Assembly: GCF_900114035.1 (NCBI RefSeq)
Contig: NZ_FORP01000016.1
Coordinates: 1 to 64,000 of the forward strand
Source of the DNA: Amycolatopsis sacchari
Lineage (GTDB): Bacteria; Actinomycetota; Actinomycetes; Mycobacteriales; Pseudonocardiaceae
Direction of reading: 5' to 3'
DNA: 64,000 bases
Shown piece by piece: positions 1 to 64,000 of this stretch. Position numbers and translations under genes: made by a program. The first letter of the stretch is position 1, and each line of letters begins with the position of its first letter. Under the pieces are notes generated by a model, which saw only the letters and a list, made by a program, of their open reading frames with translations, was not told the DNA's origin and did not search any database.

Positions 1-119
1 GCTCCACTTCACAACCGGAGGCCTTCACCTGTCAGCACGACAGGCCACCAACGGTCACCTCAACCCGGGACAACGTCCCTGAACATCACACCTAGGTCAT
101 GGCTGACAACGTTGTGGTT

Positions 120-543
120 CAGGTGATGACGGCGTGCAGGACGATGGCTGCCCGGTAGTCGGTGGCCAGCTTGTGTCCGCACCGGCCCTCCGGATGGGCG
201 GGGCACGTACAGGTGTCGCATCAGGGGCAGGAACGTCGTCGAGTCCCCGGCCTGCCCCGCGGTCAGCAGCGTGACCAGTGGCCGTCCGTTCCCGTCGACG
301 AGCTCGTGAATCTTCGTGGACGGCCCACCTCGTGAGCGGCCGAGCGCGTGGTCAGGCGGCTCGGTCCGAGGATGCGTGTAGTTCGACCCGGCCCCCTGTG
401 GTGCGGGTGATATTCGTCTGCCACGGCCCGAACACCGGCGGCACATCCCGCCACGCGATTCCACACCGGTACCGGTAGATGATGCCCTCGACCATCGCCC
501 GCGCATCCGAAAACGGCCGCCCCGGCTTACCGGTCCGAACCAC
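120..543 (-). pseudogene. decayed IS5-family transposase
   Basis: Reading leftward from 543, one frame gives a typical IS5-group N-terminus (GRPFSDARAMVEGIIYRYR, then GIAWRDVPPVFGPWQT). A second frame then carries the DDE-domain start (GAGSNYTHPRTEPPDHALG, then GGPSTKIHELVDGNGRPL and GQAGDS). The segment normally between them, about 50 residues, is missing, and the C-terminal part breaks up after GGPVRTQAGH. No single frame encodes a working enzyme and I could not find terminal inverted repeats. It lies next to the LCP gene and is most likely an old insertion scar. Confidence 0.8.
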
Positions 544-567
544 GCCCGATCTTTCTCAGACACGCCA

Positions 568-1803
568 CTAATTCACACACGTCACGCCGTTGATGCTGGT
601 CTGCGCGTACCCGCCCGAGGCCGCCGCGCCACCACCGCCCGTGTGGCCCACGAGCCCGGCGACGTACTGCTGCACCGCCTTCGGGTCCACCTGCACGATG
701 CTCTGCCCGTCCGGGCTGCGGCCGTTGATGGTCAGCACGGGGATGGTCTCGAACGACACGTCACCCGACGCCAGGCCCTTCGCCTTCTCCGCGAACTGCA
801 GCAGGTCGAAGTCCGGGTCCAGCACGAGCGACCGGTGCAGCGCGTCGGTGAGGTCCGTCAGCTTCCCGGGGTTGGTCAGCACACCGGCCGACAGCACCTT
901 GTGCAGTGCCGACCCGAGGAACACCTGCTGCCGCACGATCCGGTCGAGATCGCCCCGGGGCAGGTTCTTCCGCTGCCGCACGAACGACAGCGCCTCGCCG
1001 CCGGTCACCGTGTGCAGCCCGGCGGTGAAGTCCGCCCCGGAGTCCTTGTCCTCGGTCGCGTGGTTGAGGCACACCTGCACGCCGCCCAGCGCCTCGGTGA
1101 TGAGGTAGAAACCGAGCAGGTTGACCTCGGCGTAGTGGTCGATGCGCACCTGCGTGAAGTTCTGGATGGTCTGGACCAGGGCCTTGCGGCCGGCCTGGTC
1201 CGAATCGCGCTCGACCGCCGCGGAGTCGCGCTCGCCCCGGGCGCGCAGCTGGTTCGCCGCGGCGGCCTTCGTGGTGCCGAACACCGAGTTGATCTTCGCC
1301 TGCCCGCCTTTCGGCACGTCCACCCACGTGTCGCGGGGGATCGAGAGCGCGACGGGCTTGCCGCCGTTCTTGGGGACGCGCAGCAGGATGAGGGTGTCGG
1401 TGTTGATCGTGCCCGTCTGCTCGGTGCGCAACGTCTTCAGCATCGACAGCGGCAGCGGGTTGCCCTGCATGTCGGTCCGCGCGTCCACGCCCACCAGCAG
1501 GATGTCCTCGGCGCCGTCGTCCGCGGGCGGTGGGGGTGGCAGGTCCGGGCTGTCCGGTTCGCCGAGCACGTCGGTGGTGTGCAGATCGCCCTGCACCTGG
1601 TGGTAGGTCAGGTACGCGTAGCCCGTGGCGGCCAGCGCGACCACCGACAGCAGGGCCAGTGCGACCTTCGCCACCCGCGCCGGGACCCGCCCCCGCCGCC
1701 GCGGCTCCGGCTCGGTCCCGGCTTCGGGTCCGGCCTCCGGTTCGGTCGTCCTCGGGTGCGGCGTCGGCTTCTGCTGCTCAGCGCCGTCGTCGTCGGTGTC
1801 CAA
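568..1803 (-). CDS. LytR-CpsA-Psr (LCP) family cell wall glycopolymer ligase
   Basis: A 411-aa membrane protein. An acidic, proline-rich cytoplasmic tail (1-40) precedes one transmembrane segment (about 45-65) and an extracellular LCP domain from about residue 98. Visible LCP landmarks are DILLVGVDARTD, SIPRDTWVDVP and FVRQRKNLPRGDLDRI, including the arginines that bind the polyprenyl pyrophosphate. LCP enzymes move lipid-linked polysaccharide onto peptidoglycan. Start is TTG at 1803, preceded by GGGGAGAAA. The protein ends in CVN, as does its paralog next door. Position beside rhamnose and glycosyltransferase genes fits arabinogalactan or teichoic-type polymer attachment. Confidence 0.9.
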   Translation of the reverse strand: MDTDDDGAEQQKPTPHPRTTEPEAGPEAGTEPEPRRRGRVPARVAKVALALLSVVALAATGYAYLTYHQVQGDLHTTDVLGEPDSPDLPPPPPADDGAEDILLVGVDARTDMQGNPLPLSMLKTLRTEQTGTINTDTLILLRVPKNGGKPVALSIPRDTWVDVPKGGQAKINSVFGTTKAAAANQLRARGERDSAAVERDSDQAGRKALVQTIQNFTQVRIDHYAEVNLLGFYLITEALGGVQVCLNHATEDKDSGADFTAGLHTVTGGEALSFVRQRKNLPRGDLDRIVRQQVFLGSALHKVLSAGVLTNPGKLTDLTDALHRSLVLDPDFDLLQFAEKAKGLASGDVSFETIPVLTINGRSPDGQSIVQVDPKAVQQYVAGLVGHTGGGGAAASGGYAQTSINGVTCVN

Positions 1804-1858
1804 ACCGGTTTCTCCCCCTGCTCGCCCCTGCCTGTCGTCCCAGGTTAAGGCACGGGGG

Positions 1859-3172
1859 TCAGTTCACACAGGCGACTTCGCCACCCGTGATGGGCGGGGG
1901 CGCGCTGGACGGCGGCGGCAGCGACCGGCCGGCGGCACCGGCGTTGGCCCGGCCGGCGGAACTCGGTGGTGCCTTCGAGGACGGGGGCGCCGACGAGGTG
2001 GTCGGCGGGGTGGCCGTGGTGGACGTCGCGCCGGGGTCGGCGGTGAGCCCGTCGACGAACTGGTGCACCTGCGCCGGGTCGACGCGCAGCACGTCCGCGC
2101 CGCCGATGACCGCGTTGCCGAGCGTGGGGATGGTGCGGAACTCGATGCGGCCGCTGTCGAGACCGCGCATCTGGCCGGCGAACTGGGTCAGGTCCCAGTT
2201 GTCGGAGAGCACCACGGACTTCTTCACGGCGGTGATCACATCACCGAGTTTCCCGGGGTTCATCAGGACGTCCCGCGACAGGACCTTGCGCGCGAGCCCC
2301 GACAGGAACGCCTGCTGCCGCGCGATCCGGTCCAGGTCCCCGTTGGGCAGGTCGTAGCGCTGCCGCACGAAGGCCAGCGCCTGCACGCCCTCGACGGTCT
2401 GCCTGCCCGCGGGCAGGTCGACGCCGGACTTGCGCTCGTGCACCGGGCCGTTCAGGCACACCTCGACCCCGCCGAGGGCCCTGGTCACCTCGTAGAAGCT
2501 GGCGAGGTTCACCTCGGCGTAGCGGTCGATCATGCCGGGCTTGCCCATGAAGTTCTCGAGCGTGGCGACGAGGTTCTGGCGGCCGGCGTTCTTCGCCTGC
2601 CGGTCGGCCTCCTTCAGGTCCACGCCCCGCTGCTGCAACTGGCGGAACCGCTCGTTGTAGGCGTAGACGAACGCCCCGTTGAGCTTGTGCTTGCCGAAGC
2701 CCCCGGCGAGTTCCACCCAGGAGTCACGCGGGAACGAGATCGCGACGGCCCGGCGCCCGTCCTGCGGGATGTGCACGAGGATCATCGTGTCGGTCTGCTT
2801 CTCGCCCTCGGCGTCCCCGGCGTGCAGCATGTCCAGCACCTCACGCGGCAGCGGGTTGCCCTGCCCGTCGGTGCGGCTGTCCATGCCCACCAGCAGGATG
2901 TCCACCGCGCCGTCGAGCGGGACCGCGTGCAACTCGTTGTCCGCGAACACTTCGCTGGTCGTCAGCCCCTGGTTCGGGTCGCCGACGAACTGCCAGCCGT
3001 ACCACGTCAGCACCAGCACGGCGACGGACACGAGTGCCACGATGGCCTTGCCGCCCCGCAGGGCGAAGACCGCGAACCACGGCCTGCGCCCCCTGGGTGA
3101 AGGGATGGGCGGCGGGGGCCATTCGGGTATCTCTTCCGTGGCGTCCTGGCGGGTCGCAACCCCGTCGGTCAC
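1859..3172 (-). CDS. LytR-CpsA-Psr (LCP) family cell wall glycopolymer ligase
   Basis: Second LCP protein, 437 aa. The GTG start at 3172 is chosen over an ATG at 3196 because AGGAGG lies 7 nt upstream of it. Domains are a proline-rich tail, one transmembrane helix (about 41-60) and an LCP domain opening with DILLVGMDSRTD and containing ISFPRDSWVEL and FVRQRYDLPNGDLDRI. It is clearly paralogous to the gene at 568-1803 and shares its CVN terminus. A -10 candidate TAATCT at 3212-3217 drives it divergently from rmlB. In mycobacteria an LCP gene (Rv3267, from memory) also sits next to rmlD, wbbL and manB. Confidence 0.9.
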   Translation of the reverse strand: MTDGVATRQDATEEIPEWPPPPIPSPRGRRPWFAVFALRGGKAIVALVSVAVLVLTWYGWQFVGDPNQGLTTSEVFADNELHAVPLDGAVDILLVGMDSRTDGQGNPLPREVLDMLHAGDAEGEKQTDTMILVHIPQDGRRAVAISFPRDSWVELAGGFGKHKLNGAFVYAYNERFRQLQQRGVDLKEADRQAKNAGRQNLVATLENFMGKPGMIDRYAEVNLASFYEVTRALGGVEVCLNGPVHERKSGVDLPAGRQTVEGVQALAFVRQRYDLPNGDLDRIARQQAFLSGLARKVLSRDVLMNPGKLGDVITAVKKSVVLSDNWDLTQFAGQMRGLDSGRIEFRTIPTLGNAVIGGADVLRVDPAQVHQFVDGLTADPGATSTTATPPTTSSAPPSSKAPPSSAGRANAGAAGRSLPPPSSAPPPITGGEVACVN

Positions 3173-3211
3173 GGTCGCTCCTCCTGCCCCCACCATTTTG
3201 TGAATGCTTCC

Positions 3212-3257
3212 AGATTACTGTTCCCTCTACAGAGACGTGTCTCGGCTGGGTTACGTT
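3212..3257. promoter_or_regulatory. divergent promoter region for the LCP gene and rmlB
   Basis: TAATCT (minus strand, 3212-3217) and TACGTT (plus strand, 3252-3257) fit the actinobacterial TANNNT -10 pattern. They point away from each other between the LCP gene and rmlB. No convincing -35 boxes are visible. Confidence 0.4.
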
Positions 3258-3298
3258 GCCCGGGTTGCGGAAATCGATGTTCGGAAGGGCGGAAGCCG

Positions 3299-4291
3299 AT
3301 GCGGGTGCTGGTGACCGGGGGAGCGGGTTTCATCGGGTCGCACTACGTGCGCCAGACGCTGACGGGTGCGTACCCGGCACTCGCCGACGCCGAGGTCGTG
3401 GTGCTGGACAAGCTGACCTACGCGGGCAACCCGGCGAACCTCGCCCCGGTCGCCGACAGCCCGCGGTTCGAGTTCGTGCAGGGCGACATCTGTGACGGCG
3501 CGCTGGTGTCGGAGCTGATGACGGGTGTCGACCTGGTGGTGCACTTCGCCGCCGAGTCCCATGTGGACCGGTCGATCCTCGGTTCGGCGGACTTCGTGCT
3601 CACCAACGTGCTGGGCACGCAGACCCTGCTGCAGGCCGCGCTCGGCGCCGGCGTGGGCAAGTTCGTGCACGTCTCGACCGACGAGGTGTACGGCTCGATC
3701 GCCGAGGGCTCCTGGCCGGAAGACCACGCGCTGGAGCCGAATTCCCCCTATTCGGCGTCGAAGGCGTCCTCGGACCTGCTGGCACGGGCCTTCTTCCGCA
3801 CGCACGGCCTCCCGGTGTGCGTCACGCGGTGCTCGAACAACTACGGTCCGTACCAGTTTCCCGAAAAGGTCATCCCGCTGTTCGTGACGAACCTGCTCGA
3901 CGGCGCGAAGGTGCCGCTCTACGGCGACGGGCTGAACGTCCGTGACTGGCTGCACGTGGACGATCACTGCCGCGGCATCCAGCTCGTCGCGGAGTCGGGC
4001 AGGGCCGGGGAGGTCTACAACATCGGTGGCGGCACGGAACTCACCAACCGGGAGCTGACCGAGCGGCTGCTCGCCGCGCTCGGCGCCGGCTGGGACAGGG
4101 TCGAGCCGGTGCCCGACCGCAAGGGCCACGACCGCCGGTATTCCGTGGACATCACGAAGATCAGCACGGAGCTGGGGTACCGGCCCCAGGTGCCGTTCGA
4201 CGAGGGCCTGGCCGACACCGTGCGCTGGTACCGCGAGAACCGCTCGTGGTGGGAGCCGCTCAAGGAGCGCGCCGCGCTGGCCGGGAAGTGA
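3299..4291 (+). CDS. rmlB: dTDP-glucose 4,6-dehydratase
   Basis: A 330-aa extended SDR enzyme that makes dTDP-4-keto-6-deoxyglucose, the second step to dTDP-L-rhamnose. Seen: NAD-binding VTGGAGFIGSHYVR at the N-terminus, HFAAESHVDRSI, the STDEVYGS active-site segment, the YSASKASSD catalytic YxxxK, and the family signature NNYGPYQFPEKVIPLF. The start is ATG at 3299, giving the canonical MRVLVTGG; an upstream in-frame ATG would add an unrelated Cys-rich stretch. rmlD follows after 8 nt, so the pair forms one transcript. Rhamnose is needed for the arabinogalactan linker in this group. Confidence 0.96.
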   Translation: MRVLVTGGAGFIGSHYVRQTLTGAYPALADAEVVVLDKLTYAGNPANLAPVADSPRFEFVQGDICDGALVSELMTGVDLVVHFAAESHVDRSILGSADFVLTNVLGTQTLLQAALGAGVGKFVHVSTDEVYGSIAEGSWPEDHALEPNSPYSASKASSDLLARAFFRTHGLPVCVTRCSNNYGPYQFPEKVIPLFVTNLLDGAKVPLYGDGLNVRDWLHVDDHCRGIQLVAESGRAGEVYNIGGGTELTNRELTERLLAALGAGWDRVEPVPDRKGHDRRYSVDITKISTELGYRPQVPFDEGLADTVRWYRENRSWWEPLKERAALAGK

Positions 4292-4299
4292 GGGCACCG

Positions 4300-5190
4300 A
4301 TGCTCAGTGTGCTGGTACCCGGCGGATCCGGGCAGCTCGGCCGGGACCTGGCGGCGCTGGCGTCGCCGGAGGTGGACGTCACCGCGCCGGGATCGGCGGA
4401 GCTGGACGTGACCGACGCGGGTGCGGTGATCGCCGCGGTCGGCGCGCTGGCCGAGCGGGCGCGGGAAAGCGGCCGGAAACCCCTGGTGGTCAACGCCGCG
4501 GCCTACACCGCGGTGGACAAGGCGGAGACCGACGAGCGGCGCGCGTTCGCGGTCAATGTGGACGGTCCCCGCGTGCTCGCGGCCGCGTGCTCGTCACGCG
4601 GGGTGCCGCTGGTGCACGTGTCGACGGACTACGTGTTCCCCGGCGACGCCGACCGGCCGTACGAACCGGAGGACGAGGTCGGCCCGCGCAGCGCGTACGG
4701 GCGGACGAAGGCCGCCGGGGAGGACGCCGTGCTGGGTTCCGGCGCGCGGGCCTGGGTGGTGCGCACGGCCTGGGTCTACGGGGTGAGCGGGGCGAACTTC
4801 GTGAAGACCATGGTCCGGCTGGAGGGTGAGCGGGACACGCTGTCCGTTGTGGACGACCAGCGGGGCTCGCCCACGTGGTCGGCCGACCTCGCCGCCGGAC
4901 TGCTCGAACTCGGTCGGGCCATTGTGGACGGTGGTGGTCCTGCCCGCCGGGTGCTGCATTGCACCGGCGGCGGCGAGACGACGTGGTACGGCTTCACGAG
5001 GGCGATCTTCGAGGAGCTGGGTGCGGACCCGGAGCGGGTGAAGCCCTGCACCACCGAGGAGTTCCCCCGCCCGGCACCACGCCCGGCGTACTCGGTGCTG
5101 TCGAACAAGTCGTGGGCCGACGCGGGGCTCACGCCCTTGCGGCACTGGCGGGAGGCGTTGTCCGCCTACTTCGCGGCCGCCCGCCGGTAG
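4300..5190 (+). CDS. rmlD: dTDP-4-dehydrorhamnose reductase
   Basis: A 296-aa SDR that performs the last step of dTDP-L-rhamnose synthesis. Visible motifs are the nucleotide-binding GGSGQLGRDLA, the STDYVF serine-tyrosine region and YGRTKAAGE (YxxxK). It follows rmlB by 8 nt. Its 3' end overlaps the convergent glycosyltransferase gene by 25 nt, so the two transcripts must collide or overlap. Start ATG at 4300 gives the normal length for the family. Confidence 0.95.
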   Translation: MLSVLVPGGSGQLGRDLAALASPEVDVTAPGSAELDVTDAGAVIAAVGALAERARESGRKPLVVNAAAYTAVDKAETDERRAFAVNVDGPRVLAAACSSRGVPLVHVSTDYVFPGDADRPYEPEDEVGPRSAYGRTKAAGEDAVLGSGARAWVVRTAWVYGVSGANFVKTMVRLEGERDTLSVVDDQRGSPTWSADLAAGLLELGRAIVDGGGPARRVLHCTGGGETTWYGFTRAIFEELGADPERVKPCTTEEFPRPAPRPAYSVLSNKSWADAGLTPLRHWREALSAYFAAARR

Positions 5191-6251
5191 GCCTCGACGG
5201 TGGCGTCGGCGCACCGGCGCCACGTGAAGCCACCGGCGTGCGCACGCCGCTCGGCGGACAGCGACGGGTCGCGGACCTCGGAAACCGCTTCCCGCAGCGC
5301 TGCGACCAGCGCGTCCACGTCGCCGTAGGGCACCAGGTGGGCGTAGCCGCCCGAGATCTCCCGCAGCGCCGGGATGTCCGTGCACACCACCGGCACGTCG
5401 CATGCAAGCGCTTCCAGCACCGGCAGGCCGAACCCCTCCTCACGCGAGGGCAGCACCAGCGCCGAAGCGCCCGCCACGACGTTACGCAAATCCACTTCGG
5501 ACAGATAACCCGCGTGCCTTGCTCGGCCCGACACGTGCACCGGGCCTGGGCCGGAGAACACCAGCGGCGGCAGCTCAGGGGCCGCCGCGTGTGCCTTGAG
5601 CAGCCAGTCCAGCCCCTTGCGCGGGTTCGAGGCGCCGACGTAGAGCAGGTACTCCGAGGGCAGCCGCAGCCGTTCGCGCGTCTCCTTGTTCGGCGGCCGC
5701 CCGGTGAACCACGCCGCGTCCACGCCCAGAGGCGTCACCTGGATCTTCTCTCGGGGCACGGAAAGGCGTTCGGCGACCGTTTCGGCTACCGCCTCCGTGG
5801 GCGTGCAAACGACGCGGGCCTGCGCCGCACCCTGGCGCACCAGCCTGGGCAGCTCGCGGTCGCTCGGCGCCAGTTCCTCCGGCGCGTCGAGGAAGGCGAG
5901 GTCGTGGATCGTCAGCACCCCGGCGGCGCGCAGCGAACGCGGCAACACGAAGTTGGTCCCGTGCACGACATCCGCCCGCCCGGCGAACAGTTCGACCGGC
6001 GGGAACGGCGAGTGCAGCCAGCTGGCCCGCAGCAGCCGCGCCGCGACGGGCATGCCGCGGGCGCGGGCACCGTGCGGGAGGACGTGCCGCAGCCGTCGCC
6101 AGCCGCGCAGCGTGAACGCCACCGCGCGAGTGTCCACATCGGACCGTGAAGCCAGCTCCTCGGCCAGCGAAGCGGTGTAGCGGCCGATGCCCGTCCGCGC
6201 CCCGAGCAAGGGGGTGCCGTCGAGCAGGACTTTCAACGGCCGGTCAGCCAC
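5166..6251 (-). CDS. GT4-type glycosyltransferase
   Basis: A 361-aa GT-B glycosyltransferase. The N-terminal domain opens with LLDGTPLLGARTGIGRYTASL. The C-terminal donor-binding domain has YVGASNPRKGLDWLLKAH and the E-x7-E segment REEGFGLPVLEALACDVPVV. The start overlaps the stop of the GT2-GT4 gene by 8 nt, so it is the last gene of a three-gene coupled operon read leftward. The sugar it adds cannot be told from sequence. The rml, wbbL and manB context suggests rhamnose- or mannose-containing envelope glycan. Confidence 0.88.
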   Translation of the reverse strand: MADRPLKVLLDGTPLLGARTGIGRYTASLAEELASRSDVDTRAVAFTLRGWRRLRHVLPHGARARGMPVAARLLRASWLHSPFPPVELFAGRADVVHGTNFVLPRSLRAAGVLTIHDLAFLDAPEELAPSDRELPRLVRQGAAQARVVCTPTEAVAETVAERLSVPREKIQVTPLGVDAAWFTGRPPNKETRERLRLPSEYLLYVGASNPRKGLDWLLKAHAAAPELPPLVFSGPGPVHVSGRARHAGYLSEVDLRNVVAGASALVLPSREEGFGLPVLEALACDVPVVCTDIPALREISGGYAHLVPYGDVDALVAALREAVSEVRDPSLSAERRAHAGGFTWRRCADATVEAYRRAAAK

Positions 6252-8751
6252 GGCTTCTGGCCAGCTTCTTCAGACGCCCGGCGGCGCGCCGGGCCAGCTC
6301 CTTCGGACCGCCGTCGGCGAGGTACTCCCGCACCAGCGCGAGGTCGCGGCGGAGGGCTTCGGTGCCCCGCAACGGTGCCGAGACCACCAGGTCCGCCGCC
6401 CCCGGCAGCCGGTCGGCGGCGGGACGCGGGTTCCGGCAGAACTCGACGAGCGGCTTGAGCGCTTCGGGCCAGGCGTACCGGCGGGCGACCGCCGCGATCC
6501 GCTCCTTGCACCCGGCGGCGAACTCCTCGTCGTACATCGCGCGTTCCAGCGCGTCCGCGAGCGCGTCGGCGTCCTCCGCGGGCACGACCACGCCGAGCTT
6601 CTCGTCCCGCACCAGGTCGGCGAACGCGTCCCCGTCGGTCGTCACGATCGGCAGGCCCGCCCACAGGTAGTCCAGCACGCGGGTGCGGAAGGCGAACGTG
6701 GTCTCGACGTGCTCGAAGTGCGTCGTCACGCCGCAGTCGGCGTCGAGCAGCCAGTTCTGCCGCTCGCCGTAGGGCACCCAGTGCTCGTTGAAGAACACGT
6801 GCTTGCCGGTCAGCCCGAGCCGGTCGGCGAGCCGCATCGTGCGCGCGCCGATGTCCATCTCCGCGACCTCGGGGTTCGGGTGCTTCATACCGAGGAACAC
6901 CAGCCGCACGTCGGGCCGCCGCTGCCGCAGCCGGTCGATCGCGCCGACGAGCGTGAGCGGGTCGAACCAGCTGTACACGCCACCGGCCCACAGCACGACG
7001 TGGTCGGTCTCGGCGATGCCGTCCAGCGTCGCGCGGAGACCGGGGCCGGTGCGCACGGGCGGTTCGGCGTGCAGGCCGAACGGGACGACGGCGAGCAGCG
7101 ACTGCGTGGTCGGGTCGGCGTCGTACAGGCGGGGGGTGAGCCTGCCGAGCGCGGCGAGGTGGCCGAGCCAGAAGTGGCGCTGCCGCTCGGAGGCGCAGAG
7201 GAAGAAGTCGCCGCGCTCCAGCTGCGCGTCGAGCACGCGCGTGACGCCCACGAGGTCCGCGGCGCGCTTGTCGTCCGGCGCGCTCTTGCCCTGTTCGAGC
7301 AGCTCCAGGTGCATCGGGTCGTACAGGTCGCACACCACGATCTTGTGCGAGTGCTCCGCCTTGAGCGCGGGTGCCATCTCCAGCACGTGCCCTTGCAGGA
7401 TCACCACGTCGGCCCACTCGACCGGCTCGGTGAGGTCGCGCTTGCGGGCGGCGCTGACGGGGAACGGCGCGGGCGGGGGAGCGGCGACCGGGTTCACGGT
7501 GACCAGCCGGACGTCGTGCTCGGGGGCGAGGGCGCTCGCGATGTTCCAGGCGCGGATCGCGGGGCCGGCCATCCGCTCGGTGATCGCGTCCCCGGTCAGC
7601 ACGAGGATCTTGCGCCGCTGCCCGAACACGCTCTCGATGCCGAAGGCTTCGACGAGGATCTCGTGTGCGGCGAGGTAGCGCGGCAGCGGGTAGGCGGGCT
7701 CAAGTGCCTTGCGCAGCAACGGGATCAGGTCCGCGTCGGTGCGCACCCTGGCGGCCTGCTCGGCCTTGCGGGACTCGGCAAGCGAGGGCAGCAGCTCGAC
7801 GAACTGGTCGATCGCCAGCACTCCCGCGAGCGTCGTCCTCGGCACCTCGACCGGCGTCGTGTCGACGGGCTTCACGCCCTTCGCGAGGTCGAGCTGCGTC
7901 GCGTCCAGCTCGCCGCGGGCGGTCGCGCGGCGGACGGCCAGCGCGAGCGCGGCGGGCAGCACCTTCGCCAGCGTCTCGTCGGAGACGTTCTTGTACAGCG
8001 CGGCGAGTGCGTTGCGCTCCAGCAGGAACGTCTCGCGGCCCGTGTCCGGAGCGTCCACTTCGGACATCGTGGCGTGGTGGCGGTGGTAGGCCAGCGACTC
8101 CGGCACGTACCGCACGCGCCAGCCCCGCAGGTTCAGCCGCCAGCCGAGGTCCACGTCCTCGTAGAACATGAAGAAGCGCTCGTCGAAGCCGCCCAGCTCG
8201 GTGAACACGCTCGCGCGCACGAACATCGCCGAGCCCGTGGCGAACAGGACGTCCTTGGCGGCCTCGTGCTCTCCGGACGGCAGGTCGGCGAGCGGGCTGC
8301 CCGCGTGTCGCTTGTAGCCCATGCCGAACCACGTCAGCCCGGCGTCCACGAAGTCAGTACCGGTCCCGTCCCAGTCCAGCACCTTGCTCGCGACGGCGGC
8401 GACGGTCGGTTCCGCGGTCAGGGTCGCGACGGCCGCGCGCACCCAGTTCCGGTCGGGGCGGGCGTCGTTGTTGAGGAACGCGAGGACGCTGCCCTGTGCG
8501 TGCCGCGCGCCGAGGTTGCAGCCACCGGCGAAGCCGAGGTTTTCGGAGGACTCGACCAGCTTGATCCCGGGGACCGCCTTGAGCCGGGCCACGTCGTCGC
8601 CGCCGGAGGCGTTGTCGACGCAGATCACCTCGAGCCGGGGGTAGTCCAGGTCCTCGCGCAGGGCGCGCAGGCACGTGATCGTGTCGTCCGCGCCGCGGTA
8701 GTTCACCACGATCACCGAGACGAGCGGTAAAGGCGAATCCCCCTGGCCCAA
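6244..8751 (-). CDS. two-domain glycosyltransferase (GT2 plus GT4)
   Basis: An 835-aa fusion of two glycosyltransferase folds. The N-terminal GT-A part shows VSVIVVNYRGADD, VDNASGGDDVA, NNDARPDRNW and FFMFYEDVDLGWRL, as in rhamnosyl/galactofuranosyl GT2 enzymes. After an alpha-helical linker, from about residue 390, a GT-B part starts at KILVLTGDAITERMAGPAIR and continues to DADALADALERAMYD. The start is TTG at 8751, preceded by an ideal CGGAGG with 6-nt spacing; the in-frame upstream extension has no family-like sequence. The middle gene of the leftward glycosyltransferase operon. One protein could add two different sugars in succession. Confidence 0.85.
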   Translation of the reverse strand: MGQGDSPLPLVSVIVVNYRGADDTITCLRALREDLDYPRLEVICVDNASGGDDVARLKAVPGIKLVESSENLGFAGGCNLGARHAQGSVLAFLNNDARPDRNWVRAAVATLTAEPTVAAVASKVLDWDGTGTDFVDAGLTWFGMGYKRHAGSPLADLPSGEHEAAKDVLFATGSAMFVRASVFTELGGFDERFFMFYEDVDLGWRLNLRGWRVRYVPESLAYHRHHATMSEVDAPDTGRETFLLERNALAALYKNVSDETLAKVLPAALALAVRRATARGELDATQLDLAKGVKPVDTTPVEVPRTTLAGVLAIDQFVELLPSLAESRKAEQAARVRTDADLIPLLRKALEPAYPLPRYLAAHEILVEAFGIESVFGQRRKILVLTGDAITERMAGPAIRAWNIASALAPEHDVRLVTVNPVAAPPPAPFPVSAARKRDLTEPVEWADVVILQGHVLEMAPALKAEHSHKIVVCDLYDPMHLELLEQGKSAPDDKRAADLVGVTRVLDAQLERGDFFLCASERQRHFWLGHLAALGRLTPRLYDADPTTQSLLAVVPFGLHAEPPVRTGPGLRATLDGIAETDHVVLWAGGVYSWFDPLTLVGAIDRLRQRRPDVRLVFLGMKHPNPEVAEMDIGARTMRLADRLGLTGKHVFFNEHWVPYGERQNWLLDADCGVTTHFEHVETTFAFRTRVLDYLWAGLPIVTTDGDAFADLVRDEKLGVVVPAEDADALADALERAMYDEEFAAGCKERIAAVARRYAWPEALKPLVEFCRNPRPAADRLPGAADLVVSAPLRGTEALRRDLALVREYLADGGPKELARRAAGRLKKLARSRG

Positions 8752-8782
8752 TGCCGACCTCCGTGCTCCGGTTGAAAGGAGC

Positions 8783-9691
8783 TTAGCGGCGCGCCCAGTG
8801 TCGCCAGACCTGCCCTCGCCGCACTGTCGACCGCCGGGTGATCGCCCGGCGGTCGCGCAGGGCCGCGGGTACCCGGACGAGTACTTCGGTGAGCACCCGC
8901 ACACGGAGCGCGATGCGGAAGTTCGCCCCCTCGGGCACGTTGCGGCGCAGGGGAAGTAGTGCGGTGATCGCGGCGAACCGCGCCAGCTCGCGGAGGACGA
9001 CCCACGCGGGTGCACACCGTACAAGGGTGAGCAGGCGGTTGCGCTCGTTCCACAGGTGGAACTGCCGCGACCCGGGCCTCGTGCTCACGCCATGACGGTG
9101 GGTCACCCGCGCCTCCGGCACCGTCACGATGTCGTGCCCCGCCAGGCGCAGCCGCCACGCGGTGTCGGTGTCCTCGTAGTAGCAGAAGAAACCGGCGGGC
9201 ACGCCGCCGATCTCGCGCAGCACGTCCGCGCGCAGCAGGGCCGCACCGCCGCAGAACCCGAAGGCCGGCGTGTCGAGCGTGTCCGCGCCGTAGCCGTCCG
9301 CGGTCAGCCGGACCCCGACGCACTGGGGAGTGCCGTCGGGGCGGTTCAGCCGGGAGCTCGCGGCCGCCGCCGGGCCCAGCGCGTCCTCCAGCGCGCCCAG
9401 CCAGCCGGGCTCGGGCTCGGCGTCGTCGTTGAGCCAGGCCATCAACGGCGTGTCCACAAGGGACAGCGCGGCGGCCATCGCGCCCGCGTACCCGGCGTTG
9501 CGGGGCAGGCGCACGACCCGCGGCTGCGACGGGTGCCCGGCGAGCAGGCGGGCGGTGCCGTCGTCCGAGGCGTTGTCCACCACGAGCGTCCGATGTGGAC
9601 GATCCTGGGCGGCGAGCGCGTCCAGGCAGGCGGTGATCTGCCCGGCACCCCGCCACGTGACGACCACCACCGTGGAGCTGACCTCGGTCAC
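8783..9691 (-). CDS. GT2 family glycosyltransferase
   Basis: A 302-aa GT-A enzyme with STVVVVTWRGAGQ, VVDNASDDGTARLL, WLNDDAEPEPGW (metal/nucleotide-sugar site) and FFCYYEDTDTAWRLRLAGHD. It resembles rhamnosyltransferases of the WbbL/RfbF type. The GTG at 9691 is chosen because TATTGT lies exactly 7 nt upstream, the leaderless arrangement; no Shine-Dalgarno is present. The gene is divergent from the GT4 gene at 9711 with only 19 bp between start codons, and 31 nt separate its stop from the next gene of the operon. Confidence 0.85.
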   Translation of the reverse strand: MTEVSSTVVVVTWRGAGQITACLDALAAQDRPHRTLVVDNASDDGTARLLAGHPSQPRVVRLPRNAGYAGAMAAALSLVDTPLMAWLNDDAEPEPGWLGALEDALGPAAAASSRLNRPDGTPQCVGVRLTADGYGADTLDTPAFGFCGGAALLRADVLREIGGVPAGFFCYYEDTDTAWRLRLAGHDIVTVPEARVTHRHGVSTRPGSRQFHLWNERNRLLTLVRCAPAWVVLRELARFAAITALLPLRRNVPEGANFRIALRVRVLTEVLVRVPAALRDRRAITRRSTVRRGQVWRHWARR

Positions 9692-9710
9692 GGCGAGCAC
9701 AATACGGCTC
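9692..9710. promoter_or_regulatory. 19-bp bidirectional leaderless promoter
   Basis: The whole gap between two divergent GTG starts is 19 bp. On the minus strand TATTGT (9699-9704) lies 7 nt before the GTG at 9691. On the plus strand CACAAT (9698-9703) lies 7 nt before the GTG at 9711. The two -10 elements therefore share nearly the same bases, and each -35 would fall inside the other gene. Confidence 0.5.
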
Positions 9711-10748
9711 GTGTCGGAACTCGTGGTCATCGCCGAGCAGCTGCTGGCGCCCGTGCCGGGCGGCACCGGCCGCTACACCGCCGAGCTGCTGCGTGCGCTG
9801 GGCGAGACGGCGCCGCCGGGCTGGGAGGTGACCGGTGTCGTGGCCCGGCGCCCGAAAGAGCAGGTGACGGGCCTGCGGATGCTGCCGCTGCCGCCGCGGG
9901 CGCTGGTCGCCGCGTGGCAGCTGGGGGTGCCGTACTGGCCGGGCGGGGACGCCGTCCACGCACCGACCCCGCTCGCGCCGCCACGCGGGCCGGTGTCGGT
10001 GACGGTGCACGACACGGTGCCGTGGACGCATCCCGAGACGCTCACCCCGCGCGGGGTGTCGTGGCACCGGCGGATGATCGGTAGGGCGGCCCGCCGTGCC
10101 CGCGGACTCGTCGTGCCGACGCGCGCGGTGGCCGACGACCTGTGGCGGTGGGTGCCGGTTTCGGTGCCCGTGCACGTCGCCGGGCACGGGGTGGCGGCGG
10201 CGTTGTCGGCCCCCGAGGATGTCCCTGACCTGCCGGAACGTTTCGTACTGGCGGTCGGCACGCTCGAACCCCGCAAGGGCATCGACGTGCTGCTCGACGC
10301 GATGGCGGAGCTGGACGTGCCGCTCGTGCTGGTCGGCCAGCCCGGCTGGGGCGGCGTCGAGGCGCGGCGGGACGGCGTGGACGTGCGGGTGCTGGGGCGG
10401 CTGCCGGACGCGCGGCTCGCGGGTGTGTTGCGGCGGGCGGCGGTGCTGGCGGTGCCGAGCCGGGCCGAGGGGTTCGGGTTGCCGCTGCTCGAAGCGATGG
10501 CGGCCGGGGTGCCGGTGGTGCATTCGGACGCCCCGGCGCTGGTGGAGGTGGCCGGAGGGGCCGGGTTGTGCGTGCCGAGGGGCGACGCGCGGGCGCTCGC
10601 CGCGGGGCTGCGGGAGGTGCTGGGGTCGCCGTCGCGGGCATCCGCGCTGGTCGAAGCGGGCCGGGCGCGGGCGGCGGAGTTCTCGTGGCGGCGGTCGGCG
10701 GAAGCCGTGTGGCGGATCCACACCGGGAGCGAAGTTGTGAGTTCCTGA
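9711..10748 (+). CDS. GT4-type glycosyltransferase
   Basis: A 345-aa GT-B enzyme. PVPGGTGRYTAELLRALGE marks the N-terminal acceptor domain. VGTLEPRKGIDVLLDAM and PSRAEGFGLPLLEAMAAG (E-x7-E) mark the donor domain. The GTG at 9711 is predicted to be leaderless. It begins a rightward pair of glycosyltransferases, followed 34 nt later by a close relative. Specificity unknown. Confidence 0.87.
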   Translation: MSELVVIAEQLLAPVPGGTGRYTAELLRALGETAPPGWEVTGVVARRPKEQVTGLRMLPLPPRALVAAWQLGVPYWPGGDAVHAPTPLAPPRGPVSVTVHDTVPWTHPETLTPRGVSWHRRMIGRAARRARGLVVPTRAVADDLWRWVPVSVPVHVAGHGVAAALSAPEDVPDLPERFVLAVGTLEPRKGIDVLLDAMAELDVPLVLVGQPGWGGVEARRDGVDVRVLGRLPDARLAGVLRRAAVLAVPSRAEGFGLPLLEAMAAGVPVVHSDAPALVEVAGGAGLCVPRGDARALAAGLREVLGSPSRASALVEAGRARAAEFSWRRSAEAVWRIHTGSEVVSS

Positions 10749-10782
10749 CCAAACGGACTTTGATCGGTCGTACTCTGCACTG

Positions 10783-11931
10783 GTGGGACGGAGCGAACCG
10801 AGTGTGCTGATCGACGCGACGGCCGTGCCCGCGGACCGCGGCGGCGTCGGCCGCTACGTCGACTCGCTCGTCCAGGCGCTCGACGAGGGCGGTGCGCCGG
10901 TCAGCGTGGTGTGCCAGCCGCGGGACGTCCGGTTGTTCGCGCGGCTCGCGCCGCGGTCGCGGATCGTGCCTGCCGGGCCGTCGACGGTGACCAGGACGGC
11001 GCGGCTCGCGTGGGAGCAGACGACGCTGCCGATGCTCGCGCGGCGGCTGAACGTGCAGGTCGTGCACTCGCCGCACTACACGATGCCGCTGGCGAGCCCG
11101 GCCGCGTCGGTGGTGACCCTGCACGACGCGACGTTCTTCACCGACGCGGTGCTGCACTCGTCGGTCAAGGCGCGGTTCTTCCGCGGCTGGACGGTGACGG
11201 CGCTGCGCCGCGCGACGATGTGCGTCGTGCCGAGCCACGCGACGGCGAACGAGCTGGCGCGGGTGACGCGGGCGAGGCCGAGGGCGCTGGAGATCATCGA
11301 GCACGGGGTGGACGTGGAGCGGTTCCACCCGCCGTCGCCGGAGGAGGTCAGGGCCGCGCGGGCGGCGATCGGGCTGGAGACCCAGCCGTACGTGGCCTTC
11401 CTGGGGGCGCTGGAGCCGCGGAAGAACGTGCCGGCGTTGATCCGGGGCTTCGCGAAGGCGGTCGAACACCGCGCTTCGCCGCCCGCTTTGGTGCTCGCGG
11501 GGCAGCCGGGGTGGGACACGCAGGTGGAGAAGGCGCTGGACGCCGCGCCGTTGCGGCTGCGGGTGATCCGGGCGGGGTACCTGCCGTTCGGGACGCTGGC
11601 CGGGTTCCTCGGCGGGGCGGAGCTCGTGGCGTATCCCAGCCTCGGGGAGGGTTTCGGACTGCCCGTGCTGGAGGCGATGGCGTGCGGGGCGTGCGTGCTG
11701 ACCACCCGGCGCCTCTCGCTGCCCGAGGTAGGCGGGGATGCGGTGGCGTACTGCGGCGTCGGCGCGGGCGACGTGGCAGTGGCGCTGTCGGAGCTGCTGG
11801 ACGACCCGGGTCGCCGTGCGCAGCTCGCCCAAGCGGCACAGCGGCGGGCGAAGGACTTCTCGTGGACCACCAGCGCGGAGCGGCACCGCGAGGCGTACGG
11901 AAAGGCGTGGCTGGCCCACCGGCGGGGCTGA
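10783..11931 (+). CDS. GT4-type glycosyltransferase
   Basis: A 382-aa GT-B enzyme with LIDATAVPADRGGVGRYVD at the N-terminus, FLGALEPRKNVPALIRGF and PSLGEGFGLPVLEAMACG in the donor half. The GTG at 10783 has TACTCT (10771-10776) 6 nt before it, so it probably has its own leaderless transcript despite the short gap from the preceding gene. The stop at 11931 lies 5 nt before the -10 box of the first RNA repeat unit. Confidence 0.87.
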   Translation: MGRSEPSVLIDATAVPADRGGVGRYVDSLVQALDEGGAPVSVVCQPRDVRLFARLAPRSRIVPAGPSTVTRTARLAWEQTTLPMLARRLNVQVVHSPHYTMPLASPAASVVTLHDATFFTDAVLHSSVKARFFRGWTVTALRRATMCVVPSHATANELARVTRARPRALEIIEHGVDVERFHPPSPEEVRAARAAIGLETQPYVAFLGALEPRKNVPALIRGFAKAVEHRASPPALVLAGQPGWDTQVEKALDAAPLRLRVIRAGYLPFGTLAGFLGGAELVAYPSLGEGFGLPVLEAMACGACVLTTRRLSLPEVGGDAVAYCGVGAGDVAVALSELLDDPGRRAQLAQAAQRRAKDFSWTTSAERHREAYGKAWLAHRRG

Positions 11932-11948
11932 CTGGTAGCGTTGGGGGT

Positions 11949-12019
11949 GCGAGGCCCCCGTAGGGCCGAGAAGTGAGCCCGTGGTGCGTCCGGACGGTCG
12001 TGTCGCGGGCTTTGCGCTG
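11949..12019 (+). ncRNA. structured RNA repeat unit 1 (DUF3800-associated)
   Basis: First of four 71-nt units. Hairpin 1 is GGCCC-CCGTA-GGGCC. After a GAGAAGTG linker comes hairpin 2, a long stem beginning AGCCCGTGGTGCG and closing with CGCGGGCT, followed by TTTGCGCTG. The -10 candidate TAGCGT (11936-11941) lies 7 nt upstream of the first conserved base. In this copy the second stem has 13 consecutive pairs including four G-U wobbles that would be A-C mismatches on the other strand, which assigns the RNA to the plus strand. It ends 1 nt before the stop codon of the convergent DUF3800-like gene. Confidence 0.6.
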
Positions 12020-12020
12020 T

Positions 12021-12563
12021 CTAGAGCTGGGTGATCCGCCCGATGCCGGCCGAGACGCGCCGCCGCCAGTCGCCACCCGCGCCGTAACACCAGGCCACGG
12101 CGTCGGGGATCCACAAGAGCGGGGTGGCAGTGGATTCGTGGTGTTGATGCACCACCGGAGGGGACGTCTCGTAGGTACCCAGCACCCGGTAGATCGTTGC
12201 CTGATCATGCCGGTCCTGCTCCTGCCGACTGTCGATCACCACGCGGTGCGCGCCCGCCGCGACGAGATCGCGCACCGCTTCCGCGAGGCACCGCTGCCGG
12301 TCCTGTTCCTCGGTCTTCGGGGTGCACGAGGTCGTGTAGATCCACGAGATCGCCGGAAGCGCCGCGATCCGGTCGGCGAGTAGCCGGCGCCTGCGCGGCT
12401 TCTCCTTTTTGAAGTGCAGCTCACGTTGTCCCGGGAGGAGCAACGCGGCGAGCTGCTTCCGGGTGGGGACGAGCTGAGCGGGGTCGACAACGCTCACGCA
12501 GACGATGTAGGCACCGTCCCGCCCGGACTCGTCGATGAAGGCATGCACTGGCACCTCGAACAT
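12021..12563 (-). CDS. DUF3800-like protein, copy A
   Basis: A 180-aa protein starting MFEVPVHAFIDESGRD. The near-N-terminal IDESG, the REL-H-K segment around residue 48, VVIDSR and the late PDAVAW fit the DUF3800 family, which has a predicted RNase H-like fold with these acidic residues as the candidate metal site. No characterized function is known to me. The start at 12563 is placed by alignment with paralog B; a longer reading from 12614 lacks support. The gene is convergent with RNA unit 1. About two thirds of residues match copy B by eye, so the pair arose by tandem duplication. Confidence 0.75.
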   Translation of the reverse strand: MFEVPVHAFIDESGRDGAYIVCVSVVDPAQLVPTRKQLAALLLPGQRELHFKKEKPRRRRLLADRIAALPAISWIYTTSCTPKTEEQDRQRCLAEAVRDLVAAGAHRVVIDSRQEQDRHDQATIYRVLGTYETSPPVVHQHHESTATPLLWIPDAVAWCYGAGGDWRRRVSAGIGRITQL

Positions 12564-12656
12564 CCTGCTCGGAGGGGGCGACAGTTTTGCGCGGGAACGC
12601 GGAGCGCCGCGCAATGCAGTGGCGCTCCGGAGCAGCTCCCTGCTACCGTCGTTGGT

Positions 12657-12727
12657 GCGAGGCCCCCTTAGGGCCGAGAAGTGAGCCCGTGGTGCGTCCG
12701 GACGGTCGTGTCGCGGGCTTTGCGCTG
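12657..12727 (+). ncRNA. structured RNA repeat unit 2 (DUF3800-associated)
   Basis: Same 71-nt design as unit 1: hairpin GGCCC-CCTTA-GGGCC, GAGAAGTG linker, long second stem, TTTGCGCTG. TACCGT at 12644-12649 lies 7 nt upstream, and GCAGTGGCG lies 19 nt before that, as in units 3 and 4. It ends 1 nt before the stop codon of DUF3800-like copy B, repeating the geometry of unit 1. Its promoter diverges from the 5' end of copy A. Confidence 0.6.
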
Positions 12728-12728
12728 T

Positions 12729-13268
12729 CTAGACCACGATGACCTTCGAAACGACCGGCATGACCCGGCGGCGCCAGTCGCCGCCGGCGCCGTAGCACCA
12801 CGCGACGGCGTCGGGCACCCACAGCAGGGGTGCGGATGCCGAGTTGAGGTGGTGGTGGGCCAGCTCGGTCTTCGGGTGTTGCCCCAGCGTGCGGTAGATC
12901 GTCGTCCGGTCGTGGATGTCGCGGTGGTCGCGGCTGTCGAGGACGACTCTGTGCGCGCCTAGCTCGACGAGGTGGTGGAACGCCTGCTCCAGGCACCGCT
13001 GCCGGTCACGTTCCTCGGTCTTCGGGGTGCACGCGGTCTCGTAGATGTGCGTGACGAGCGGCAGCCCGGCGATCCGATCGGCGAGCAGCCGCCTCCGCGG
13101 TGGTTTCTCTGCCTTGAAGTGCAACTCCCGTTGCCCGGGGAGGAGCAGCGCCGACAACTGCTTCCGCGCGGGCGCAAGACAACCGGGGTCGACGACCGCG
13201 ACGCAGATGAAGTAGCGGCGGTCCCGACCGGACTCGTCGATGAAGGCATGCACCGGCACCCGGAACAT
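12729..13268 (-). CDS. DUF3800-like protein, copy B
   Basis: A 179-aa paralog of the protein at 12021-12563, starting MFRVPVHAFIDESGRD and sharing LLLPGQRELHFK, TPKTEERDRQRC, VVLDSR and PDAVAWCYGAGGDWRRRV. The putative catalytic residues are all kept, so the gene looks intact. It is convergent with RNA unit 2, and RNA units 3 and 4 lie upstream of its 5' end. The 60 bp upstream of both DUF genes are similar (GCGACAGTTTTGCGCGGG), suggesting shared regulation. Function not known. Confidence 0.75.
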   Translation of the reverse strand: MFRVPVHAFIDESGRDRRYFICVAVVDPGCLAPARKQLSALLLPGQRELHFKAEKPPRRRLLADRIAGLPLVTHIYETACTPKTEERDRQRCLEQAFHHLVELGAHRVVLDSRDHRDIHDRTTIYRTLGQHPKTELAHHHLNSASAPLLWVPDAVAWCYGAGGDWRRRVMPVVSKVIVV

Positions 13269-13351
13269 CCTGCTTGGAGGGTGCGACAGTTTTGCGCGGG
13301 GACGCGGGATGCAGTGGCGAGAGCGCGAAGCTTCCCGCTACCGTCACTGGT

Positions 13352-13422
13352 GCGAAGCCCCCGTAGGGCGGAGAAGTGAGCCCGTGACGCGTCCGGACGG
13401 TCGTCTCACGGGCTTTGCGCTG
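13352..13422 (+). ncRNA. structured RNA repeat unit 3
   Basis: A 71-nt unit with TACCGT (13339-13344) 7 nt upstream. Hairpin 1 is slightly weakened (GCCC-CCGTA-GGGC, outer pair lost). In hairpin 2 the pair that is U-G in units 1 and 2 is U-A here, and a G-U becomes A-U, keeping the helix; one pair turns into a C-C mismatch. No DUF3800 gene follows. Instead the sequence jumps to the GCGCGGGGACGCG block that elsewhere lies upstream of a DUF3800 start. Confidence 0.58.
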
Positions 13423-13482
13423 CCGCGCGGGGACGCGCAATGCAGTGGCGCGCGAGCCGAGCTCCCTGCTACCGTCGACAGC

Positions 13483-13553
13483 GCGAGGCCCCCTTAGGGC
13501 CGAGAAGTGAGCCCGTGACGCGTCCGGACGGTCGTCTCACGGGCTTTGCGCTG
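13483..13553 (+). ncRNA. structured RNA repeat unit 4
   Basis: Last 71-nt unit, 60 nt after unit 3, with TACCGT at 13470-13475 exactly 7 nt upstream. Hairpin 1 is GGCCC-CCTTA-GGGCC. Hairpin 2 is identical to that of unit 3, with the loop region CGTCCGGACGG common to all copies. It ends 60 nt before wbbL. The U-tract is only three residues, so termination may be weak and could read into wbbL. Confidence 0.58.
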
Positions 13554-13613
13554 TTCGGGGGGCCGATGCGGCCCTGCGGGTCACCGTCGTGGGGGAAGCG
13601 GCACAATGGCCCG

Positions 13614-14477
13614 GTGACCGAGCCGACACGTTATGGCGACGGCCTCGCCGTGGTCGTGGTGACCTACTTCCCCGGGGACGACCTCGCCCGTTTCCTCGAC
13701 ACGCTCGAGAAAGCCACCACCCGCGACGTGCGCGTGGTGCTCGCGGACAACAGCGTCGAACCCGTCGAAACCCTCGATCGCGCCGCCGAGCGGGAGAACG
13801 TGCGGGTGCTGCGCATCGGCGAGAACCTCGGCTACGGGGGCGGCGCCAACCGCGGCGTGGCCGAACTCGACGACAGCTACGGCTGGGTCGTGGTCGCCAA
13901 CTCCGACCTCGAGTGGGAGCCCGGCTCACTCGATGTGCTCCTCGAAGCCGCGCAACGCTGGCCGCGCGGGGGCGCTTTCGGGCCCCTCATCCGCGAACCC
14001 GACGGCGCCGTCTACCCCTCGGCCCGCCTGCTGCCCTCCTTCGGCCGCGGCATCGGGCACGCCGTGTTCGGCAAGATCTGGCCCGCCAACCCGTGGACCC
14101 GCGCCTACCGGCAGGAACGCGCCCCCGAGGAACGCACCGCGGGCTGGCTCTCCGGTTCCTGCCAGCTGTTCCGCCGCGAGGCCTTCGACTCCGTCGACGG
14201 CTTCGACTCGCGCTACTTCATGTACTTCGAGGACGTCGACCTCGGCGACCGGCTCGGCCGCGCCGGCTGGCAGAACGTGTACGTCCCCTCCGCCTCGGTG
14301 ACCCACATCGGCGGCAAGGCGACCTCCCGCGCACCGAAGAAGATGCTGGCCGCGCACCACCAGAGCGCCTACCGCTACCTCGCCGACCGCCACCGCGGCC
14401 CGGCCTGGCGCCCCGTGCTGGCCGCGGTCAAGCTCGGGCTCGCCGTGCGGCTCAAGATCGAGACGCGCGGCCGCTGA
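13614..14477 (+). CDS. wbbL: decaprenyl-PP-GlcNAc L-rhamnosyltransferase
   Basis: A 287-aa GT2 enzyme closely matching mycobacterial WbbL as I recall it: VVVTYFPGDDLARFLDTL, GENLGYGGGANRG, GPLIREPDGAVYPSAR, NPWTRAYRQE, GWLSGSCQLFRREAF and YFMYFEDVDLGDRLGRAGW. It adds L-rhamnose from dTDP-rhamnose to decaprenyl-PP-GlcNAc, building the linker between peptidoglycan and arabinogalactan. GTG at 13614 has CACAAT 6 nt upstream and no Shine-Dalgarno, so it is probably leaderless. It lies near manB, as in mycobacteria; rmlD is displaced 8 kb away by the glycosyltransferase genes. Confidence 0.92.
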   Translation: MTEPTRYGDGLAVVVVTYFPGDDLARFLDTLEKATTRDVRVVLADNSVEPVETLDRAAERENVRVLRIGENLGYGGGANRGVAELDDSYGWVVVANSDLEWEPGSLDVLLEAAQRWPRGGAFGPLIREPDGAVYPSARLLPSFGRGIGHAVFGKIWPANPWTRAYRQERAPEERTAGWLSGSCQLFRREAFDSVDGFDSRYFMYFEDVDLGDRLGRAGWQNVYVPSASVTHIGGKATSRAPKKMLAAHHQSAYRYLADRHRGPAWRPVLAAVKLGLAVRLKIETRGR

Positions 14478-14478
14478 A

Positions 14479-14826
14479 TCAGAAGCCTTCGAGACGGCGG
14501 GACAGATCGGAGCGGCCGGTGGTCTGCGTGGTGGTGGGGATGAGGCCCCCGACCTCCTCCTCGCGGGAGTCCGGGCGCACCGGCGTCATGCCGACCCGGG
14601 TGTCCGGCTTCTCGAGGCTGCCCTGCACCGAGTCGATCACCGACGAGGGCACCACGGCCGTCGTGTCCGGGTCCTCGCCGTGGTCGATCCTGTCGATCGC
14701 CGAACGCGGGATCTGCTGGGTGTTCGCCGCGTCCATCGGCGACGTCGCGTCGTCGGGCGTGACCACGAAGGCGCCGCGTGCCCGCGCCCGGGCCAGCAAC
14801 GCGTCCGCACGCTCGCGGGGGTCCAT
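14479..14826 (-). CDS. conserved actinobacterial protein of unknown function
   Basis: A 115-aa hydrophilic protein with a basic N-terminal helix (MDPRERADALLARARARGAF) and a low-complexity, Thr/Pro/Ser-rich remainder; no recognised domain and no membrane segment. ATG at 14826 has GGAGG 8 nt upstream, and a TACCCT -10 candidate lies near 14890. It is convergent with wbbL (1 nt between stops) and divergent from manB. Codon use is like its neighbours, which supports a real gene, but I do not recognise its role. Confidence 0.6.
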   Translation of the reverse strand: MDPRERADALLARARARGAFVVTPDDATSPMDAANTQQIPRSAIDRIDHGEDPDTTAVVPSSVIDSVQGSLEKPDTRVGMTPVRPDSREEEVGGLIPTTTQTTGRSDLSRRLEGF

Positions 14827-14967
14827 CCGCTCGGCCTCCCGACTCGACCTGAGGCCCTCTCCGACCGGGGCCGCCCCTGTGCTGTCTAGGGTAGGCCCTC
14901 CGGGGCGTCGCCGTCAGCAAAATGCGCGGCCTGTCGCCCGGCGGCTGCTCGATCACGGGAGGAAGTT

Positions 14968-16047
14968 GTGACGCCGACGGAGAATGTCGACGCCGTGGTG
15001 CTGGTGGGCGGCAAGGGCACGCGGCTGAGGCCGCTGACCCTGTCCGCGCCCAAGCCGATGCTGCCCACCGCCGGGGTGCCGTTCCTCAGCCACCTGCTGT
15101 CACGGATCCGCGCGGCCGGCATCCAGCACGTCGTGCTGGGCACGTCGTACCGCGCCGAGGTCTTCGAGGACTACTTCGGCGACGGCTCGTCCCTCGGCCT
15201 CGACCTGGAGTACGTGGTGGAGGAGGAGCCGCTCGACACGGGCGGCGCGATCCGCAACGTGTACGACAAGTTGCGGGCCGACCACGCTGTGATCTTCAAC
15301 GGCGACATCCTCTCGGGTGCCGACCTGCACGCCCTCGTGCAGGCGCACCTCGACGCCTCGGCCGACGTGACGCTGCACCTGCAGCGCGTCGACGACCCGA
15401 GCCGCTTCGGTTCGGTGCCCACCGACGCCGACGGCCGCGTCACGGCGTTCCTGGAGAAGACGCCCAACCCGCCGACCGACCAGATCAACGCCGGCTGCTA
15501 CGTGTTCCGCCGCTCGGTGGTCGAGTCCATTCCCGCCGGTCGCCGCGTGTCCGTCGAGCGTGAGACGTTCCCCGGGCTGCTGGCCGACGGGGCACACGTG
15601 CACGGGTTCGTCGACGCGTCGTACTGGCTGGACGTCGGCACCCCGGAGGCCTTCGTGCGCGGCTCGGCGGACCTGGTGCGCGGGCTCGCGCCGACGTCGG
15701 CCCTGCCCGGTCCCACCGGGGAGTCGCTGGCGCTCGACGGGGCGACGGTCGCGTCCGGCGCGGAGGTGCTCGGCGGGTCCACCGTCGGCGCCGGTGCGCA
15801 GGTCGCGGCGGGGGCGCGCGTGACCGGTTCGGTGCTGTTCGACGGGGTCGCCGTCGCGGAGGACGCCGTGGTGGAGGACTCCGTGCTCGGCGCGGGTGCC
15901 CGGGTGGGCAAGGGTGCGGTGCTGCGCGGGGTCGTGCTCGGCGACGGGGCGGTCGTCGGAGCGGGCTGCGAACTGCTGCACGGCGCCAGGGTGTGGCCGG
16001 AGATGGTGCTGGCCGACGGTTCGATCCGCTTCTCCAGCGACTGCTAG
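14968..16047 (+). CDS. manB: mannose-1-phosphate guanylyltransferase
   Basis: A 359-aa nucleotidyltransferase: VLVGGKGTRLRPLTLSAPKPMLP (pyrophosphorylase signature with catalytic Arg and Lys) in an N-terminal Rossmann-like domain, FNGDILSGADL (metal-binding Asp), and from about residue 250 a left-handed beta-helix of hexapeptide repeats (GATVASGAEVLGGSTVGAG). Its place next to wbbL matches Rv3264c (ManB/ManC type), which supplies GDP-mannose for phosphatidylinositol mannosides and glycans. A rhamnose-type nucleotidyltransferase cannot be fully excluded. GTG start with GGAGG 5 nt upstream. Confidence 0.88.
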   Translation: MTPTENVDAVVLVGGKGTRLRPLTLSAPKPMLPTAGVPFLSHLLSRIRAAGIQHVVLGTSYRAEVFEDYFGDGSSLGLDLEYVVEEEPLDTGGAIRNVYDKLRADHAVIFNGDILSGADLHALVQAHLDASADVTLHLQRVDDPSRFGSVPTDADGRVTAFLEKTPNPPTDQINAGCYVFRRSVVESIPAGRRVSVERETFPGLLADGAHVHGFVDASYWLDVGTPEAFVRGSADLVRGLAPTSALPGPTGESLALDGATVASGAEVLGGSTVGAGAQVAAGARVTGSVLFDGVAVAEDAVVEDSVLGAGARVGKGAVLRGVVLGDGAVVGAGCELLHGARVWPEMVLADGSIRFSSDC

Positions 16048-16943
16048 TGCGGTACCGGCCACCGTTCACAGTGGACCTCGGCGCGGTGCTCGGCCCGCTG
16101 CGCCGGGGCAAGGCCGACCCGTGCTTCCGGGCGGAGGAGTCCGGCGTCACCTGGCTGACCGGCAACACCCCCGACGGCCCCGGCACGCTCGCGTTCCGGC
16201 GGTTCGCCGACGGTGAGATCGAGGCGCAGGCGTGGGGACCGGGCGCGGACAGGATGCTCGCGGGCGTCCCCGCCCTGCTCGGCGCGGAGGACGACGACAG
16301 CGGGTTCGTCCCGCACCACGATCCGGTCGCGCGCGCCCGGCGGGACATGCCCGGCCTGCGGCTGGGGGCCACGGGGCGCGTGTTCGACGTGCTGATCCCC
16401 GCGGTGCTGGAGCAGAAGGTGACGGGCTACGAGGCGCGGCGGTCGTGGCGGGAGCTGTGCCGCTGGTACGGCGAGCCCGCCCCGGGACCCGCCCCGGCGG
16501 GGATGCGCGTACCACCGACCCCGCGCGCAATAATGTCCATTGTGGACTGGAAGTGGCACAAGGCGGGCGTGGACCTGGCGCGGCGGCGTGCGTTGATCTT
16601 CGCGGCGCAAGTGGCGCACCGCTTGGAGCGGGCGGCGGAGCTGCGGGGTGCCGAGGGCCGTGCGTTGCTGCGCAAGGTCCCGGGCATCGGCGTGTGGACG
16701 GCGGCGGAAGTGGCCCAACGCGCCTGGGGTGACGCGGATGCCGTCAGTTTCGGGGATTTCCACATCCCCACGGTCGTCGGCTACGCCCTGCTGGGCGAAC
16801 CCCTGGACGACGAAGGCCTGGCGGAGGTGCTGGCGCCTTATGCACCACAACGGCAGCGCGCCGTCCGATACCTGGAGGCAGCAGGCTTCACCCGTCCCCG
16901 CTTCGGCCCCAGGTATGCGATAAGGGACTACCGGGCCATCTAA
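16047..16943 (+). CDS. DNA-3-methyladenine glycosylase II-like (HhH-GPD)
   Basis: A 298-aa AlkA-type base-excision enzyme. The helix-hairpin-helix LLRKVPGIGVWTAAEVAQRA is followed by the catalytic-Asp region AVSFGDFHIP. VLEQKVTGYEARRSW matches the usual AlkA sequence before it. The GTG start overlaps the manB stop (TAGTG), so it is translationally coupled to manB although the functions are unrelated. It removes alkylated bases from DNA. Confidence 0.85.
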   Translation: MRYRPPFTVDLGAVLGPLRRGKADPCFRAEESGVTWLTGNTPDGPGTLAFRRFADGEIEAQAWGPGADRMLAGVPALLGAEDDDSGFVPHHDPVARARRDMPGLRLGATGRVFDVLIPAVLEQKVTGYEARRSWRELCRWYGEPAPGPAPAGMRVPPTPRAIMSIVDWKWHKAGVDLARRRALIFAAQVAHRLERAAELRGAEGRALLRKVPGIGVWTAAEVAQRAWGDADAVSFGDFHIPTVVGYALLGEPLDDEGLAEVLAPYAPQRQRAVRYLEAAGFTRPRFGPRYAIRDYRAI

Positions 16944-17103
16944 CGGAAACCCGGCAACGCGAAGCGAGCGGCCCCACGCCCACGCCCACGCCCACACCCA
17001 CCTCCGCCCCGAGCGGCCGTTGAACCCTAAAGGATCGGGGCGGGGGTGGGACCGGAACGAGGGCGCCCAGCGCCCGGTCACCGAGGCACGACACCCGCCC
17101 CAC

Positions 17104-17460
17104 CTAAACCCCCAACGCTGCCCGAACGATCGCCAAAGCCTCCTCCGGAGCCACCCCCACCGCCCGGCAGGTCTCCGCGAACGTCACCGCCGCCTCACGC
17201 ACCACCCGCCGCGACTCATCCCCCGAGGACGACACGAAACTCCCCGCCCGCCCCCGCGTCTCGATGAGCCCGGCCTCCTCCAGCTCCCGGTACGCGCGCG
17301 CGATCGTGTTCGGCGCGATGCCCACGTCCGCCGCCAGCTGCCGCACCGTCGGCAGCCGCGTGCCGACCGCGAGCCGCCCGTCGTTGATCTGCTCCGCCAG
17401 CGACGAGCGCACCTGCTCGTACGGCGGCACGGACGACCCCGGATCGACGCGGACGATCAT
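17104..17460 (-). CDS. GntR family transcriptional regulator, YtrA type
   Basis: A 118-aa short GntR protein: a winged-helix domain (PPYEQVRSSLAEQINDGRL, GTRLPTVRQLAADVGIAPNT, ARAYRELEEAGLIETRGRAGSF) and only about 45 further residues, as in YtrA-type regulators that lack a large effector domain. Its ATG overlaps the Nudix stop codon (ATGA), so it is the last gene of the GNAT-fbiA-fbiB-Nudix operon. Its targets are not evident. Confidence 0.88.
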   Translation of the reverse strand: MIVRVDPGSSVPPYEQVRSSLAEQINDGRLAVGTRLPTVRQLAADVGIAPNTIARAYRELEEAGLIETRGRAGSFVSSSGDESRRVVREAAVTFAETCRAVGVAPEEALAIVRAALGV

Positions 17461-17984
17461 CGGGCCGCCGCCACCAGTTCCGCCAGGTCCTCCGAGCCCG
17501 CGGGCAGCGCGTCGACCGGCCACCACCGCAGGTCGTCCGACTCGTCGCTGCGCACCGGTTCCGCCCCGCGCGGCGCGCGTACCGCGAACCGCACGTCGAA
17601 GTGCCGCGTCGGCACCCCGAGCGAGCAGGTGATCGGGTGCACGTCCAGGTGCACCGGCTCCGGCTCGATCCGCAGGTCCTCGATCCCGGACTCCTCCCGC
17701 GCCTCCCGCAACGCCGCTTCGACGAGCGAGGGGTCCGACTCCTCGCAGTGCCCGCCGAGCTGCAGCCACCGGCCGACCCGCGGGTGCAACGTCAGCAGCA
17801 CCCGGGAACCGTCCGCGTCGAGCAGCACCGCCGAAGCCGTGATGTGCCCGGCCTCGCACGAACGCGAGCACGCGTCCTCCCGCGCCGCCAGGAACCCCAG
17901 GAACGCCTGCCGCAACGACTCCTGCGCCGCGGCAGCGGGACGCCATTTGTCCAGAGTGGACAGAGCATCGGCGTGCAGTGTCAC
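17457..17984 (-). CDS. Nudix hydrolase
   Basis: A 175-aa Nudix protein. The Nudix box reads [19 protein letters not shown] followed by REESGIEDL. An N-terminal segment of about 45 residues precedes it. GTG start overlaps the fbiB stop (GTGA) and its own stop overlaps the GntR start (ATGA). Being locked between fbiB and a regulator suggests it handles a nucleotide related to F420 synthesis or is a housecleaning enzyme; the substrate is unknown. Confidence 0.85.
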
Positions 17985-19315
17985 AGTTCCACCAGTCCTT
18001 CGCCGGGCTCCAGCGGCCCGCGGTCGGGCACCGCAACCGGGTGCCCGACCGCGACGGCGCCCAGCGGCTGCCACTCCGCGCCGAGCCCCAGCACGTCCCG
18101 CACCACGTCCGCCGCGAAGATCGTCGAGCCGATCCAGCACGAGCCCAGGTCCTCCGCCGCCAGCGCGACCAGGAAACCCTGCACCGCCGCGCCGCCCGCG
18201 ACCGTGAACATCGTGCGCTCGCAGGCGTTGCGCCGGTCGTCCGGATACGTGTGCGCGCCGTCGGGCACCAGTAACGGCAGGACGACCTCGGGCGCCTGGA
18301 ACAGGATGTCGCCGCGGCTCACGCGCCGCGCGATCTGCTCGTCCGTGAACCCGTCGCCGCGCAGGTCCGCGCGCCACGACTCCCGCATCGCCTCCAGCAG
18401 TTTCGTGCGCAGGCCGCGGTCACGCAGCCACACGAACCGCACCGGTTTCGTGTGGTGCGGCGCCGGCGCGGTGAGCCCCGCGGCGATCGCCCGGCGCAGC
18501 GCCCCGGGATCGACCGCCTCGTCGGTGAACCGGCGAACGGACCGGCGGGCGGGCACCGCTTCACGGCGGCCCTGCGCGATCGCCTCCGTGACGCCGAGGC
18601 GGAACATGTCCTCCTCGACCGGGCGGACCAGCTTCCGGGCCGTCGAACCGTCGTCCACGAGGGACAGTCCGCGCACCACGGCGACCGGTGTCGCCTTCAG
18701 CTTGCCCTTGACCAAATCCGCCGCCGCGGCGATCTCGTCCGCCACGGCGATCTCGGTGACCTGCAGCTCGTTGCCCTGCCCGTCGACCTCACCCTCGTAG
18801 GAGTGCAGCACCTCCAGGCCCGACGAGCCGATCGCGGCGTCGGTCTGCCCGACGCGCCACGCGCGGCCCATCGTGTCCGTGATGACGACGGCGACCTCGA
18901 CGCCGAGCCGTTCCCGCAGCCCGTTGCGCAACGCCAGCGCCGAAGCGTCGGGATCGGCGGGCAGCAGCGCGATCTCGCCCTTGTCCACATTGGAGGCGTC
19001 GACACCGGAAGCCGCCTGCACGATGCCGATGCGGTTCTGCGTGATGAGCGTGCGGCCGAACCGGGCCAGCACGCGCACCGCCTCCTCCTCGACGAGCCGC
19101 CGCCGCTCCGCGTCGCGCGCCTCCGGGTCCTCCGGCACCCGGACGAGCCGGCCCTCGGCCTTCGACACGATCTTGCTGGTGACCACGACGACGTCGCCGG
19201 ACCGCAGCCACCGCGCCGCCGAGGCGATCGCGCCCGTCAGGTCGTCGCCGGGCCGGAACTCCGGCAGGCCCTCGACCGGCAGGACCTCCAGCCGGTCCGT
19301 GGAATGCTCAGTCAA
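17981..19315 (-). CDS. fbiB: coenzyme F420-0:L-glutamate ligase / dehydro-F420 reductase
   Basis: A 444-aa bifunctional protein of the usual actinobacterial FbiB length. Residues 1-240 form the CofE ligase ([55 protein letters not shown]) that adds glutamates to F420-0. The remainder is a nitroreductase-like FMN domain ([35 protein letters not shown]). The start is TTG at 19315, overlapping the fbiA stop by 8 nt, which implies translational coupling. Confidence 0.95.
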
Positions 19316-20303
19316 CGTCCACTCCGGACAGTTCGAGTGCCGCGCGGGCCATCGCCGCGGTGGCGTCCACGTCGGTCATCAGCAGCGGCACCGCCTGCAC
19401 GGCCACCCCGGGGACGTGCACCGTCTCGCCCGACGCGACCAGCCAGCCGTCGAGCAGCCCGTCCTCCGACGTCTGCCGCGAGCCGTAGTGGCGGCCCACC
19501 GCCTCCGCCGAGGTCTCCACGCCGATGGCGGTCAGGCACGCGTCGGCCATGCCGCGCACGACCTTCCCGCCGATGATGGGGGAGATGCCCACGACACCGG
19601 CCGCGGTCTTGCGCAGGGCTTCACGCACCCCGGGCACGGCCAGCACGGTGCCGACCGACACGACGGGGTTCGACGGCGCGAACAACACGGCGTCGGCCTC
19701 GGCGATCGCTTCCAGCACGCCCGGGCCCGGTTTCGCCTCGTCCGCTCCGACCGGCACGATCGAGTGCGCGGGCAGCTCCGCGCGGTACCGCACCCACCAC
19801 TCCTGGAAGTGCAGCGCCTTGCGCTGCCCGGCCTCCTCCGGGTCGTCGACCACCACGTGCGTCTCGACCCGGTCGTCGGTCATCGGGAGCAGCCGCACGC
19901 CCGGCTGCCACCGGTCGCACAGCGCCTCGGTGATCGCCGAGAGCGGGTAGCCCGCGCGCAGCATCTGGCTGCGGATCAGGTGCGTCGCGATGTCCTTGTC
20001 GCCGAGCCCGAACCAGCTCGGCTCGGCCCCGTAGGCGGCCAGCTCCTCCTTGACGACCCACGTCTCGCCGCTGTGCCCCCAGCCGCGTTCGGTGTCGACC
20101 CCGCCGCCGAGCGTGTACATGCACGTGTCGAGGTCCGGGCAGATCCGCAGCCCGTGCATCCACACGTCGTCGCCGGTGTTGACGACGGCGGTGACCTCGT
20201 GGGGTGAGTTCCCTGGACCGACCGGGGGGAGGCCGAGCGCGGCCTTGACGCCGAGCAGGAAGCGGGCGCCGCCCACCCCGCCGACTAGTACGACAACCTT
20301 CAC
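19308..20303 (-). CDS. fbiA: 2-phospho-L-lactate transferase (F420 biosynthesis)
   Basis: A 331-aa CofD/FbiA protein: [77 protein letters not shown] and [16 protein letters not shown]. It joins the activated lactate/PEP-derived moiety to the deazaflavin Fo. GTG at 20303 overlaps the GNAT stop codon as GTGA. Together with fbiB it indicates F420 use by this organism; fbiC and fbiD are not in the window. Confidence 0.95.
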
Positions 20304-21037
20304 AGGGAGCGATCCTCGCACGCTGGCACCCAGTACCGGTACCGATGGTGCTCGCGGAACCCGAGCGCCTCGTAGAGCGCCAGCGCGGGCGCGTTGTCCA
20401 CCGCGACCTGGAGCACGCACTGGGTCGCGCCGCGCTCGGCGGCCCATGCGCCCGAGGCCGCCATCAGCGCCTTCGCCAGCCCCCGTCGCCGGTGCTCCGG
20501 GCGGACGGCGAGACGCGAGATGTGCAGCAGGTCACCGGTGATCGCGGCCCGCACGGCGCCCGCCGTGACTTCGGCCACGCCGTAGCCGATCTCGCCCGTC
20601 GTGAGCACGTGCCGCTGTGCCGGCGACGGCTCGCGTGCGCCCGCCGTCAGCTCCCACCAGTCGGGAGACGGCCCGGGCAGGAACTCGACCCCGTCCGCGC
20701 CCCGGCCGAGCGGCCCGAGCAGCACCGACACGAGGTGCCCGGCGGCGTGACCGGTGTTCGGCACCCAGCCCGCGGCCTCCACCGCCTGCTCGGTCTCGCT
20801 GCCCTCGACGGCGTGCACGACGGGCGGGATGCCGTGGGCGTGGGCGAAGTCACACACCCGCGCCAGGGCCTCCTCGACGGGCATGCCGGGGTCGCCGACG
20901 GCGAGCGCGCTGTTGGCGCGACCGGTGAACCCACCAGCGGCCCGAAGGCGCCAATCACCGAGTTTCTCCTCGGTGACGGCACGCCAGGCGTCGGCACACA
21001 GCAGCTCCAGGGTTCCGGTCGCGTCCATGCGGTCCAT
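20300..21037 (-). CDS. GNAT family N-acetyltransferase
   Basis: A 245-aa protein whose C-terminal half is a GNAT domain: [20 protein letters not shown] is the acetyl-CoA binding motif A, and [20 protein letters not shown] is motif B. The N-terminal half is divergent, possibly a second degenerate GNAT fold. It is the first gene of the F420 operon and is coupled to fbiA. ATG at 21037 has TTAGGT 7 nt upstream, so it may be leaderless. Acceptor unknown. Confidence 0.82.
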
Positions 21038-21047
21038 TGTGCCGACC

Positions 21048-21061
21048 TAAGGGTGCCCTTA
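21048..21061. promoter_or_regulatory. inverted repeat in the GNAT/fdxA divergent promoter
   Basis: TAAGGGTGCCCTTA is a perfect 6-bp inverted repeat with a 2-bp centre. It overlaps the putative -10 of the GNAT-fbiA-fbiB operon and lies about 75 bp before fdxA. It could be a repressor site; the regulator is not identifiable from the window. Confidence 0.4.
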
Positions 21062-21136
21062 CCTGGGAATGGCGGGCCAGGAACGCGTAATGTCCGAGGT
21101 CGTAGCTGGATCTCATTCACACAGCAGGAGTGCGCA

Positions 21137-21457
21137 GTGACCTACGTGATCGCCGAGCCCTGCGTCGACGTGCTCGACAAGGCGTGCATCGACGAGTGCC
21201 CAGTCGACTGCATCTACGAGGGTGACCGGATGCTCTACATCCACCCCGACGAGTGCGTGGACTGTGGCGCCTGCGAGCCGGTGTGCCCGGTGGAAGCCAT
21301 CTACTACGAGGACGACGTCCCCGACGACTGGGCGGCCTACACCAAGGCGAACGCGGACTTCTTCGAAAAGCTCGGATCCCCCGGCGGTGCCTCCAAGGTC
21401 GGCAAGACCAGCGACGACCCGCAGTGGATCAAGGACCTGCCCCCGCAGGGCGAATGA
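21137..21457 (+). CDS. fdxA: 7Fe ferredoxin
   Basis: A 106-aa ferredoxin. The first cluster site is [14 protein letters not shown] and the second is [16 protein letters not shown], giving a 3Fe-4S plus 4Fe-4S protein of the FdxA/FdxC type. The acidic C-terminal tail is usual in actinobacteria. GTG at 21137 is preceded by AGGAG at 6 nt. dapC overlaps its stop as ATGA, the same order as fdxC-Rv1178 in mycobacteria. Confidence 0.95.
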
Positions 21458-22539
21458 CCGCACTGCCCGACTTCCCCTGGGACTCCCTCGCCGGGGCCAA
21501 GGCGACCGCGAACGCCCACCCGGGTGGCGTGGTCGACCTGTCCGTCGGCACCCCCGTCGACCCGGTCGCGCCGCGCATCCGGGAGGCGCTGGCCTCGGTG
21601 TCGGAGATCCCCGGTTACCCGCAGACCCACGGCACGCCCGAGCTGCGGGCCGCCGCGATCGACGCGCTCCGGCGGCGGCACGGCGTCACCGGCCTGGAGC
21701 CGGACGCCGTGCTGCCGACGATCGGTTCGAAGGAGCTGGTCGCCTGGCTGCCGAAGCTGCTCGGCATCGGGCCCGGGGACGCCGTGGTGATCCCGGAGCT
21801 GGCGTACCCGACGTACGAGGTCGGTGCGTTGCTGGCCGGGGCGTCGGTGCTGCGCTCGGACAGTCTCTTCGCGCTCGGGCCGCAGCGCCCGGCGATGATC
21901 TGGCTCAACTCGCCGTCCAACCCGACCGGGCGCGTGCTCGGCGTCGACCACCTGCGCAAGGTCGTCGAGTGGGCGCGCGAGCGGGACGTGCTCGTCGTGT
22001 CGGACGAGTGCTACCTCGCGCTCGGCTGGGAGGCCGAGCCGGTCTCGATCCTGCACCCGTCGGTCAGCGGCGGCAGCACGACGGGTCTGCTCGCCGTGCA
22101 CTCGCTGTCCAAGTCGGCCAGCCTGGCCAGCTACCGCGCGGGGTTCGTCACGGGTGATCCGGCGGTGGTGGCGCGGCTGCTGGAGGTGCGCAAGCACGCC
22201 GGGATGATCGTGCCGCGCCCCGTGCAGGAGGCGATCACGGTCGCCCTCGCCGACGACGACGTGCTCGCGACGCAGCGGGAGCGCTACGCCCGCCGCCGCA
22301 CGGTGCTGCAGAAGGCGTTGCAGGACAACGGTTTCACGATCGACCACTCCGAAGCCGGGCTCTACCTGTGGGCCTCCCGAGGCGAGGACGCCTGGGCGAC
22401 GGTCAACTGGCTGGCCGAGCGCGGCATCCTGGTCGCCCCCGGCACCTTCTACGGCCCGAAGGGCGGCCAGCACGTCCGCGTCGCCCTGACCGCGACGGAC
22501 GAACGCGTCGAAGCGGCCGCGGAGCGGTTGGGCAGCTAG
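21454..22539 (+). CDS. dapC: succinyldiaminopimelate transaminase
   Basis: A 361-aa PLP-dependent fold-type I aminotransferase with [40 protein letters not shown] and the lysine region [20 protein letters not shown]. Actinobacterial DapC encoded directly after fdxA. It makes N-succinyl-LL-diaminopimelate in the succinylase branch of lysine and peptidoglycan precursor synthesis; dapD and dapE lie 2-4 kb away. Its stop overlaps that of the convergent TetR gene by 4 nt. Confidence 0.92.
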
Positions 22540-23108
22540 TAGTCCTTGCCCGTGAGGCCCCGGTAGACGAACCGGGTCAGCGCCTCCGTCAAGTCCTCTT
22601 CGGACAGTCCCGGCGGGGCGAGTTCCACGAAACCGTCGACCAGTGCGTACATCAGCGCGACGCTGACCTCCGGCGGGGCTGGCAGGTCGAGGCCGGCCAG
22701 GTGGCCGATCAGATCCCGTCGCTGGACCTCGCCGAACTGGGCGAACTTCTCGGCGAAGTCCTCGTTCACCAGCGCCGCCTGCCGCATCGCCAGCATCGTC
22801 GCCGCGTTGGCGCGGTGGAAGTCCAGGTACGCCTTGACGTGCCAGCGGACCGCGTCGGGGTCGGAGAAGTCCGACTTGTGCCCCTCCGTCGCCGCGGCTT
22901 CGTCGCTGTCGGCCGAGATGTCCGCCAGCAGCGCTTCGAGCAGGTCCTCCTTGCCGCCGAAGTGGTTGTAGAAGGACCCCGCCGCGCGCCCGGCCGCCGC
23001 CGTGATGTCGGTGATCTTCGTGTTCAGGTAGCCGCGCTCGGCGAACAGCCGCTTGGCCGCCGCCTTGAGCGCCGTCTCCGTCTCGGCCGCCTTCTCGCTG
23101 CGTTTCAC
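22536..23108 (-). CDS. TetR family transcriptional repressor
   Basis: A 190-aa TetR protein: helix-turn-helix LKAAAKRLFAERGYLNTKIT, then ITAAAGRAAGSFYNHFGGKE, and a ligand-binding C-terminal domain. GTG at 23108 has AAGGAGG at ideal distance. It is divergent from a flavin monooxygenase, and two near-identical palindromes lie in the 70-bp gap, so it very likely represses both genes in response to an aromatic-type ligand. Confidence 0.92.
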   Translation of the reverse strand: MKRSEKAAETETALKAAAKRLFAERGYLNTKITDITAAAGRAAGSFYNHFGGKEDLLEALLADISADSDEAAATEGHKSDFSDPDAVRWHVKAYLDFHRANAATMLAMRQAALVNEDFAEKFAQFGEVQRRDLIGHLAGLDLPAPPEVSVALMYALVDGFVELAPPGLSEEDLTEALTRFVYRGLTGKDY

Positions 23109-23146
23109 GGCACCTCCTTGACAGGGAACGCTAGCAGCGGGCACGC

Positions 23147-23175
23147 TGAATCTAAATTCAGTGAATGGAGATTCA
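23147..23175. promoter_or_regulatory. twin TetR operator candidates
   Basis: Two sites of the form TGAAT-N4-ATTCA, at 23147-23160 (TGAATCTAAATTCA) and 23162-23175 (TGAATGGAGATTCA), with centres 15 bp apart. The second overlaps the ribosome binding site GGAG of the monooxygenase. Binding here would block both divergent promoters. Confidence 0.75.
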
Positions 23176-23178
23176 GTC

Positions 23179-24567
23179 ATGAACGTTCTCATCGCGGGCG
23201 GCGGTCCGACCGGGCTGACCCTGGCCATCGAGCTCGCCAGGCGGGACATCGACGTGCGAGTTGTCGACAAGGCGACCGAGTTCTTCGCGGGCTCCCGTGG
23301 CGACGGGCTGCAGCCGCGCACCCTCGAAGTGTTCGAGGACCTGGGCGTGCTCGACCACGTGCTGGCCGCCGGGTCCCTGCCCGCGCCGATCCGCGTCCAC
23401 CTCGGCGGGCGGTACGTGGAGGAGCGGTGGATGGCGCCGATCCAGGAGGCGCGCCCTGACGTGCCGTACCCCAACAGCTGGATGCTGGGGCAGTCGCGGA
23501 CCGAGGGGATCCTGCGTGCCCGGCTCGCCGAGTTCGGCGTGCACGTGGAGCTGAACACCGGGCTGACCGGGTTCGAGCAGGACGCCGACGGGGTGACGGC
23601 GACGCTGTCCACCGGCGAGGTCGTGCGGGCCTCGTACCTGGTGGGCGCCGATGGCGGCCGCAGTTCCGTCCGCAAGGCGCTGGGCATCGCGTTCGAGGGG
23701 GTCACCGACGAGTCGATCCGGATGCTGCTCGGCGACGTCGCGGCCGACCTCGATCCGGCCTACGGGTACTGGTTCGCGACCGAGGCCGACCCCATGTCCG
23801 GGGTGGTGATGAGCCCGCTGCCCAGCGAGGGGTTGTTCCAGTTCGGCGCGCCGCTCGGCGAGGAGGACGCGGACCCGACGCTCGAGACGTTGCAGGCCAA
23901 GCTCGACGAGCTGCGGGCGGGTGTGCGGCTGGAGAAGCTCGCGTGGTCGACGGTGTGGCGGCCGAACGTGCGCCTCGCGGAGCGGTTCCGCGTCGGCCGG
24001 GTGTTCCTCGCCGGGGACGCGGCCCACGTGCACCCGCCGACGGGCGGGCAGGGGCTCAACACCGGCGTGCAGGACGCGTACAACCTCGGCTGGAAGCTCG
24101 CCGACGGCTCACCCGAACTGCTCGACAGCTACGAAACCGAGCGGCGTGCCGTGGCGGCGCGGGTCCTGGGCGTCACCACCGAGCTGCTGCACAAGTACGT
24201 CGAAGGCAGCGAGGACGCACACGAGCGCGGCGAGAACACCCGGCAGCTGGACATCAGCTACCGCACCACCGAGGGGGTGCTGGTGCCGGGCGACCGCGCC
24301 CCGGACGCGCCGGTGAAGGACGCGGACGGCAACCCGGTCCGGCTGTTCGAGCTGTTCCGCGGCCCGCACGCGACGCGGCTCGTGTTCGGCGCGCCCGCCC
24401 CGGCGGAGCCACACGCGTACGCGGTGCTACGGCCGGGGCAGACGGCTTCGGGCACGTACGTCGTCGACACCGAAGGGCACGCCTTCGCCGCCTACGACGC
24501 CTCAGACGGGACCGAGGTCCTCGTGCGCCCGGACGGTTACGTCAGTTCGCGTGCAGAGCGGCGTTGA
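23179..24567 (+). CDS. FAD-dependent aromatic monooxygenase
   Basis: A 462-aa group A flavoprotein hydroxylase. [18 protein letters not shown] is the FAD dinucleotide site, [17 protein letters not shown] the DG motif, and [20 protein letters not shown] the second FAD site; a short thioredoxin-like C-terminal part follows. ATG at 23179 is chosen for its GGAG 8 nt upstream. The gene is divergent from the TetR repressor. It may hydroxylate or detoxify phenolic or polyketide-type compounds. Its 3' end overlaps dapD by 26 nt. Confidence 0.88.
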
Positions 24568-25522
24568 GCTCGACAGTCGCGCCCGCGCGCGGCACCACCT
24601 CGACGGCGCCGGTGGTCGAGTTGCGGCGGAACAGGGCGTTCGAGATGCCCGACAGCTCCCGCGCCTTGACCGACCGGCCCTCGACGGTGACCTTCGTGCC
24701 CGCCGTGATGTACAGCCCCGCCTCGACGACGGAGTCGTTGCCCAGCGAGATGCCGACCCCGCCGTTGGCGCCGATGAGGCAGCGCTCGCCGAGCGAGATG
24801 ACCTCCTTGCCGCCACCGGACAGCGTGCCCATGATCGAGGCACCGCCGCCGACGTCGGTGCCGTCGCCCACGACGACCCCGGCCGAGACGCGGCCCTCGA
24901 TCATCGACGCGCCCAGCGTGCCGGCGTTGAAGTTCACGAAGCCCTCGTGCATCACGGTCGTGCCGGGCGCGAGGTGCGCGCCGAGGCGCACGCGGTCCGC
25001 GTCCCCGATGCGGACACCGCCGGGCATCACGTAGTCGACCATCCGCGGGAACTTGTCGACGCTGTAGACGGTCACCGGGCCGCGGGCACGCAGCCGCAGG
25101 CGGGTGCTCTCGAAGCCCTCGACCTGGCACGGGCCGTGGTTGGTCCACACCACGTTGGCCAGCAGGCCGAAGATGCCGTCGAGGCTCTGCCCGTGCGGCT
25201 GGACCAGGCGGTGCGAGAGCAGGTGCAGGCGCAGGTAGACGTCGTGCGCGTCGGCCGGGGCGTCGGCGAGCCTGGCGATCGTGGTGCGCACGGCGACCAC
25301 CTCGACACCGCGGGCGTCGTCGGGGCCCAGCAGCGCGGCGGCGTCCTCACCCAGCGCCTCGACGGCCTGCTCCCGCGAGAGGCGCTCCGTCCCCGCCTTG
25401 CCCGGGTCGCACAGCTTCGGGTGCGGGAACCAGGTGTCCAGCACGGTGCCGTCGGTCGTGACGGTCGCCAGCCCGACGCCGGAGGCGCCGGTCGTCTCGG
25501 GGTTCGGGGTCTCTTCGCTCAC
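24542..25522 (-). CDS. dapD: 2,3,4,5-tetrahydropyridine-2,6-dicarboxylate N-succinyltransferase
   Basis: A 326-aa actinobacterial DapD. The C-terminal half is a left-handed beta-helix: [59 protein letters not shown]. It succinylates tetrahydrodipicolinate on the way to diaminopimelate. GTG at 25522 lies 7 nt after TACGGT (25530-25535) with no Shine-Dalgarno, a leaderless start. Confidence 0.95.
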
Positions 25523-25547
25523 GGTCCACACCGTAACCGACCCCGGC

Positions 25548-25970
25548 TCAGCCGTTGACCAGCTGGGTGTCGACGAACTGCTTGAGGTCGCGCAGCGTGT
25601 TCGCGAGGTCCGACAACGTCGCTGAGCAGGGGGTTCCCGCGGTCAGCACGGTCTCGCAGTGCGCGCCGCGGTACGCGCCGACGTTCTTGTCGAGCTGGTC
25701 GGCGAGGCGGTTCAGCTCGGGGTGCTTGGTGCCTGCCTGCTCGCGCACCATGCCCGTCGAGCTGCCCAGCTCGGTCACGTACTTCTCGCAGCCCTTCGGC
25801 GTCTGCTTCGCGGGGGCGGTGTAGCACGTGTCGGCTGTGTACACCCGCAGCTTCGTCGCGAGCGCTTCGGGCGTGGTCGCCGAACCGGCGCCCTTAGGCG
25901 TGGGACCGGCTTCGCCGCTGCACCCGGCCAGCGCGAGCGCGAGGGCGAGAACTACCAGAGGCTTCCGCAC
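25548..25970 (-). CDS. small lipoprotein of unknown function
   Basis: A 140-aa protein with a lipoprotein signal ([19 protein letters not shown], lipobox LAGC at about residue 18) and a mature domain with four further cysteines (DTCYTAP, KGCEKY, HCETVL, TPCSATL), probably two disulfides. GTG at 25970 lies 6 nt after TACGGT (25977-25982), so it is leaderless and has its own promoter. It sits between dapD and dapE; whether it relates to cell wall metabolism is unknown. Confidence 0.82.
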
Positions 25971-26006
25971 GCTGACACCGTACGCGGGCGGGTTAGGGTC
26001 CGGGGC

Positions 26007-27071
26007 ATGGCCTTGGACCTGTACGCCGATCCCGTCGACATCACCGCTGAGCTGGTGGACATCCCGAGCGTCTCGGGGGAGGAGGCGGCGATCGCCGACG
26101 CCGTGCAGGAGGCGCTGACCAGGCAGGCCGGGCACCTGGAGGTCGTCCGCAACGGCGACGCCGTGCTCGCGCGCACGCACCTCGGCCGCCCGTCGCGTGT
26201 CATCCTCGCCGGGCACCTCGACACCGTGCCGGTCAACCAGAACCTGCCGCTGCGCCGCGATGGCGACACCCTGCACGGCCTCGGCACGGTCGACATGAAG
26301 GGCGGTGACGCGGTCTTCCTGAGCCTGGCCGCGAAGGTGCGCGAGCCGCGTCACGACGTCACCTTCGTCTTCTACGACTGCGAGGAGGTCGAGGCGGTCC
26401 GCAACGGCCTCGGCCGCATCGAGCGCGAGCTGCCCGACTGGCTGCGGGCCGACCTGGCGATCGTCGGCGAGCCGTCGAACGCGGTCGTCGAGGCGGGCTG
26501 CCAGGGCACCATGCGCGTGGAGCTGCGCACCGAAGGCCGTCGCGCCCACACCGCCCGCGCGTGGATGGGGGTCAACGCGATCCACGCGCTCGGCGAGCCG
26601 CTGCGGCGGCTGGAGGCGTACCAGGCGCGGGAGGTGGAGATCGACGGGCTGCGGTACCGGGAGGGGCTGCAGGCGGTGCGGATCTCCGGTGGCGTGGCGG
26701 GCAACGTCGTGCCGGACGAGGCGGTGCTCGCGGTGAACTTCCGGTTCGCGCCGGACCGCACGCCCGAACAGGCGGAGGCACACGTGCGCGAGGTGTTCGA
26801 CGGGTTCGACGTGTCCGTCGTGGACTCCTCACCAGGTGCGTTGCCCGGGTTGTCGGCGCCGGCGGCGGCGGAGCTGGTGCGCGCGGCGGGCGGGCAGGCG
26901 GCCGCGAAGCTGGGCTGGACCGACGTGGCGCGCTTCGCCGCGCTGGGCATGCCCGCGGTGAACTTCGGCCCCGGCGACCCGACGCTCGCGCACACGCGTG
27001 AAGAGTTCGTTCACGCGGCGGAAATCAGGCAGGTGGCCAGCGTGCTGCGCGAGTTTCTGTCTCCCGGATAG
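26007..27071 (+). CDS. dapE: succinyl-diaminopimelate desuccinylase
   Basis: A 354-aa M20 metallopeptidase-fold enzyme: GHLDTVPVN (metal His and Asp), [13 protein letters not shown] (bridging Asp), [12 protein letters not shown] (catalytic Glu pair) and the terminal [17 protein letters not shown] (metal His). It releases succinate from N-succinyl-LL-DAP. ATG at 26007 follows TAGGGT (25994-25999) by 7 nt, again leaderless. Confidence 0.94.
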
Positions 27072-27074
27072 GCT
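27069..27074 (+). promoter_or_regulatory. -10 box overlapping the dapE stop codon
   Basis: TAGGCT lies exactly 7 nt upstream of the GTG of the next gene. Its first three bases are the TAG stop codon of dapE, so one trinucleotide serves both roles. Confidence 0.45.
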
Positions 27075-27081
27075 CGCGAAG

Positions 27082-27858
27082 GTGACAGTGGACGAAAGCA
27101 CCGACTACCCGGAGCACCCCCGCGAGAAGCACCGCGGACCGGTCGTGCTGCGGCGGGACAGCCGGCACGAGGACAGCACCACCGACCAGCGGCTGCTCGA
27201 CGCGCGGGGGCCGAGCGACTGGGTGCACACCGACCCGTGGCGGGTGCTGCGCATCCAGGCCGAGTTCGTCGAGGGCTTCGGCGCGCTCGCCGAGGTGCCG
27301 CGCGCGGTGACCGTGTTCGGCTCCGCCCGCACCCCGCGCGACCACCCCGAGTACGAGCTGGGCCGCAAGATCGGTGCGGCGCTCGCGCACGCCGGGTTCG
27401 CGGCGATCACCGGCGGCGGGCCGGGGTCGATGGAGGCGGTCAACCGCGGTGCCTCCGAGGCGGGCGGGCTGTCCATCGGGCTGGGCATCGAGCTGCCGTT
27501 CGAGCAGGGCCTCAACCCGTGGGTGGACCTCGGGGTGAACTTCCGGTACTTCTTCACCCGCAAGACGATGTTCATCAAGTACGCGCAGGCGTTCATCTGC
27601 CTGCCCGGCGGGTTCGGCACGCTCGACGAGCTGTTCGAAGCGCTGACACTGGTGCAGACCAAGAAGGTCACGAAGTTCCCGGTCGTCCTGTTCGGACGGT
27701 CGTACTGGGGCGGGCTCTACGACTGGGTCAAGAGCACCGTGTACGGCGAGGGCAAGATCGGCGAGAAGGACCTCGCGCTGCTGCACGTCACCGACGACAT
27801 CGACGACGCGGTGCGCGTCGTGCTGGAGTCGTACAAGGCTTGGGAGGACACGCACTAG
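27082..27858 (+). CDS. LOG family protein (TIGR00730 type), long form
   Basis: A 258-aa Rossmann-fold protein with [20 protein letters not shown], the nucleotide-binding [19 protein letters not shown] and the family motif [15 protein letters not shown]. Members release ribose 5-phosphate from cytokinin-type or nucleoside monophosphates. It has an extra N-terminal 60 residues compared with the gene that follows. Start GTG at 27082. It is followed by a second LOG gene with a TAGTG overlap; the pair probably forms an operon after dapE, as in mycobacteria (dapE ... Rv1205). Confidence 0.88.
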
Positions 27859-28427
27859 TGCGCCGGATCTGCGTTTTCTGCGGTTCGTCCACGGGCCGGG
27901 ACCCGGTGTACGCCGAGCAGGCCGCCGCGCTCGGCAAGCTGCTGGCGGAGCGCGGCATCGGGCTCGTCTACGGCGGGGCGAGCGTCGGCATCATGGGCAT
28001 CGTCGCCGACGCGGCGCTGGCCGCCGGCGGTGAGGTCTTCGGTGTCATCCCGCAGCACCTGAAGCGGGTCGAGATCGCGCACGCGGGCCTCACGGAACTG
28101 CACGTGACCGCCGACATGCACGAGCGCAAGGCGAAGATGGCCGAGCTGTCCGACGGCTTCCTCGCGCTGCCCGGTGGTGCGGGCACACTGGAGGAGCTGG
28201 CGGAGATCTGGACGTGGGCGCAGCTCGGCCTGCACGCGAAGCCGCTCGGGCTCGTGGACGTCGCCGGGTACTACCGCCCGCTGCGCGAGTTCGCCGACCA
28301 CATGGTCGCGGAGGGCTTCCTCCGGCAGGAGCACCGCGACCTGCTGTTCGTCGACTCGGACCCAGCCGCGCTGCTGGACGCCTTCGCGGAGTACGAGGCG
28401 CCCGACGTGGCGAAGTGGCTCAGGTAG
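27858..28427 (+). CDS. LOG family cytokinin riboside monophosphate phosphoribohydrolase
   Basis: A 189-aa protein typical of short LOG enzymes: [58 protein letters not shown] and [19 protein letters not shown]. It corresponds to Rv1205, a Mycobacterium Log protein. Coupled to the long LOG gene by a 1-nt overlap. Its end overlaps a toxin-antitoxin remnant on the other strand by 8 nt. Confidence 0.9.
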
Positions 28428-28770
28428 GGACGGTCCGGACCTCGACACCGGGCAGCTCGTCGAAGCGCGCCGCGAGGTCGGTGGTCACCAGGACTCGCCC
28501 CGCCGCCCTCGCGATGGCGGCGATCATCAGGTCCAGCGGCCCGCGTTCGTGACCCGTGCGCCACGTGTGATCGAGCAACTCCGCATGGATCGTCGCGGTG
28601 TGTTCGTCGTAAGGGATCACGGGCATGGTCCCTCCGCACAGGGGCGAACGGCGCTGATCAGGACACGACCGCATCGCGATCCGCTTTCCCTTGGGCCGGA
28701 CCACGATGGTCTCGCCCCGCTCGACCGCGTCCAGCAGCTCGGAGAAGTGCCGCGAAGCCCCGGCACTCAC
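28420..28770 (-). pseudogene. in-frame vapB-vapC (Phd/PIN) remnant
   Basis: One open frame of 116 codons begins like a Phd/YefM antitoxin (VSAGASRHFSELLDAVERGE, TIVVRPKGKRIA). After about 45 residues it continues as the C-terminal half of a PIN toxin (VIPYDEHTATIHAELLDHTW, GPLDLMIAAIARAAGRVLVT). The antitoxin C-terminus and the toxin N-terminus, with the first catalytic aspartate, are missing, as if a deletion joined the two genes in frame. The GTG overlaps the plsC stop (GTGA), so it may still be translated. It is probably non-functional as a toxin. Confidence 0.65.
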
Positions 28771-29438
28771 GCCGCTTCGCCGGGCCGCTTGTGGTAGCGG
28801 TCCACGTACTCCAGCTCCGACAGCTCCAGGATCGCGTACATGATCTCGTCCGTCACCGCCCTGCGGATGGCGGGCGAGTTCTCCATGCCCGCGTACCGCG
28901 AGAAGTCGAGCGGCTTGCCGAACCGGACGCACACCTTCGCCAGCCGGGGGACCTTCTTGCCGATCGGCAGCATCTTCTCCGTGCCGGTCAGCGCCACGGG
29001 CACCACCTTCGCGCCCGTGGTCAGTGCCAGCGCCCCGACGCCGGTGTGCCCGCGGTGCACGCGCCCGTCCAGTGACCGGGTGCCCTCGGGGTAGATGCCG
29101 AACGCGCCGCCCGCCTCCAGCACCTTGCGCGCCGCCTCCAGCGCCGCCATCCCGGCCGCCGCGTTGCCGCGCTCGACCGGTACGTAGTTCAGCCCGCGGA
29201 GGAAGCCGGCGACCAGCCGCGCCTTGGGACTTCTGCCGGTGAAGTACTCGGCCTTCCCGAGGAACGACACCGGGCGCGGCGCGACGATCGGGATGACGAA
29301 CGTGTCCACCGCCGCCCGGTGGTTCGACGCCAGGATCACGGGCCCCGTCAGCGGGACGTTCTCCGCTCCGTGGACCTCGGGCCGGTACACCAGCCGGGCC
29401 AGCGGTGCCAGCACCAGCCGGATCAACAGCTGCAACAA
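28767..29438 (-). CDS. 1-acyl-sn-glycerol-3-phosphate acyltransferase (PlsC-like)
   Basis: A 223-aa acyltransferase with SNHRAAVDTFV (NHxxxxD catalytic motif), FLGKAEYFTG and YPEGTRSLDGR. It transfers acyl groups to lysophosphatidate in phospholipid synthesis, at the membrane face. Two TTG codons in tandem (29438 and 29435) follow GGAGGAG; the second has better spacing. It precedes the vapB/vapC remnant and diverges from the DivIVA-like gene. Confidence 0.88.
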   Translation of the reverse strand: MLQLLIRLVLAPLARLVYRPEVHGAENVPLTGPVILASNHRAAVDTFVIPIVAPRPVSFLGKAEYFTGRSPKARLVAGFLRGLNYVPVERGNAAAGMAALEAARKVLEAGGAFGIYPEGTRSLDGRVHRGHTGVGALALTTGAKVVPVALTGTEKMLPIGKKVPRLAKVCVRFGKPLDFSRYAGMENSPAIRRAVTDEIMYAILELSELEYVDRYHKRPGEAA

Positions 29439-29536
29439 GACTCCTCCAGACCTCTACCTCCCCAGGATGACATCCCGGCGGCCCCGATTCCCAGTCGCTC
29501 CGGACACCGCGGCCGCCGGTGTGCCACGATCGACCC

Positions 29537-29839
29537 GTGACGACCGCGCTCATCTACCTCGTTGTCATGCTGCTCGTCGCCGCGGTGGTGTTCCTGCTGG
29601 CCGCCGTGGTGTTCGGGCGCGGCGAGGAGCTGGCCCCCCTGCCGCCGGGCAGCTCACCCACCCGGCTGCCGGTCCGCGACATCACCGGCGAGGACGTGCG
29701 GGCGGTGAAGTTCCAGCTGGTCCTGCGCGGGTACAAGATGTCCGAAGTGGACTGGGTGGTGCGCAGGCTCGGCGCCGAGATCGACACGCTGCGTGACCGG
29801 ATCGCCGAGCTGGAAGCGCAGCGCGCGGGACAGTCCTGA
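29537..29839 (+). CDS. membrane-anchored DivIVA-domain protein
   Basis: A 100-aa protein: one N-terminal transmembrane helix (about 4-27), then a DivIVA-like segment LRGYKMSEVDWVVRRLGAEI and a coiled C-terminus. It corresponds to Rv1209 in recalled gene order. GTG at 29537 follows CACGAT by 6 nt. The next gene overlaps it as TGATG, and the third as GTGA, so the three genes are one unit. It may have a role at poles or septa, by family only. Confidence 0.82.
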   Translation: MTTALIYLVVMLLVAAVVFLLAAVVFGRGEELAPLPPGSSPTRLPVRDITGEDVRAVKFQLVLRGYKMSEVDWVVRRLGAEIDTLRDRIAELEAQRAGQS

Positions 29840-30294
29840 TGTCCGACCTCGTCTTCTCCGTCGACGTCGCCGCCCCCGCAGGGACCACCTGGCTCGCGCT
29901 CACCGACTGGACGCGGCAGGGCGAGTGGATGCTCGGCACCGACGTGCGCGTCGTGTCGGGTGACGGGCGCAGCGTCGGGTCGCGGCTCGCCGCGTTCACC
30001 GGCGTCAAGGGGATCGGCTTCACCGACCTGATGGAGATCACCACGTGGGAACCGCCGCTGCGGTGCACCGTGCGGCACCTCGGTTCGGTCGTCCGCGGCA
30101 GCGGGGCCTTCCACGTGCAGCCGCGCGGGCCGCAGTCCTCCACGTGCGTCTGGACCGAGAGCCTCGACATCCCCTTCGGGCTGCTCGGCAGGCTCGGCTG
30201 GCCGGTCGTGCGGCCGGCGTTCGGGATCGGGGTGCACCGCTCGCTGAAGCGGTTCGCCGAGTTCGCCGCCGACTACACGATGGGGGTGCCGTGA
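29839..30294 (+). CDS. SRPBCC family (polyketide cyclase/START-like) protein
   Basis: A 151-aa protein with the typical opening FSVDVAAPAGTTWLALTDW and the alternating hydrophobic strands of the helix-grip fold; it ends in a long amphipathic helix (HRSLKRFAEFAADY). Members bind hydrophobic ligands. Coupled on both sides to the DivIVA-like gene and tag. Confidence 0.82.
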   Translation: MSDLVFSVDVAAPAGTTWLALTDWTRQGEWMLGTDVRVVSGDGRSVGSRLAAFTGVKGIGFTDLMEITTWEPPLRCTVRHLGSVVRGSGAFHVQPRGPQSSTCVWTESLDIPFGLLGRLGWPVVRPAFGIGVHRSLKRFAEFAADYTMGVP

Positions 30295-30857
30295 CCGCCG
30301 CACCGGGTGAGGACGGCGTGTTCCGGTGTCCGTGGGGCAACAGCGCCCCCGAATACGTCGTCTACCACGACACCGAATGGGGGGTGGAGCTGCACGGCGA
30401 CGACGCCCTGTACGAGCGGCTCTGCCTCGAAGCGTTCCAGTCCGGGCTGTCCTGGATCACCGTGCTGCGCAAGCGCGAGGCGTTCCGCCGGGCCTTCGAG
30501 GGGTTCGTGCCCGAGAAGGTGGCCGCGTTCGGTGAGGACGACGTCGCGCGCCTGCTCGCCGACCCCGGGATCATCCGGAACCGGGCGAAGATCCAGGCGG
30601 CGATCACCAACGCCCGTGCCGTCGCCGGGCTGGACCGGCCGCTCGACGAGCTGCTGTGGTCCTTCGCCCCGGCCGGGCCCCGGCAGCGCCCGGAAACCAT
30701 GGCCGACGTCCCGGCGATCACGCCGGAGTCGACGGCCATGGCCCGTGAGCTGAAGAAACGCGGCTTCGCGTTCGTCGGCCCCACCACCTGCTACGCGCTG
30801 ATGCAGGCCACGGGCATGGTCGACGACCACCTCACCGGCTGCTTCCGCGCCGCCTGA
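30291..30857 (+). CDS. tag: DNA-3-methyladenine glycosylase I
   Basis: A 188-aa TAG enzyme: FRCPWGNSAPEYVVYHDTEW, YERLCLEAFQSGLSWITVLR, ADPGIIRNRAKIQAAITNAR and GFAFVGPTTCYALMQATGMV, with the Cys/His residues of the zinc snap. It excises 3-methyladenine. GTG overlaps the SRPBCC stop. Four nt separate it from the convergent enoyl-CoA hydratase gene. Confidence 0.95.
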   Translation: MTAAPGEDGVFRCPWGNSAPEYVVYHDTEWGVELHGDDALYERLCLEAFQSGLSWITVLRKREAFRRAFEGFVPEKVAAFGEDDVARLLADPGIIRNRAKIQAAITNARAVAGLDRPLDELLWSFAPAGPRQRPETMADVPAITPESTAMARELKKRGFAFVGPTTCYALMQATGMVDDHLTGCFRAA

Positions 30858-30861
30858 CCCG

Positions 30862-31656
30862 TCACTTGCCCTGGAAGACGGGCTTGCGCTTGGCGACGAA
30901 CGCCTCGACCGCCTCGCGGTGGTCGGCCGTGGCGCCGAGCGCGGTCTGCGCGGCGTCCTCGGCGGCGAGCGCCTCCTCCAGCGTGCTCTCCGCGGCGGTG
31001 GTCAGCACCTCCTTGATCTTGGCGTAGCTGACCGTCGGCCCGGCGGCGAGTTTCGCCGCGACGGCGTGCGCCCGATCCGCCAGCTCCTCGTCCGGCACCA
31101 CCTCGCCGACCAGTCCCAGCCGCAACGCCTCGTCCGCCTCGACGGTCCGCGCGAGCAGCATCAGCTCGGCCGCGCGGCCGTAGCCGACGAGCCGCTGCAA
31201 CGTCCACGACGCACCCGAGTCGGGGCCGAGCCCGACGTTCGCGAACGCCATCAGGAAGTTGGCCGAGCTTGCCGCGATCCGCAGGTCGGAGGCGTAGGCG
31301 AAGGCCGCGCCCGCCCCCGCGGCCGGCCCGTTGACGGCCGCGACGACCGGCTTCGGCATGTCCACGATGGCGCGGACGATGGGGTTGTAGTGCTCGGCGA
31401 CGGTGCGCAGCGGCGCGTCGTCGCCCGACTGCAGCAGGCCCACGTGCTCCTTCAGGTCCTGCCCAGCGCAGAACGCCTTCCCGGCGCCGGTGAGCACGAC
31501 TGCGCGCACCTCCGGCGCGGCCGCGGCCTCGCGCAGCGCCGTGAGCAGGCGCTCCTTGAGCTCGACGGTGAGCGAGTTGTAGGCCTTCGGCCGGTTGAGC
31601 GTCAGGGTGCGCACACCGTCGGCGTCGGCGGTCAGCAGCACTTCTTCGGTCGTCAC
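30862..31656 (-). CDS. enoyl-CoA hydratase/isomerase family protein
   Basis: A 264-aa crotonase-fold protein: TLNRPKAYNSLTVELKERLL, VLTGAGKAFCAGQDLKEH (oxyanion-hole region), VAAVNGPAAGAGAAFAYASD and ANVGLGPDSGASWTLQRLVG. The glycine-rich segment and residue pattern resemble PaaG-like isomerases (2-(1,2-epoxy-phenyl)acetyl-CoA isomerase). The second catalytic acid is Asp in GLGPDSGASW. GTG at 31656 has GGAGGAG upstream. A monocistronic gene. Confidence 0.88.
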   Translation of the reverse strand: MTTEEVLLTADADGVRTLTLNRPKAYNSLTVELKERLLTALREAAAAPEVRAVVLTGAGKAFCAGQDLKEHVGLLQSGDDAPLRTVAEHYNPIVRAIVDMPKPVVAAVNGPAAGAGAAFAYASDLRIAASSANFLMAFANVGLGPDSGASWTLQRLVGYGRAAELMLLARTVEADEALRLGLVGEVVPDEELADRAHAVAAKLAAGPTVSYAKIKEVLTTAAESTLEEALAAEDAAQTALGATADHREAVEAFVAKRKPVFQGK

Positions 31657-31840
31657 GGGTCTCCTCCTGGCAGCAAAGCCTGTTCGCGCGGCACGGAGGC
31701 CGCATACCAGCACCTATGCAAACACGAAAAGATCGGTCCGCGTTCGCACGCCCGCGTTGATGAGGGAGAATGACACCGACACCCGGTTGGCTCAGACAAG
31801 CGCGACCCGGGCGCGCCGGTTGAGACGGAGGGAGCACGCT

Positions 31841-32008
31841 ATGGCGGCCATGAAGCCCCGGACCGGAGATGGTCCCCTCGAGGTGACTAAGGAGGGGCGG
31901 GGCCTCGTGATGCGCGTGCCGCTGGAGGGCGGCGGGCGACTCGTCGTCGAACTGTCGGCCGAGGAGGCCAAGGACCTGGGCGTCGCCCTGCAGGAAGCCA
32001 CCAGCTAG
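31841..32008 (+). CDS. DUF3117 domain-containing small protein
   Basis: A 55-aa protein (MAAMKPRTGDGPLEVTKEGR, then VMRVPLEGGGRLVVELSAEE) almost identical to the DUF3117 family found across actinobacteria, recalled as Rv1211. ATG at 31841 has GGAGGGAG upstream. Function unknown. A strong hairpin terminator follows at 32037. Confidence 0.9.
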   Translation: MAAMKPRTGDGPLEVTKEGRGLVMRVPLEGGGRLVVELSAEEAKDLGVALQEATS

Positions 32009-32036
32009 TACCCGTCTCACCTCCTCCTCTTCCCCG

Positions 32037-32064
32037 CCGGCTGACGAGTGGTCAGCCGGTCTTT
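32037..32064 (+). terminator. Rho-independent terminator after the DUF3117 gene
   Basis: A perfect 9-bp stem CCGGCTGAC / GTCAGCCGG with loop GAGTG, followed by TCTTT. It separates DUF3117 from pepA. Confidence 0.85.
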
Positions 32065-32087
32065 CGCCGTCCCCTCCGGAGGCCTTC

Positions 32088-33455
32088 TTGCCGCGCTTTC
32101 CCCTGCCGCCCGTGCCCAGTCCCCTGATCGACGTCGAGCTCTCCGGGTCGCCGCGCCGAGGCGTGCCGACCGCGGTCGTCGACACCGGCAAGGCCGGGGA
32201 CGTGCGTGACGCCGACGGCGAGTTCCGCTGGCTCGTCGGCGTGGGGGAGGGCTCGGCGAAGGACTGGCGCACGGCCGGCGCCGCGCTGGTGCGCGCGGCG
32301 CGGGCCGACGGCGAGAAGCCGGCCCGGGACGTGCAGGTCCAGCTGGCGCCGGACGCGCGCGTGCCCGAGTTCGTGCTCGGCGCGCTGCTGGGGGGTTACC
32401 AGTTCAAGGTCAGCGCGGACACGCGCCCCGGCCTGCGGACGCTGCGGTTGATCACGGCTTCGGCTGACCAGGATGCCGTCGCCCGTGTCCGCGAGCTGGC
32501 CGCCGCGACGGCGCTCGCCCGCGACCTGGCGAACACCCCGTCCAACATCAAGAACCCGGCCTGGCTCGCCGAGACGGCCGAGCGGGTCGTGACCGGCGCC
32601 CCCGGCGTGCGGGCGACGATCCGTGACGAGGCCTGGCTCGCCGAGCAGGGCTTCGGCGGGGTGCTCGCCGTCGGCGGCGGCTCCGCCAGCCCGCCCCGGC
32701 TCATCGAGCTGACCTACCGGCCGCGCGGCGCTGCGAAGCACCTGCTGTTCGTCGGCAAGGGCATCACGTTCGACACTGGCGGCCTGTCCATCAAGCCCGC
32801 CGAGGGCATGCACCTCATGCGCACCGACATGGCGGGCGGGGCCGCGGTGATCGCCGCGCTGCGGGCGATCGCCACCCTGCGGCTCGACGTGCGCGTGACC
32901 GCGCTCGTGCCCGCGGCGGAGAACCACGTGTCCGGCGGCTCCTACCGGCCGGGCGACGTCGTCCGCCACTACGGCGGGAAGACCACCGAGGTCGGCAACA
33001 CCGACGCCGAAGGCCGCATGGTCCTCGCGGACGCCCTCGTCTACGGCATCCGCCGGTTCCGCCCGGACGCCGTCGTCGACGTGGCGACGCTGACCGGCGC
33101 CATGAAGGTCGCGCTCGGCGTGCGCACCGGCGGTCTGTTCGCCACGGACGACGAGCTCGCGAAGCGGCTCGCGGAGGCCGGGGAGCGCACGGGCGAGGCG
33201 TTCTGGCGGATGCCGCTGCTCGAAGCGCACGCCGAAGCCGTCCGCGGCGAGCTCGGCGACGTCAAGCAGGCTCCCGGCGGTCCCGGTGGCATCACGGCCG
33301 CGTTGTTCCTGCGGGAGTTCGTCGACGGCGTGCCGTGGGCGCACCTCGACATCGCGGGGCCGGCCCGTGCCGACAAGACGTACGCCGAGGTGGTGCCGGG
33401 TGCGACCGGGTTCGCCGCCCGCACGCTGGTGGAGCTGGCCGCCTCCTACGCCTGA
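32088..33455 (+). CDS. pepA: leucyl aminopeptidase (M17)
   Basis: A 455-aa M17 aminopeptidase. LLFVGKGITFDTGGLSIKPA holds the metal Lys and Asp. The NTDAEGRMVLADAL signature (Asp, Glu, Arg) and the GPARADKTYAEVVPGATGFA end are as usual. The N-terminal third is the variable macro-like domain. TTG at 32088 has GGAGG 5 nt upstream. It hydrolyses N-terminal residues from peptides using two metal ions. Overlaps the convergent LysR gene by 10 nt. Confidence 0.92.
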   Translation: MPRFPLPPVPSPLIDVELSGSPRRGVPTAVVDTGKAGDVRDADGEFRWLVGVGEGSAKDWRTAGAALVRAARADGEKPARDVQVQLAPDARVPEFVLGALLGGYQFKVSADTRPGLRTLRLITASADQDAVARVRELAAATALARDLANTPSNIKNPAWLAETAERVVTGAPGVRATIRDEAWLAEQGFGGVLAVGGGSASPPRLIELTYRPRGAAKHLLFVGKGITFDTGGLSIKPAEGMHLMRTDMAGGAAVIAALRAIATLRLDVRVTALVPAAENHVSGGSYRPGDVVRHYGGKTTEVGNTDAEGRMVLADALVYGIRRFRPDAVVDVATLTGAMKVALGVRTGGLFATDDELAKRLAEAGERTGEAFWRMPLLEAHAEAVRGELGDVKQAPGGPGGITAALFLREFVDGVPWAHLDIAGPARADKTYAEVVPGATGFAARTLVELAASYA

Positions 33456-34363
33456 GCCCGCACGTGGTCCCGGAACAGCCGGACCGCGGGCGTGAAGCGC
33501 TCCGCCGCGGGCCACGTTAGGCAGATGGTGCGGCTGACCTTCGGCGAAAGCGGGATCTCGACGACCCCGGCCGGCGGTTCGAGGCCGAACCGCGGTAGCA
33601 GCGCGACACCCAGCCCGGCCGCGACGAGGCCGCGCACGGTGTCGGACTCCTGCCCCTCGAACGCGATCCTCGGCTCGAACCCCGCTTCGGCACACAGGGC
33701 GTCGGTGATCTGCCGGAGCCCGTAGCCGTGTTCGAGGGTCACGAACTGCTCCTCGGCGAGCTCGCCGAACCGGATGCGTGAACGCCCGGCGAGGCGGTGT
33801 CCCTCGGGGACGGACAGCAGCAGGTCCTGCTCGGCGAGCGCGACCGAGGCCAGTGCGGGGTCGTCCGGGACCGGGGCGACGAGCGCGAGGTCGAGCTCGC
33901 CCGCGGCGAGCCGGTCGAGGATGTGCTGGCGTGAGCCCTGCACGAGCGTGAACCGGACGTTCGGGTAGCGCTCGCGGAAGCCCCGCACGAACTTCGGCAC
34001 CAGCGAGCGGCCGAGCAGGTGCAGGAAGCCGAGCACGACGTGCCCCCGGTCCGGCTCGACTTCTTCGCGCGCCTGCCGCGCCCCGGCCTCGACGGTCGCG
34101 AGCGCGCGGGCGGCGGTGTCCGCCAGGATCGTGCCCGCCCTGGTCAGGCGGATGCCGCGGCCGGCGGGTTCGGTGAGCGGCGCGCCGAGGGCGTCGGCGA
34201 GTGCGGCGAGGCGGCGGCTCACCGTGGGCTGGGGGATGCCGAGCAGGTCGGCCGCGCGCGTGATGTTGCCCGTTTCACGCAGGGCCGACAGCAGGGCCAG
34301 GTGCGGGGCCAGCGCGGTGACGAGCCGCTGGTCAGCGGACGGTGACGCGAATTCATTCGGCAC
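33446..34363 (-). CDS. LysR family transcriptional regulator
   Basis: A 305-aa LysR protein: winged helix LSALRETGNITRAADLLGIP, QPTVSRRLAALADALG, then a substrate-binding domain with GHVVLGFLHLLGRSLVPKF and LDLALVAPVPDDP. GTG at 34363. It is divergent from an MFS exporter and probably controls it. The shared 60-bp region contains a repeated ACGTATT. Confidence 0.9.
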   Translation of the reverse strand: MPNEFASPSADQRLVTALAPHLALLSALRETGNITRAADLLGIPQPTVSRRLAALADALGAPLTEPAGRGIRLTRAGTILADTAARALATVEAGARQAREEVEPDRGHVVLGFLHLLGRSLVPKFVRGFRERYPNVRFTLVQGSRQHILDRLAAGELDLALVAPVPDDPALASVALAEQDLLLSVPEGHRLAGRSRIRFGELAEEQFVTLEHGYGLRQITDALCAEAGFEPRIAFEGQESDTVRGLVAAGLGVALLPRFGLEPPAGVVEIPLSPKVSRTICLTWPAAERFTPAVRLFRDHVRAQA

Positions 34364-34384
34364 GGTATCGATACTGCCACTTGA

Positions 34385-34400
34385 ACGTATTAGACGTATT
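34385..34400. promoter_or_regulatory. direct repeat in the LysR/MFS intergenic region
   Basis: ACGTATT occurs at 34385-34391 and again at 34394-34400, 9 bp apart, just upstream of the TAGCGT -10 (34414-34419) of the MFS gene. A plausible activator contact; no LysR T-N11-A site was fixed with confidence. Confidence 0.3.
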
Positions 34401-34426
34401 GATTAGGAGTGCTTAGCGTCGACGGG

Positions 34427-35635
34427 GTGACCGCCGCTGACCTCGCCGTTTCCGCCCCTGCCGAGACCCGGCGCGTCAAGACGGCCGTCGCCGCCGCCGG
34501 GATCTCGTCCTTCGCACTGCTGTACGCGCCGCAACCCGTGTTGCCACAGCTCGCCGCGCAGTACCACCTGGACCCGGGTTCGGCGTCGCTCGCGGTCAGC
34601 GTCGCGACGGGGGCGCTGGCGCTCTCGGTGCTGCCGATCGCGGCGTTGTCGGAGATCGTGGGGCGGCGGCCGGTGATCCTGACCTCGGTGATCGCGTCGG
34701 CGGTGCTCGGCCTGCTGCTGCCGCTCGCGCCGTCGTACGGGGTGCTGCTGGTGCTGCGGGCGCTGCAGGGGATCGCGATCGCGGGGTTCCCGGGCGTCGC
34801 CGCGGCCTACCTCGTCGAGCAGCTGGGGAAGAAGGGCGTGGCGGCGGCCGTCGGGGCGATGATCGCGGGCAACACCGTGGGCGGCATGCTCGGCAGGCTC
34901 GCGGCGGGCTTCAGCGCGGAGGCGTTCGGGTACCACGGGGCGCTCACGGTGGTCGGCGGGCTGGGGCTGGTTTTCACGGTGCTGACGGTGCTTTCGCTGC
35001 CGCCGGCCACGCGGGCGCGTTCACGGTCTTCGCTGGGGCGGCAGCTGCGCGGGGTGCTCGCGGGGGTCGCCGCGGCGCTGGGGAAGCCGATCCTGCTGGC
35101 GCAGTACGCGGTGGCGTTGCTGGCGATGGGCTCGTTCGTGGCGTTGTACAACGCGGCGGGGTTCCGGCTGACGGGTGCGCCGCTGGACCTGTCGCCCGCG
35201 ATCGCGTCGCTGGTGTTCCTGGCTTACGCGATGGGATCCGTGTCGTCGGCGACGGTGGGCAGGCTGGTCGGGCGGTTCGGGCGGGTGCGTTCGGCGGTGG
35301 GGGCGCTGCTCGTCACGGCGGCCGGGGTGCTGCTCACGTTGCCGGATTCGCTGGTGGTCGTGGTGCTGGGGTTCGTGGTGCTGACGGGCGGTTTCTTCGC
35401 GGCACACGCCGTGGCGAACAGCTGGGCCGCGGCGGAGGCGCCGGAGGGCGCGAGGGGCCAGGCGTCGGGGACGTACACGCTGTCGTACTACCTGGGCAGC
35501 AGCGTGGGCGGCACGGTGGGCAGCGTGATCTACGCGAAGGCCGGCTGGCCGTGGCTGGTCGCCGCGACGGTCTGCTGGCTGCTGCTCGCGGTGGCGACGG
35601 TGGCGGTGACGGCGCGGCGGGGTGCGGCGATGTGA
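34427..35635 (+). CDS. MFS transporter
   Basis: A 402-aa major facilitator with about 12 hydrophobic segments, the loop 2-3 motif LSEIVGRRPVILTSVIAS and a late LSYYLGSSVGGTVGSVIYAK. It resembles YnfM/AraJ-type exporters. GTG at 34427 is preferred because TAGCGT (34414-34419) lies 7 nt upstream; an in-frame GTG at 34409 would add six residues. Divergent from LysR; substrate unknown. Confidence 0.85.
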   Translation: MTAADLAVSAPAETRRVKTAVAAAGISSFALLYAPQPVLPQLAAQYHLDPGSASLAVSVATGALALSVLPIAALSEIVGRRPVILTSVIASAVLGLLLPLAPSYGVLLVLRALQGIAIAGFPGVAAAYLVEQLGKKGVAAAVGAMIAGNTVGGMLGRLAAGFSAEAFGYHGALTVVGGLGLVFTVLTVLSLPPATRARSRSSLGRQLRGVLAGVAAALGKPILLAQYAVALLAMGSFVALYNAAGFRLTGAPLDLSPAIASLVFLAYAMGSVSSATVGRLVGRFGRVRSAVGALLVTAAGVLLTLPDSLVVVVLGFVVLTGGFFAAHAVANSWAAAEAPEGARGQASGTYTLSYYLGSSVGGTVGSVIYAKAGWPWLVAATVCWLLLAVATVAVTARRGAAM

Positions 35636-36353
35636 GTTGTGGCGGCGGTCGGCCGCGGGGTGGTTGGCCGCCGCGGGTGGCGGCTGGAGGCGGCGCGTTG
35701 TGGCGATGGCCGTCGGTGGCGGCCGGGGGTGGCGGTCGAGGGTTGGACGTCGGCGCGGGGCGCCGGGCGGCGGGCGAGGGTTGGAGGTTGGCGCGGGGCG
35801 GCGGTGCGGGCCGCGGGGCGGGCGGAGGGGGCGTTGTGGCGGTTGGCCGCCAGGTGGCCGGTGGCGGCCGAGGGTTGGAGGTTGCGCGGGGCGGCTGGGC
35901 GCGGAGCGCTGCAGGGTGGGTGAGCAGCGGCGGCGGTCGGCGTTAGGCGGGGGCGGGCGCTGGCGGGGCAGCCCCCGCGGCGGGAACCGCGGAGCGGAGG
36001 CCGCCGGTAGGCGCGGCCGGGCGCTGGGCCGGGCGGAGGGGCGAGGCGGGGCCGGGTGAGGGGCGAGGCGGGGCCGGGTGAGGGGCGAGGCGGGGCTGGG
36101 CGGCAGGTGTGCGGCGGGACGCTGCCCGCCGTGCTGCGGGAGGCGATGCGGTGGGAGCCGGTGAGGGGCGCGGCTGAGCGCGGCCGTTCTCCGGGCGCGC
36201 CGGAGGTCCGAACGTCGCGGTGAATCGCGGTGGGGCGCGCAGCGGGCGCGGCCCGTGCGAAGCGCTGACGCCGCTGCCCGCCGGTCCCCGGAGGCAGCCA
36301 CGGTCCCCGGGGCAGCCGTTCCCGAAGGCAGGCCACCCCGGGCCGTCCCGTCG
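35636..36353. other. 718-bp gene-free, G-skewed repetitive region
   Basis: The plus strand is strongly G-rich and poor in A. It carries three imperfect copies of a roughly 26-bp GAGGGTTGGAGGTTGG-type element (near 35738, 35775 and 35869) and a 22-bp tandem repeat at 36025-36100. Open frames here are low-complexity Gly/Arg/Trp strings without start signals. I see no gene, tRNA or clear promoter. Confidence 0.7.
36025..36100. repeat. 22-bp tandem repeat
   Basis: Unit GGGGCCGGGTGAGGGGCGAG plus GC, present in two exact copies (36048-36069 and 36070-36091), flanked by one variant copy before and a partial one after. A minisatellite in the G-rich region. Confidence 0.75.
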
Positions 36354-37142
36354 TCAGCTGCCTGTCGGGAGGAGCACCGGGCGTGGTGCGTTCCGGGGCG
36401 AGGCCAGCGGCGGGAGGGCGACGAGCACCGGCGCGTCCCACTCCGGGGCCACGTCCAGCCACACCTCGCGGTGGTGCACCGGGCGGCACGGCGTGACGTG
36501 CACCGGCTCCCGCGCCGCCCCCGAGATGCCTCGGCGGGGGACCAGCTGCGCGACCGGGCCGTCACGCGCGGGCAGCGCCGAAGCGAGCAGCCAGTAGGCC
36601 CCAGGCGGCACGTCGACCAGCAGGAAATCGCCCGTTTCGCCCAGGAGTGTGCCGCACACCGGGAAACCCCGTGCGGTCCGCTTGTGGAACAGCCCGACGT
36701 AGACCGACGCCGTGCCGACCGCCGCCTGCGCGGCCGCGCTCAGCCGCACCGTGCCGGTGACCGTGCCGCCACCTCGAGCGGTTCCGGGGACGATCAACGG
36801 CTGTGGCGGATCGTCCACCAGGACGTCCGGCAGCTGCCGGAACCGCGCCGGCGACTGCCCGACCGCCGCCGTGAAGCGCGTCGTGAACGTGCCCACCGAC
36901 GAGAAACCCACCTCGTGGCAGATGTCGACCACGCGCTCGTCCGTGGCCAGCAACAACTGCTTCGCCCGCTGGAACCGGTGCGCCGCCAGGAACTGCCCCG
37001 GCGGCTGCCCGTGCGCCCGCTCGAAGGCCCGCGCCAGGTGGAACGGGCTGTAGCTGACGTGGTCGGCCACGTCACCCAGCGTGACCGCCTCCGTGCACCG
37101 CCCGGCGAGGAACCGGGCCGCCTCGACCACCGCTTCCCGCAC
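36354..37142 (-). CDS. AraC family transcriptional regulator
   Basis: A 262-aa protein with the DNA-binding domain at the N-terminus: TLGDVADHVSYSPFHLARAF and DICHEVGFSSVGTFTTRFTA, two helix-turn-helix units ending near residue 105. The C-terminal 150 residues form an unrecognised beta-rich domain with two cysteines. GTG at 37142 has AAGGAGG. It lies 54 nt downstream of the O-methyltransferase gene on the same strand. Confidence 0.88.
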   Translation of the reverse strand: MREAVVEAARFLAGRCTEAVTLGDVADHVSYSPFHLARAFERAHGQPPGQFLAAHRFQRAKQLLLATDERVVDICHEVGFSSVGTFTTRFTAAVGQSPARFRQLPDVLVDDPPQPLIVPGTARGGGTVTGTVRLSAAAQAAVGTASVYVGLFHKRTARGFPVCGTLLGETGDFLLVDVPPGAYWLLASALPARDGPVAQLVPRRGISGAAREPVHVTPCRPVHHREVWLDVAPEWDAPVLVALPPLASPRNAPRPVLLPTGS

Positions 37143-37196
37143 CGCACCTCCTCCTTCCCGTGACGTGCGCCACGGTAGCCGAGGGGTACGACAAAA

Positions 37197-37829
37197 TCAG
37201 GCGCGCACGGCCGCGACCAGCAGCCCGGCACCGACGGGCAGCAACGCGGGCACGAGCCGCTCGTCCTCGCGCAAGGCCCTGGCGAGCTCGCGGGCCGCCA
37301 GCACACCCGGATCACGGCGGGCCGGGTCCGCCCGCGGCGCCAGCACCCCGTGGAACGCGATGACCCCGCCCGGCCGCAGCAGGTGCACGCCGTGCTCGTA
37401 GTAGCTCGGGTACTCCGCCCTCGCCGCGTCGACGAACACCAGGTCGTACCCGCCGCTGGTGAGCCTGGGCAGCACGTCGAGCGCGCGCCCCATGATCAGC
37501 CGCGTGCGCCCCGGCGGGAACCCGGCCTCAGCGAACGTCTTCCGCGCGACCCGGTGGTACTCCGGTTCAAGGTCGATGGACGTCAGCACACCCTCCGGCG
37601 CCATGCCCCGCAGCAGGTACAGCCCGCTGATCCCCGTGCCGGTGCCGATCTCGACCACCGCGCGCGCCCGCAGGCTCGCCGCCAGGAAGCACAGTGTGGC
37701 GCCGGCCGCGGCGTCGAGCGCGCCGCAGCCCAGGTCCTCCGCGCGCAGGCGGGCGGTCAGCAGGACGTCGTCGTCGGGCAGGTAGCTCGCGGCGAAGTCG
37801 GTGACGCCGGCGTGCGTCTCGGAGGTCAC
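37197..37829 (-). CDS. class I SAM-dependent O-methyltransferase
   Basis: A 210-aa methyltransferase of the catechol-O-methyltransferase-like family 3: VVEIGTGTGISGLYLLRGMA (SAM motif I), LTSIDLEPEYHRVARKTFAE, and YDLVFVDAARAEYPSYYEHG (metal/substrate Asp). It matches Rv1220c, which also lies divergent from sigE. GTG at 37829 follows TAACCT (37837-37842) by 7 nt, a leaderless start. Confidence 0.9.
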   Translation of the reverse strand: MTSETHAGVTDFAASYLPDDDVLLTARLRAEDLGCGALDAAAGATLCFLAASLRARAVVEIGTGTGISGLYLLRGMAPEGVLTSIDLEPEYHRVARKTFAEAGFPPGRTRLIMGRALDVLPRLTSGGYDLVFVDAARAEYPSYYEHGVHLLRPGGVIAFHGVLAPRADPARRDPGVLAARELARALREDERLVPALLPVGAGLLVAAVRA

Positions 37830-37882
37830 GCGGGAAAGGTTAGCGCTGGTCGTCGCCAAATTCGTGCAAGACGTGCACACTT

Positions 37883-37911
37883 CTCTCAGGTGCCTCTCAG
37901 TCGGATCTCAC
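37883..37911 (+). promoter_or_regulatory. three phased CTCTCAG direct repeats upstream of sigE
   Basis: CTCTCAG at 37883-37889 and 37894-37900 and a variant ATCTCAC at 37905-37911 are spaced exactly 11 bp apart, one helical turn. This is the layout of OmpR-class response-regulator sites and resembles the CTCAG repeats described for MprA upstream of mycobacterial sigE (from memory). Confidence 0.5.
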
Positions 37912-37924
37912 TAGACGCATAAGG

Positions 37925-37945
37925 AGACCCGGCAAGCTCGGGTCT
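37925..37945 (+). other. hairpin in the sigE leader region
   Basis: AGACCCG / CGGGTCT form a perfect 7-bp stem with a 7-nt loop, between the phased repeats and the ECF-type promoter. It could terminate or attenuate transcripts from an upstream promoter. Confidence 0.45.
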
Positions 37946-37953
37946 AACAGTTG

Positions 37954-37980
37954 GGAACACGGCGTGGCCGGACCACGTTG
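37954..37980 (+). promoter_or_regulatory. ECF sigma (SigE-type) promoter of sigE
   Basis: GGAAC at 37954-37958, a 17-bp spacer and CGTTG at 37976-37980 match the GGAAC/CGTT promoter pattern of SigE-group sigma factors. It lies 26 bp before the sigE start, implying autoregulation. Confidence 0.75.
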
Positions 37981-38006
37981 GACCGAGCAGTAGGGAGAAC
38001 TGCCTG

Positions 38007-38630
38007 ATGGAGGTGCCTTCCCCGCCGATGCAGAAGAGCCCGATGAACGAGCAGCTCGCGACCGAGGGGCGGCCGGTGACGGTCGACGAGGCCGCGTGGA
38101 CGCCGCCGTCCTGGGACGAGGTGGTGCGGGAACACGCCGACCGGGTCTACCGGCTCGCGTACCGCCTGACCGGCAACACCCACGACGCCGAGGACCTCAC
38201 CCAGGAGACCTTCATCCGGGTCTTCCGGTCACTGGCCTCCTACAAGCCAGGCACCTTCGAGGGCTGGCTGCACCGCATCACCACGAACCTCTTCCTCGAC
38301 ATGGCGCGCCGCCGCTCGCGGGTGCGCATGGAGGGGCTGCCCGAGGACACCGACCGGATCGTCGGCGACGACCCGAGCCCGGAGCAGGTCTACAGCGACT
38401 CGCACCTCGACCCGGACCTGCAGGCCGCGCTCGACGAGCTGCCGCCGGAGTTCCGCGCCGCGGTGGTGCTGTGCGACGTCGAAGGACTGTCCTACGAGGA
38501 GATCGGCGCCACGCTCGGCGTTAAGCTGGGCACGGTGCGCAGCCGCATCCACCGCGGCAGGCAGGCGCTGCGCGCCTCGCTCGAACGGCGGCGTGCGCTG
38601 AAGGAGGATTCCGTGGAGGCTTCCGCATGA
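38007..38630 (+). CDS. sigE: ECF RNA polymerase sigma factor SigE
   Basis: A 207-aa ECF sigma factor. Region 2 is [20 protein letters not shown] followed by [14 protein letters not shown]; region 4 is [20 protein letters not shown] and [18 protein letters not shown]. The order O-methyltransferase / sigE-rseA-htrA-tatB matches the mycobacterial SigE envelope-stress locus. ATG at 38007 has GGGAGA upstream. The anti-sigma gene overlaps its stop as ATGA. Confidence 0.93.
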
Positions 38631-39286
38631 CCGATCTGCGAGGCCGGGGTCTGCTTCCCGAGTCGCATCTGCTTCCCGACGCGGTCGTCGCCTTCGTCGA
38701 CGGTGAGCTGTCGCTGGGTGCACGGGACCGCGCCGCTTCGCACATCGCCGGGTGCCCGTGCTGCGCCGCGGAGGTGGCGGCGCAACGGCAGGCCCGCGCC
38801 GCGGTGAAACGCGCCGGGGCCCCCAGCATGTCGGCCGGTTTCCTGGCGAGCCTGCGGGCGATCCCGGAGCACACCGACCTGCCGACGTCACCGGACAACC
38901 TCGCGGTCAGCGAGGACGGGCAGCTGGTCGCGATCCAGCGGCCCGACCGCGTCGCCGGGCTGCGGCACATGCCGTCCGTGCTCGGTTCGTCCCAGCCGCT
39001 CGGTTCGAGCACGGCGCTGGGCCACGGTTCCGCGGTGCTCAACTCGCACCGGTCCAGCTCCGTCCGCAAGCGCGCCGCGCAGGGCGCCGGCGTCGTCGTG
39101 TCGGGCATCGTGCTGAGCGCGCTCGCGATCGTCGCGACCTCCGGTGGCGGCAGCGAGCCGGTCACGCCGCAGCCGGCGGGCACGCCGGGCGTGCTGCGGG
39201 CCCAGTTCGGCGGCCAGCCGCCGGCGCCGACCAGCACCACCACGACCACGCCGAGCACGACCACCCCGGTCGCGCCGGGGCGCTGA
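38627..39286 (+). CDS. rseA: anti-sigma factor RseA
   Basis: A 219-aa anti-sigma protein. The zinc-type anti-sigma domain has HIAGCPCC (HxxxCxxC) near residue 40. It is followed by a linker, a single transmembrane helix (about 147-167) and a Thr/Pro-rich outer tail. It holds SigE at the membrane until stress triggers release. Translationally coupled to sigE. Confidence 0.9.
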
Positions 39287-39366
39287 CGCTCGTTTCACCG
39301 TACTGGCGAGACCATGTGGCGTAGGGTTCCGCCGAGCCCGCGAAGTCCGTCCAGCCCCGGGGAACG

Positions 39367-40881
39367 ATGAGTCAGCCCACCATGCCAGAGGAGAACCCCG
39401 GCGAGTCCAGGCTCGCCCCGAAACCCCTGGACCGTCCCCCGGTCGACCCCGAGCAGGCCGCCGCGTTCGGCAGGCCGCGGGGGGTGGACGGCGCTTTCGA
39501 CAAGCTCTACGTGCCGAACGGGCGCAGCTCCGCGCCGATCATCACCAAACCGCCCGCGCCCGAGTCGCTCGCCGAGGCGTTCGGACGGCCGCCCGGTGCC
39601 GAGGACGTGCTGCTGCAGCGACCGGCGACCGGGACGGGCAGCCCGAACGAGGGGGCCGAGCCGCCGCTGTGGGCCGAGAAGGCGGACCCGTGGCGCGATC
39701 CCGGTGCCCCCGCCGTGCTCGGCGGCCCGGCGCTGGAAGCCGAGGACGAGAAGAACGGTGAGGAACGGCCGCGGGGTGCGCTGCTCTCCCTGCCCGAGGT
39801 GCTGTTCGGCCGCCGGGTCAAGCCCGTCGCGCTGGGCCTGCTCGGCGTCATCTGCCTGCTGATCGGCGCGGTGGGCGGCGTCGTCGGCTGGGGCATCGCG
39901 CGCACCGGCAACTCCCTCACCGGCACCGCCACGATCTCCGAGGCGGAGGCGGGCAAGGAGCGGGCGCCCGGGTCCATCGCCGACATCGCGGCCCGCGTGT
40001 CGCCCGCGGTGATCTCCATCGAGGTCAAGTCGGGGGACACGGGCAGCGTCGGCTCGGGCGTGATGATCGACCCGCAGGGCTACGCCATCACCAACAACCA
40101 CGTCATCTCGCTGGCCACCAGCGACCCGCAGGCCAAGATCACCGCCGTGTTCACCGACGGCACCCGCACCGAGGCCAAGGTCGTGGGCACCGACCCGAAG
40201 ACCGACCTCGCGGTGATCAAGGTGGCGGTGCGCAACCCCGTGGTGATCCAGATCGGCAAGTCGGCCGACCTGGAGCCGGGTGACTCCGTGATCGCCGTCG
40301 GCTCCCCGCTCGGCCTGCAGAACACCGTGACCGCGGGCATCGTCAGCGCGCTGCACCGGCCCATCACGGCGCAGGGCGAGAACGGCGAACCGCCGGTCAC
40401 CTACGACGCCATCCAGACCGACGCGCCCATCAACCGCGGCAACTCCGGCGGGGCGCTCGTCGACTCCACGGGCGCGCTGGTCGGCATCAACTCGTCGATC
40501 CGCACCGACAGCGGCGAGGCCGGGCAGGGCGGCAGCATCGGCATCGGGTTCGCCATCCCCGCCGACGACGCGATGAAGATCGCGAAGGTGCTCATCAGCA
40601 ACGGTCAGGTCAAGCACGCCGACATCGGCGTCAACGCGGCCTCGGTCTCGGCGGACACGTCGGAGGGCGCGCAGGTGCTCAACGTCGCGGACGGCGGGCC
40701 CGCCGCGCGGGCCGGTATCGCCGAGGGCGACGTGATCACGAAGGTCGGCGACCGGCTCGTGCGCAATGCCGCCGAACTCACGGTCGCCGTGCGTGCGCAC
40801 AACGCGGGCGAGGTCGTCCCCGTTCAGGTGGTCCGGCAGGGGAGACCTCTTGTCGTCGACGTAACCCTGGGTTCCGATTAG
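39367..40881 (+). CDS. htrA: HtrA-like serine protease
   Basis: A 504-aa membrane-anchored DegP-type protease. A 150-residue cytoplasmic, proline-rich region precedes one transmembrane helix (about 155-180). The trypsin-like domain has NNHVI (His), TDLAVIKV (Asp) and NRGNSGGALVDSTG (Ser), and a C-terminal PDZ domain ends RQGRPLVVDVTLGSD. In the SigE circuit it degrades misfolded or regulatory envelope proteins. ATG at 39367 has only a weak GGGGA upstream. Confidence 0.93.
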   Translation: MSQPTMPEENPGESRLAPKPLDRPPVDPEQAAAFGRPRGVDGAFDKLYVPNGRSSAPIITKPPAPESLAEAFGRPPGAEDVLLQRPATGTGSPNEGAEPPLWAEKADPWRDPGAPAVLGGPALEAEDEKNGEERPRGALLSLPEVLFGRRVKPVALGLLGVICLLIGAVGGVVGWGIARTGNSLTGTATISEAEAGKERAPGSIADIAARVSPAVISIEVKSGDTGSVGSGVMIDPQGYAITNNHVISLATSDPQAKITAVFTDGTRTEAKVVGTDPKTDLAVIKVAVRNPVVIQIGKSADLEPGDSVIAVGSPLGLQNTVTAGIVSALHRPITAQGENGEPPVTYDAIQTDAPINRGNSGGALVDSTGALVGINSSIRTDSGEAGQGGSIGIGFAIPADDAMKIAKVLISNGQVKHADIGVNAASVSADTSEGAQVLNVADGGPAARAGIAEGDVITKVGDRLVRNAAELTVAVRAHNAGEVVPVQVVRQGRPLVVDVTLGSD

Positions 40882-40923
40882 CGGGGTACGCTGAGCCCGC
40901 AAGGGTCACGAGGAGGTTCGCTG

Positions 40924-41322
40924 ATGTTCGAAAGTGTGGGCTGGGGCGAGATTCTCGTGCTCATCGTGGCCGGGCTGTTCATCCTGGGCCCCGAACGGCT
41001 GCCGGAGGCGGCCTCGTGGCTGGCGAAGGGTGTGCGGAAGGTGCGCGAGTTCGCCACCGGCGCGCGGCAGCAGCTGCGGGACGAGATGGGCCCCGAGTTC
41101 GAGGAGTTCCGCAAGCCGCTGGAGGACCTGCGGCAGCTGCGCAACTTCGACCCGCGCCGCGCGATCACGAACCACCTCTTCGACGGCGACCCCGATCCGC
41201 TGGGGTTGAACGGGATGAGCGGCGGGAGCACGAAGCCGAACGGGTATCCGGCGGTTTCGGGTAAGGCCGAGGAGTCGTTGAAGCCGGGGGAGAAGCCTCC
41301 GGTGGATCCGGATGCTACTTGA
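40924..41322 (+). CDS. tatB: Sec-independent translocase subunit TatB
   Basis: A 132-aa protein with the TatA/B fold: a short hydrophobic N-terminus ([20 protein letters not shown]), the hinge [20 protein letters not shown] and an amphipathic helix, then a disordered tail. Adjacent to htrA as in mycobacteria. GAGGAGG 7 nt before the ATG; a TACGCT -10 candidate lies just upstream. Partner of TatA/TatC, which are elsewhere. A Tat substrate is encoded at 55497-56129. Confidence 0.92.
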
Positions 41323-41395
41323 TCTTTGGTTTCGTTTAGGGATGTTTGACGGGTTGGTGGGCGGTGCCGGTCGCCGTGCGGGCTGCCGGTTTACC

Positions 41396-41523
41396 GCCCT
41401 TCGTGCCCGATCGTCTTACGCCCGGGCGGCCGAGTAAAGGGCGCCTTCGGCGTCGCTGCGCGATGGCTTCGCCTCACCCTTGACTCGGCCGCCCGGGCGC
41501 AAAGCGGGCTGGGGACGAAGGGC
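41396..41523. repeat. 128-bp nested inverted repeat
   Basis: An outer pair GCCCTTCGT (41396-41404) / ACGAAGGGC (41515-41523) encloses a 23-bp inverted repeat (41419-41441 with 41477-41499, one mismatch) whose core is GCCCGGGCGGCCGAGT. Inside is a CGCCTTCGGCG tetraloop hairpin. Transcribed from either side it would form one long cruciform-like hairpin. Confidence 0.8.
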
Positions 41524-41547
41524 CCGGGGGGCCTAACGGCGTTGCCG

Positions 41548-41765
41548 TTGGCCGCTGGCGCGGCCTCGGCATGCAGGTGGGCGGGTGGCGCCATTGGCCG
41601 CTGGCGCGGCCTCGGCATGCAGGTGGGCGGGTGGCGCCATTGGCCGCTGGCGCGGCCCCGGCATGCAGGTGGGCGGGTGGCGCCATTGGCCGCTGGCGCG
41701 GCCCCGGCATACAGGTGGGCGGGTGGCGCCATTGGCCGCCCTGGCGGGCGGCCTCGGCAATCTGG
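41548..41765. repeat. 46-bp tandem repeat array (4.7 copies)
   Basis: Four full units start at 41548, 41594, 41640 and 41686, and a partial fifth at 41732. Each contains the hairpin GGCCGC-TGGC-GCGGCC and the 8-bp palindrome TGGCGCCA. Units 1-2 and 3-4 differ at one base (CCTCGGC versus CCCCGGC), so the array grew by unit duplication. Confidence 0.9.
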
Positions 41766-41772
41766 CGGCTAA

Positions 41773-42918
41773 CTACCGGCCTTTTGGTGTCACGTTCAGC
41801 ATCATGCCTGCCAGGCCGCGTGCCCTGACGGAGAGTTGCTTCGCGACGTCCTTGAGGACCTGGGCGGCCGGGGCTTCCGGCTCGGCCAGGACGATGGGGG
41901 TGCCCGCATCGCCCTGTTCGCGGAGGCGGGGGTCGAGCGGGACCTGGCCCAGCAGCGGGACCTTGGCGCCCGTCGACTTGGAGAGGGAGTCCGCGACCGT
42001 CTGGCCGCCGCCGGAGCCGAAGATCTCCATGCGGGTGCCGTCCGGGGTTTCGAGCCACGACATGTTCTCGATGACGCCCGCCAGGCGCTGCCGGGTCTGC
42101 ATCGCGATCGCGCCGGCGCGTTCGGCGACCTCGGCCGCCGCCTGCTGCGGGGTCGTCACCACGAGGATTTCGGCGTTCGGGATCAGCTGCGCGACCGAGA
42201 TCGCGATGTCACCCGTGCCGGGCGGCAGGTCCAGCAGCAGGACGTCCAGGTCACCCCAGAACACGTCCGCCAGGAACTGCTGCAGCGCGCGGTGCAGCAT
42301 CGGCCCGCGCCAGACCACCGGGGTGTTGCCGGGGGTGAACATGCCGATCGAGATGACCTTCACGCCGTGCGCCTGCGGCGGCATGATCATCGTGTCGACC
42401 TTGGTCGGCTTCTCGGTCGCGCCCAGCATGCGCGGCACCGAATGGCCGTAGATGTCCGCGTCGACCACGCCGACCGACAGGCCGCGCTCCGCCATCGCGA
42501 CCGCGAGGTTCACCGTCACGCTCGACTTGCCCACCCCGCCCTTGCCGGACGCGACGCAGTACACCCGCGTCAGCGAGCCCGGCTGCGCGAACGGGATCAC
42601 CGGCTCCGCCGCGTCGCCCCGCAGGGACTTCCGCAGCTCGGTCCGCTGCTCGTCGCTCATGACGTCGAGTTCGACCCGCACGTCCCGCACCCCGTCGAGC
42701 TTGCCGACGGCCTTCGTCGTGTCGCGGGTGATCGTGTCCTTCAGCGGACAGCCCGCGACCGTCAGGTACACCGAGACCGTGACGACCCCGTCGTCCCCGA
42801 CGACGACGTCCTTGACCATGCCCAGATCGGTGATCGGCTTCTTGATCTCCGGGTCGTAGACGTCCTTCAGCGCGGCGCGGACGTCCTCGACGCTGGGGCT
42901 CTGCTGCGTGCTGGTCAT
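41773..42918 (-). CDS. mrp: Mrp/NBP35 family iron-sulfur carrier ATPase
   Basis: A 381-aa ApbC/Mrp protein. An N-terminal MIP18-like domain (VRAALKDVYDPEIKKPITDL, TVAGCPLKDTI) is fused to a P-loop ATPase (VASGKGGVGKSSVTVNLAVA, VDADIYGHSVPRMLG, LLLDLPPGTGDIAISVAQL). The C-terminal CxxC common in Mrp proteins is not visible. ATG at 42918 follows TAGCAT (42925-42930) by 6 nt, probably leaderless. It corresponds to Rv1229c. Confidence 0.92.
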   Translation of the reverse strand: MTSTQQSPSVEDVRAALKDVYDPEIKKPITDLGMVKDVVVGDDGVVTVSVYLTVAGCPLKDTITRDTTKAVGKLDGVRDVRVELDVMSDEQRTELRKSLRGDAAEPVIPFAQPGSLTRVYCVASGKGGVGKSSVTVNLAVAMAERGLSVGVVDADIYGHSVPRMLGATEKPTKVDTMIMPPQAHGVKVISIGMFTPGNTPVVWRGPMLHRALQQFLADVFWGDLDVLLLDLPPGTGDIAISVAQLIPNAEILVVTTPQQAAAEVAERAGAIAMQTRQRLAGVIENMSWLETPDGTRMEIFGSGGGQTVADSLSKSTGAKVPLLGQVPLDPRLREQGDAGTPIVLAEPEAPAAQVLKDVAKQLSVRARGLAGMMLNVTPKGR

Positions 42919-42927
42919 ACCCCCATG

Positions 42928-43440
42928 CTACGGACGGGTAATGGGTTCCGAACGGCTGCCTTTGGTTTTGCGCGGCTTGGTGTTCAGGTCCTCGCGGAGC
43001 TTGTCGAGCTCGCCGCGCAGGTAGTCGCGCGTGGCGACCTCGCCGATGGCCAGCCGCAGCGCCGCCAGTTCGCGTGCCAGGTACTCCGTGTCGGCCTTCG
43101 TCTGCGCTGCCCGGTTGCGGTCCTCCTCCAGCGACACGCGGTCACGGTCGTCCTGCCGGTTCTGCGCGAGCAGGATCAACGGCGCCGCGTACGCCGCCTG
43201 CGTGGAGAACGCCAGGTTGAGCAGGATGAACGGGTACGGGTCCCAGCGCAGCGCGGCCGCGCCCAGGTTGACGCCGATCCACACCACGACGATGAGGGTC
43301 TGCCAGAACAGGTACTTACCGGTGCCCAGGAACCGGGCCAGCCGCTCGGAAATCCGGCCGAACGCGTCCGGGTCGATCGAGATGACCCGGCGGGCCGCGC
43401 GCGGCTGGTCCAGCCGCCGCCTCGGGAGCAGTTCAGGCAC
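42928..43440 (-). CDS. DUF1003 membrane protein
   Basis: A 170-aa protein with two transmembrane helices (LFWQTLIVVVWIGVNLGAAA and PFILLNLAFSTQAAYAAPLI) and a charged coiled-coil C-terminus; the order W-x-N-L...P-F-I-L-L-N-L-x-x-S is the DUF1003 signature. GTG at 43440 overlaps the stop of the MgtE-like gene by 8 nt. Function unknown; coupling to an MgtE-like protein suggests an ion-related role. Confidence 0.87.
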   Translation of the reverse strand: MPELLPRRRLDQPRAARRVISIDPDAFGRISERLARFLGTGKYLFWQTLIVVVWIGVNLGAAALRWDPYPFILLNLAFSTQAAYAAPLILLAQNRQDDRDRVSLEEDRNRAAQTKADTEYLARELAALRLAIGEVATRDYLRGELDKLREDLNTKPRKTKGSRSEPITRP

Positions 43441-44725
43441 GCTCCACCTCCTCCTTGTTGGTGACGTCGTGCAGCCCGGTCTCGCGCCAGCCCTCGGGCA
43501 GCAGGTGGTCGAGCACGTCGTCGACGGTGACGGCCCCCAGCAGGTGGTCCTGCTCGTCGACGACCGGCCCGCAGGCCAGGTTGTACGCCGCGAAGTAGCG
43601 GGTCACCTCCGCGAGCGGCGCGCTGGGCCGCAGCGCGGGCAGGTCGGTGTCGACCGCGCTCGCGACGATCTCCGCCGGCGGTTCCCGCAGCAGCCGCTGG
43701 AAGTGCACGACGCCCACGTACCGCCCGGTCGGGGTGGCCGTCGGCGGGCGGCACACGAAGACCATCGTGGCGAGCGCGGCGGGCAGGTCGGCGTTGCGGA
43801 TGTGGGCGAGTGCCTCCGCGACCGTGGTGTCCGGGGTGAGGACGACGGGCTCGGGCGTCATGAGCCCGCCCGCGGTGTCGGAGGAGTAGGCGAGCAGGCG
43901 TCGGACCGGTTCCGACTCCTCCGGCTCCATCAGTTCCAGCAGGCGGCTCTGGTCGGCGGGGGCGAGTTCGGCGAGCAGGTCGGCGGCGTCGTCGGGGTTC
44001 ATCGCTTCGAGGATGTCGGCGGCGCGTTCCTCCGACAGGTGCTGCAGCAGCTCCTTCTGGTCCTCCTCGGGCAGCTCCTCCAGCACGTCGGCGAGCCGCT
44101 CGTCGTCCATCGAGTCGGCGACCTCGTGCCTGCGTTTCGTCGGCAGGTCCCGCACGGTCGCGGCGATGTCGACGGCACGCATCGTGTCGAACAGCATCAG
44201 CAGCTGCCCGGCGCCCTGCGGTTGCCCGGCGAGGTCGGTGAGGCCGAGCCCGGCGACGTCACCCCACGCCACGACCTGCAGCGACGAGCGCCGGCGGCCG
44301 AGCCCGAGCCGGCCGGTGCGCTCGCGGACGGCGAGCTTGACCAGCACCCAGTCGCGCGTGCGGACGGGCTCCATCGCGGCGTCGACGACGGTGACGCGGG
44401 TGCCGTTCTCACGCAGGTGCGCGTGGGCGTCGGTGAGCTGCCCGAGGACGAGGACCTCGTTGGGGCGCTGGTGGAAGCGGCGCATGTTGACCGAGCCGGT
44501 GGCGAGCGTGACGGCGTTCGGGTCGATCGAGGTGACCCGCAGCATCGGCACGAACACGCGGCGGCGGGTGGACAGCTCGACGACGAGCCCGAGCACCCGC
44601 GGCGGCTGCTGGTCCAGCCGCAGCCCGACGACGAGGTCCCTGACCTTCCCGATGGACTCGCCGTCCGGCCCGAACACGGGCAGACCGGCCAGCTGAGCGG
44701 CGAAAACCCTGTTCACGGGGGACAC
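43433..44725 (-). CDS. soluble MgtE-N/CBS protein with PRC-like N-terminus
   Basis: A 430-aa protein with, in order, a PRC-barrel-like segment (AAQLAGLPVFGPDGESIGKV, residues 8-70), a second barrel-like region, the MgtE N-domain (DMNDE-type helices: LADVLEELPEEDQKELLQHL, ADILEAMNPDDAADLLAEL) and two CBS domains. It lacks the MgtE transmembrane pore, so it is a sensor or regulator rather than a transporter by itself. It corresponds to Rv1232c. GTG at 44725 follows TAGCCT (44732-44737) by 6 nt. Confidence 0.86.
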   Translation of the reverse strand: MSPVNRVFAAQLAGLPVFGPDGESIGKVRDLVVGLRLDQQPPRVLGLVVELSTRRRVFVPMLRVTSIDPNAVTLATGSVNMRRFHQRPNEVLVLGQLTDAHAHLRENGTRVTVVDAAMEPVRTRDWVLVKLAVRERTGRLGLGRRRSSLQVVAWGDVAGLGLTDLAGQPQGAGQLLMLFDTMRAVDIAATVRDLPTKRRHEVADSMDDERLADVLEELPEEDQKELLQHLSEERAADILEAMNPDDAADLLAELAPADQSRLLELMEPEESEPVRRLLAYSSDTAGGLMTPEPVVLTPDTTVAEALAHIRNADLPAALATMVFVCRPPTATPTGRYVGVVHFQRLLREPPAEIVASAVDTDLPALRPSAPLAEVTRYFAAYNLACGPVVDEQDHLLGAVTVDDVLDHLLPEGWRETGLHDVTNKEEVERA

Positions 44726-45025
44726 GCGCCCAGGCTAGCGGGAGTCGGAACCCGCCGCCCACCTCGCGATCCGGGCGGATCACGTGGAGGAGGGCAGACG
44801 CACCGAAATGGTCCAAAGTGGACCCGGGATTCCGTTGGTGTGGCACGGTATCCGGCACGTCCTCGTGCCCGACCATGCCGTGTGGACAGTGCGGCGGCCG
44901 CCACCGGCCCACGCGCCTGCCGCGGTGCCTCCCCGGTGGGCCCGGAACAGCTCCCAGAACGCGGGGTCCAACGGGCTGTGATGGAGGTAACATCGGAGGA
45001 AGGGTCCGCTTCCCGGGGAGCTGCC
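44726..45025. other. 300-bp intergenic region between MgtE-like and SPFH genes
   Basis: It contains the leaderless promoter of the MgtE-like gene, a 15-bp palindrome GGTCCAAAGTGGACC at 44810-44824, and a TAACAT -10 candidate (44988-44993) for the SPFH gene. A 65-codon frame at 44784-44981 has no supporting features. Confidence 0.5.
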
Positions 45026-45868
45026 ATGCTGGTGGAACTCGTCTCCGCGATAGCCGTCGCCGGCATCGCCTGGTTCGGTGCGAGCGTCCGGGTCGTCAAG
45101 CAGTACGAACGCGGGCTGGTCTTCCGCTTCGGCCGGGTGCGGCCGCAGGTGCGGGAGCCGGGCCTGGCGATGCTGCTGCCGATCGCCGACCGGATGCAGA
45201 AGGTGAACATGCAGATCGTGACCCTGCCGGTGCCCGCGCAGGAGGGCATCACGCGGGACAACGTCACGGTCCGGGTCGACGCGGTCGTGTACTTCAAGGT
45301 CATCGACCCGATCGTCGCGGCGGTGAACGTGCAGGACTACCGCTTCGCCGTCGGGCAGGTCGCGCAGACGTCGCTGCGCTCGATCATCGGCAAGAGCGAC
45401 CTCGACGACCTGCTGTCGAACCGGGAGCGGCTCAACCAGGGCCTGGAGCTGATGATCGACAGCCCGGCACTGGACTGGGGCGTGCACATCGACCGGGTCG
45501 AGATCAAGGACGTCGCCCTGCCCGAGTCGATGAAGCGCTCGATGTCGCGGCAGGCCGAGGCCGAGCGGGAACGCCGGGCGCGCGTCATCTCCGCCGACGG
45601 CGAGCTGCAGGCCTCGACGAAGCTGGCGCAGGCCGCCGCCGCGATGTCGGACACCCCGTCCGCGCTGCAGCTGCGGCTGCTGGAGACCGTGGTGCAGGTG
45701 TCGGCGGAGAAGAACTCGACGCTCGTGCTGCCCTTCCCCGTGGAGCTGCTCCGCTTCGTCGACCAGTTCAACCGCACCGCCGAAACCGGGCGCAAGCCGG
45801 CCCCGGAACCGCCGAACGGGCAGGCCGCGCCCGTGCCGCGCCTCCCGGAGGACGACCAGCCGGGGTAA
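45026..45868 (+). CDS. SPFH/band 7 (stomatin-like) membrane protein
   Basis: A 280-aa protein: N-terminal hydrophobic anchor (1-20), band 7 core (VKQYERGLVFRFGRVRPQVR, PADRMQKVN-type strand, GITRDNVTVRVDAVVYFKV) and an alpha-helical C-terminus with EAERERRARVISADGELQAS. ATG at 45026 has GGGGAG 5 nt upstream. Stomatin-like proteins scaffold membrane domains and often partner NfeD; none is present here. Confidence 0.88.
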   Translation: MLVELVSAIAVAGIAWFGASVRVVKQYERGLVFRFGRVRPQVREPGLAMLLPIADRMQKVNMQIVTLPVPAQEGITRDNVTVRVDAVVYFKVIDPIVAAVNVQDYRFAVGQVAQTSLRSIIGKSDLDDLLSNRERLNQGLELMIDSPALDWGVHIDRVEIKDVALPESMKRSMSRQAEAERERRARVISADGELQASTKLAQAAAAMSDTPSALQLRLLETVVQVSAEKNSTLVLPFPVELLRFVDQFNRTAETGRKPAPEPPNGQAAPVPRLPEDDQPG

Positions 45869-45960
45869 AAATCGCGCGAACGGCTCACCCGGTGCCGGGT
45901 TCGCGTGGTTTCCTGGGCCTTGGCAGGATTGGAAGCCCGTCCGCGACGACAGCACAGGTG

Positions 45961-46497
45961 ATGACCGTGACCGGCCCGTTCAACCCGTCCGGCCGCCCCG
46001 CACAGGGACTGCCCCGGATGCCGACCCCGCCCAGCGGCTGGCCCATCGGCTCCTACGCCACCTACGAAGAGGCGCAGCGCGCGGTCGAGCACCTCGCGGA
46101 CAACGACTTCGCCGTCGAGGACGTGACGATCGTCGGCGTCGACCTGATGCTCGTCGAGCGCGTCATCGGCAGGCTGTCGTGGGGCAAGGTGCTGGGCACC
46201 GGCGCGGTGTCGGGCGCCTGGTTCGGCCTCTTCGTGGGCATCCTGCTGGGCCTGTTCAGCGGCGGCGGCCCCGGCATCCACTACCAGCCGATCCTCGTCG
46301 GCCTGATCTCCGGCATGTTCTTCGGCGTGGTGTTCGCGGCCATCTCCTACGCCTCCACCCGGGGCCGCCGCGACTTCTCCTCCGCCAGCCAGCTCGTCGC
46401 CGGGCGGTACGACGTGCTGTGCCAGCCGCGCAACGCCGAGCGGGGCCGCGACCTCCTCGCGAAGCTCGCCATGCGTCCATCCGGGTCAACGAGCTAA
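45961..46497 (+). CDS. general-stress-type membrane protein
   Basis: A 178-aa protein with a ferredoxin-like opening (GSYATYEEAQRAVEHLADND, VEDVTIVGVDLMLVERV) as in GSP17M/YflT stress proteins, then a glycine-rich two-helix membrane hairpin (about 70-130). It corresponds to Rv1234. It lies just upstream of the trehalose importer but a separate promoter precedes lpqY. Confidence 0.8.
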   Translation: MTVTGPFNPSGRPAQGLPRMPTPPSGWPIGSYATYEEAQRAVEHLADNDFAVEDVTIVGVDLMLVERVIGRLSWGKVLGTGAVSGAWFGLFVGILLGLFSGGGPGIHYQPILVGLISGMFFGVVFAAISYASTRGRRDFSSASQLVAGRYDVLCQPRNAERGRDLLAKLAMRPSGSTS

Positions 46498-46514
46498 AGC
46501 ATTGCTCAAGTTGC

Positions 46515-46543
46515 TTGCGGCTGATCATCTCCCGGCATAGGTT
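46515..46543 (+). promoter_or_regulatory. promoter of lpqY-sugABC
   Basis: TTGCGG (46515-46520), a 17-bp spacer and TAGGTT (46538-46543) form a good housekeeping-type promoter about 80 bp before lpqY. Confidence 0.55.
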
Positions 46544-46621
46544 GAGTCCCCACCGATCCACAGGCACGTCGTAGTGCGGGTGCGGTCTCCCGCCGGCGTG
46601 CGCGTCGGGTAAGGAGGCCTG

Positions 46622-47917
46622 ATGGGGAAGGGCAGGAGGCGGATCGCGGCGCTGGGCGCCGGGGTGCTCGCCGCCGGCGTGCTGACCGCGTGCGGTTCCG
46701 AGCAGGGCACCACGATCAACCTGTACTACGCGCCGGAGGACACCTTCCAGAGCGTGGTGGACAACTGCAACGCGCAGGCCGCGGGCCGCTACCACATCGT
46801 CTACAACAAGCTCCCGCGTGGCGCGGACGACCAGCGCCAGCAGATGGTGCGCAGGCTCGCCGCCGGGGACACCGGGCTCGACATCCTGGGCCTGGACGTG
46901 ACGTGGGTGCCGGAGTTCGCCGAGGCGGGCTGGGCCGAGGAGTGGACGGGGGAGAACAAGGCGGCGGCCACCGCCGGTGTCCTACCCGGACCGCTGGAAA
47001 CCGCCACGTGGAACGGAAAACTGTACGCGGCGACGAAGAACACCAACGTCCAGCTGCTGTGGTACGACGACCGGATCACGCCGCAGCCGCCCCAGACGTG
47101 GGACCAGATGATGGCGCAGGCGCGGCAGCTCAAGTCACAGGGCAAGCCCGGCAACGTCCTGTTCACCGGCGCCCAGTACGAGGGCCTCGTCGTCATCTAC
47201 AACACGCTCGTCGAGTCCGCGGGCGGCCACATCCTCTCCGACGACGGCAAGTCCGTCGTGATGGACGCGGGCGCGGTCAAGGCGCTGGAGATCCTCAAGC
47301 AGGTCACGTCCACGGGCATCACCGACCCGTCGCTGACGAACCAGAAGGAGGACGACGTCCGCCAGGCCTTCCAGCGCGGCAACGGCGCCTTCGAGCTGAA
47401 CTGGCCGTTCGTCTACGCCTCCTTCGCCAAGGAGGACCCGCAGAACCTGGCGCACTTCAAGTGGTCGACGTACCCGGCGGTGTCGCCCGGCCAGCCGGCG
47501 AAGACCACGATCGGCGGTTACGACCTCGCGGTCAGCCCGTACTCGAAGCACAAGCCGGAGGCGTTCGAAGCCGCGCTTTGCCTGCGCAACAAGGACAACC
47601 AGAAGTTCTCCGCGCTCAAGGACGGCGTGCCGCCGACGCTGGAGTCGCTCTACAGCGACACCACGCCGCTCGACCCGAGCAAGCCGGTCGACGCGAAGAA
47701 CAACCCGAGCATGCAGACCACCTACCCGATGAGCGAGTCGATCCTGACCGCGGTGAAGAACGCGGCGGTGCGCCCGCTGACCCCGGCGTACCAGAGCCTG
47801 TCCACGGTGATCTCGAAGGTGCTGTCGCCGCCGTCCGCCATCGATCCACAACGGACCGCCGACGAGCTGCGCAGCCAGCTTTCCGATGCTCTGCAGTCGA
47901 AAGGGGTGATCCCGTGA
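46622..47917 (+). CDS. lpqY: trehalose ABC transporter substrate-binding lipoprotein
   Basis: A 431-aa extracellular solute-binding lipoprotein: lipobox LTAC within AAGVLTACGSEQGT, then YYAPEDTFQSVVDNCNAQAA, LDVTWVPEFAEAGWAE and GAFELNWPFVYASF. Order lpqY-sugA-sugB-sugC is the mycobacterial trehalose importer. AAGGAGG 4 nt before the ATG. It captures trehalose outside the membrane; its stop overlaps sugA. Confidence 0.9.
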   Translation: MGKGRRRIAALGAGVLAAGVLTACGSEQGTTINLYYAPEDTFQSVVDNCNAQAAGRYHIVYNKLPRGADDQRQQMVRRLAAGDTGLDILGLDVTWVPEFAEAGWAEEWTGENKAAATAGVLPGPLETATWNGKLYAATKNTNVQLLWYDDRITPQPPQTWDQMMAQARQLKSQGKPGNVLFTGAQYEGLVVIYNTLVESAGGHILSDDGKSVVMDAGAVKALEILKQVTSTGITDPSLTNQKEDDVRQAFQRGNGAFELNWPFVYASFAKEDPQNLAHFKWSTYPAVSPGQPAKTTIGGYDLAVSPYSKHKPEAFEAALCLRNKDNQKFSALKDGVPPTLESLYSDTTPLDPSKPVDAKNNPSMQTTYPMSESILTAVKNAAVRPLTPAYQSLSTVISKVLSPPSAIDPQRTADELRSQLSDALQSKGVIP

Positions 47918-48864
47918 GTTCCGCTGTGACAGAGCCCGTCAGGACCGGTGCGGAGACCGGGAAGAAGGGCAAGCCGGTGCTCAGCGAGGGCAAGAAGGCG
48001 GAGCGGCGGCTGGGGCTGTTGTTGTGCGCCCCCGCGGCGATCGTGATGGTGCTGGTGACCGCCTACCCGATCGGCTACTCGATCTGGTTGTCGCTCCAGC
48101 GCTACGACCTCCGCTTCCCGGCACAGCGCTCCTTCGTCGGGTTCGCCAACTACGCCGCCGTGCTGTCCAATTCGTACTGGTGGACCGCGTTCGGCGTGAC
48201 GATGCTGATCACGGTGCTGTCGGTCGTGATCGAGCTCGTGCTGGGCATGCTGCTCGCGCTGATCATGCACCGCACGCTCGTCGGCCGCGGTCTGGTGCGG
48301 ACGGTTTCGCTGATCCCGTACGGCATCGTGACCGTGGTGGCCGCGTTCTCGTGGTACTACGCGTGGACGCCGGACACGGGCTACCTGGCGAACCTGCTGG
48401 CGCCGGATTCGGCTCCGCTGACCCAGTTCCTGCCGTCGTTGTTCATCATCGTGCTGGCCGAGGTGTGGAAGACGACGCCGTTCATGGCGCTGCTGCTGAT
48501 GGCCGGGCTGGCGCTGGTGCCGGACGACCTGCTCAAGGCCGCCGCGATGGACGGGGCGAACGCCTGGCAGCGGTTCATCAAGGTCATGGTCCCGGTGATG
48601 AAGCCGGCCATCCTGGTGGCGCTGCTGTTCCGCACGCTCGACGCGTTCCGCATCTTCGACAACATCTTCGTGCTGACGTCCGGCGCCAACGACACGTCGT
48701 CGGTGTCCATGCAGACGTACAACAACCTGCTCAAGGGCCTGAACCTGGGCATCGGCTCGACGATGGCCGTGCTGATCTTCATCACGGTCGCGCTGATCGC
48801 GTTCATCTTCGTCAAGCTGTTCGGCACCGCCGCGCCCGGCTCGGACACGGGAGGTAAGCGCTGA
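47914..48864 (+). CDS. sugA: trehalose ABC transporter permease SugA
   Basis: A 316-aa MalF-type permease with six transmembrane segments. The coupling-helix EAA motif is [23 protein letters not shown] overlaps the lpqY stop as GTGA, and sugB overlaps its stop as TGATG. Confidence 0.9.
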
Positions 48865-49706
48865 TGGTCATGCAGGGGGCGATCACCCCGGGCCGCAAGC
48901 TGAAGTGGACGCTCATCGACATCGTCGTCGTGGTCTACGCGCTGGTGCCGGTGCTGTGGATCCTGTCGCTGTCGTTCAAGACGAAGGACACCCTCGACGA
49001 CGGGAAGTTCATCCCGCGGTCGTGGACCCTGCAGAACTACGCCGACATCTTCCAGACCAACGACTTCCTCCGCGCGCTGCTCAACTCGGTGGGCATCGCG
49101 CTCATCGCGACGGCGATCGCGGTGGTGTTCGGGACGATGGCCGCCTACGCGATCGCGCGGCTGGACTTCCCCGGGAAGCGCTTCCTGGTGGGGGTCTCGC
49201 TGCTGATCGCGATGTTCCCGCAGGTGTCGCTGGTGACGCCGCTGTTCAACATCGAGCGGACGCTCGGGTTGTTCGACACCTGGCTCGGCCTGATCGTCCC
49301 GTACATCACCTTCGCGCTGCCGCTGGCGATCTACACGCTGTCGGCGTTCTTCCGCGAGATCCCGTGGGAGCTGGAGAAGGCGGCGAAGATGGACGGGGCG
49401 ACCCCGGCGCAGGCGTTCCGCCGGGTCATCGCGCCGCTGGCCGCGCCGGGCGTGTTCACGACGGCGATCCTGGTGTTCATCTTCTGCTGGAACGACTTCC
49501 TGTTCGCCATCTCGCTGACGTCGACGAACGCGTCGCGCACCGTCCCGGCGGCGCTGTCGTTCTTCACCGGTGCCTCGCAGTTCGAGGACCCGACGGGGAC
49601 GATCTCGGCTGCGGCCGTGGTGATCACCGTGCCCATCATCCTGTTCGTGTTGTTCTTCCAGCGCCGCATCGTGGCGGGGCTGACCTCCGGTGCCGTGAAG
49701 GGGTAG
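48864..49706 (+). CDS. sugB: trehalose ABC transporter permease SugB
   Basis: A 280-aa MalG-type permease with six transmembrane segments and EAA motif [20 protein letters not shown]. Forms the membrane channel with SugA. Five nt separate it from sugC. Confidence 0.9.
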
Positions 49707-49711
49707 GCGCA

Positions 49712-50902
49712 ATGGCTGAGATCGTGCTGGACAAGGTGAGCAAGCGCTATCCCGACGGCGCGCTCGCGGTGTCCGAAGTGGACCTGACGGTCGCGGACGG
49801 CGAGTTCATCATCCTCGTCGGCCCGTCCGGGTGCGGGAAGTCGACGACGCTGAACATGGTGGCGGGGCTGGAGGACATCTCCTCCGGTGAGCTGCGCATC
49901 GACGGCCGGCGGATGAACGAGCGCGCGCCGAAGGACCGCGACATCGCGATGGTGTTCCAGTCCTACGCGCTGTACCCGCACATGACGGTGCGGGAGAACA
50001 TGGCGTTCCCGCTGCGGCTGGCGAAGGTGCCCGACGCGACGGTGCGCCAGAAGGTCGAGGAGGCCGCGGAGATCCTGGACCTGACCCAGCACCTGGACCG
50101 CAAGCCGGCGAACCTGTCCGGCGGGCAGCGGCAGCGGGTGGCGATGGGCCGCGCGATCGTGCGCAGCCCCAAGGCGTTCCTGATGGACGAGCCGCTGTCC
50201 AACCTGGACGCGAAGCTGCGCGGGCAGATGCGCACGTCGGTGTCGAAGCTGCAGCGCCGGCTGGGCACGACGACGCTGTACGTGACGCACGACCAGACGG
50301 AGGCCATGACGCTGGGCGACCGGGTCGTGGTGCTGCGGGCCGGGTACGTGCAGCAGATCGGGAGCCCGCAGTTCCTCTACGAGCACCCGGCGAACCTGTT
50401 CGTGGCCGGGTTCATCGGCTCGCCGTCGATGAACTTCGTGCCCGCCGCGCTCGCGGACGGGCAGCTCAAGAGCCCGCTCGGCTCGTTCGCGCTGCCGGAC
50501 AGGGTGCGGCGGCTGGCGGAGGCGGCGAACGCCCCGCGTGACGTGATCATGGGTGTGCGGCCGGAGCACTTCGAGGACGCCTCGCTGGTCGACGAGTCGG
50601 CCCGGCAGCGTGGCGTGACGTTCAGCGCGCACGTGGACGTGCTGGAGTCGATGGGCTCGGAGAAGTACGCGTACTTCACGGTCGAGGGCGAGCTGGCCTC
50701 GGCGGCCGAGCTGGCCGAGCTGGCGGCGGACGCCGGTGCCGACGACGTCCCCGGCGGTGGCGGCGGCACGCAGCTGGTCACGCGCCTGTCCGCCGCGTCG
50801 CGGATCACCGAGGGCGGCCAGGCCGAGGTCTGGTTCGACACCACGAAGGTGCAGCTGTTCGACCCGTCGTCCGGGGCGAACCTCACCTACGAGGAGGAAT
50901 GA
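49712..50902 (+). CDS. sugC: trehalose ABC transporter ATPase SugC
   Basis: A 396-aa MalK-like ATPase: Walker A GPSGCGKST, Q-loop VFQSYALYPHM, signature LSGGQRQRVAMGRA, Walker B AFLMDEPLSNLD and the VTHDQ switch histidine. The C-terminal TOBE/MalK regulatory domain carries an extra acidic, glycine-rich insert (AELAADAGADDVPGGGGG), unusual for the family. Energises uptake by LpqY-SugAB. Confidence 0.92.
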   Translation: MAEIVLDKVSKRYPDGALAVSEVDLTVADGEFIILVGPSGCGKSTTLNMVAGLEDISSGELRIDGRRMNERAPKDRDIAMVFQSYALYPHMTVRENMAFPLRLAKVPDATVRQKVEEAAEILDLTQHLDRKPANLSGGQRQRVAMGRAIVRSPKAFLMDEPLSNLDAKLRGQMRTSVSKLQRRLGTTTLYVTHDQTEAMTLGDRVVVLRAGYVQQIGSPQFLYEHPANLFVAGFIGSPSMNFVPAALADGQLKSPLGSFALPDRVRRLAEAANAPRDVIMGVRPEHFEDASLVDESARQRGVTFSAHVDVLESMGSEKYAYFTVEGELASAAELAELAADAGADDVPGGGGGTQLVTRLSAASRITEGGQAEVWFDTTKVQLFDPSSGANLTYEEE

Positions 50903-50919
50903 CCGGGCGTTGTGCATGC

Positions 50920-50941
50920 ATGCCTGCTAGCATGAAGGCAT
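50920..50941. promoter_or_regulatory. promoter and palindromic operator of vapBC
   Basis: TAGCAT (50928-50933) lies 6 nt before the vapB ATG, suggesting leaderless expression. ATGCCT (50920-50925) and AGGCAT (50936-50941) form an inverted repeat flanking it, as expected for antitoxin autorepression. Confidence 0.55.
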
Positions 50942-51248
50942 GAGTCAGGTGACCTGGCGTGCCGAGGAGGAGCTGGTGCGGCGTGTCCAGCTCGCCGCCA
51001 AGCAGCAGGGGAAGAGCATGAACGAATACCTGACGCAGGTGCTGGACGCCGCGACCGATCCGGAGCTGGCCGGGGACGAGGCCGAGCGGGTCCGGGAGCG
51101 GCTGCGCCGCGCCGGGCTGCTGTGGGAGGGAGGCACGCCGCGGTCCCGGCCCGATCCGGCGGCGGTCGCCAGAGCCCGTGCCGCGGCCGGGCGCGGCGCC
51201 GCTCTGTCGGACCTCGTCGCCGAGGGCCGCGGTGACGACCTTCGCTGA
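50940..51248 (+). CDS. vapB: VapB-like ribbon-helix-helix antitoxin
   Basis: A 102-aa protein. An N-terminal ribbon-helix-helix (QVTWRAEEELVRRVQLAAKQ, QGKSMNEYLTQVLDAATD) is followed by a basic C-terminal toxin-binding tail. The PIN toxin gene starts 17 nt before its stop. It lies just after sugC but has its own operator. Confidence 0.85.
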   Translation: MSQVTWRAEEELVRRVQLAAKQQGKSMNEYLTQVLDAATDPELAGDEAERVRERLRRAGLLWEGGTPRSRPDPAAVARARAAAGRGAALSDLVAEGRGDDLR

Positions 51249-51666
51249 TTCCTCCGCGCTGGTGAAGATCTACGCGGACGAACCGGGGCACGAGTACGTC
51301 CGCTCGTCGCCGGTGCTGGTGGTCTCGCAGCTCGCGCGCGTCGAGGTGCCCGCGGCGTTGTGGCGCAAGCAGCGGATGGGCGAGCTGACCGTCGAGGAGA
51401 CGTCTGTGCTCATCGCGGAGTTCGAGGCGGACTTCTACGGCACGTGGGACGGGCCGGGCCGGTTCGCCGTCGTGCCGGTGTCCGACCTGGTGCTGGAGAC
51501 CGCCGCCCGGCTCACCGGGGTGCACGGCCTGCGGGGTTACGACGCCGCGCAGTTGGCGAGTGCCCAGCTGGCGGCGTCCGCGGACCGGGACTGCCGCACC
51601 TTCGCCGCGACGGACAAGGCGCTGCGGGCCGCCGCGGCGGGCGAGGGTTTCACGCTGCTGCCCTGA
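51232..51666 (+). CDS. vapC: PIN-domain VapC-like toxin RNase
   Basis: A 144-aa PIN protein: TTFADSSALVKIYADEPGHE (first Asp), LARVEVPAAL (Glu), LRGYDAAQLASAQLA (second Asp) and FAATDKAL (third acidic residue). The active site looks complete, unlike the remnant at 28420. GTG at 51232 lies within the end of vapB. Expected to cleave RNA, typically tRNA or rRNA, when freed from VapB. Confidence 0.87.
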   Translation: MTTFADSSALVKIYADEPGHEYVRSSPVLVVSQLARVEVPAALWRKQRMGELTVEETSVLIAEFEADFYGTWDGPGRFAVVPVSDLVLETAARLTGVHGLRGYDAAQLASAQLAASADRDCRTFAATDKALRAAAAGEGFTLLP

Positions 51667-51672
51667 CGGGCC

Positions 51673-52338
51673 TCAGCGGCACCAGTTGTCCATGATGTCG
51701 CGCACCTTGAGGATGTCCAGCGCGGGCAGCGGGAGCGGCGCGGGCGTGCAGGGGTTGGCGCGCAGGCTGTCGAACAGCAGTGCCGCGTACCGGCGCCACA
51801 GGTCGGGGGCGAGCTGGTGGGTGTACTCCGCCACGCCGCCGATCATCTTGAACAGCATCGGCAGGTCCTCGGGCTGGAAGTCCGCGCGGAGCTGACCGGA
51901 CTTCTTCGCCCGGCAGATCAGCTCGTTGGCCAGCGGGAGGAGCCGGTCGCGTGCCTCGGCGACCTTGTCGTGCCCGAACGCCGTGCTCAACATCACGTCG
52001 TGCAGCCCGCGGTCCTCCGCGATGAGCGTGCACGCCTCCCACAGGAAGTCGACCAGCGCCTGCCAGGCGTCCGGCTTGTCCATCGACTCCGCGATCAGCC
52101 TGCCGATGCCTTCGAGCCGGTCGGCGAACATCGCGTCGATCAGGTGTTCCTTGTTGGGGAACCGCCGGTAGACCGTGCCGACGCCGAGGCCGGCGTGTGC
52201 CGCGACCTCGTCGAGGGTCGCCTCGAACCCGCGCTCGCGGAAGACCTCGCGGGCGCTGGCGATGATGCGCTGCCGGTTGCGTTCGGCGTCGCGCCTGAGC
52301 GGCCGCTTCGTTGCGGTCCGCGCTGTGTCCCGCGTCAT
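51673..52338 (-). CDS. TetR family transcriptional repressor
   Basis: A 221-aa TetR protein: REVFRERGFEATLDEVAAHA followed by GLGVGTVYRRFPNKEHLIDA, then a TetR_C ligand domain. ATG at 52338 is chosen because TAGAAT (52346-52351) lies exactly 7 nt upstream; an ATG 9 nt earlier overlaps that -10. Divergent from a 14-TM drug exporter, which it probably represses. Confidence 0.9.
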   Translation of the reverse strand: MTRDTARTATKRPLRRDAERNRQRIIASAREVFRERGFEATLDEVAAHAGLGVGTVYRRFPNKEHLIDAMFADRLEGIGRLIAESMDKPDAWQALVDFLWEACTLIAEDRGLHDVMLSTAFGHDKVAEARDRLLPLANELICRAKKSGQLRADFQPEDLPMLFKMIGGVAEYTHQLAPDLWRRYAALLFDSLRANPCTPAPLPLPALDILKVRDIMDNWCR

Positions 52339-52395
52339 GCTGCCCATTCTACTCCGGAAGTCGAGGTAGCTCCTCCACTTCCTGTACGGTGGATC

Positions 52396-52413
52396 TGGAA
52401 GGGGAGGCTTCCA
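52396..52413. promoter_or_regulatory. TetR operator candidate for the MFS exporter
   Basis: TGGAAGGGGAGGCTTCCA is a perfect 6-bp inverted repeat with a 6-bp centre, 27 bp before the exporter start. A related GGAAGT...ACTTCC pair surrounds the TetR promoter at 52357-52382. Confidence 0.5.
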
Positions 52414-52439
52414 CTCCACATCTTGTTTAGGGGACCAGT

Positions 52440-53942
52440 ATGACTGACTCGTCCACGGTGGTCGCCGGGTACAGAACCGGCGGCGCCACGACAGAGGACC
52501 CGCACCACGCCCGACGCTGGCTGATCCTGGTGGTCATCGCGCTGGCGCAGCTGATGGTGGTGCTCGACGCGACCATCGTGAACATCGCGCTGCCCAGCGC
52601 CCAGCAGGACCTCGGCTTCTCCAGCGACGCACGCCAGTGGGTGGTGACAGCCTACGCGCTCGCGTTCGGCAGCCTGCTGCTGCTCGGTGGCCGCGTCGCC
52701 GACCTGTTCGGCCGCAAGTACGCGCTCCTGATCGGGCTCAGCGGGTTCGCGGTGGCGTCCGTCGTCGGCGGGGCCGCGGCCAACTTCGAGATGCTCGTCA
52801 TCGCCCGCGCGGCGCAGGGCGTGTTCGGCGCGCTGCTCGCGCCGGCCGCGCTTTCGCTGCTGACCACGACGTTCACCGACGTCAAGGAACGCGGCAGGGC
52901 GTTCGGCATCTTCGGGGCGATCGCCGGCGGGGGTGCCGCGATCGGCCTGCTGCTCGGGGGTGTGCTCACCGAGTACCTGGACTGGCGCTGGTGCATGTTC
53001 GTGAACATCATCATCGCCGTCATCGCGCTCTTCGGCGGGCTGACGCTGCTGCGCCACCGCCCGTCGGAGCACCGGCCGAAGCTCGACATCCCGGGCACGC
53101 TGTCGGCGTCCGCCGGCCTGTTCGCCGTGGTGTACGGCTTCTCGAACGCCGAGACCCACGACTGGTCCTCCGCCACGGTGTGGGGCTTCCTGGTCGCGGG
53201 TGTCGCGCTGCTGGGCCTGTTCGTCGTGCTGCAGACCCGGGTCTCGCACCCGCTGCTGCCGCTGCGCGTCGTGCTGGACCGCAACCGCGGCGGTGCCTAC
53301 CTCGCCGTGTTCATGCTCGGCATCGGGATGTTCGGCATCTTCCTGTTCCTGACCTACTACCTGCAGCAGAACCTGGGCTTCTCGCCGATCATGTCGGGAC
53401 TGGCGTTCCTGCCGATGGTCGGCACGCTGATGATCAGCGCCACCACGGCGACCGCGATGCTGCTGCCGCGGTTCGGGCCGAGGCCGCTAGTCGCGCTCGG
53501 CATGCTCATCGCCGGTGGCGGCATGTTCTGGTTCAGCGGCATCGACACCAGCAGCACCTACGCCAGCGGCGTGCTGTTCCCGTTGCTGGTCACCGGGGTC
53601 GGCATCGGCCTGTCGATGGCGCCGTCGATGAACGTGGCCACCATGGGCGTGGACCGGCACGACGCCGGTGTCGCCTCCGCGACGGTGAACACCGCGCAGC
53701 AGATCGGTGGTTCCATCGGTACCGCGCTGCTCAGCTCGATCGCGTCGGGTGCGGTCACCTCGTTCGTCGCGGGCAGGCAGCTGACCCCGCAGCTGGCGGC
53801 CGAGGCCGCGATCCACAGCTACAGCACGGCGTTCACGTGGTCCGCGGTGATCTTCGTGGCCGGTGCGGTGATCTGCGGGCTGCTGCTCAAGCCGGGGGTG
53901 GCTGAGCAGCAGGGTGAGTCCACCGCCGCCATCCACATGTGA
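52440..53942 (+). CDS. MFS drug exporter, DHA2 (14-TM) family
   Basis: A 500-aa exporter: LMVVLDATIVNIALPSAQQD (DHA2 motif D1), GGRVADLFGRKYALLIGLSG (motif A), IFGAIAGGGAAIGLLLGGVL (motif C) and about 14 transmembrane segments. EmrB/QacA-like. Divergent from its TetR regulator. A strong hairpin terminator follows. Confidence 0.92.
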   Translation: MTDSSTVVAGYRTGGATTEDPHHARRWLILVVIALAQLMVVLDATIVNIALPSAQQDLGFSSDARQWVVTAYALAFGSLLLLGGRVADLFGRKYALLIGLSGFAVASVVGGAAANFEMLVIARAAQGVFGALLAPAALSLLTTTFTDVKERGRAFGIFGAIAGGGAAIGLLLGGVLTEYLDWRWCMFVNIIIAVIALFGGLTLLRHRPSEHRPKLDIPGTLSASAGLFAVVYGFSNAETHDWSSATVWGFLVAGVALLGLFVVLQTRVSHPLLPLRVVLDRNRGGAYLAVFMLGIGMFGIFLFLTYYLQQNLGFSPIMSGLAFLPMVGTLMISATTATAMLLPRFGPRPLVALGMLIAGGGMFWFSGIDTSSTYASGVLFPLLVTGVGIGLSMAPSMNVATMGVDRHDAGVASATVNTAQQIGGSIGTALLSSIASGAVTSFVAGRQLTPQLAAEAAIHSYSTAFTWSAVIFVAGAVICGLLLKPGVAEQQGESTAAIHM

Positions 53943-53951
53943 CGAGGGGGT

Positions 53952-53988
53952 GGTCCCGCCGGCACGGTTTTTCAGTGCCGGCGGGACC
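53952..53988. terminator. bidirectional hairpin terminator
   Basis: A perfect 14-bp stem GGTCCCGCCGGCAC / GTGCCGGCGGGACC with a T-rich 9-nt loop. It separates the convergent MFS and ParB-like genes; the stop codon of the latter is in the loop. Confidence 0.75.
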
Positions 53989-54820
53989 GCAACGCGTCGA
54001 TCACCTCGTCGTCCCAGCGGTGGGTGCGGATCAGGCGGTAGCGCTCGGCGGCCACCCACATGTAGGCCTCGGCCTCCGGGCGTTCGCCGATCAGGTCCGC
54101 CTGCCGCAGCATCTCCACCACCGGCTGGTATTCGTCCGTGTACCACCGGTTCGCCACCGTCGCGCGGTCGAGGAACGTGCCTTCGTCCTGCATCAGCCGG
54201 AAGCCCCAAGCCTCGACGTGCTCGCCCAGCATCGCGTAGTGCCACGGGTCCGACAGCACGATGGACGCCCGCGCCTGCCCGGTCAGCGGTACCCGCTCCA
54301 GGAACAGCCGCCGGTAGTCCTTGACGATCAGATCGCCGCGGTAGCGGATGCCGCCGGGCGAGAGCTTCGTCCTCACCTCGGTCACATAAGCGTCTATTGT
54401 GGACAGACCCATCGCGAGCGCCACGGACACCCGGTGGTGCCCGTCGATGATGAAGTGCAGGTCGCCCACGCGGTAGACCTCGATGGGCGGCAGCGCCTCG
54501 CCGCGCCGCGCGGCGAGCGCCAGCCGTTCCCAGCGCTCCCGCACCCGGCCCGAGGTGGGCCGGAACCGGCGGTCGAAGTCGTGCCCGCGGTCCACGCTGC
54601 CGACGATCGAGTCGAGCTTGATCACCCGCAGCCCGACGCGCCGCTCGCTGACGTACCCGAGCGCCTCCACCACCTCGTCGAACGGCAGCGTGATGTTGAC
54701 GTCGTCGGGCTCGCGGCGCAGCCGGTTCGCCAGCCGCGACAGCACCTGCCGCCTGCGGGCCCGCAGGAAGTCGTGCTCGGCGTCGGCACGGGGGAAACCG
54801 GTGTCCCTGGCGGGGGTCAT
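53972..54820 (-). CDS. ParB-like nuclease-domain protein
   Basis: A 282-aa protein with a ParB N-terminal-like fold: LPPIEVYRVGDLHFIIDGHH continuing RVSVALAMG, the DGHHR motif being typical. N-terminal helices carry a basic patch (RARRRQVLSRLANRLRREPD). No helix-turn-helix of true ParB is apparent. ATG overlaps the stop of the phosphoesterase gene (ATGA), so the two are coupled. Not part of a parAB operon; function unknown. Confidence 0.8.
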   Translation of the reverse strand: MTPARDTGFPRADAEHDFLRARRRQVLSRLANRLRREPDDVNITLPFDEVVEALGYVSERRVGLRVIKLDSIVGSVDRGHDFDRRFRPTSGRVRERWERLALAARRGEALPPIEVYRVGDLHFIIDGHHRVSVALAMGLSTIDAYVTEVRTKLSPGGIRYRGDLIVKDYRRLFLERVPLTGQARASIVLSDPWHYAMLGEHVEAWGFRLMQDEGTFLDRATVANRWYTDEYQPVVEMLRQADLIGERPEAEAYMWVAAERYRLIRTHRWDDEVIDALRSRRH

Positions 54821-55473
54821 ACGCGCACCTCGTCGAGCTCGAGAACGTGGGCGCCCACGACGTTGCGCACCCTCGTGCCGCCGAGCCGGTGCTCGGGCAG
54901 GTGCTCGCCGTAGGGGTGGATGTGCCCGTGCAGCAACCACTTCGGCCGCAGCCGCTCTACCGTCCACAACAGACAGTCGAAGCCTTGGTGGGGGAGGTCC
55001 TCGCGGTCGCCGACACCGCGGGGCGGGGCGTGCGTGAGCAGGACGTCCACGCCGCGCCCGTCCCGGCGGCGACGGCGTTCGGCGGCCCGCACCAGGCGCC
55101 GCGCGCGGCGGGTCTGCTGGGCCTGCGTCCACTGGTTGGGGCCGCCGCTGTAGCGGACCGAGCCGCCGAGCCCGGCGATGCGCAGCCCGGCGACGTCGAC
55201 CACCCGCCCGTCGGCGTTCACCGCGCCGGGCGGCCCCGGCCACTGCTGCGGGAACCCGGCGCGCGTCCACAGCCCGCCGGAGCGGCGGAAGCCGGTGAGG
55301 TCCGGGTCGTGGTTGCCCGGCACGAACACGCACGGCCGGTCGACGGCGTCGGCGAGGAAGGCCAGGTAGTCGAACGGCAGATCGCCCGCCCCCAGGACGA
55401 GACCGACCTCGGCGCGGATCCCGCAGGTCCACCACCGCTCATCGACCTCATCCGCGACAACGAGGGCGCGCAT
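54817..55473 (-). CDS. calcineurin-like metallophosphoesterase
   Basis: A 218-aa protein keeping part of the phosphoesterase motifs: LGAGDLPFDYL (GD), FVPGNHDPD (GNHD), LLTHAPPRG (TH) and LLHGHIHPYG (GHxH). The usual first D-x-H motif near the N-terminus is weak (VVADEVDERWW). Transcribed first of the pair with the ParB-like gene. ATG at 55473 follows TAGTCT (55480-55485) by 6 nt. Confidence 0.83.
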   Translation of the reverse strand: MRALVVADEVDERWWTCGIRAEVGLVLGAGDLPFDYLAFLADAVDRPCVFVPGNHDPDLTGFRRSGGLWTRAGFPQQWPGPPGAVNADGRVVDVAGLRIAGLGGSVRYSGGPNQWTQAQQTRRARRLVRAAERRRRRDGRGVDVLLTHAPPRGVGDREDLPHQGFDCLLWTVERLRPKWLLHGHIHPYGEHLPEHRLGGTRVRNVVGAHVLELDEVRV

Positions 55474-55496
55474 GCCTCCAGACTAGAACCCCGGGG

Positions 55497-56129
55497 TCAC
55501 AGACCACCGACTTTGACCGGGAACTTCTGGATGCTCGCGATGGTCTCGCCCGAGTCCTGCAGGACGAGGTCGACGGGGTTCTCCAGTTTGTAGGCATCAC
55601 CGTTCGGTGGGAAGTTGTTGAGCCGCCCCAGCAGCTTCCCGGGGTTCTTCGTGGTCAGCACGAGCGGCTCGTCCAGCTTTTCCGGCGGGTTCTCGATGCG
55701 CAGGGTGAAGGCGAGGAACAACGTCTGCTCCCACGTCGGCGGGAACTGGGAAATGCTGCGCAACAGGCTGTCCGGCGTTTTCGCGGAATCGTCGTGCCGG
55801 AGTTCGATCTCGCCGAGGCCCTGCCGGTCCTGGCCGGTGAGCCGGAAATCGGTGACCTTGAGCTTGAGGTTCCACGGGTCGGCGGAGTCCTGCTCGGCCA
55901 CCCGGAGGTGAACCTGACCCGACAGGTCCACGCTCGCGTCGGACTCCCGTACCCGCAGCCCTGTGCCGGGTGCGTCCAACCGCCAGGTGAACTCCTCGCC
56001 CACCTTCGGCGGCGTGGGGGTCTGGCGTGGCCTTGCGGCCGCCGGAGCCGCGCCGGCCAGCGGTAGCGCGACCGCGAGGGCCGCTGTCGTGGTCAGGAAG
56101 CTCCGGCGGCTCGAACCCGCAGTGCTCAT
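55497..56129 (-). CDS. Tat-exported protein of unknown function
   Basis: A 210-aa protein with a twin-arginine signal (SSRRSFLTTTAALAVALPLA, cleavage after about residue 33) and a beta-rich mature domain (EEFTWRLDAPGTGLRVRESD, VHLRVAEQDSADPWNLKLKV). It resembles DUF6004-like secreted proteins only vaguely; I do not recognise it. ATG at 56129 has GAGAAGGG upstream. Export would use TatB encoded at 40924. Confidence 0.78.
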   Translation of the reverse strand: MSTAGSSRRSFLTTTAALAVALPLAGAAPAAARPRQTPTPPKVGEEFTWRLDAPGTGLRVRESDASVDLSGQVHLRVAEQDSADPWNLKLKVTDFRLTGQDRQGLGEIELRHDDSAKTPDSLLRSISQFPPTWEQTLFLAFTLRIENPPEKLDEPLVLTTKNPGKLLGRLNNFPPNGDAYKLENPVDLVLQDSGETIASIQKFPVKVGGL

Positions 56130-56208
56130 CGTTCGCCCTTCTCTCACTTTCAGTGACATGTACGACACTAAATGTGAGCAAAGCCGAGCGCGAGAGCCGC
56201 CACCCGGC

Positions 56209-56325
56209 TCAGTGAGCGGCGCGGGCGAGTTCCGGGTGGTCGGCGATGAAGAACACGACCGCGGCGATCCACAGCAGGCTGAACGCCAGTGCCCAGAACT
56301 TGAGGTTGGTCAGGAAGCGCGACAC
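56209..56325 (-). CDS. 38-aa single-span membrane protein
   Basis: A short frame starting GTG at 56325 encodes MSRFLTNLKFWALAFSLLWI followed by AAVVFFIADHPELARAAH. One transmembrane helix spans about residues 9-28. AAAGGAG lies 9 nt before the start. It follows corA by 43 nt on the same strand, so it probably shares the corA transcript and may be a small CorA-associated or stress peptide. No homolog can be checked here. Confidence 0.6.
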   Translation of the reverse strand: MSRFLTNLKFWALAFSLLWIAAVVFFIADHPELARAAH

Positions 56326-56368
56326 GGGTCATCACTCCTTTCGCGAGTTTTTCAGGAGAGATCGGGGG

Positions 56369-57451
56369 TCACAGCCACTTGTTCTTCCTGAATATTCGGT
56401 AGAGGAGCAGGCACGTCCCGAGTATCACGAGCAGTGCCAGCGGGTAGCCGAACTGCCAGTGCAGTTCGGGCATGTACTCGAAGTTCATCCCCTCGATACC
56501 GGCGAGCATCGTGGGGACGGTGATGATCGCCGCCCAGGCGGTGATCTTGCGCATGTCGGTGTTCTGCTGCAGCGAGATCTTCGCGACCGTCGCGTCGACG
56601 AGCGTGTTGAGCAGCTCGTCGAAGTTCGCCACGCGCTCCGACACGGTGATCAGGTGGTCGTCGACGTCGCGGAAGTACGAGCGGACCTCGTCGGGCACCA
56701 GCCGCGTGAAGCCCTCGGCGAGCCGCCGCACCGGAGCGGCGAGCGGCACCACCGCGCGGCGCAGCTCCAGTACCTCGCGCTTCATCAGGTAGATCTGCTC
56801 GGCGCTGACCATCGTGCGGGGCGCGAAGACCCTGGTCTCGATCTCTTCGATGTCGTCCTCGACCGCGGCGGTCACGTCGAGGTAGTGGTCCACGACGTGG
56901 TCGGTGATGGCGTGCAGCACCGCGGCGGGCCCGAACTTCAGCCGCTCCGGGTCCTCGTCGAGGTCCTGGCGGACCCGCGCCAGCCCCGAGTGCGCGCCGT
57001 GGCGCACGGTGATGATGAAGTCGCGGCCGAGGAACGTCATGAGCTCGCCGGTCTCGACGATCTCGTTGGCCGTGGTGGGCGACTCGTGCTCGACGTACCG
57101 CAGGGTCTTGAGCACCATGAACAACGTCTCGTCGTAGCGCTCGAGCTTGGGCCGCTGGTGCGCCTGCACGGCGTCCTCCACCGCGAGCTCGTGCAGGCCG
57201 TACATCTCCGCGATGCCCTGGATCTGCTGCTCGTCCGGCTCGTGCAGGCCGATCCAGACGAACCCCTCGCGCCGCCTGCGGACCTCCTTGATCGCCTCGC
57301 CGTGCGTCCAGCGCCCTGGCAGGCGTTTGCCGTCGACGTACACCGCGCAGTCCACGACGTAGGCCGACAGCGGCACCGGGATGGGCGGCTGGATGCGCGC
57401 GCGGCCGTTGCCGCGACCGCGCAGGCCGCCGAGGGACGGAATCGCAGGCAT
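56369..57451 (-). CDS. corA: magnesium/cobalt transporter CorA
   Basis: A 360-aa CorA: a large cytoplasmic funnel domain, then the C-terminal ITAWAAIITVPTMLAGIEGM-N-F segment (GMN selectivity motif before MPEL) and a second helix, ending with the basic RIFRKNKWL. ATG at 57451 has AGGAG 5 nt upstream. A 370-bp upstream region can fold (see leader). Related mycobacterial order has corA right after sugC; here 5.4 kb of other genes intervene. Confidence 0.93.
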   Translation of the reverse strand: MPAIPSLGGLRGRGNGRARIQPPIPVPLSAYVVDCAVYVDGKRLPGRWTHGEAIKEVRRRREGFVWIGLHEPDEQQIQGIAEMYGLHELAVEDAVQAHQRPKLERYDETLFMVLKTLRYVEHESPTTANEIVETGELMTFLGRDFIITVRHGAHSGLARVRQDLDEDPERLKFGPAAVLHAITDHVVDHYLDVTAAVEDDIEEIETRVFAPRTMVSAEQIYLMKREVLELRRAVVPLAAPVRRLAEGFTRLVPDEVRSYFRDVDDHLITVSERVANFDELLNTLVDATVAKISLQQNTDMRKITAWAAIITVPTMLAGIEGMNFEYMPELHWQFGYPLALLVILGTCLLLYRIFRKNKWL

Positions 57452-57640
57452 GGGATCTCCTGGCTGACGTAGTGCGAGCTACTACGACGGCCGCGCGGGG
57501 GTGTCCGCCCGGCCTTCGACCAGCGTCCCGGGGGAACGGGTTAGCGAGGAGACCTCGGCCCGGCCGGCGGGGGAACGCTGGTTTTCCTAGGGAGCGGACT
57601 ATCGCCACTGCTCATCGTGCGTTCCTCACCTCCTCAGGCC
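57452..57640 (-). promoter_or_regulatory. structured leader upstream of corA
   Basis: Read leftward, the leader has CCAGCG/CGCTGG extended by TCCC/GGGA (57571-57581 with 57520-57529), enclosing a CGAGG-TCT-CCTCG hairpin (57545-57557), and CGTAGT/ACTACG just before the corA ribosome site. Upstream lies GAGGTGAGGAACGCACGATG, whose GGTGAGG opening is reminiscent of magnesium M-box leaders. The match is partial, so this is a candidate only. Confidence 0.4.
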
Positions 57641-57823
57641 GGGGACGGGTGCTTGCGGGAGATCGTTCCGACGCGACGCTCCCGTTGGTCGAGGGTACTC
57701 CTCGGCAACAGTCACGTCGTTCCCGGCCGGTGTGGTGTTACCCGCTTTTCCAGGGGAGTCGACCTCCTCCGGTGACACGCTTAGGGTGGGAACCCGAAGC
57801 GCGCACGAACGGAAAGGCGCCGC
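57641..57823. other. intergenic region before the DUF2332 gene
   Basis: Besides the corA leader, this stretch holds the TAGGGT -10 candidate (57782-57787) of the DUF2332 gene and nothing else I can identify. Confidence 0.4.
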
Positions 57824-58918
57824 GTGGAACTGGACGAGGTCAAACAGCGGCTGCGCACGTTCGCCGCCGGGCAGGCGGCGGGTGTGTCGCCGCTGTACGA
57901 GCACCTGGCGGGGCACGCGGCCGAGGACGACGAGATCGCCGGCCTGCTCACGGCGGCGCCGGACGAGCACGCCGACGCGGCGTTGCTGCTCGCCGCGGCG
58001 CACCGGCTCGTGCAGGCCGATCCCGTGCACCCGCTGTTCCGGTACTACCCGTCGCTCGGCGGGTCCGACGGCGTGGACGAGTCCACGTGGCCGATGTTCC
58101 GCGATTTCCTGCTGGAGCGGGCGGACCGCGTCCGCGAGCTCGTCGCGACCCGGCACGTCCAGACCAACGAGGTGGGCCGCGCGGCCGGGCTGTACCCGGC
58201 GGTCGCGCTCGCCGCGAAACAGGCCGGCGGCAAGGTCGCGCTGCTCGAAGTCGGTTGTGCGGCGGGGCTGCTGCTCGGTCTGGACCGGTTCGGCTACCGC
58301 TACCAGTGCGACGGTGGTGAGCAGCTCGCGGCGGGGCCGGCGAAGGCGGCGGTGGGCCTGCACTGCGCACTCGACCTCGGGCCGGGCGCGAAACTGCCGA
58401 AGGTGCCCAAAAAGCTCGCGGTGACGGGCAAAGTGGGGCTGGACAACGCACCGGTCGACCTGTCCGACGAGGACGAGCTCGCGTGGCTGGAAGCGTGTGT
58501 CTGGGCCGACCAGCTCGACCGCATCCGGTTGCTGCGGGCGGCCGCCGCGGCGCAGCGCAAGGACGTGCCGGAGCTGCTGGGCGGGGACGCGGTGGACGAC
58601 CTGGCCGCCGCCGCGGCGCGCACCGAGGGGCCGCTGGTGGTCCTGACCAGCCGGGTGCTCGGGCACACCGGCGGGCGGGACGCGGAGTTCGTCGAGGCGC
58701 TGGCGAAGCTCGCCGCGGACCGTCCGGTGTGGTGGGTCAGCGACGAGCCGTACGAGGTGTCGCTGGTGCACGTGCTGCCGGGGCGCGGCGAACTCGCCTT
58801 CGCGGAGACCTACGGGTGCACGCTGGGTCTCACCAGCTGGCGTGACGGCGTACCCGAGGCGCGGGCGCTCGGGCAGACGTCGAAGTACGGCAACCGGATG
58901 ACCTGGCTGGCGGCCTGA
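57824..58918 (+). CDS. DUF2332 family protein
   Basis: A 364-aa protein of the DUF2332 family: LLLAAAHRLVQADPVHPLFR, RHVQTNEVGRAAGLYP, LLEVGCAAGLLLGLDRFGYR and VWWVSDEPYEVSL. The VGCAAGLLL segment resembles a SAM-binding motif I, so a methyltransferase-like fold is possible. GTG at 57824 with GGAAAGG upstream. Function unknown. Confidence 0.82.
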   Translation: MELDEVKQRLRTFAAGQAAGVSPLYEHLAGHAAEDDEIAGLLTAAPDEHADAALLLAAAHRLVQADPVHPLFRYYPSLGGSDGVDESTWPMFRDFLLERADRVRELVATRHVQTNEVGRAAGLYPAVALAAKQAGGKVALLEVGCAAGLLLGLDRFGYRYQCDGGEQLAAGPAKAAVGLHCALDLGPGAKLPKVPKKLAVTGKVGLDNAPVDLSDEDELAWLEACVWADQLDRIRLLRAAAAAQRKDVPELLGGDAVDDLAAAAARTEGPLVVLTSRVLGHTGGRDAEFVEALAKLAADRPVWWVSDEPYEVSLVHVLPGRGELAFAETYGCTLGLTSWRDGVPEARALGQTSKYGNRMTWLAA

Positions 58919-58923
58919 CCGGG

Positions 58924-58954
58924 CAGGCACCCCGGCGGTGAGCCGGGGTGCCTG
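58924..58954. terminator. bidirectional hairpin terminator
   Basis: A perfect 13-bp stem CAGGCACCCCGGC / GCCGGGGTGCCTG with loop GGTGA lies between the convergent DUF2332 and secreted-protein genes. There is no long T-run, as is common in high-GC genomes. Confidence 0.7.
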
Positions 58955-58962
58955 GCGGTTGA

Positions 58963-59256
58963 TCAGTACTTCACCCACAGCAGGAGGAAGTTGCCGGTGT
59001 TGTCGGCCTTGCACTGGTAGTCGCGGCCCGGGTACTGCCGCTGGGCGTCCTGGACGCACTGAGCCAAGGAAGCCATGCTGTTGCTCCCCTGGTACCACTG
59101 GACGTACACCCAGGTCCCCGGCGACGTGGGGGGCTGGGGGGAGATCCCGATGGGGTCCTTCGGGTTGACGTCGGCCACGGCCAGACCCGAAGCGGAAGCC
59201 ATCCCGGCGAACACCGCGAGTGCGACCCCGACCCCGGTCACGAGCTTGCGCAGCAC
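58963..59256 (-). CDS. small secreted protein
   Basis: A 97-aa protein with a Sec signal (LRKLVTGVGVALAVFAGMAS, cleavage near ALAVA-D at about 29) and a 68-residue mature part with two cysteines (LAQCVQDAQ, YQCKADN) that likely pair, and aromatic strands VYVQWYQG and FLLLWVKY. GTG at 59256 has AGGAG 5 nt upstream. It is the type of small exported protein common in actinomycetes; role unknown. Confidence 0.8.
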   Translation of the reverse strand: MLRKLVTGVGVALAVFAGMASASGLAVADVNPKDPIGISPQPPTSPGTWVYVQWYQGSNSMASLAQCVQDAQRQYPGRDYQCKADNTGNFLLLWVKY

Positions 59257-59393
59257 CTGAACTCCTTCTGTCGAAAGGGCATCGGTGGTGGAGCTGTCCC
59301 CCACCCCCTCGGACCCAAGCAGGCCGGACAGGGCGAATCGGCACTCGCTTGTGGATCTTGATCGAAGGGGCAGCCGAACCGGCCCTTCCGGTC

Positions 59394-59780
59394 TCAGCGG
59401 CGGGGGAGGCTGTCCCACTCCCTGAGCGCCTCGGCCAGGCCCTCGGTCAGCCGCAGCGTGCCGAAGGCCGCCGCGTCGACCCAGCGGGCCTCGTCGGCGT
59501 CGTCGCCGGGGCGGAGCGTCCCGCCGGTGACCTCGCAGGCGTAGTCGTAGATCTCGTACCGGCCCCGCACGACCATGCCGACCAGCGCGCCCGGCCGCAC
59601 CTCCAGGCCGGTCTCTTCGCGCATCTCCCGCACCACGGCCTGCTCGTCCGACTCCCCGGGCTCGACCCGGCCGCCGGGCAGCGACCACAGCCCGCGACCC
59701 GGCTCGTGCCCCCGCCGGATCACCAGCAACCGCCCGTCCGGGTCATGCAGGATGCCGCCGACGCACCGCACCGCTCCCAT
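59394..59780 (-). CDS. Nudix hydrolase
   Basis: A 128-aa Nudix enzyme with the box [20 protein letters not shown] followed by ETGLEV, and [20 protein letters not shown] before it, as in MutT/ADP-ribose-type members. ATG at 59780 follows TACGCT (59787-59792) by 6 nt, a leaderless start. Substrate unknown. Confidence 0.9.
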
Positions 59781-59962
59781 CCCCGCAGCGTAACGGCGTA
59801 CGGACCGTTCGAGGTGTACACGGAGAGTAGCCGTGCGGTACGATCTCGAGCGGGCACTGACCCAAGCGCGGGACTTTTCTCCCGTAACGGCGCGCAGTGC
59901 GGTACAACGTTACTGGTGAGCTTGCTGAACCGATGCCGGAGCAAGAGACGGGATTGATCGTT

Positions 59963-60127
59963 GTGGACGTGAAGAAGATCTTGTCGATCGCGGGTATCGC
60001 GTTGGTCTTGTTCTTCGTCATTGCGCAACCAGGACAGGCCGCGAACCTCGTCGGCAACATCGTGGACTTCCTGCGCAGCTCTGCCGAGGCCGTGATCACC
60101 TTCGTCAGCAACGTGTTCAACGGGTAG
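59963..60127 (+). CDS. 54-aa conserved membrane or secreted peptide
   Basis: GTG at 59963 encodes VDVKKILSIAGIALVLFFVI followed by AQPGQAANLVGNIVDFLRSS and a hydrophobic amphipathic end FVSNVFNG. One transmembrane or signal helix (about 6-22) precedes an amphipathic helix. I recall near-identical small proteins next to PH-domain genes in other actinomycetes. Only 2 nt separate it from the PH-domain gene, so they are cotranscribed. A longer reading from 59897 is possible. Confidence 0.7.
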   Translation: MDVKKILSIAGIALVLFFVIAQPGQAANLVGNIVDFLRSSAEAVITFVSNVFNG

Positions 60128-60129
60128 CC

Positions 60130-60690
60130 GTGTTCGCTCCCCGGGACCCCGACGAGTACCTGCTCGACACCGAGCGGCGGGTGGTCAGGGTCCGCAGGCA
60201 CTGGGCGGTCCTGGCCTGGGACACCTTCGAGGCGGTGGCGCTGCTCGCCATCTGCGTGATGGTGTCCTACCTGCTGCCCCCTTCGATGTACATCGTCCAG
60301 AACATCCTCTGGTACGCCGCGCTCCTGGTCGTGCTGGTCTACGCCTTCAAGGTGATGGAGTGGTGGGTCGAGCGGCTGGTGGTCACGGACAAGCGGTTCG
60401 TGCTCACCACCGGCGTGTTCACCACCAAGGTCGCCATGATGCCGATCAGCAAGGTCACCGACCTGACCTACCAGCGCACGGCGTGGGGCCGCATGTTCGG
60501 TTACGGCACGGTCGTGGTGGAGTCGGCGGGGCAGATCCAGGCCCTCAACCGCATCGACTTCCTCCCCCGTCCGGAGGAGTTCTACGACACCATCTCCGAG
60601 CTCGTCTTCGGTGACAAGCAGAAGCAGAGCGAGCGCTTCTCGATGATCAAGGCGCAGCGGCTGGCGCGCGGCAAGAAGATGGTCGGCTGA
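60130..60690 (+). CDS. bacterial PH-domain membrane protein
   Basis: A 186-aa protein: two transmembrane helices (AWDTFEAVALLAICVMVSYL and NILWYAALLVVLVYAFKVME) followed by a bPH_2-type domain (VVTDKRFVLTTGVFTTKVAM, MPISKVTDLTYQRTAWGRMF). GTG at 60130 directly follows the 54-aa peptide gene. Probably a membrane-organising or stress protein; exact role unknown. Confidence 0.83.
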   Translation: MFAPRDPDEYLLDTERRVVRVRRHWAVLAWDTFEAVALLAICVMVSYLLPPSMYIVQNILWYAALLVVLVYAFKVMEWWVERLVVTDKRFVLTTGVFTTKVAMMPISKVTDLTYQRTAWGRMFGYGTVVVESAGQIQALNRIDFLPRPEEFYDTISELVFGDKQKQSERFSMIKAQRLARGKKMVG

Positions 60691-60784
60691 AGCGAGCGGG
60701 TGCGGTCTGCTCGCCGCGGAGCACCCCCGAAGGTGGTCGCCTCGCGTTGCCGGGCCCGGTTCCGCATAGGTCAGAATGGGTCCG

Positions 60785-61645
60785 ATGCGCATCGACCTGC
60801 ACACCCATTCGACCGTCTCCGATGGCACGGACAGCCCAGCCGAACTCGTCCAGGTGGCCGCACAGGCCGGCCTCGACGCGATCGCCATCACCGACCACGA
60901 CACGACCGCGGGCTGGGACGCCGCGATCGCGGCGCTGCCGCCCGGGCTGACCCTCGTCCCCGGCGCCGAACTGTCCTGCGTCAGCTACCACGACGGTCCG
61001 CACGGGATCAGCGTGCACCTGCTCGCGTACCTGTTCGACCCGGCGTCGCCCGCGATCGTCGCCGAGCAGCAGCGCCTGCGCCTCGAACGGCGCACCCGGG
61101 TGCGGGCGATGGCCGAGCGCATGGCCGCCGACGGACTGCCCGTCGACGCCGACGAGATCATGGGCCTGCTGCCCGCCGACTCCCCGGCCGGGCGCCCCCA
61201 CCTGGCGCAGGCGCTCGTGCGCGCCGGCCTGGTGAGGACGGTGGACCAGGCGTTCGCGGAGTACCTCGGCGCCGGCCGCGGCTACTACCTGCCCCGGCAG
61301 GACACCCCGGTCGAGGAGGCGATCGACATGATCGCCGCGGCGGGCGGGGTGACCGTGTTCGCGCACCCGTTCGCCCGCAGCCGCGGCCGCGTCGTCTCCG
61401 TCGACACCCTCGCCAAGCTGGCCGAACACGGGCTGACCGGGGTGGAGGTCGACCACCCCAACCACGACGAGGAGACCCGCGTCCAGCTGCGGGGGCTCGC
61501 CCGCGAACTGGACCTCGTACCCACCGGCTCCAGCGACTACCACGGCACCAACAAGACGATCCCGATCGGCGCCGAGACCACGCCGCCGGAATCGCTCGAA
61601 GCGCTCGTCGCCCGCTCGTCCGGCTACCGGGTCGCGGTGGGCTGA
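60785..61645 (+). CDS. PHP-domain phosphoesterase (RNase AM/YciV type)
   Basis: A 286-aa PHP protein: RIDLHTHSTVSDGTDSPAEL (HxH), AITDHDTTAGW (D), PGAELSC (E), HPFARSRGRVV (H), GVEVDHPNHDEE and PTGSSDYHGTN (DxH). All metal ligands are present. Members cleave 3'-phosphoadenosine 5'-phosphate-like nucleotides or trim RNA 5' ends. ATG at 60785 follows CAGAAT by 7 nt; an ATG 9 nt upstream is less likely. Confidence 0.88.
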   Translation: MRIDLHTHSTVSDGTDSPAELVQVAAQAGLDAIAITDHDTTAGWDAAIAALPPGLTLVPGAELSCVSYHDGPHGISVHLLAYLFDPASPAIVAEQQRLRLERRTRVRAMAERMAADGLPVDADEIMGLLPADSPAGRPHLAQALVRAGLVRTVDQAFAEYLGAGRGYYLPRQDTPVEEAIDMIAAAGGVTVFAHPFARSRGRVVSVDTLAKLAEHGLTGVEVDHPNHDEETRVQLRGLARELDLVPTGSSDYHGTNKTIPIGAETTPPESLEALVARSSGYRVAVG

Positions 61646-62263
61646 GTGTCGTTCTTCGACGTCAACGTCTTCATCGAGGCCACCATCACGCTCGTCGTGA
61701 TCATGGACCCGCCCGGCACGGTGCCGGTGTTCCTCAGCCTCGTCGGCCGCAAGTCGCCCGCCGCCAGGGCCCGCGCGGCCCGGCAGGCCGTGCTGGTGTC
61801 GCTGCTGGTGATCACCCTGTTCGCGGTCGCGGGCCAGGCGATACTGGCGTACCTCGGCATCGGCATCCCCGCGTTGCAGGGCGCGGGCGGGCTGCTCCTG
61901 CTGCTGATCGCGCTGGACCTGCTCACCGGCAAGGGCGGCACGGAACCCGAGGTCGTCGAGGACGTGAACGTGGCCCTGGTGCCGCTGGGCACGCCGTTGC
62001 TCGCGGGCCCCGGTGCGATCGCGGCGACCATCGTGTTCGTGCGCGAGGCGTCCGGGCACTTCGGCGCGTACGTGGCACTGGCGCTCGCGATCGTCGTCGT
62101 GCACCTCGTGCTGTTCCTGTGCATGCAGTACTCCGGCCTGGTCATCCGGCTGATCAGGGAAAGCGGCATCCTGCTGCTGGCGAAGATCGCGGGTCTGCTG
62201 CTGGCCGCGATCGCCGTCGAACTCGTGGCGAACTCCGTGCGCGGGTTCATCGCGGGGGCCTGA
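61646..62263 (+). CDS. MarC family integral membrane protein
   Basis: A 205-aa protein with six hydrophobic helices and MarC features: IMDPPGTVPVFLSLVG at the N-terminus and TPLLAGPGAIAATIVF in the middle. GTG begins right after the PHP stop. MarC proteins are of uncertain transport function. Confidence 0.87.
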   Translation: MSFFDVNVFIEATITLVVIMDPPGTVPVFLSLVGRKSPAARARAARQAVLVSLLVITLFAVAGQAILAYLGIGIPALQGAGGLLLLLIALDLLTGKGGTEPEVVEDVNVALVPLGTPLLAGPGAIAATIVFVREASGHFGAYVALALAIVVVHLVLFLCMQYSGLVIRLIRESGILLLAKIAGLLLAAIAVELVANSVRGFIAGA

Positions 62264-62276
62264 GTACGGTGGTGGC

Positions 62277-63134
62277 GTGGAACAACTGGGCTTCGAGTTC
62301 GCGGTCGAGCCGCGGCGCCTGACGAAGGTCAGCCCGGCGCGGCTGGCGACGTTCGCCGACTGCCCCCGCCGGTACCGGCTGACGTACCTCGACCGGCCGA
62401 CGCCGACCCGCACCGGTCCCTGGGCGCACAGCACGCTGGGCGCGGTCGTGCACAACGCGTTGCGCGCCCTGTTCGAGCTGCCGCCGGAGCGGCGCACCCC
62501 CGTCCGCGCCGCCCAGCTGGTCAGCGAGCACTGGCAGGACGCGGGGTTCGCGGACGCCGAGCAGGCCGCGACCTACCGGGACCGCGCCAAGACGTGGGTC
62601 ATGGAGTACGTCGAGCACAACGACGTCTCCTCGACGCCGATCGGGCTGGAGCGCTGGGTTTCCGCGCCGGTCAACCCCGAGCCGGGGCAGCCGCCGTCGA
62701 TGATCATCGAAGGCCGTGCGGACCGCATCGACGAGCGCGGCGCGGAGCTGGTGATCGTCGACTACAAGACCGGCCGCCGCGCGCCGGACGAGTACGAGGC
62801 CCGCAGCTCGCAAGCGCTTGCGATGTACGCCGTGGCCGCCGCCCGCACGCTGCGCCGCCCGTGCCGCCGCGTCGAACTGCACCACCTGCCGACGGGGACG
62901 GTCGCGGCGGCCGAGCACACGACCGACACCCTGCGCCGCCACCTGTCGCGGGCGGAGGAGACGGCGGAGGACGTGCGCCTGGCGACGGACACCCTGGCCG
63001 CGGGCGGGGACGGTGACGTGCTGTTCCCGGTGAACACGGGCACGCGCTGCTCGTGGTGCGACTTCCGGCCGAGCTGCCCGGAGGGGCAGCAGGCCGCGCC
63101 GCAGGCGAAGCCGTGGGAGCTGCTGGCGCCGTGA
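62277..63134 (+). CDS. PD-(D/E)XK nuclease with Fe-S cysteines (Cas4/RecB-like)
   Basis: A 285-aa RecB-family nuclease: LATFADCPRRYRLTYLDRP (first cysteine), EGRADRIDERGAELVIVDYK (GxxDR...VDYKTG nuclease motif II-III), QALAMYAVAA (motif with Gln and Tyr), and GTRCSWCDFRPSCPEG (three cysteines of the 4Fe-4S cluster). It resembles stand-alone Cas4/AddB C-terminal domains found widely in actinobacteria outside CRISPR loci. GTG at 62277 follows TACGGT (62265-62270) by 6 nt. Confidence 0.88.
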   Translation: MEQLGFEFAVEPRRLTKVSPARLATFADCPRRYRLTYLDRPTPTRTGPWAHSTLGAVVHNALRALFELPPERRTPVRAAQLVSEHWQDAGFADAEQAATYRDRAKTWVMEYVEHNDVSSTPIGLERWVSAPVNPEPGQPPSMIIEGRADRIDERGAELVIVDYKTGRRAPDEYEARSSQALAMYAVAAARTLRRPCRRVELHHLPTGTVAAAEHTTDTLRRHLSRAEETAEDVRLATDTLAAGGDGDVLFPVNTGTRCSWCDFRPSCPEGQQAAPQAKPWELLAP

Positions 63135-63183
63135 GGGAGCTTGCGAGCGAACCGTTCAGCACCACGTCCGCCGAGGAGGCCGC

Positions 63184-63504
63184 GTGAGTACCGAGGAACT
63201 GCAGGTCGTCGCTGTCGAGGGTGAGCGACCCCGGCGCGGGCGGTGGTGGCGCGGGCTGACGGGCTCACTGGCCGCCGGCCTGGCGGGGCTCGCCGTGATC
63301 GTGCTGGGCGCCGGCGTCGTGAGCGCGCTGCTGGGTGCGCCGGGGCCCGGGGTGTGGCTGCTGGTCGGGCATCCCGTGGCGGCCGTGCTCGCGTTGGCAG
63401 CGCAGCGTTTCGCCGACCGCCGTGACGGCGCCGTGGCGGGTGTCGCCGGAGCTGTCGTCGTCGTGGTGGTGCTGCTGGCGCTGTGGCTGTTCTGGTGGGG
63501 CTAG
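63184..63504 (+). CDS. small membrane protein
   Basis: A 106-aa protein with a charged N-terminus (RPRRGRWWRG) and three hydrophobic helices; it ends LWLFWWG. GAGGAGG lies 4 nt before the GTG. Its 3' end overlaps the hydrolase gene by 4 nt. No domain recognised. Confidence 0.75.
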   Translation: MSTEELQVVAVEGERPRRGRWWRGLTGSLAAGLAGLAVIVLGAGVVSALLGAPGPGVWLLVGHPVAAVLALAAQRFADRRDGAVAGVAGAVVVVVVLLALWLFWWG

Positions 63505-64000
63505 CGCCAGGACCGCCAGACGGGGAGCAGGACGTCGAGCAGACCGCGCGGGTTCTCCGTGTTGGGGGAGTGCGCGGCGTTCGGCACCAGCGCGAACGGG
63601 GCGCCGAGGCGTGCGGCCATGTCCTGCTGGGAAGCGACGCTCCACGCGTCGTCGCCCTCGCCCGCCACGACGAGCGCGGGCACGTCGCGCTCGCGCAGCG
63701 TTTCCGCGAGTGACGCGACGAGATCGGGTTCGTGGCGCAGGCCGTCGGCCATGCCCAGCAGTCCCTGGGGGCTGGAGGAGACGAACCGGTTGCGGTAGAA
63801 CTCCTTCAGTTCCGCTGGCATCGGGAGCTGTGCGTACATCTCCTCGCGTGTGGCGTACGCGGCCTCGATGCCCTGCCGGCGCAGCAGCGGTTCGCCGAGG
63901 CTGAGCGCTGTGCGGCGAGGGCCGTCGGGGAGCGCGGCCGGTCCGCTGTCCATGAGTGTCAGCCCGGCGACCGGCGCGCCCGCGAGCACCGCGGCCCGTG
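63501..64000 (-). CDS. alpha/beta hydrolase, N-terminus outside the window
   Basis: The C-terminal 165 or so residues of an alpha/beta hydrolase: AGAPVAGLTLMDSGPAALPD (strand after the nucleophile elbow), VPALVVAGEGDDAWSVASQQ (acid residue region) and LVPNAAHSPNTENPRGLLD (catalytic His). The nucleophile and start lie beyond position 64000. Probably an esterase or 3-oxoadipate enol-lactonase-like enzyme. Confidence 0.83.
   Translation of the reverse strand, partial: RAAVLAGAPVAGLTLMDSGPAALPDGPRRTALSLGEPLLRRQGIEAAYATREEMYAQLPMPAELKEFYRNRFVSSSPQGLLGMADGLRHEPDLVASLAETLRERDVPALVVAGEGDDAWSVASQQDMAARLGAPFALVPNAAHSPNTENPRGLLDVLLPVWRSWR

Follow-up and report, generated by a model that had tools for sequence, protein, structure and literature searches.

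To our knowledge, the DUF3800 RNA motifs held in Rfam have no known function, and Weinberg reportedly described in 2017 a series of DUF3800 motifs of unknown function; among the papers on DUF3800 listed by a literature search, none is about its function, as judged by title. Our comparison of layouts concerns DUF3800-IV (RF02963) alone among the Rfam DUF3800 families. This RNA was found in 8 of 297 genomes, and in five of its eight loci a DUF3800 gene is convergent with it, the protein match ending 4-11 nt past the RNA; at the other three (L285, L286 and L289), no DUF3800 gene was detected with one query in 3.1-kb loci. TANNNT-like boxes can be made out by eye upstream of several of the eight copies.

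Other described systems also combine a structured RNA with a nuclease. Type III toxin-antitoxin systems (ToxIN, CptIN, TenpIN) have two parts and often multiple RNA copies. Their antitoxins are described as upstream repeats co-transcribed with the toxin (PMC12373285). The nearest functional precedent is abiF RNA (RF03085)/RCd22, a repeated motif RNA located next to a prophage gene of nuclease type; this RNA neutralises AbiF through direct contact with the protein (PMC12373285). DUF3800 proteins with an RNase H fold are also described at Cas12a2 (V-A2) and VI-F loci (PMC10910872, PMC12669027). There they belong to CRISPR loci, and those found with Cas12a2 are joined to TPR.

In this work we analyze a 64-kb window of Amycolatopsis sacchari DNA (the whole stretch under study) in which copies of a short RNA alternate with DUF3800-like genes. 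The arrangement resembles DUF3800-IV in that the RNA is convergent with a DUF3800 gene, but DUF3800-IV is 91 nt long, has another sequence and partners a longer, Pfam-level DUF3800 protein. It differs from abiF RNA, which lies upstream of its gene and whose partner AbiF is HEPN-related. It differs likewise from type III systems, since the RNA here is a separate convergent unit and the protein has a predicted RNase H2-like fold rather than the ToxN fold, which we take to be different.

Rfam 15 gave no match at gathering threshold in the window or in 20 relative loci, and relaxed searches (E up to 10 in 11850-13650, E up to 5 in 16 relative loci) returned nothing relevant; DUF3800-IV was not reported in the window or the scanned relative loci, nor abiF in the window or in 11850-13650. 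The RNA is absent from the public RNA-family library, and a covariance model, R1, was built for it here. R1 matches neither a DUF3800-IV locus (L281) nor any of 30 loci, drawn from the matches listed, with Pfam-level DUF3800 genes, one of which carries DUF3800-IV (ten of these were scanned against Rfam by E-value and the other 20 at gathering score). Because the layout, and apparently the occurrence of orphan RNAs too, is common to both, we regard the present family as a new DUF3800-associated RNA. A search for DUF3800-I (RF02969), with no match in 198 genomes, is uninformative because 14 control genomes were also without a match.

RNA units and DUF3800-like genes at the locus

An earlier sequence-only reading of the window had described four plus-strand units starting at 11949, 12657, 13352 and 13483, each composed of a first hairpin, a GAGAAGTG linker, a long second hairpin and CTTTGCG, with a box 7 nt before the first conserved base, and all of these elements were recovered (Table 1). 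Over a 73-nt span the copies differ pairwise at 1-7 positions, and in all four a TANNNT box starts exactly 11 nt 5' of the 73-nt unit. The order along the locus is RNA1, gene 1, RNA2, gene 2, RNA3, RNA4, with the RNAs on the plus strand and the genes on the minus strand; RNA1 heads toward the 3' end of gene 1 and RNA2 toward that of gene 2, each ending immediately before the stop codon. Spacings of 708 and 695 bp indicate tandem duplication of an RNA-plus-gene unit, and RNA3 and RNA4 are a 131-bp duplication of the RNA and its upstream region only, gene excluded.

Table 1. Positions in the window of the RNA copies, their upstream boxes and the neighboring genes
Feature	Position	Strand	Basis
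-10-like box TAGCGT, RNA copy 1	11936..11941	+	position-specific TANNNT enrichment upstream of 94 relatives
RNA copy 1, convergent with gene 1	11947..12019	+	model R1, 94.9 bits
Gene 1, DUF3800-like protein, 180 aa	12021..12563	-	
-10-like box TACCGT, RNA copy 2	12644..12649	+	
RNA copy 2, convergent with gene 2	12655..12727	+	model R1, 93.7 bits
Gene 2, DUF3800-like protein, 179 aa; modelled RNase H2-like fold	12729..13268	-	
Two 131-nt tandem units, each upstream region and RNA	13293-13423, 13424-13554	+	repeat family D1
-10-like box TACCGT, RNA copy 3	13339..13344	+	
RNA copy 3, without its own gene	13350..13422	+	model R1, 97.0 bits
-10-like box TACCGT, RNA copy 4	13470..13475	+	
RNA copy 4, without its own gene	13481..13553	+	model R1, 96.4 bits

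The same reading held that changes between copies fall in the second stem and mostly keep its pairing. Three pairs of stem 2 vary, two of them with pairing kept (G-U to A-U, U-G to U-A) and one with pairing lost (U-G to C-C); the confinement to stem 2 did not stand, as copy 3 carries additional changes in hairpin 1 and adopts a different fold when folded alone. When the 7.6-Mb genome was searched with a pattern that allowed three mismatches at most, these four copies alone were found, with zero matches on the reverse strand and zero with the reversed pattern. Repeats scattered genome-wide with no link to the gene, which the reading had named as an outcome that would undo it, are hence not seen in this genome, although gene-less copies do occur in others. 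The surrounding ORFs (6244-16047) resemble by eye glycosyltransferase and sugar-nucleotide genes, and the two directly flanking the locus were found in synteny across the genus. Further along (17981-19315, minus strand), an ORF resembles by eye a fusion of a bifunctional FbiB/CofE-type F420 ligase with a nitroreductase-like domain.

Both DUF3800-like genes are present as had been described, and they are paralogues. Their products score 13.2 and 19.8 bits against Pfam PF12686 (DUF3800), under the curated cut-off of 21, and 13 of 34 relatives match that family at E<=0.01 (best 2.6e-5); the window proteins are sub-threshold relatives of Pfam DUF3800. The gene 2 protein is modelled, with confidence, as an RNase H2-like fold of the RNase H superfamily, and in the structure comparison with RNase H2 identity is 8-21% over the first 19 rows, with Argonaute and integrase rows lower in the list. 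Apart from this low identity, it is unlike RNase H2 (RNase HII) in being RNA-linked, patchy in distribution and not housekeeping. In the alignment, D11, E12, E54, D120 and D153 are invariant in all 34 proteins and D111 is conserved in at least 90%. PADLOC gave no match for either window protein, and neither PADLOC nor NCBIfam gave a relevant family for the proteins submitted; PHROGs gave a single match, in which the phage protein weakly resembles phrog_1818 (unknown function, E 0.024), and the PDB searched by sequence only chance-looking rows (best E 0.047). The letters TCCGG, common by eye to the RNA loop and to SGR codons of the gene, were set aside as probable chance.

Conservation and strand of the RNA

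Relatives were first collected with the gene 2 protein as query against 297 same-family genomes, of which 148 gave a protein match. In 29 of 30 loci (the window locus and its best relatives) the RNA can be read by eye directly beyond the 3' end of the gene, and it is present in the thirtieth (L023) too. Covariation was evaluated on a MAFFT alignment of 35 copies (33 distinct) against a two-hairpin structure of 19 pairs, yielding 92.2% standard pairs, 12 pairs changed on both sides and a covariation of 0.382. Sliding the partner by 1-3 columns left at most 42.7% paired and a covariation of 0.122, and none of 500 shuffles matched the observed values. RNAalifold, unaided, recovered the second hairpin, extended by pairing between linker and 3' tail, with 10 double-changed pairs, and did not call hairpin 1. 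Wider alignments were built with R1 and lean toward the structure by construction; in these, covariation reaches 0.517 (A5, 102 rows, including 7 weak reverse-strand matches) and 0.579 (A6, 50 rows).

The RNA is 71-75 nt long across relatives. It varies least at CCGGAC within the apical loop, kept in 93 of 94 copies and in 48 of 50 of the wider set, and at AAGTG within the linker, kept in 78 of 94 and 41 of 50, respectively. Upstream of the 94 copies the only strong signal is a -10-type box: a TANNNT start falls at -11 in 52 and within -16 to -5 in 86, the remainder of the scanned stretch holding one further start, and the commonest letters at -14 and -13 are T and G, as in an extended -10.

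These data bear on the reading in which there is no independent RNA, the element being a 3'-UTR or bidirectional terminator of the minus-strand gene. The element does sit at the gene's 3' end in nearly all loci, and of the two copies whose minus strand was folded one folds well (z of -0.9 and -3.41, compared with -2.6 to -3.4 for the plus strand of all four copies). Nonetheless, after removal of 8 plus-strand rows from A5, the 82 distinct rows hold 141 GU cells against 29 AC cells, which favors the named RNA strand, and the plus-strand assignment of the sequence-only reading is further backed by the upstream box. A near-invariant loop and linker also weigh against a terminator, as does the RNA's persistence where the gene is missing and in tandem copies made of RNA only, a reading to which we give the least credence of all those considered.

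Linkage, loss and transfer of the gene and the RNA

For 121 of the 150 RNA matches listed, a protein match is listed no more than 1 kb away, always on the opposite strand, a layout other than that of type III systems; 117 of these protein matches lie on the 3' side of the RNA, and in 108 of these 117 listed pairs the RNA is 5-46 nt from the end of the match. Conversely, an RNA is listed within 1 kb of 114 of the 150 protein matches listed, which include fragments, and R1 finds the RNA in 35 of the 36 remaining loci and about 840 nt away in the last one (G001). Among loci selected by protein profile (the best 80 of 122), mostly from Amycolatopsis, Lentzea, Saccharothrix, Actinokineospora, Prauserella and relatives, with two Acidimicrobia assemblies, the RNA is present in all 80; 14 carry two same-strand copies, one of these copies being partial. 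RNA and protein distances correlate over 76 of the 80 loci, the four with short reading frames being omitted (Spearman 0.559, reached by none of 2000 permutations), as expected of a unit inherited together. Together with the covariation, the strand asymmetry, the predicted fold and the lack of an Rfam match, this linkage supports the earlier suggestion of an actinobacterial RNA-protein module and new relative of the DUF3800 motifs.

Several individual loci depart from the common form. One solitary RNA (L112, 9389-9453, plus strand), about 2.8 kb from the gene, is without the GAGAAGTGA linker and keeps both hairpins, and is perhaps a decayed or altered form. In L109 (2639-2672, minus strand) hairpin 2 alone is duplicated directly behind the full RNA, a partial duplication. 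A record named Candidatus Melainabacteria (L091) also has the cassette; the genome G011, with the same coordinates, is placed in the window's family, and the discrepancy probably reflects a mislabelled or mixed bin.

Loss of the gene was followed at the cassette site beside a glycosyltransferase neighbor gene, found in 18 of 19 genus genomes. At nine of the 18 sites one or more genes are intact, and each of these sites carries the RNA; of the nine without an intact gene, six keep a strong RNA (75-98 bits) and three have lost it. Gene states include an in-frame stop (L170), truncated genes or remnants (L160, L163, L164), a piece of at most 19 residues (L168), no detected gene (L159), no gene (L156, L167) and a remnant (L162). 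The three syntenic losses establish that the RNA can disappear as well. More broadly, 29 listed RNAs have no listed gene; 15 of these loci are without any gene piece and the other 14 hold pieces or forms that seem to carry deletions or frameshifts, including a few long ones (L223, L227, L238, L246). Two genomes (G130, G257) have the RNA and no protein match at E<=0.001. Across 35 rows, the gene-less RNAs are 91.8% paired; three weak matches, reverse or partial, are among these rows, as is L248, whose long protein match lies 840 nt away. Without the three weak matches, 557 of 608 cells pair. Most of these RNAs retain, by eye, a box like TANNNT, and two genomes of a Lentzea-type genus share an orthologous gene-less site (L239/L245) at which hairpin 1 differs by paired changes. 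Decayed orphans are under-counted in these figures because the orphan set was found by RNA score.

Such orphans bear directly on two further readings, both of them live. In one, the RNA has a regulatory job of its own, and the DUF3800 protein would be a nuclease dedicated to its processing or turnover. RNA without gene being common and gene without RNA rare, G130 and G257 included, is in its favor. So is conservation: in 323 syntenic pairs, which are not independent, mean identity is 85.6% for the RNA, 68.1% for the gene and 57.7% for a 59-nt promoter stretch, and the RNA exceeds the gene in 322. High identity alone is not special to the RNA, however, because the stretch 60-460 nt beyond it is about equally conserved (84.5%). 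A housekeeping RNA would also hardly be so patchy, being present in 126 of 297 family genomes and in 6 of 396 of a phylum sample (own genome included), nor would it be expected on plasmids and phage or in several paralogous cassettes per genome, and we consider this reading unlikely. Among the phylum matches, that in G376 (33 bits, no gene in the locus) may be false, and that in G334 is the same DNA as the Mycolicibacterium crocinum plasmid locus.

In the other reading the nuclease depends on the RNA as an activating or scaffolding cofactor in order to act, for instance against phage nucleic acid, and the RNA would carry no variable guide. This would suit an RNA that adjoins nearly all genes examined and has a near-invariant core, the RNase H2/Argonaute-like modelled fold, and the company of DUF3800 proteins with some Cas12a2 and VI-F loci (PMC10910872, PMC12669027). 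A cofactor should decay after loss of its enzyme, yet many gene-less RNAs keep their pairing, and with PADLOC silent on these proteins such an effector seems to us unlikely.

Beyond chromosomes, a tblastn search turned up relatives on mobile elements, namely in 87 of 72,556 plasmid records (among them Rhodococcus, Mycobacterium, Clavibacter and Arthrobacter) and in 2 of 50,697 phage records, both of mycobacteriophage Gaia. R1 locates the RNA in 12 of 14 sampled mobile loci (13 plasmids and one phage), including an R. fascians plasmid where another gene lies between the RNA and the DUF3800-like gene. Two plasmid loci (L181, L185) have the gene and no R1 match; that of Rhodococcus sp. AH-ZY2 (L185, 2507-2740) holds by eye a diverged RNA-like stretch (GGCAATAGCC hairpin, GGAAGCG, CTCCGGAG), which may be a further RNA subfamily, and the flank in the Dermacoccus plasmid (L181) resembles by eye a transposase piece. 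The copies in Gaia and the M. crocinum plasmid share an aligned stretch of 612 bp at 87%, which begins 4-13 nt inside the annotated gene start, reaches the 5' end of the RNA and stops there, with proteins 88% identical and RNAs identical at 73 of 75 positions. The shared unit is hence just the gene and the RNA, and the comparison shows that the pair has passed as a whole between a phage lineage and a plasmid lineage.

In viral contigs, a protein profile search found no relative and a second RNA pattern no match; one pattern match (L172) was rejected by eye as not this RNA and has no R1 match at E up to 10, and the Gaia protein has a single match, in a 90,460-base contig of the same length as Gaia. 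A constant protein partner was also sought and discarded: eight upstream proteins on plasmids and phage have no Pfam family in common, and BLASTP among eight (seven as in the Pfam test) gives nothing better than E 0.39.

This mobility, with the cassette common to plasmid and phage in different flanks, and the RNase H-like fold with Argonaute and integrase rows lower in the structure list, could suggest an RNA-guided nuclease or a transposon-type (OMEGA-like) system, the RNA being a guide scaffold or element end. We find this highly improbable. In the aligned copies we see no variable segment attached to the RNA, which leaves the RNA-guided activity considered by the sequence-only reading unsupported, and the 3' end of the RNA abuts the gene. 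The selfish element raised there fares no better: comparing the 80 loci all against all gave no near-identical cassette in different flanks (best 72%), and the genus keeps the cassette at one conserved site.

A possible antitoxin-like role for the RNA

As judged from sequence, a predicted RNA of two hairpins, preceded by a promoter-like -10 box, lies tail-to-tail with a DUF3800-like gene and runs into its 3' end, and among the options named by the earlier reading a toxin/antitoxin-like relation fits best. Our tentative preference, held at a little under even confidence, is for a two-component RNA-protein module in which the RNA holds the DUF3800 nuclease in check. The RNA would be transcribed from its own promoter, fold, and bind the protein through its near-invariant parts, the CCGGAC apical loop and the AAGTG linker, thereby restraining a metal-dependent nuclease. 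Loss of the RNA, through loss of the plasmid or phage or an infection that stops transcription, would free the nuclease to cut nucleic acid. The RNA would then act as an antitoxin resembling those of type III, in a convergent layout and against a toxin of new fold. Tandem RNA copies might raise the antitoxin dose, and the RNA of a broken gene would be harmless and could stay.

Several points weigh against an antitoxin. The RNA is convergent, with its own promoter-like box, which sets it apart from the upstream co-transcribed antitoxins of type III systems. Antitoxins are expected to coevolve fast, yet the apical core stays almost the same even where the proteins have diverged strongly. At two plasmid loci R1 finds no RNA with the gene, the retained structure of orphan RNAs could just as well reflect a separate task of the RNA, three of nine syntenic loci without an intact gene lost the RNA too, and PADLOC matched neither protein.

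The tie between RNA and gene in nearly all copies examined, from soil actinobacteria, plasmids and phage, suggests a self-contained RNA-plus-nuclease module. In a broader and more doubtful extension, DUF3800 RNAs overall could form one general conflict system, carried by actinobacterial chromosomes, plasmids and phages, in which a short RNA transcribed toward the gene gates a nuclease of RNase H2 fold; this would be a toxin-antitoxin or phage-defence design unlike those described in fold and layout, with orphan RNAs providing immunity against incoming copies. The finding turns an orphan motif into a small, testable two-part system, with a minimal shared unit of 612 bp found in a phage and a plasmid.
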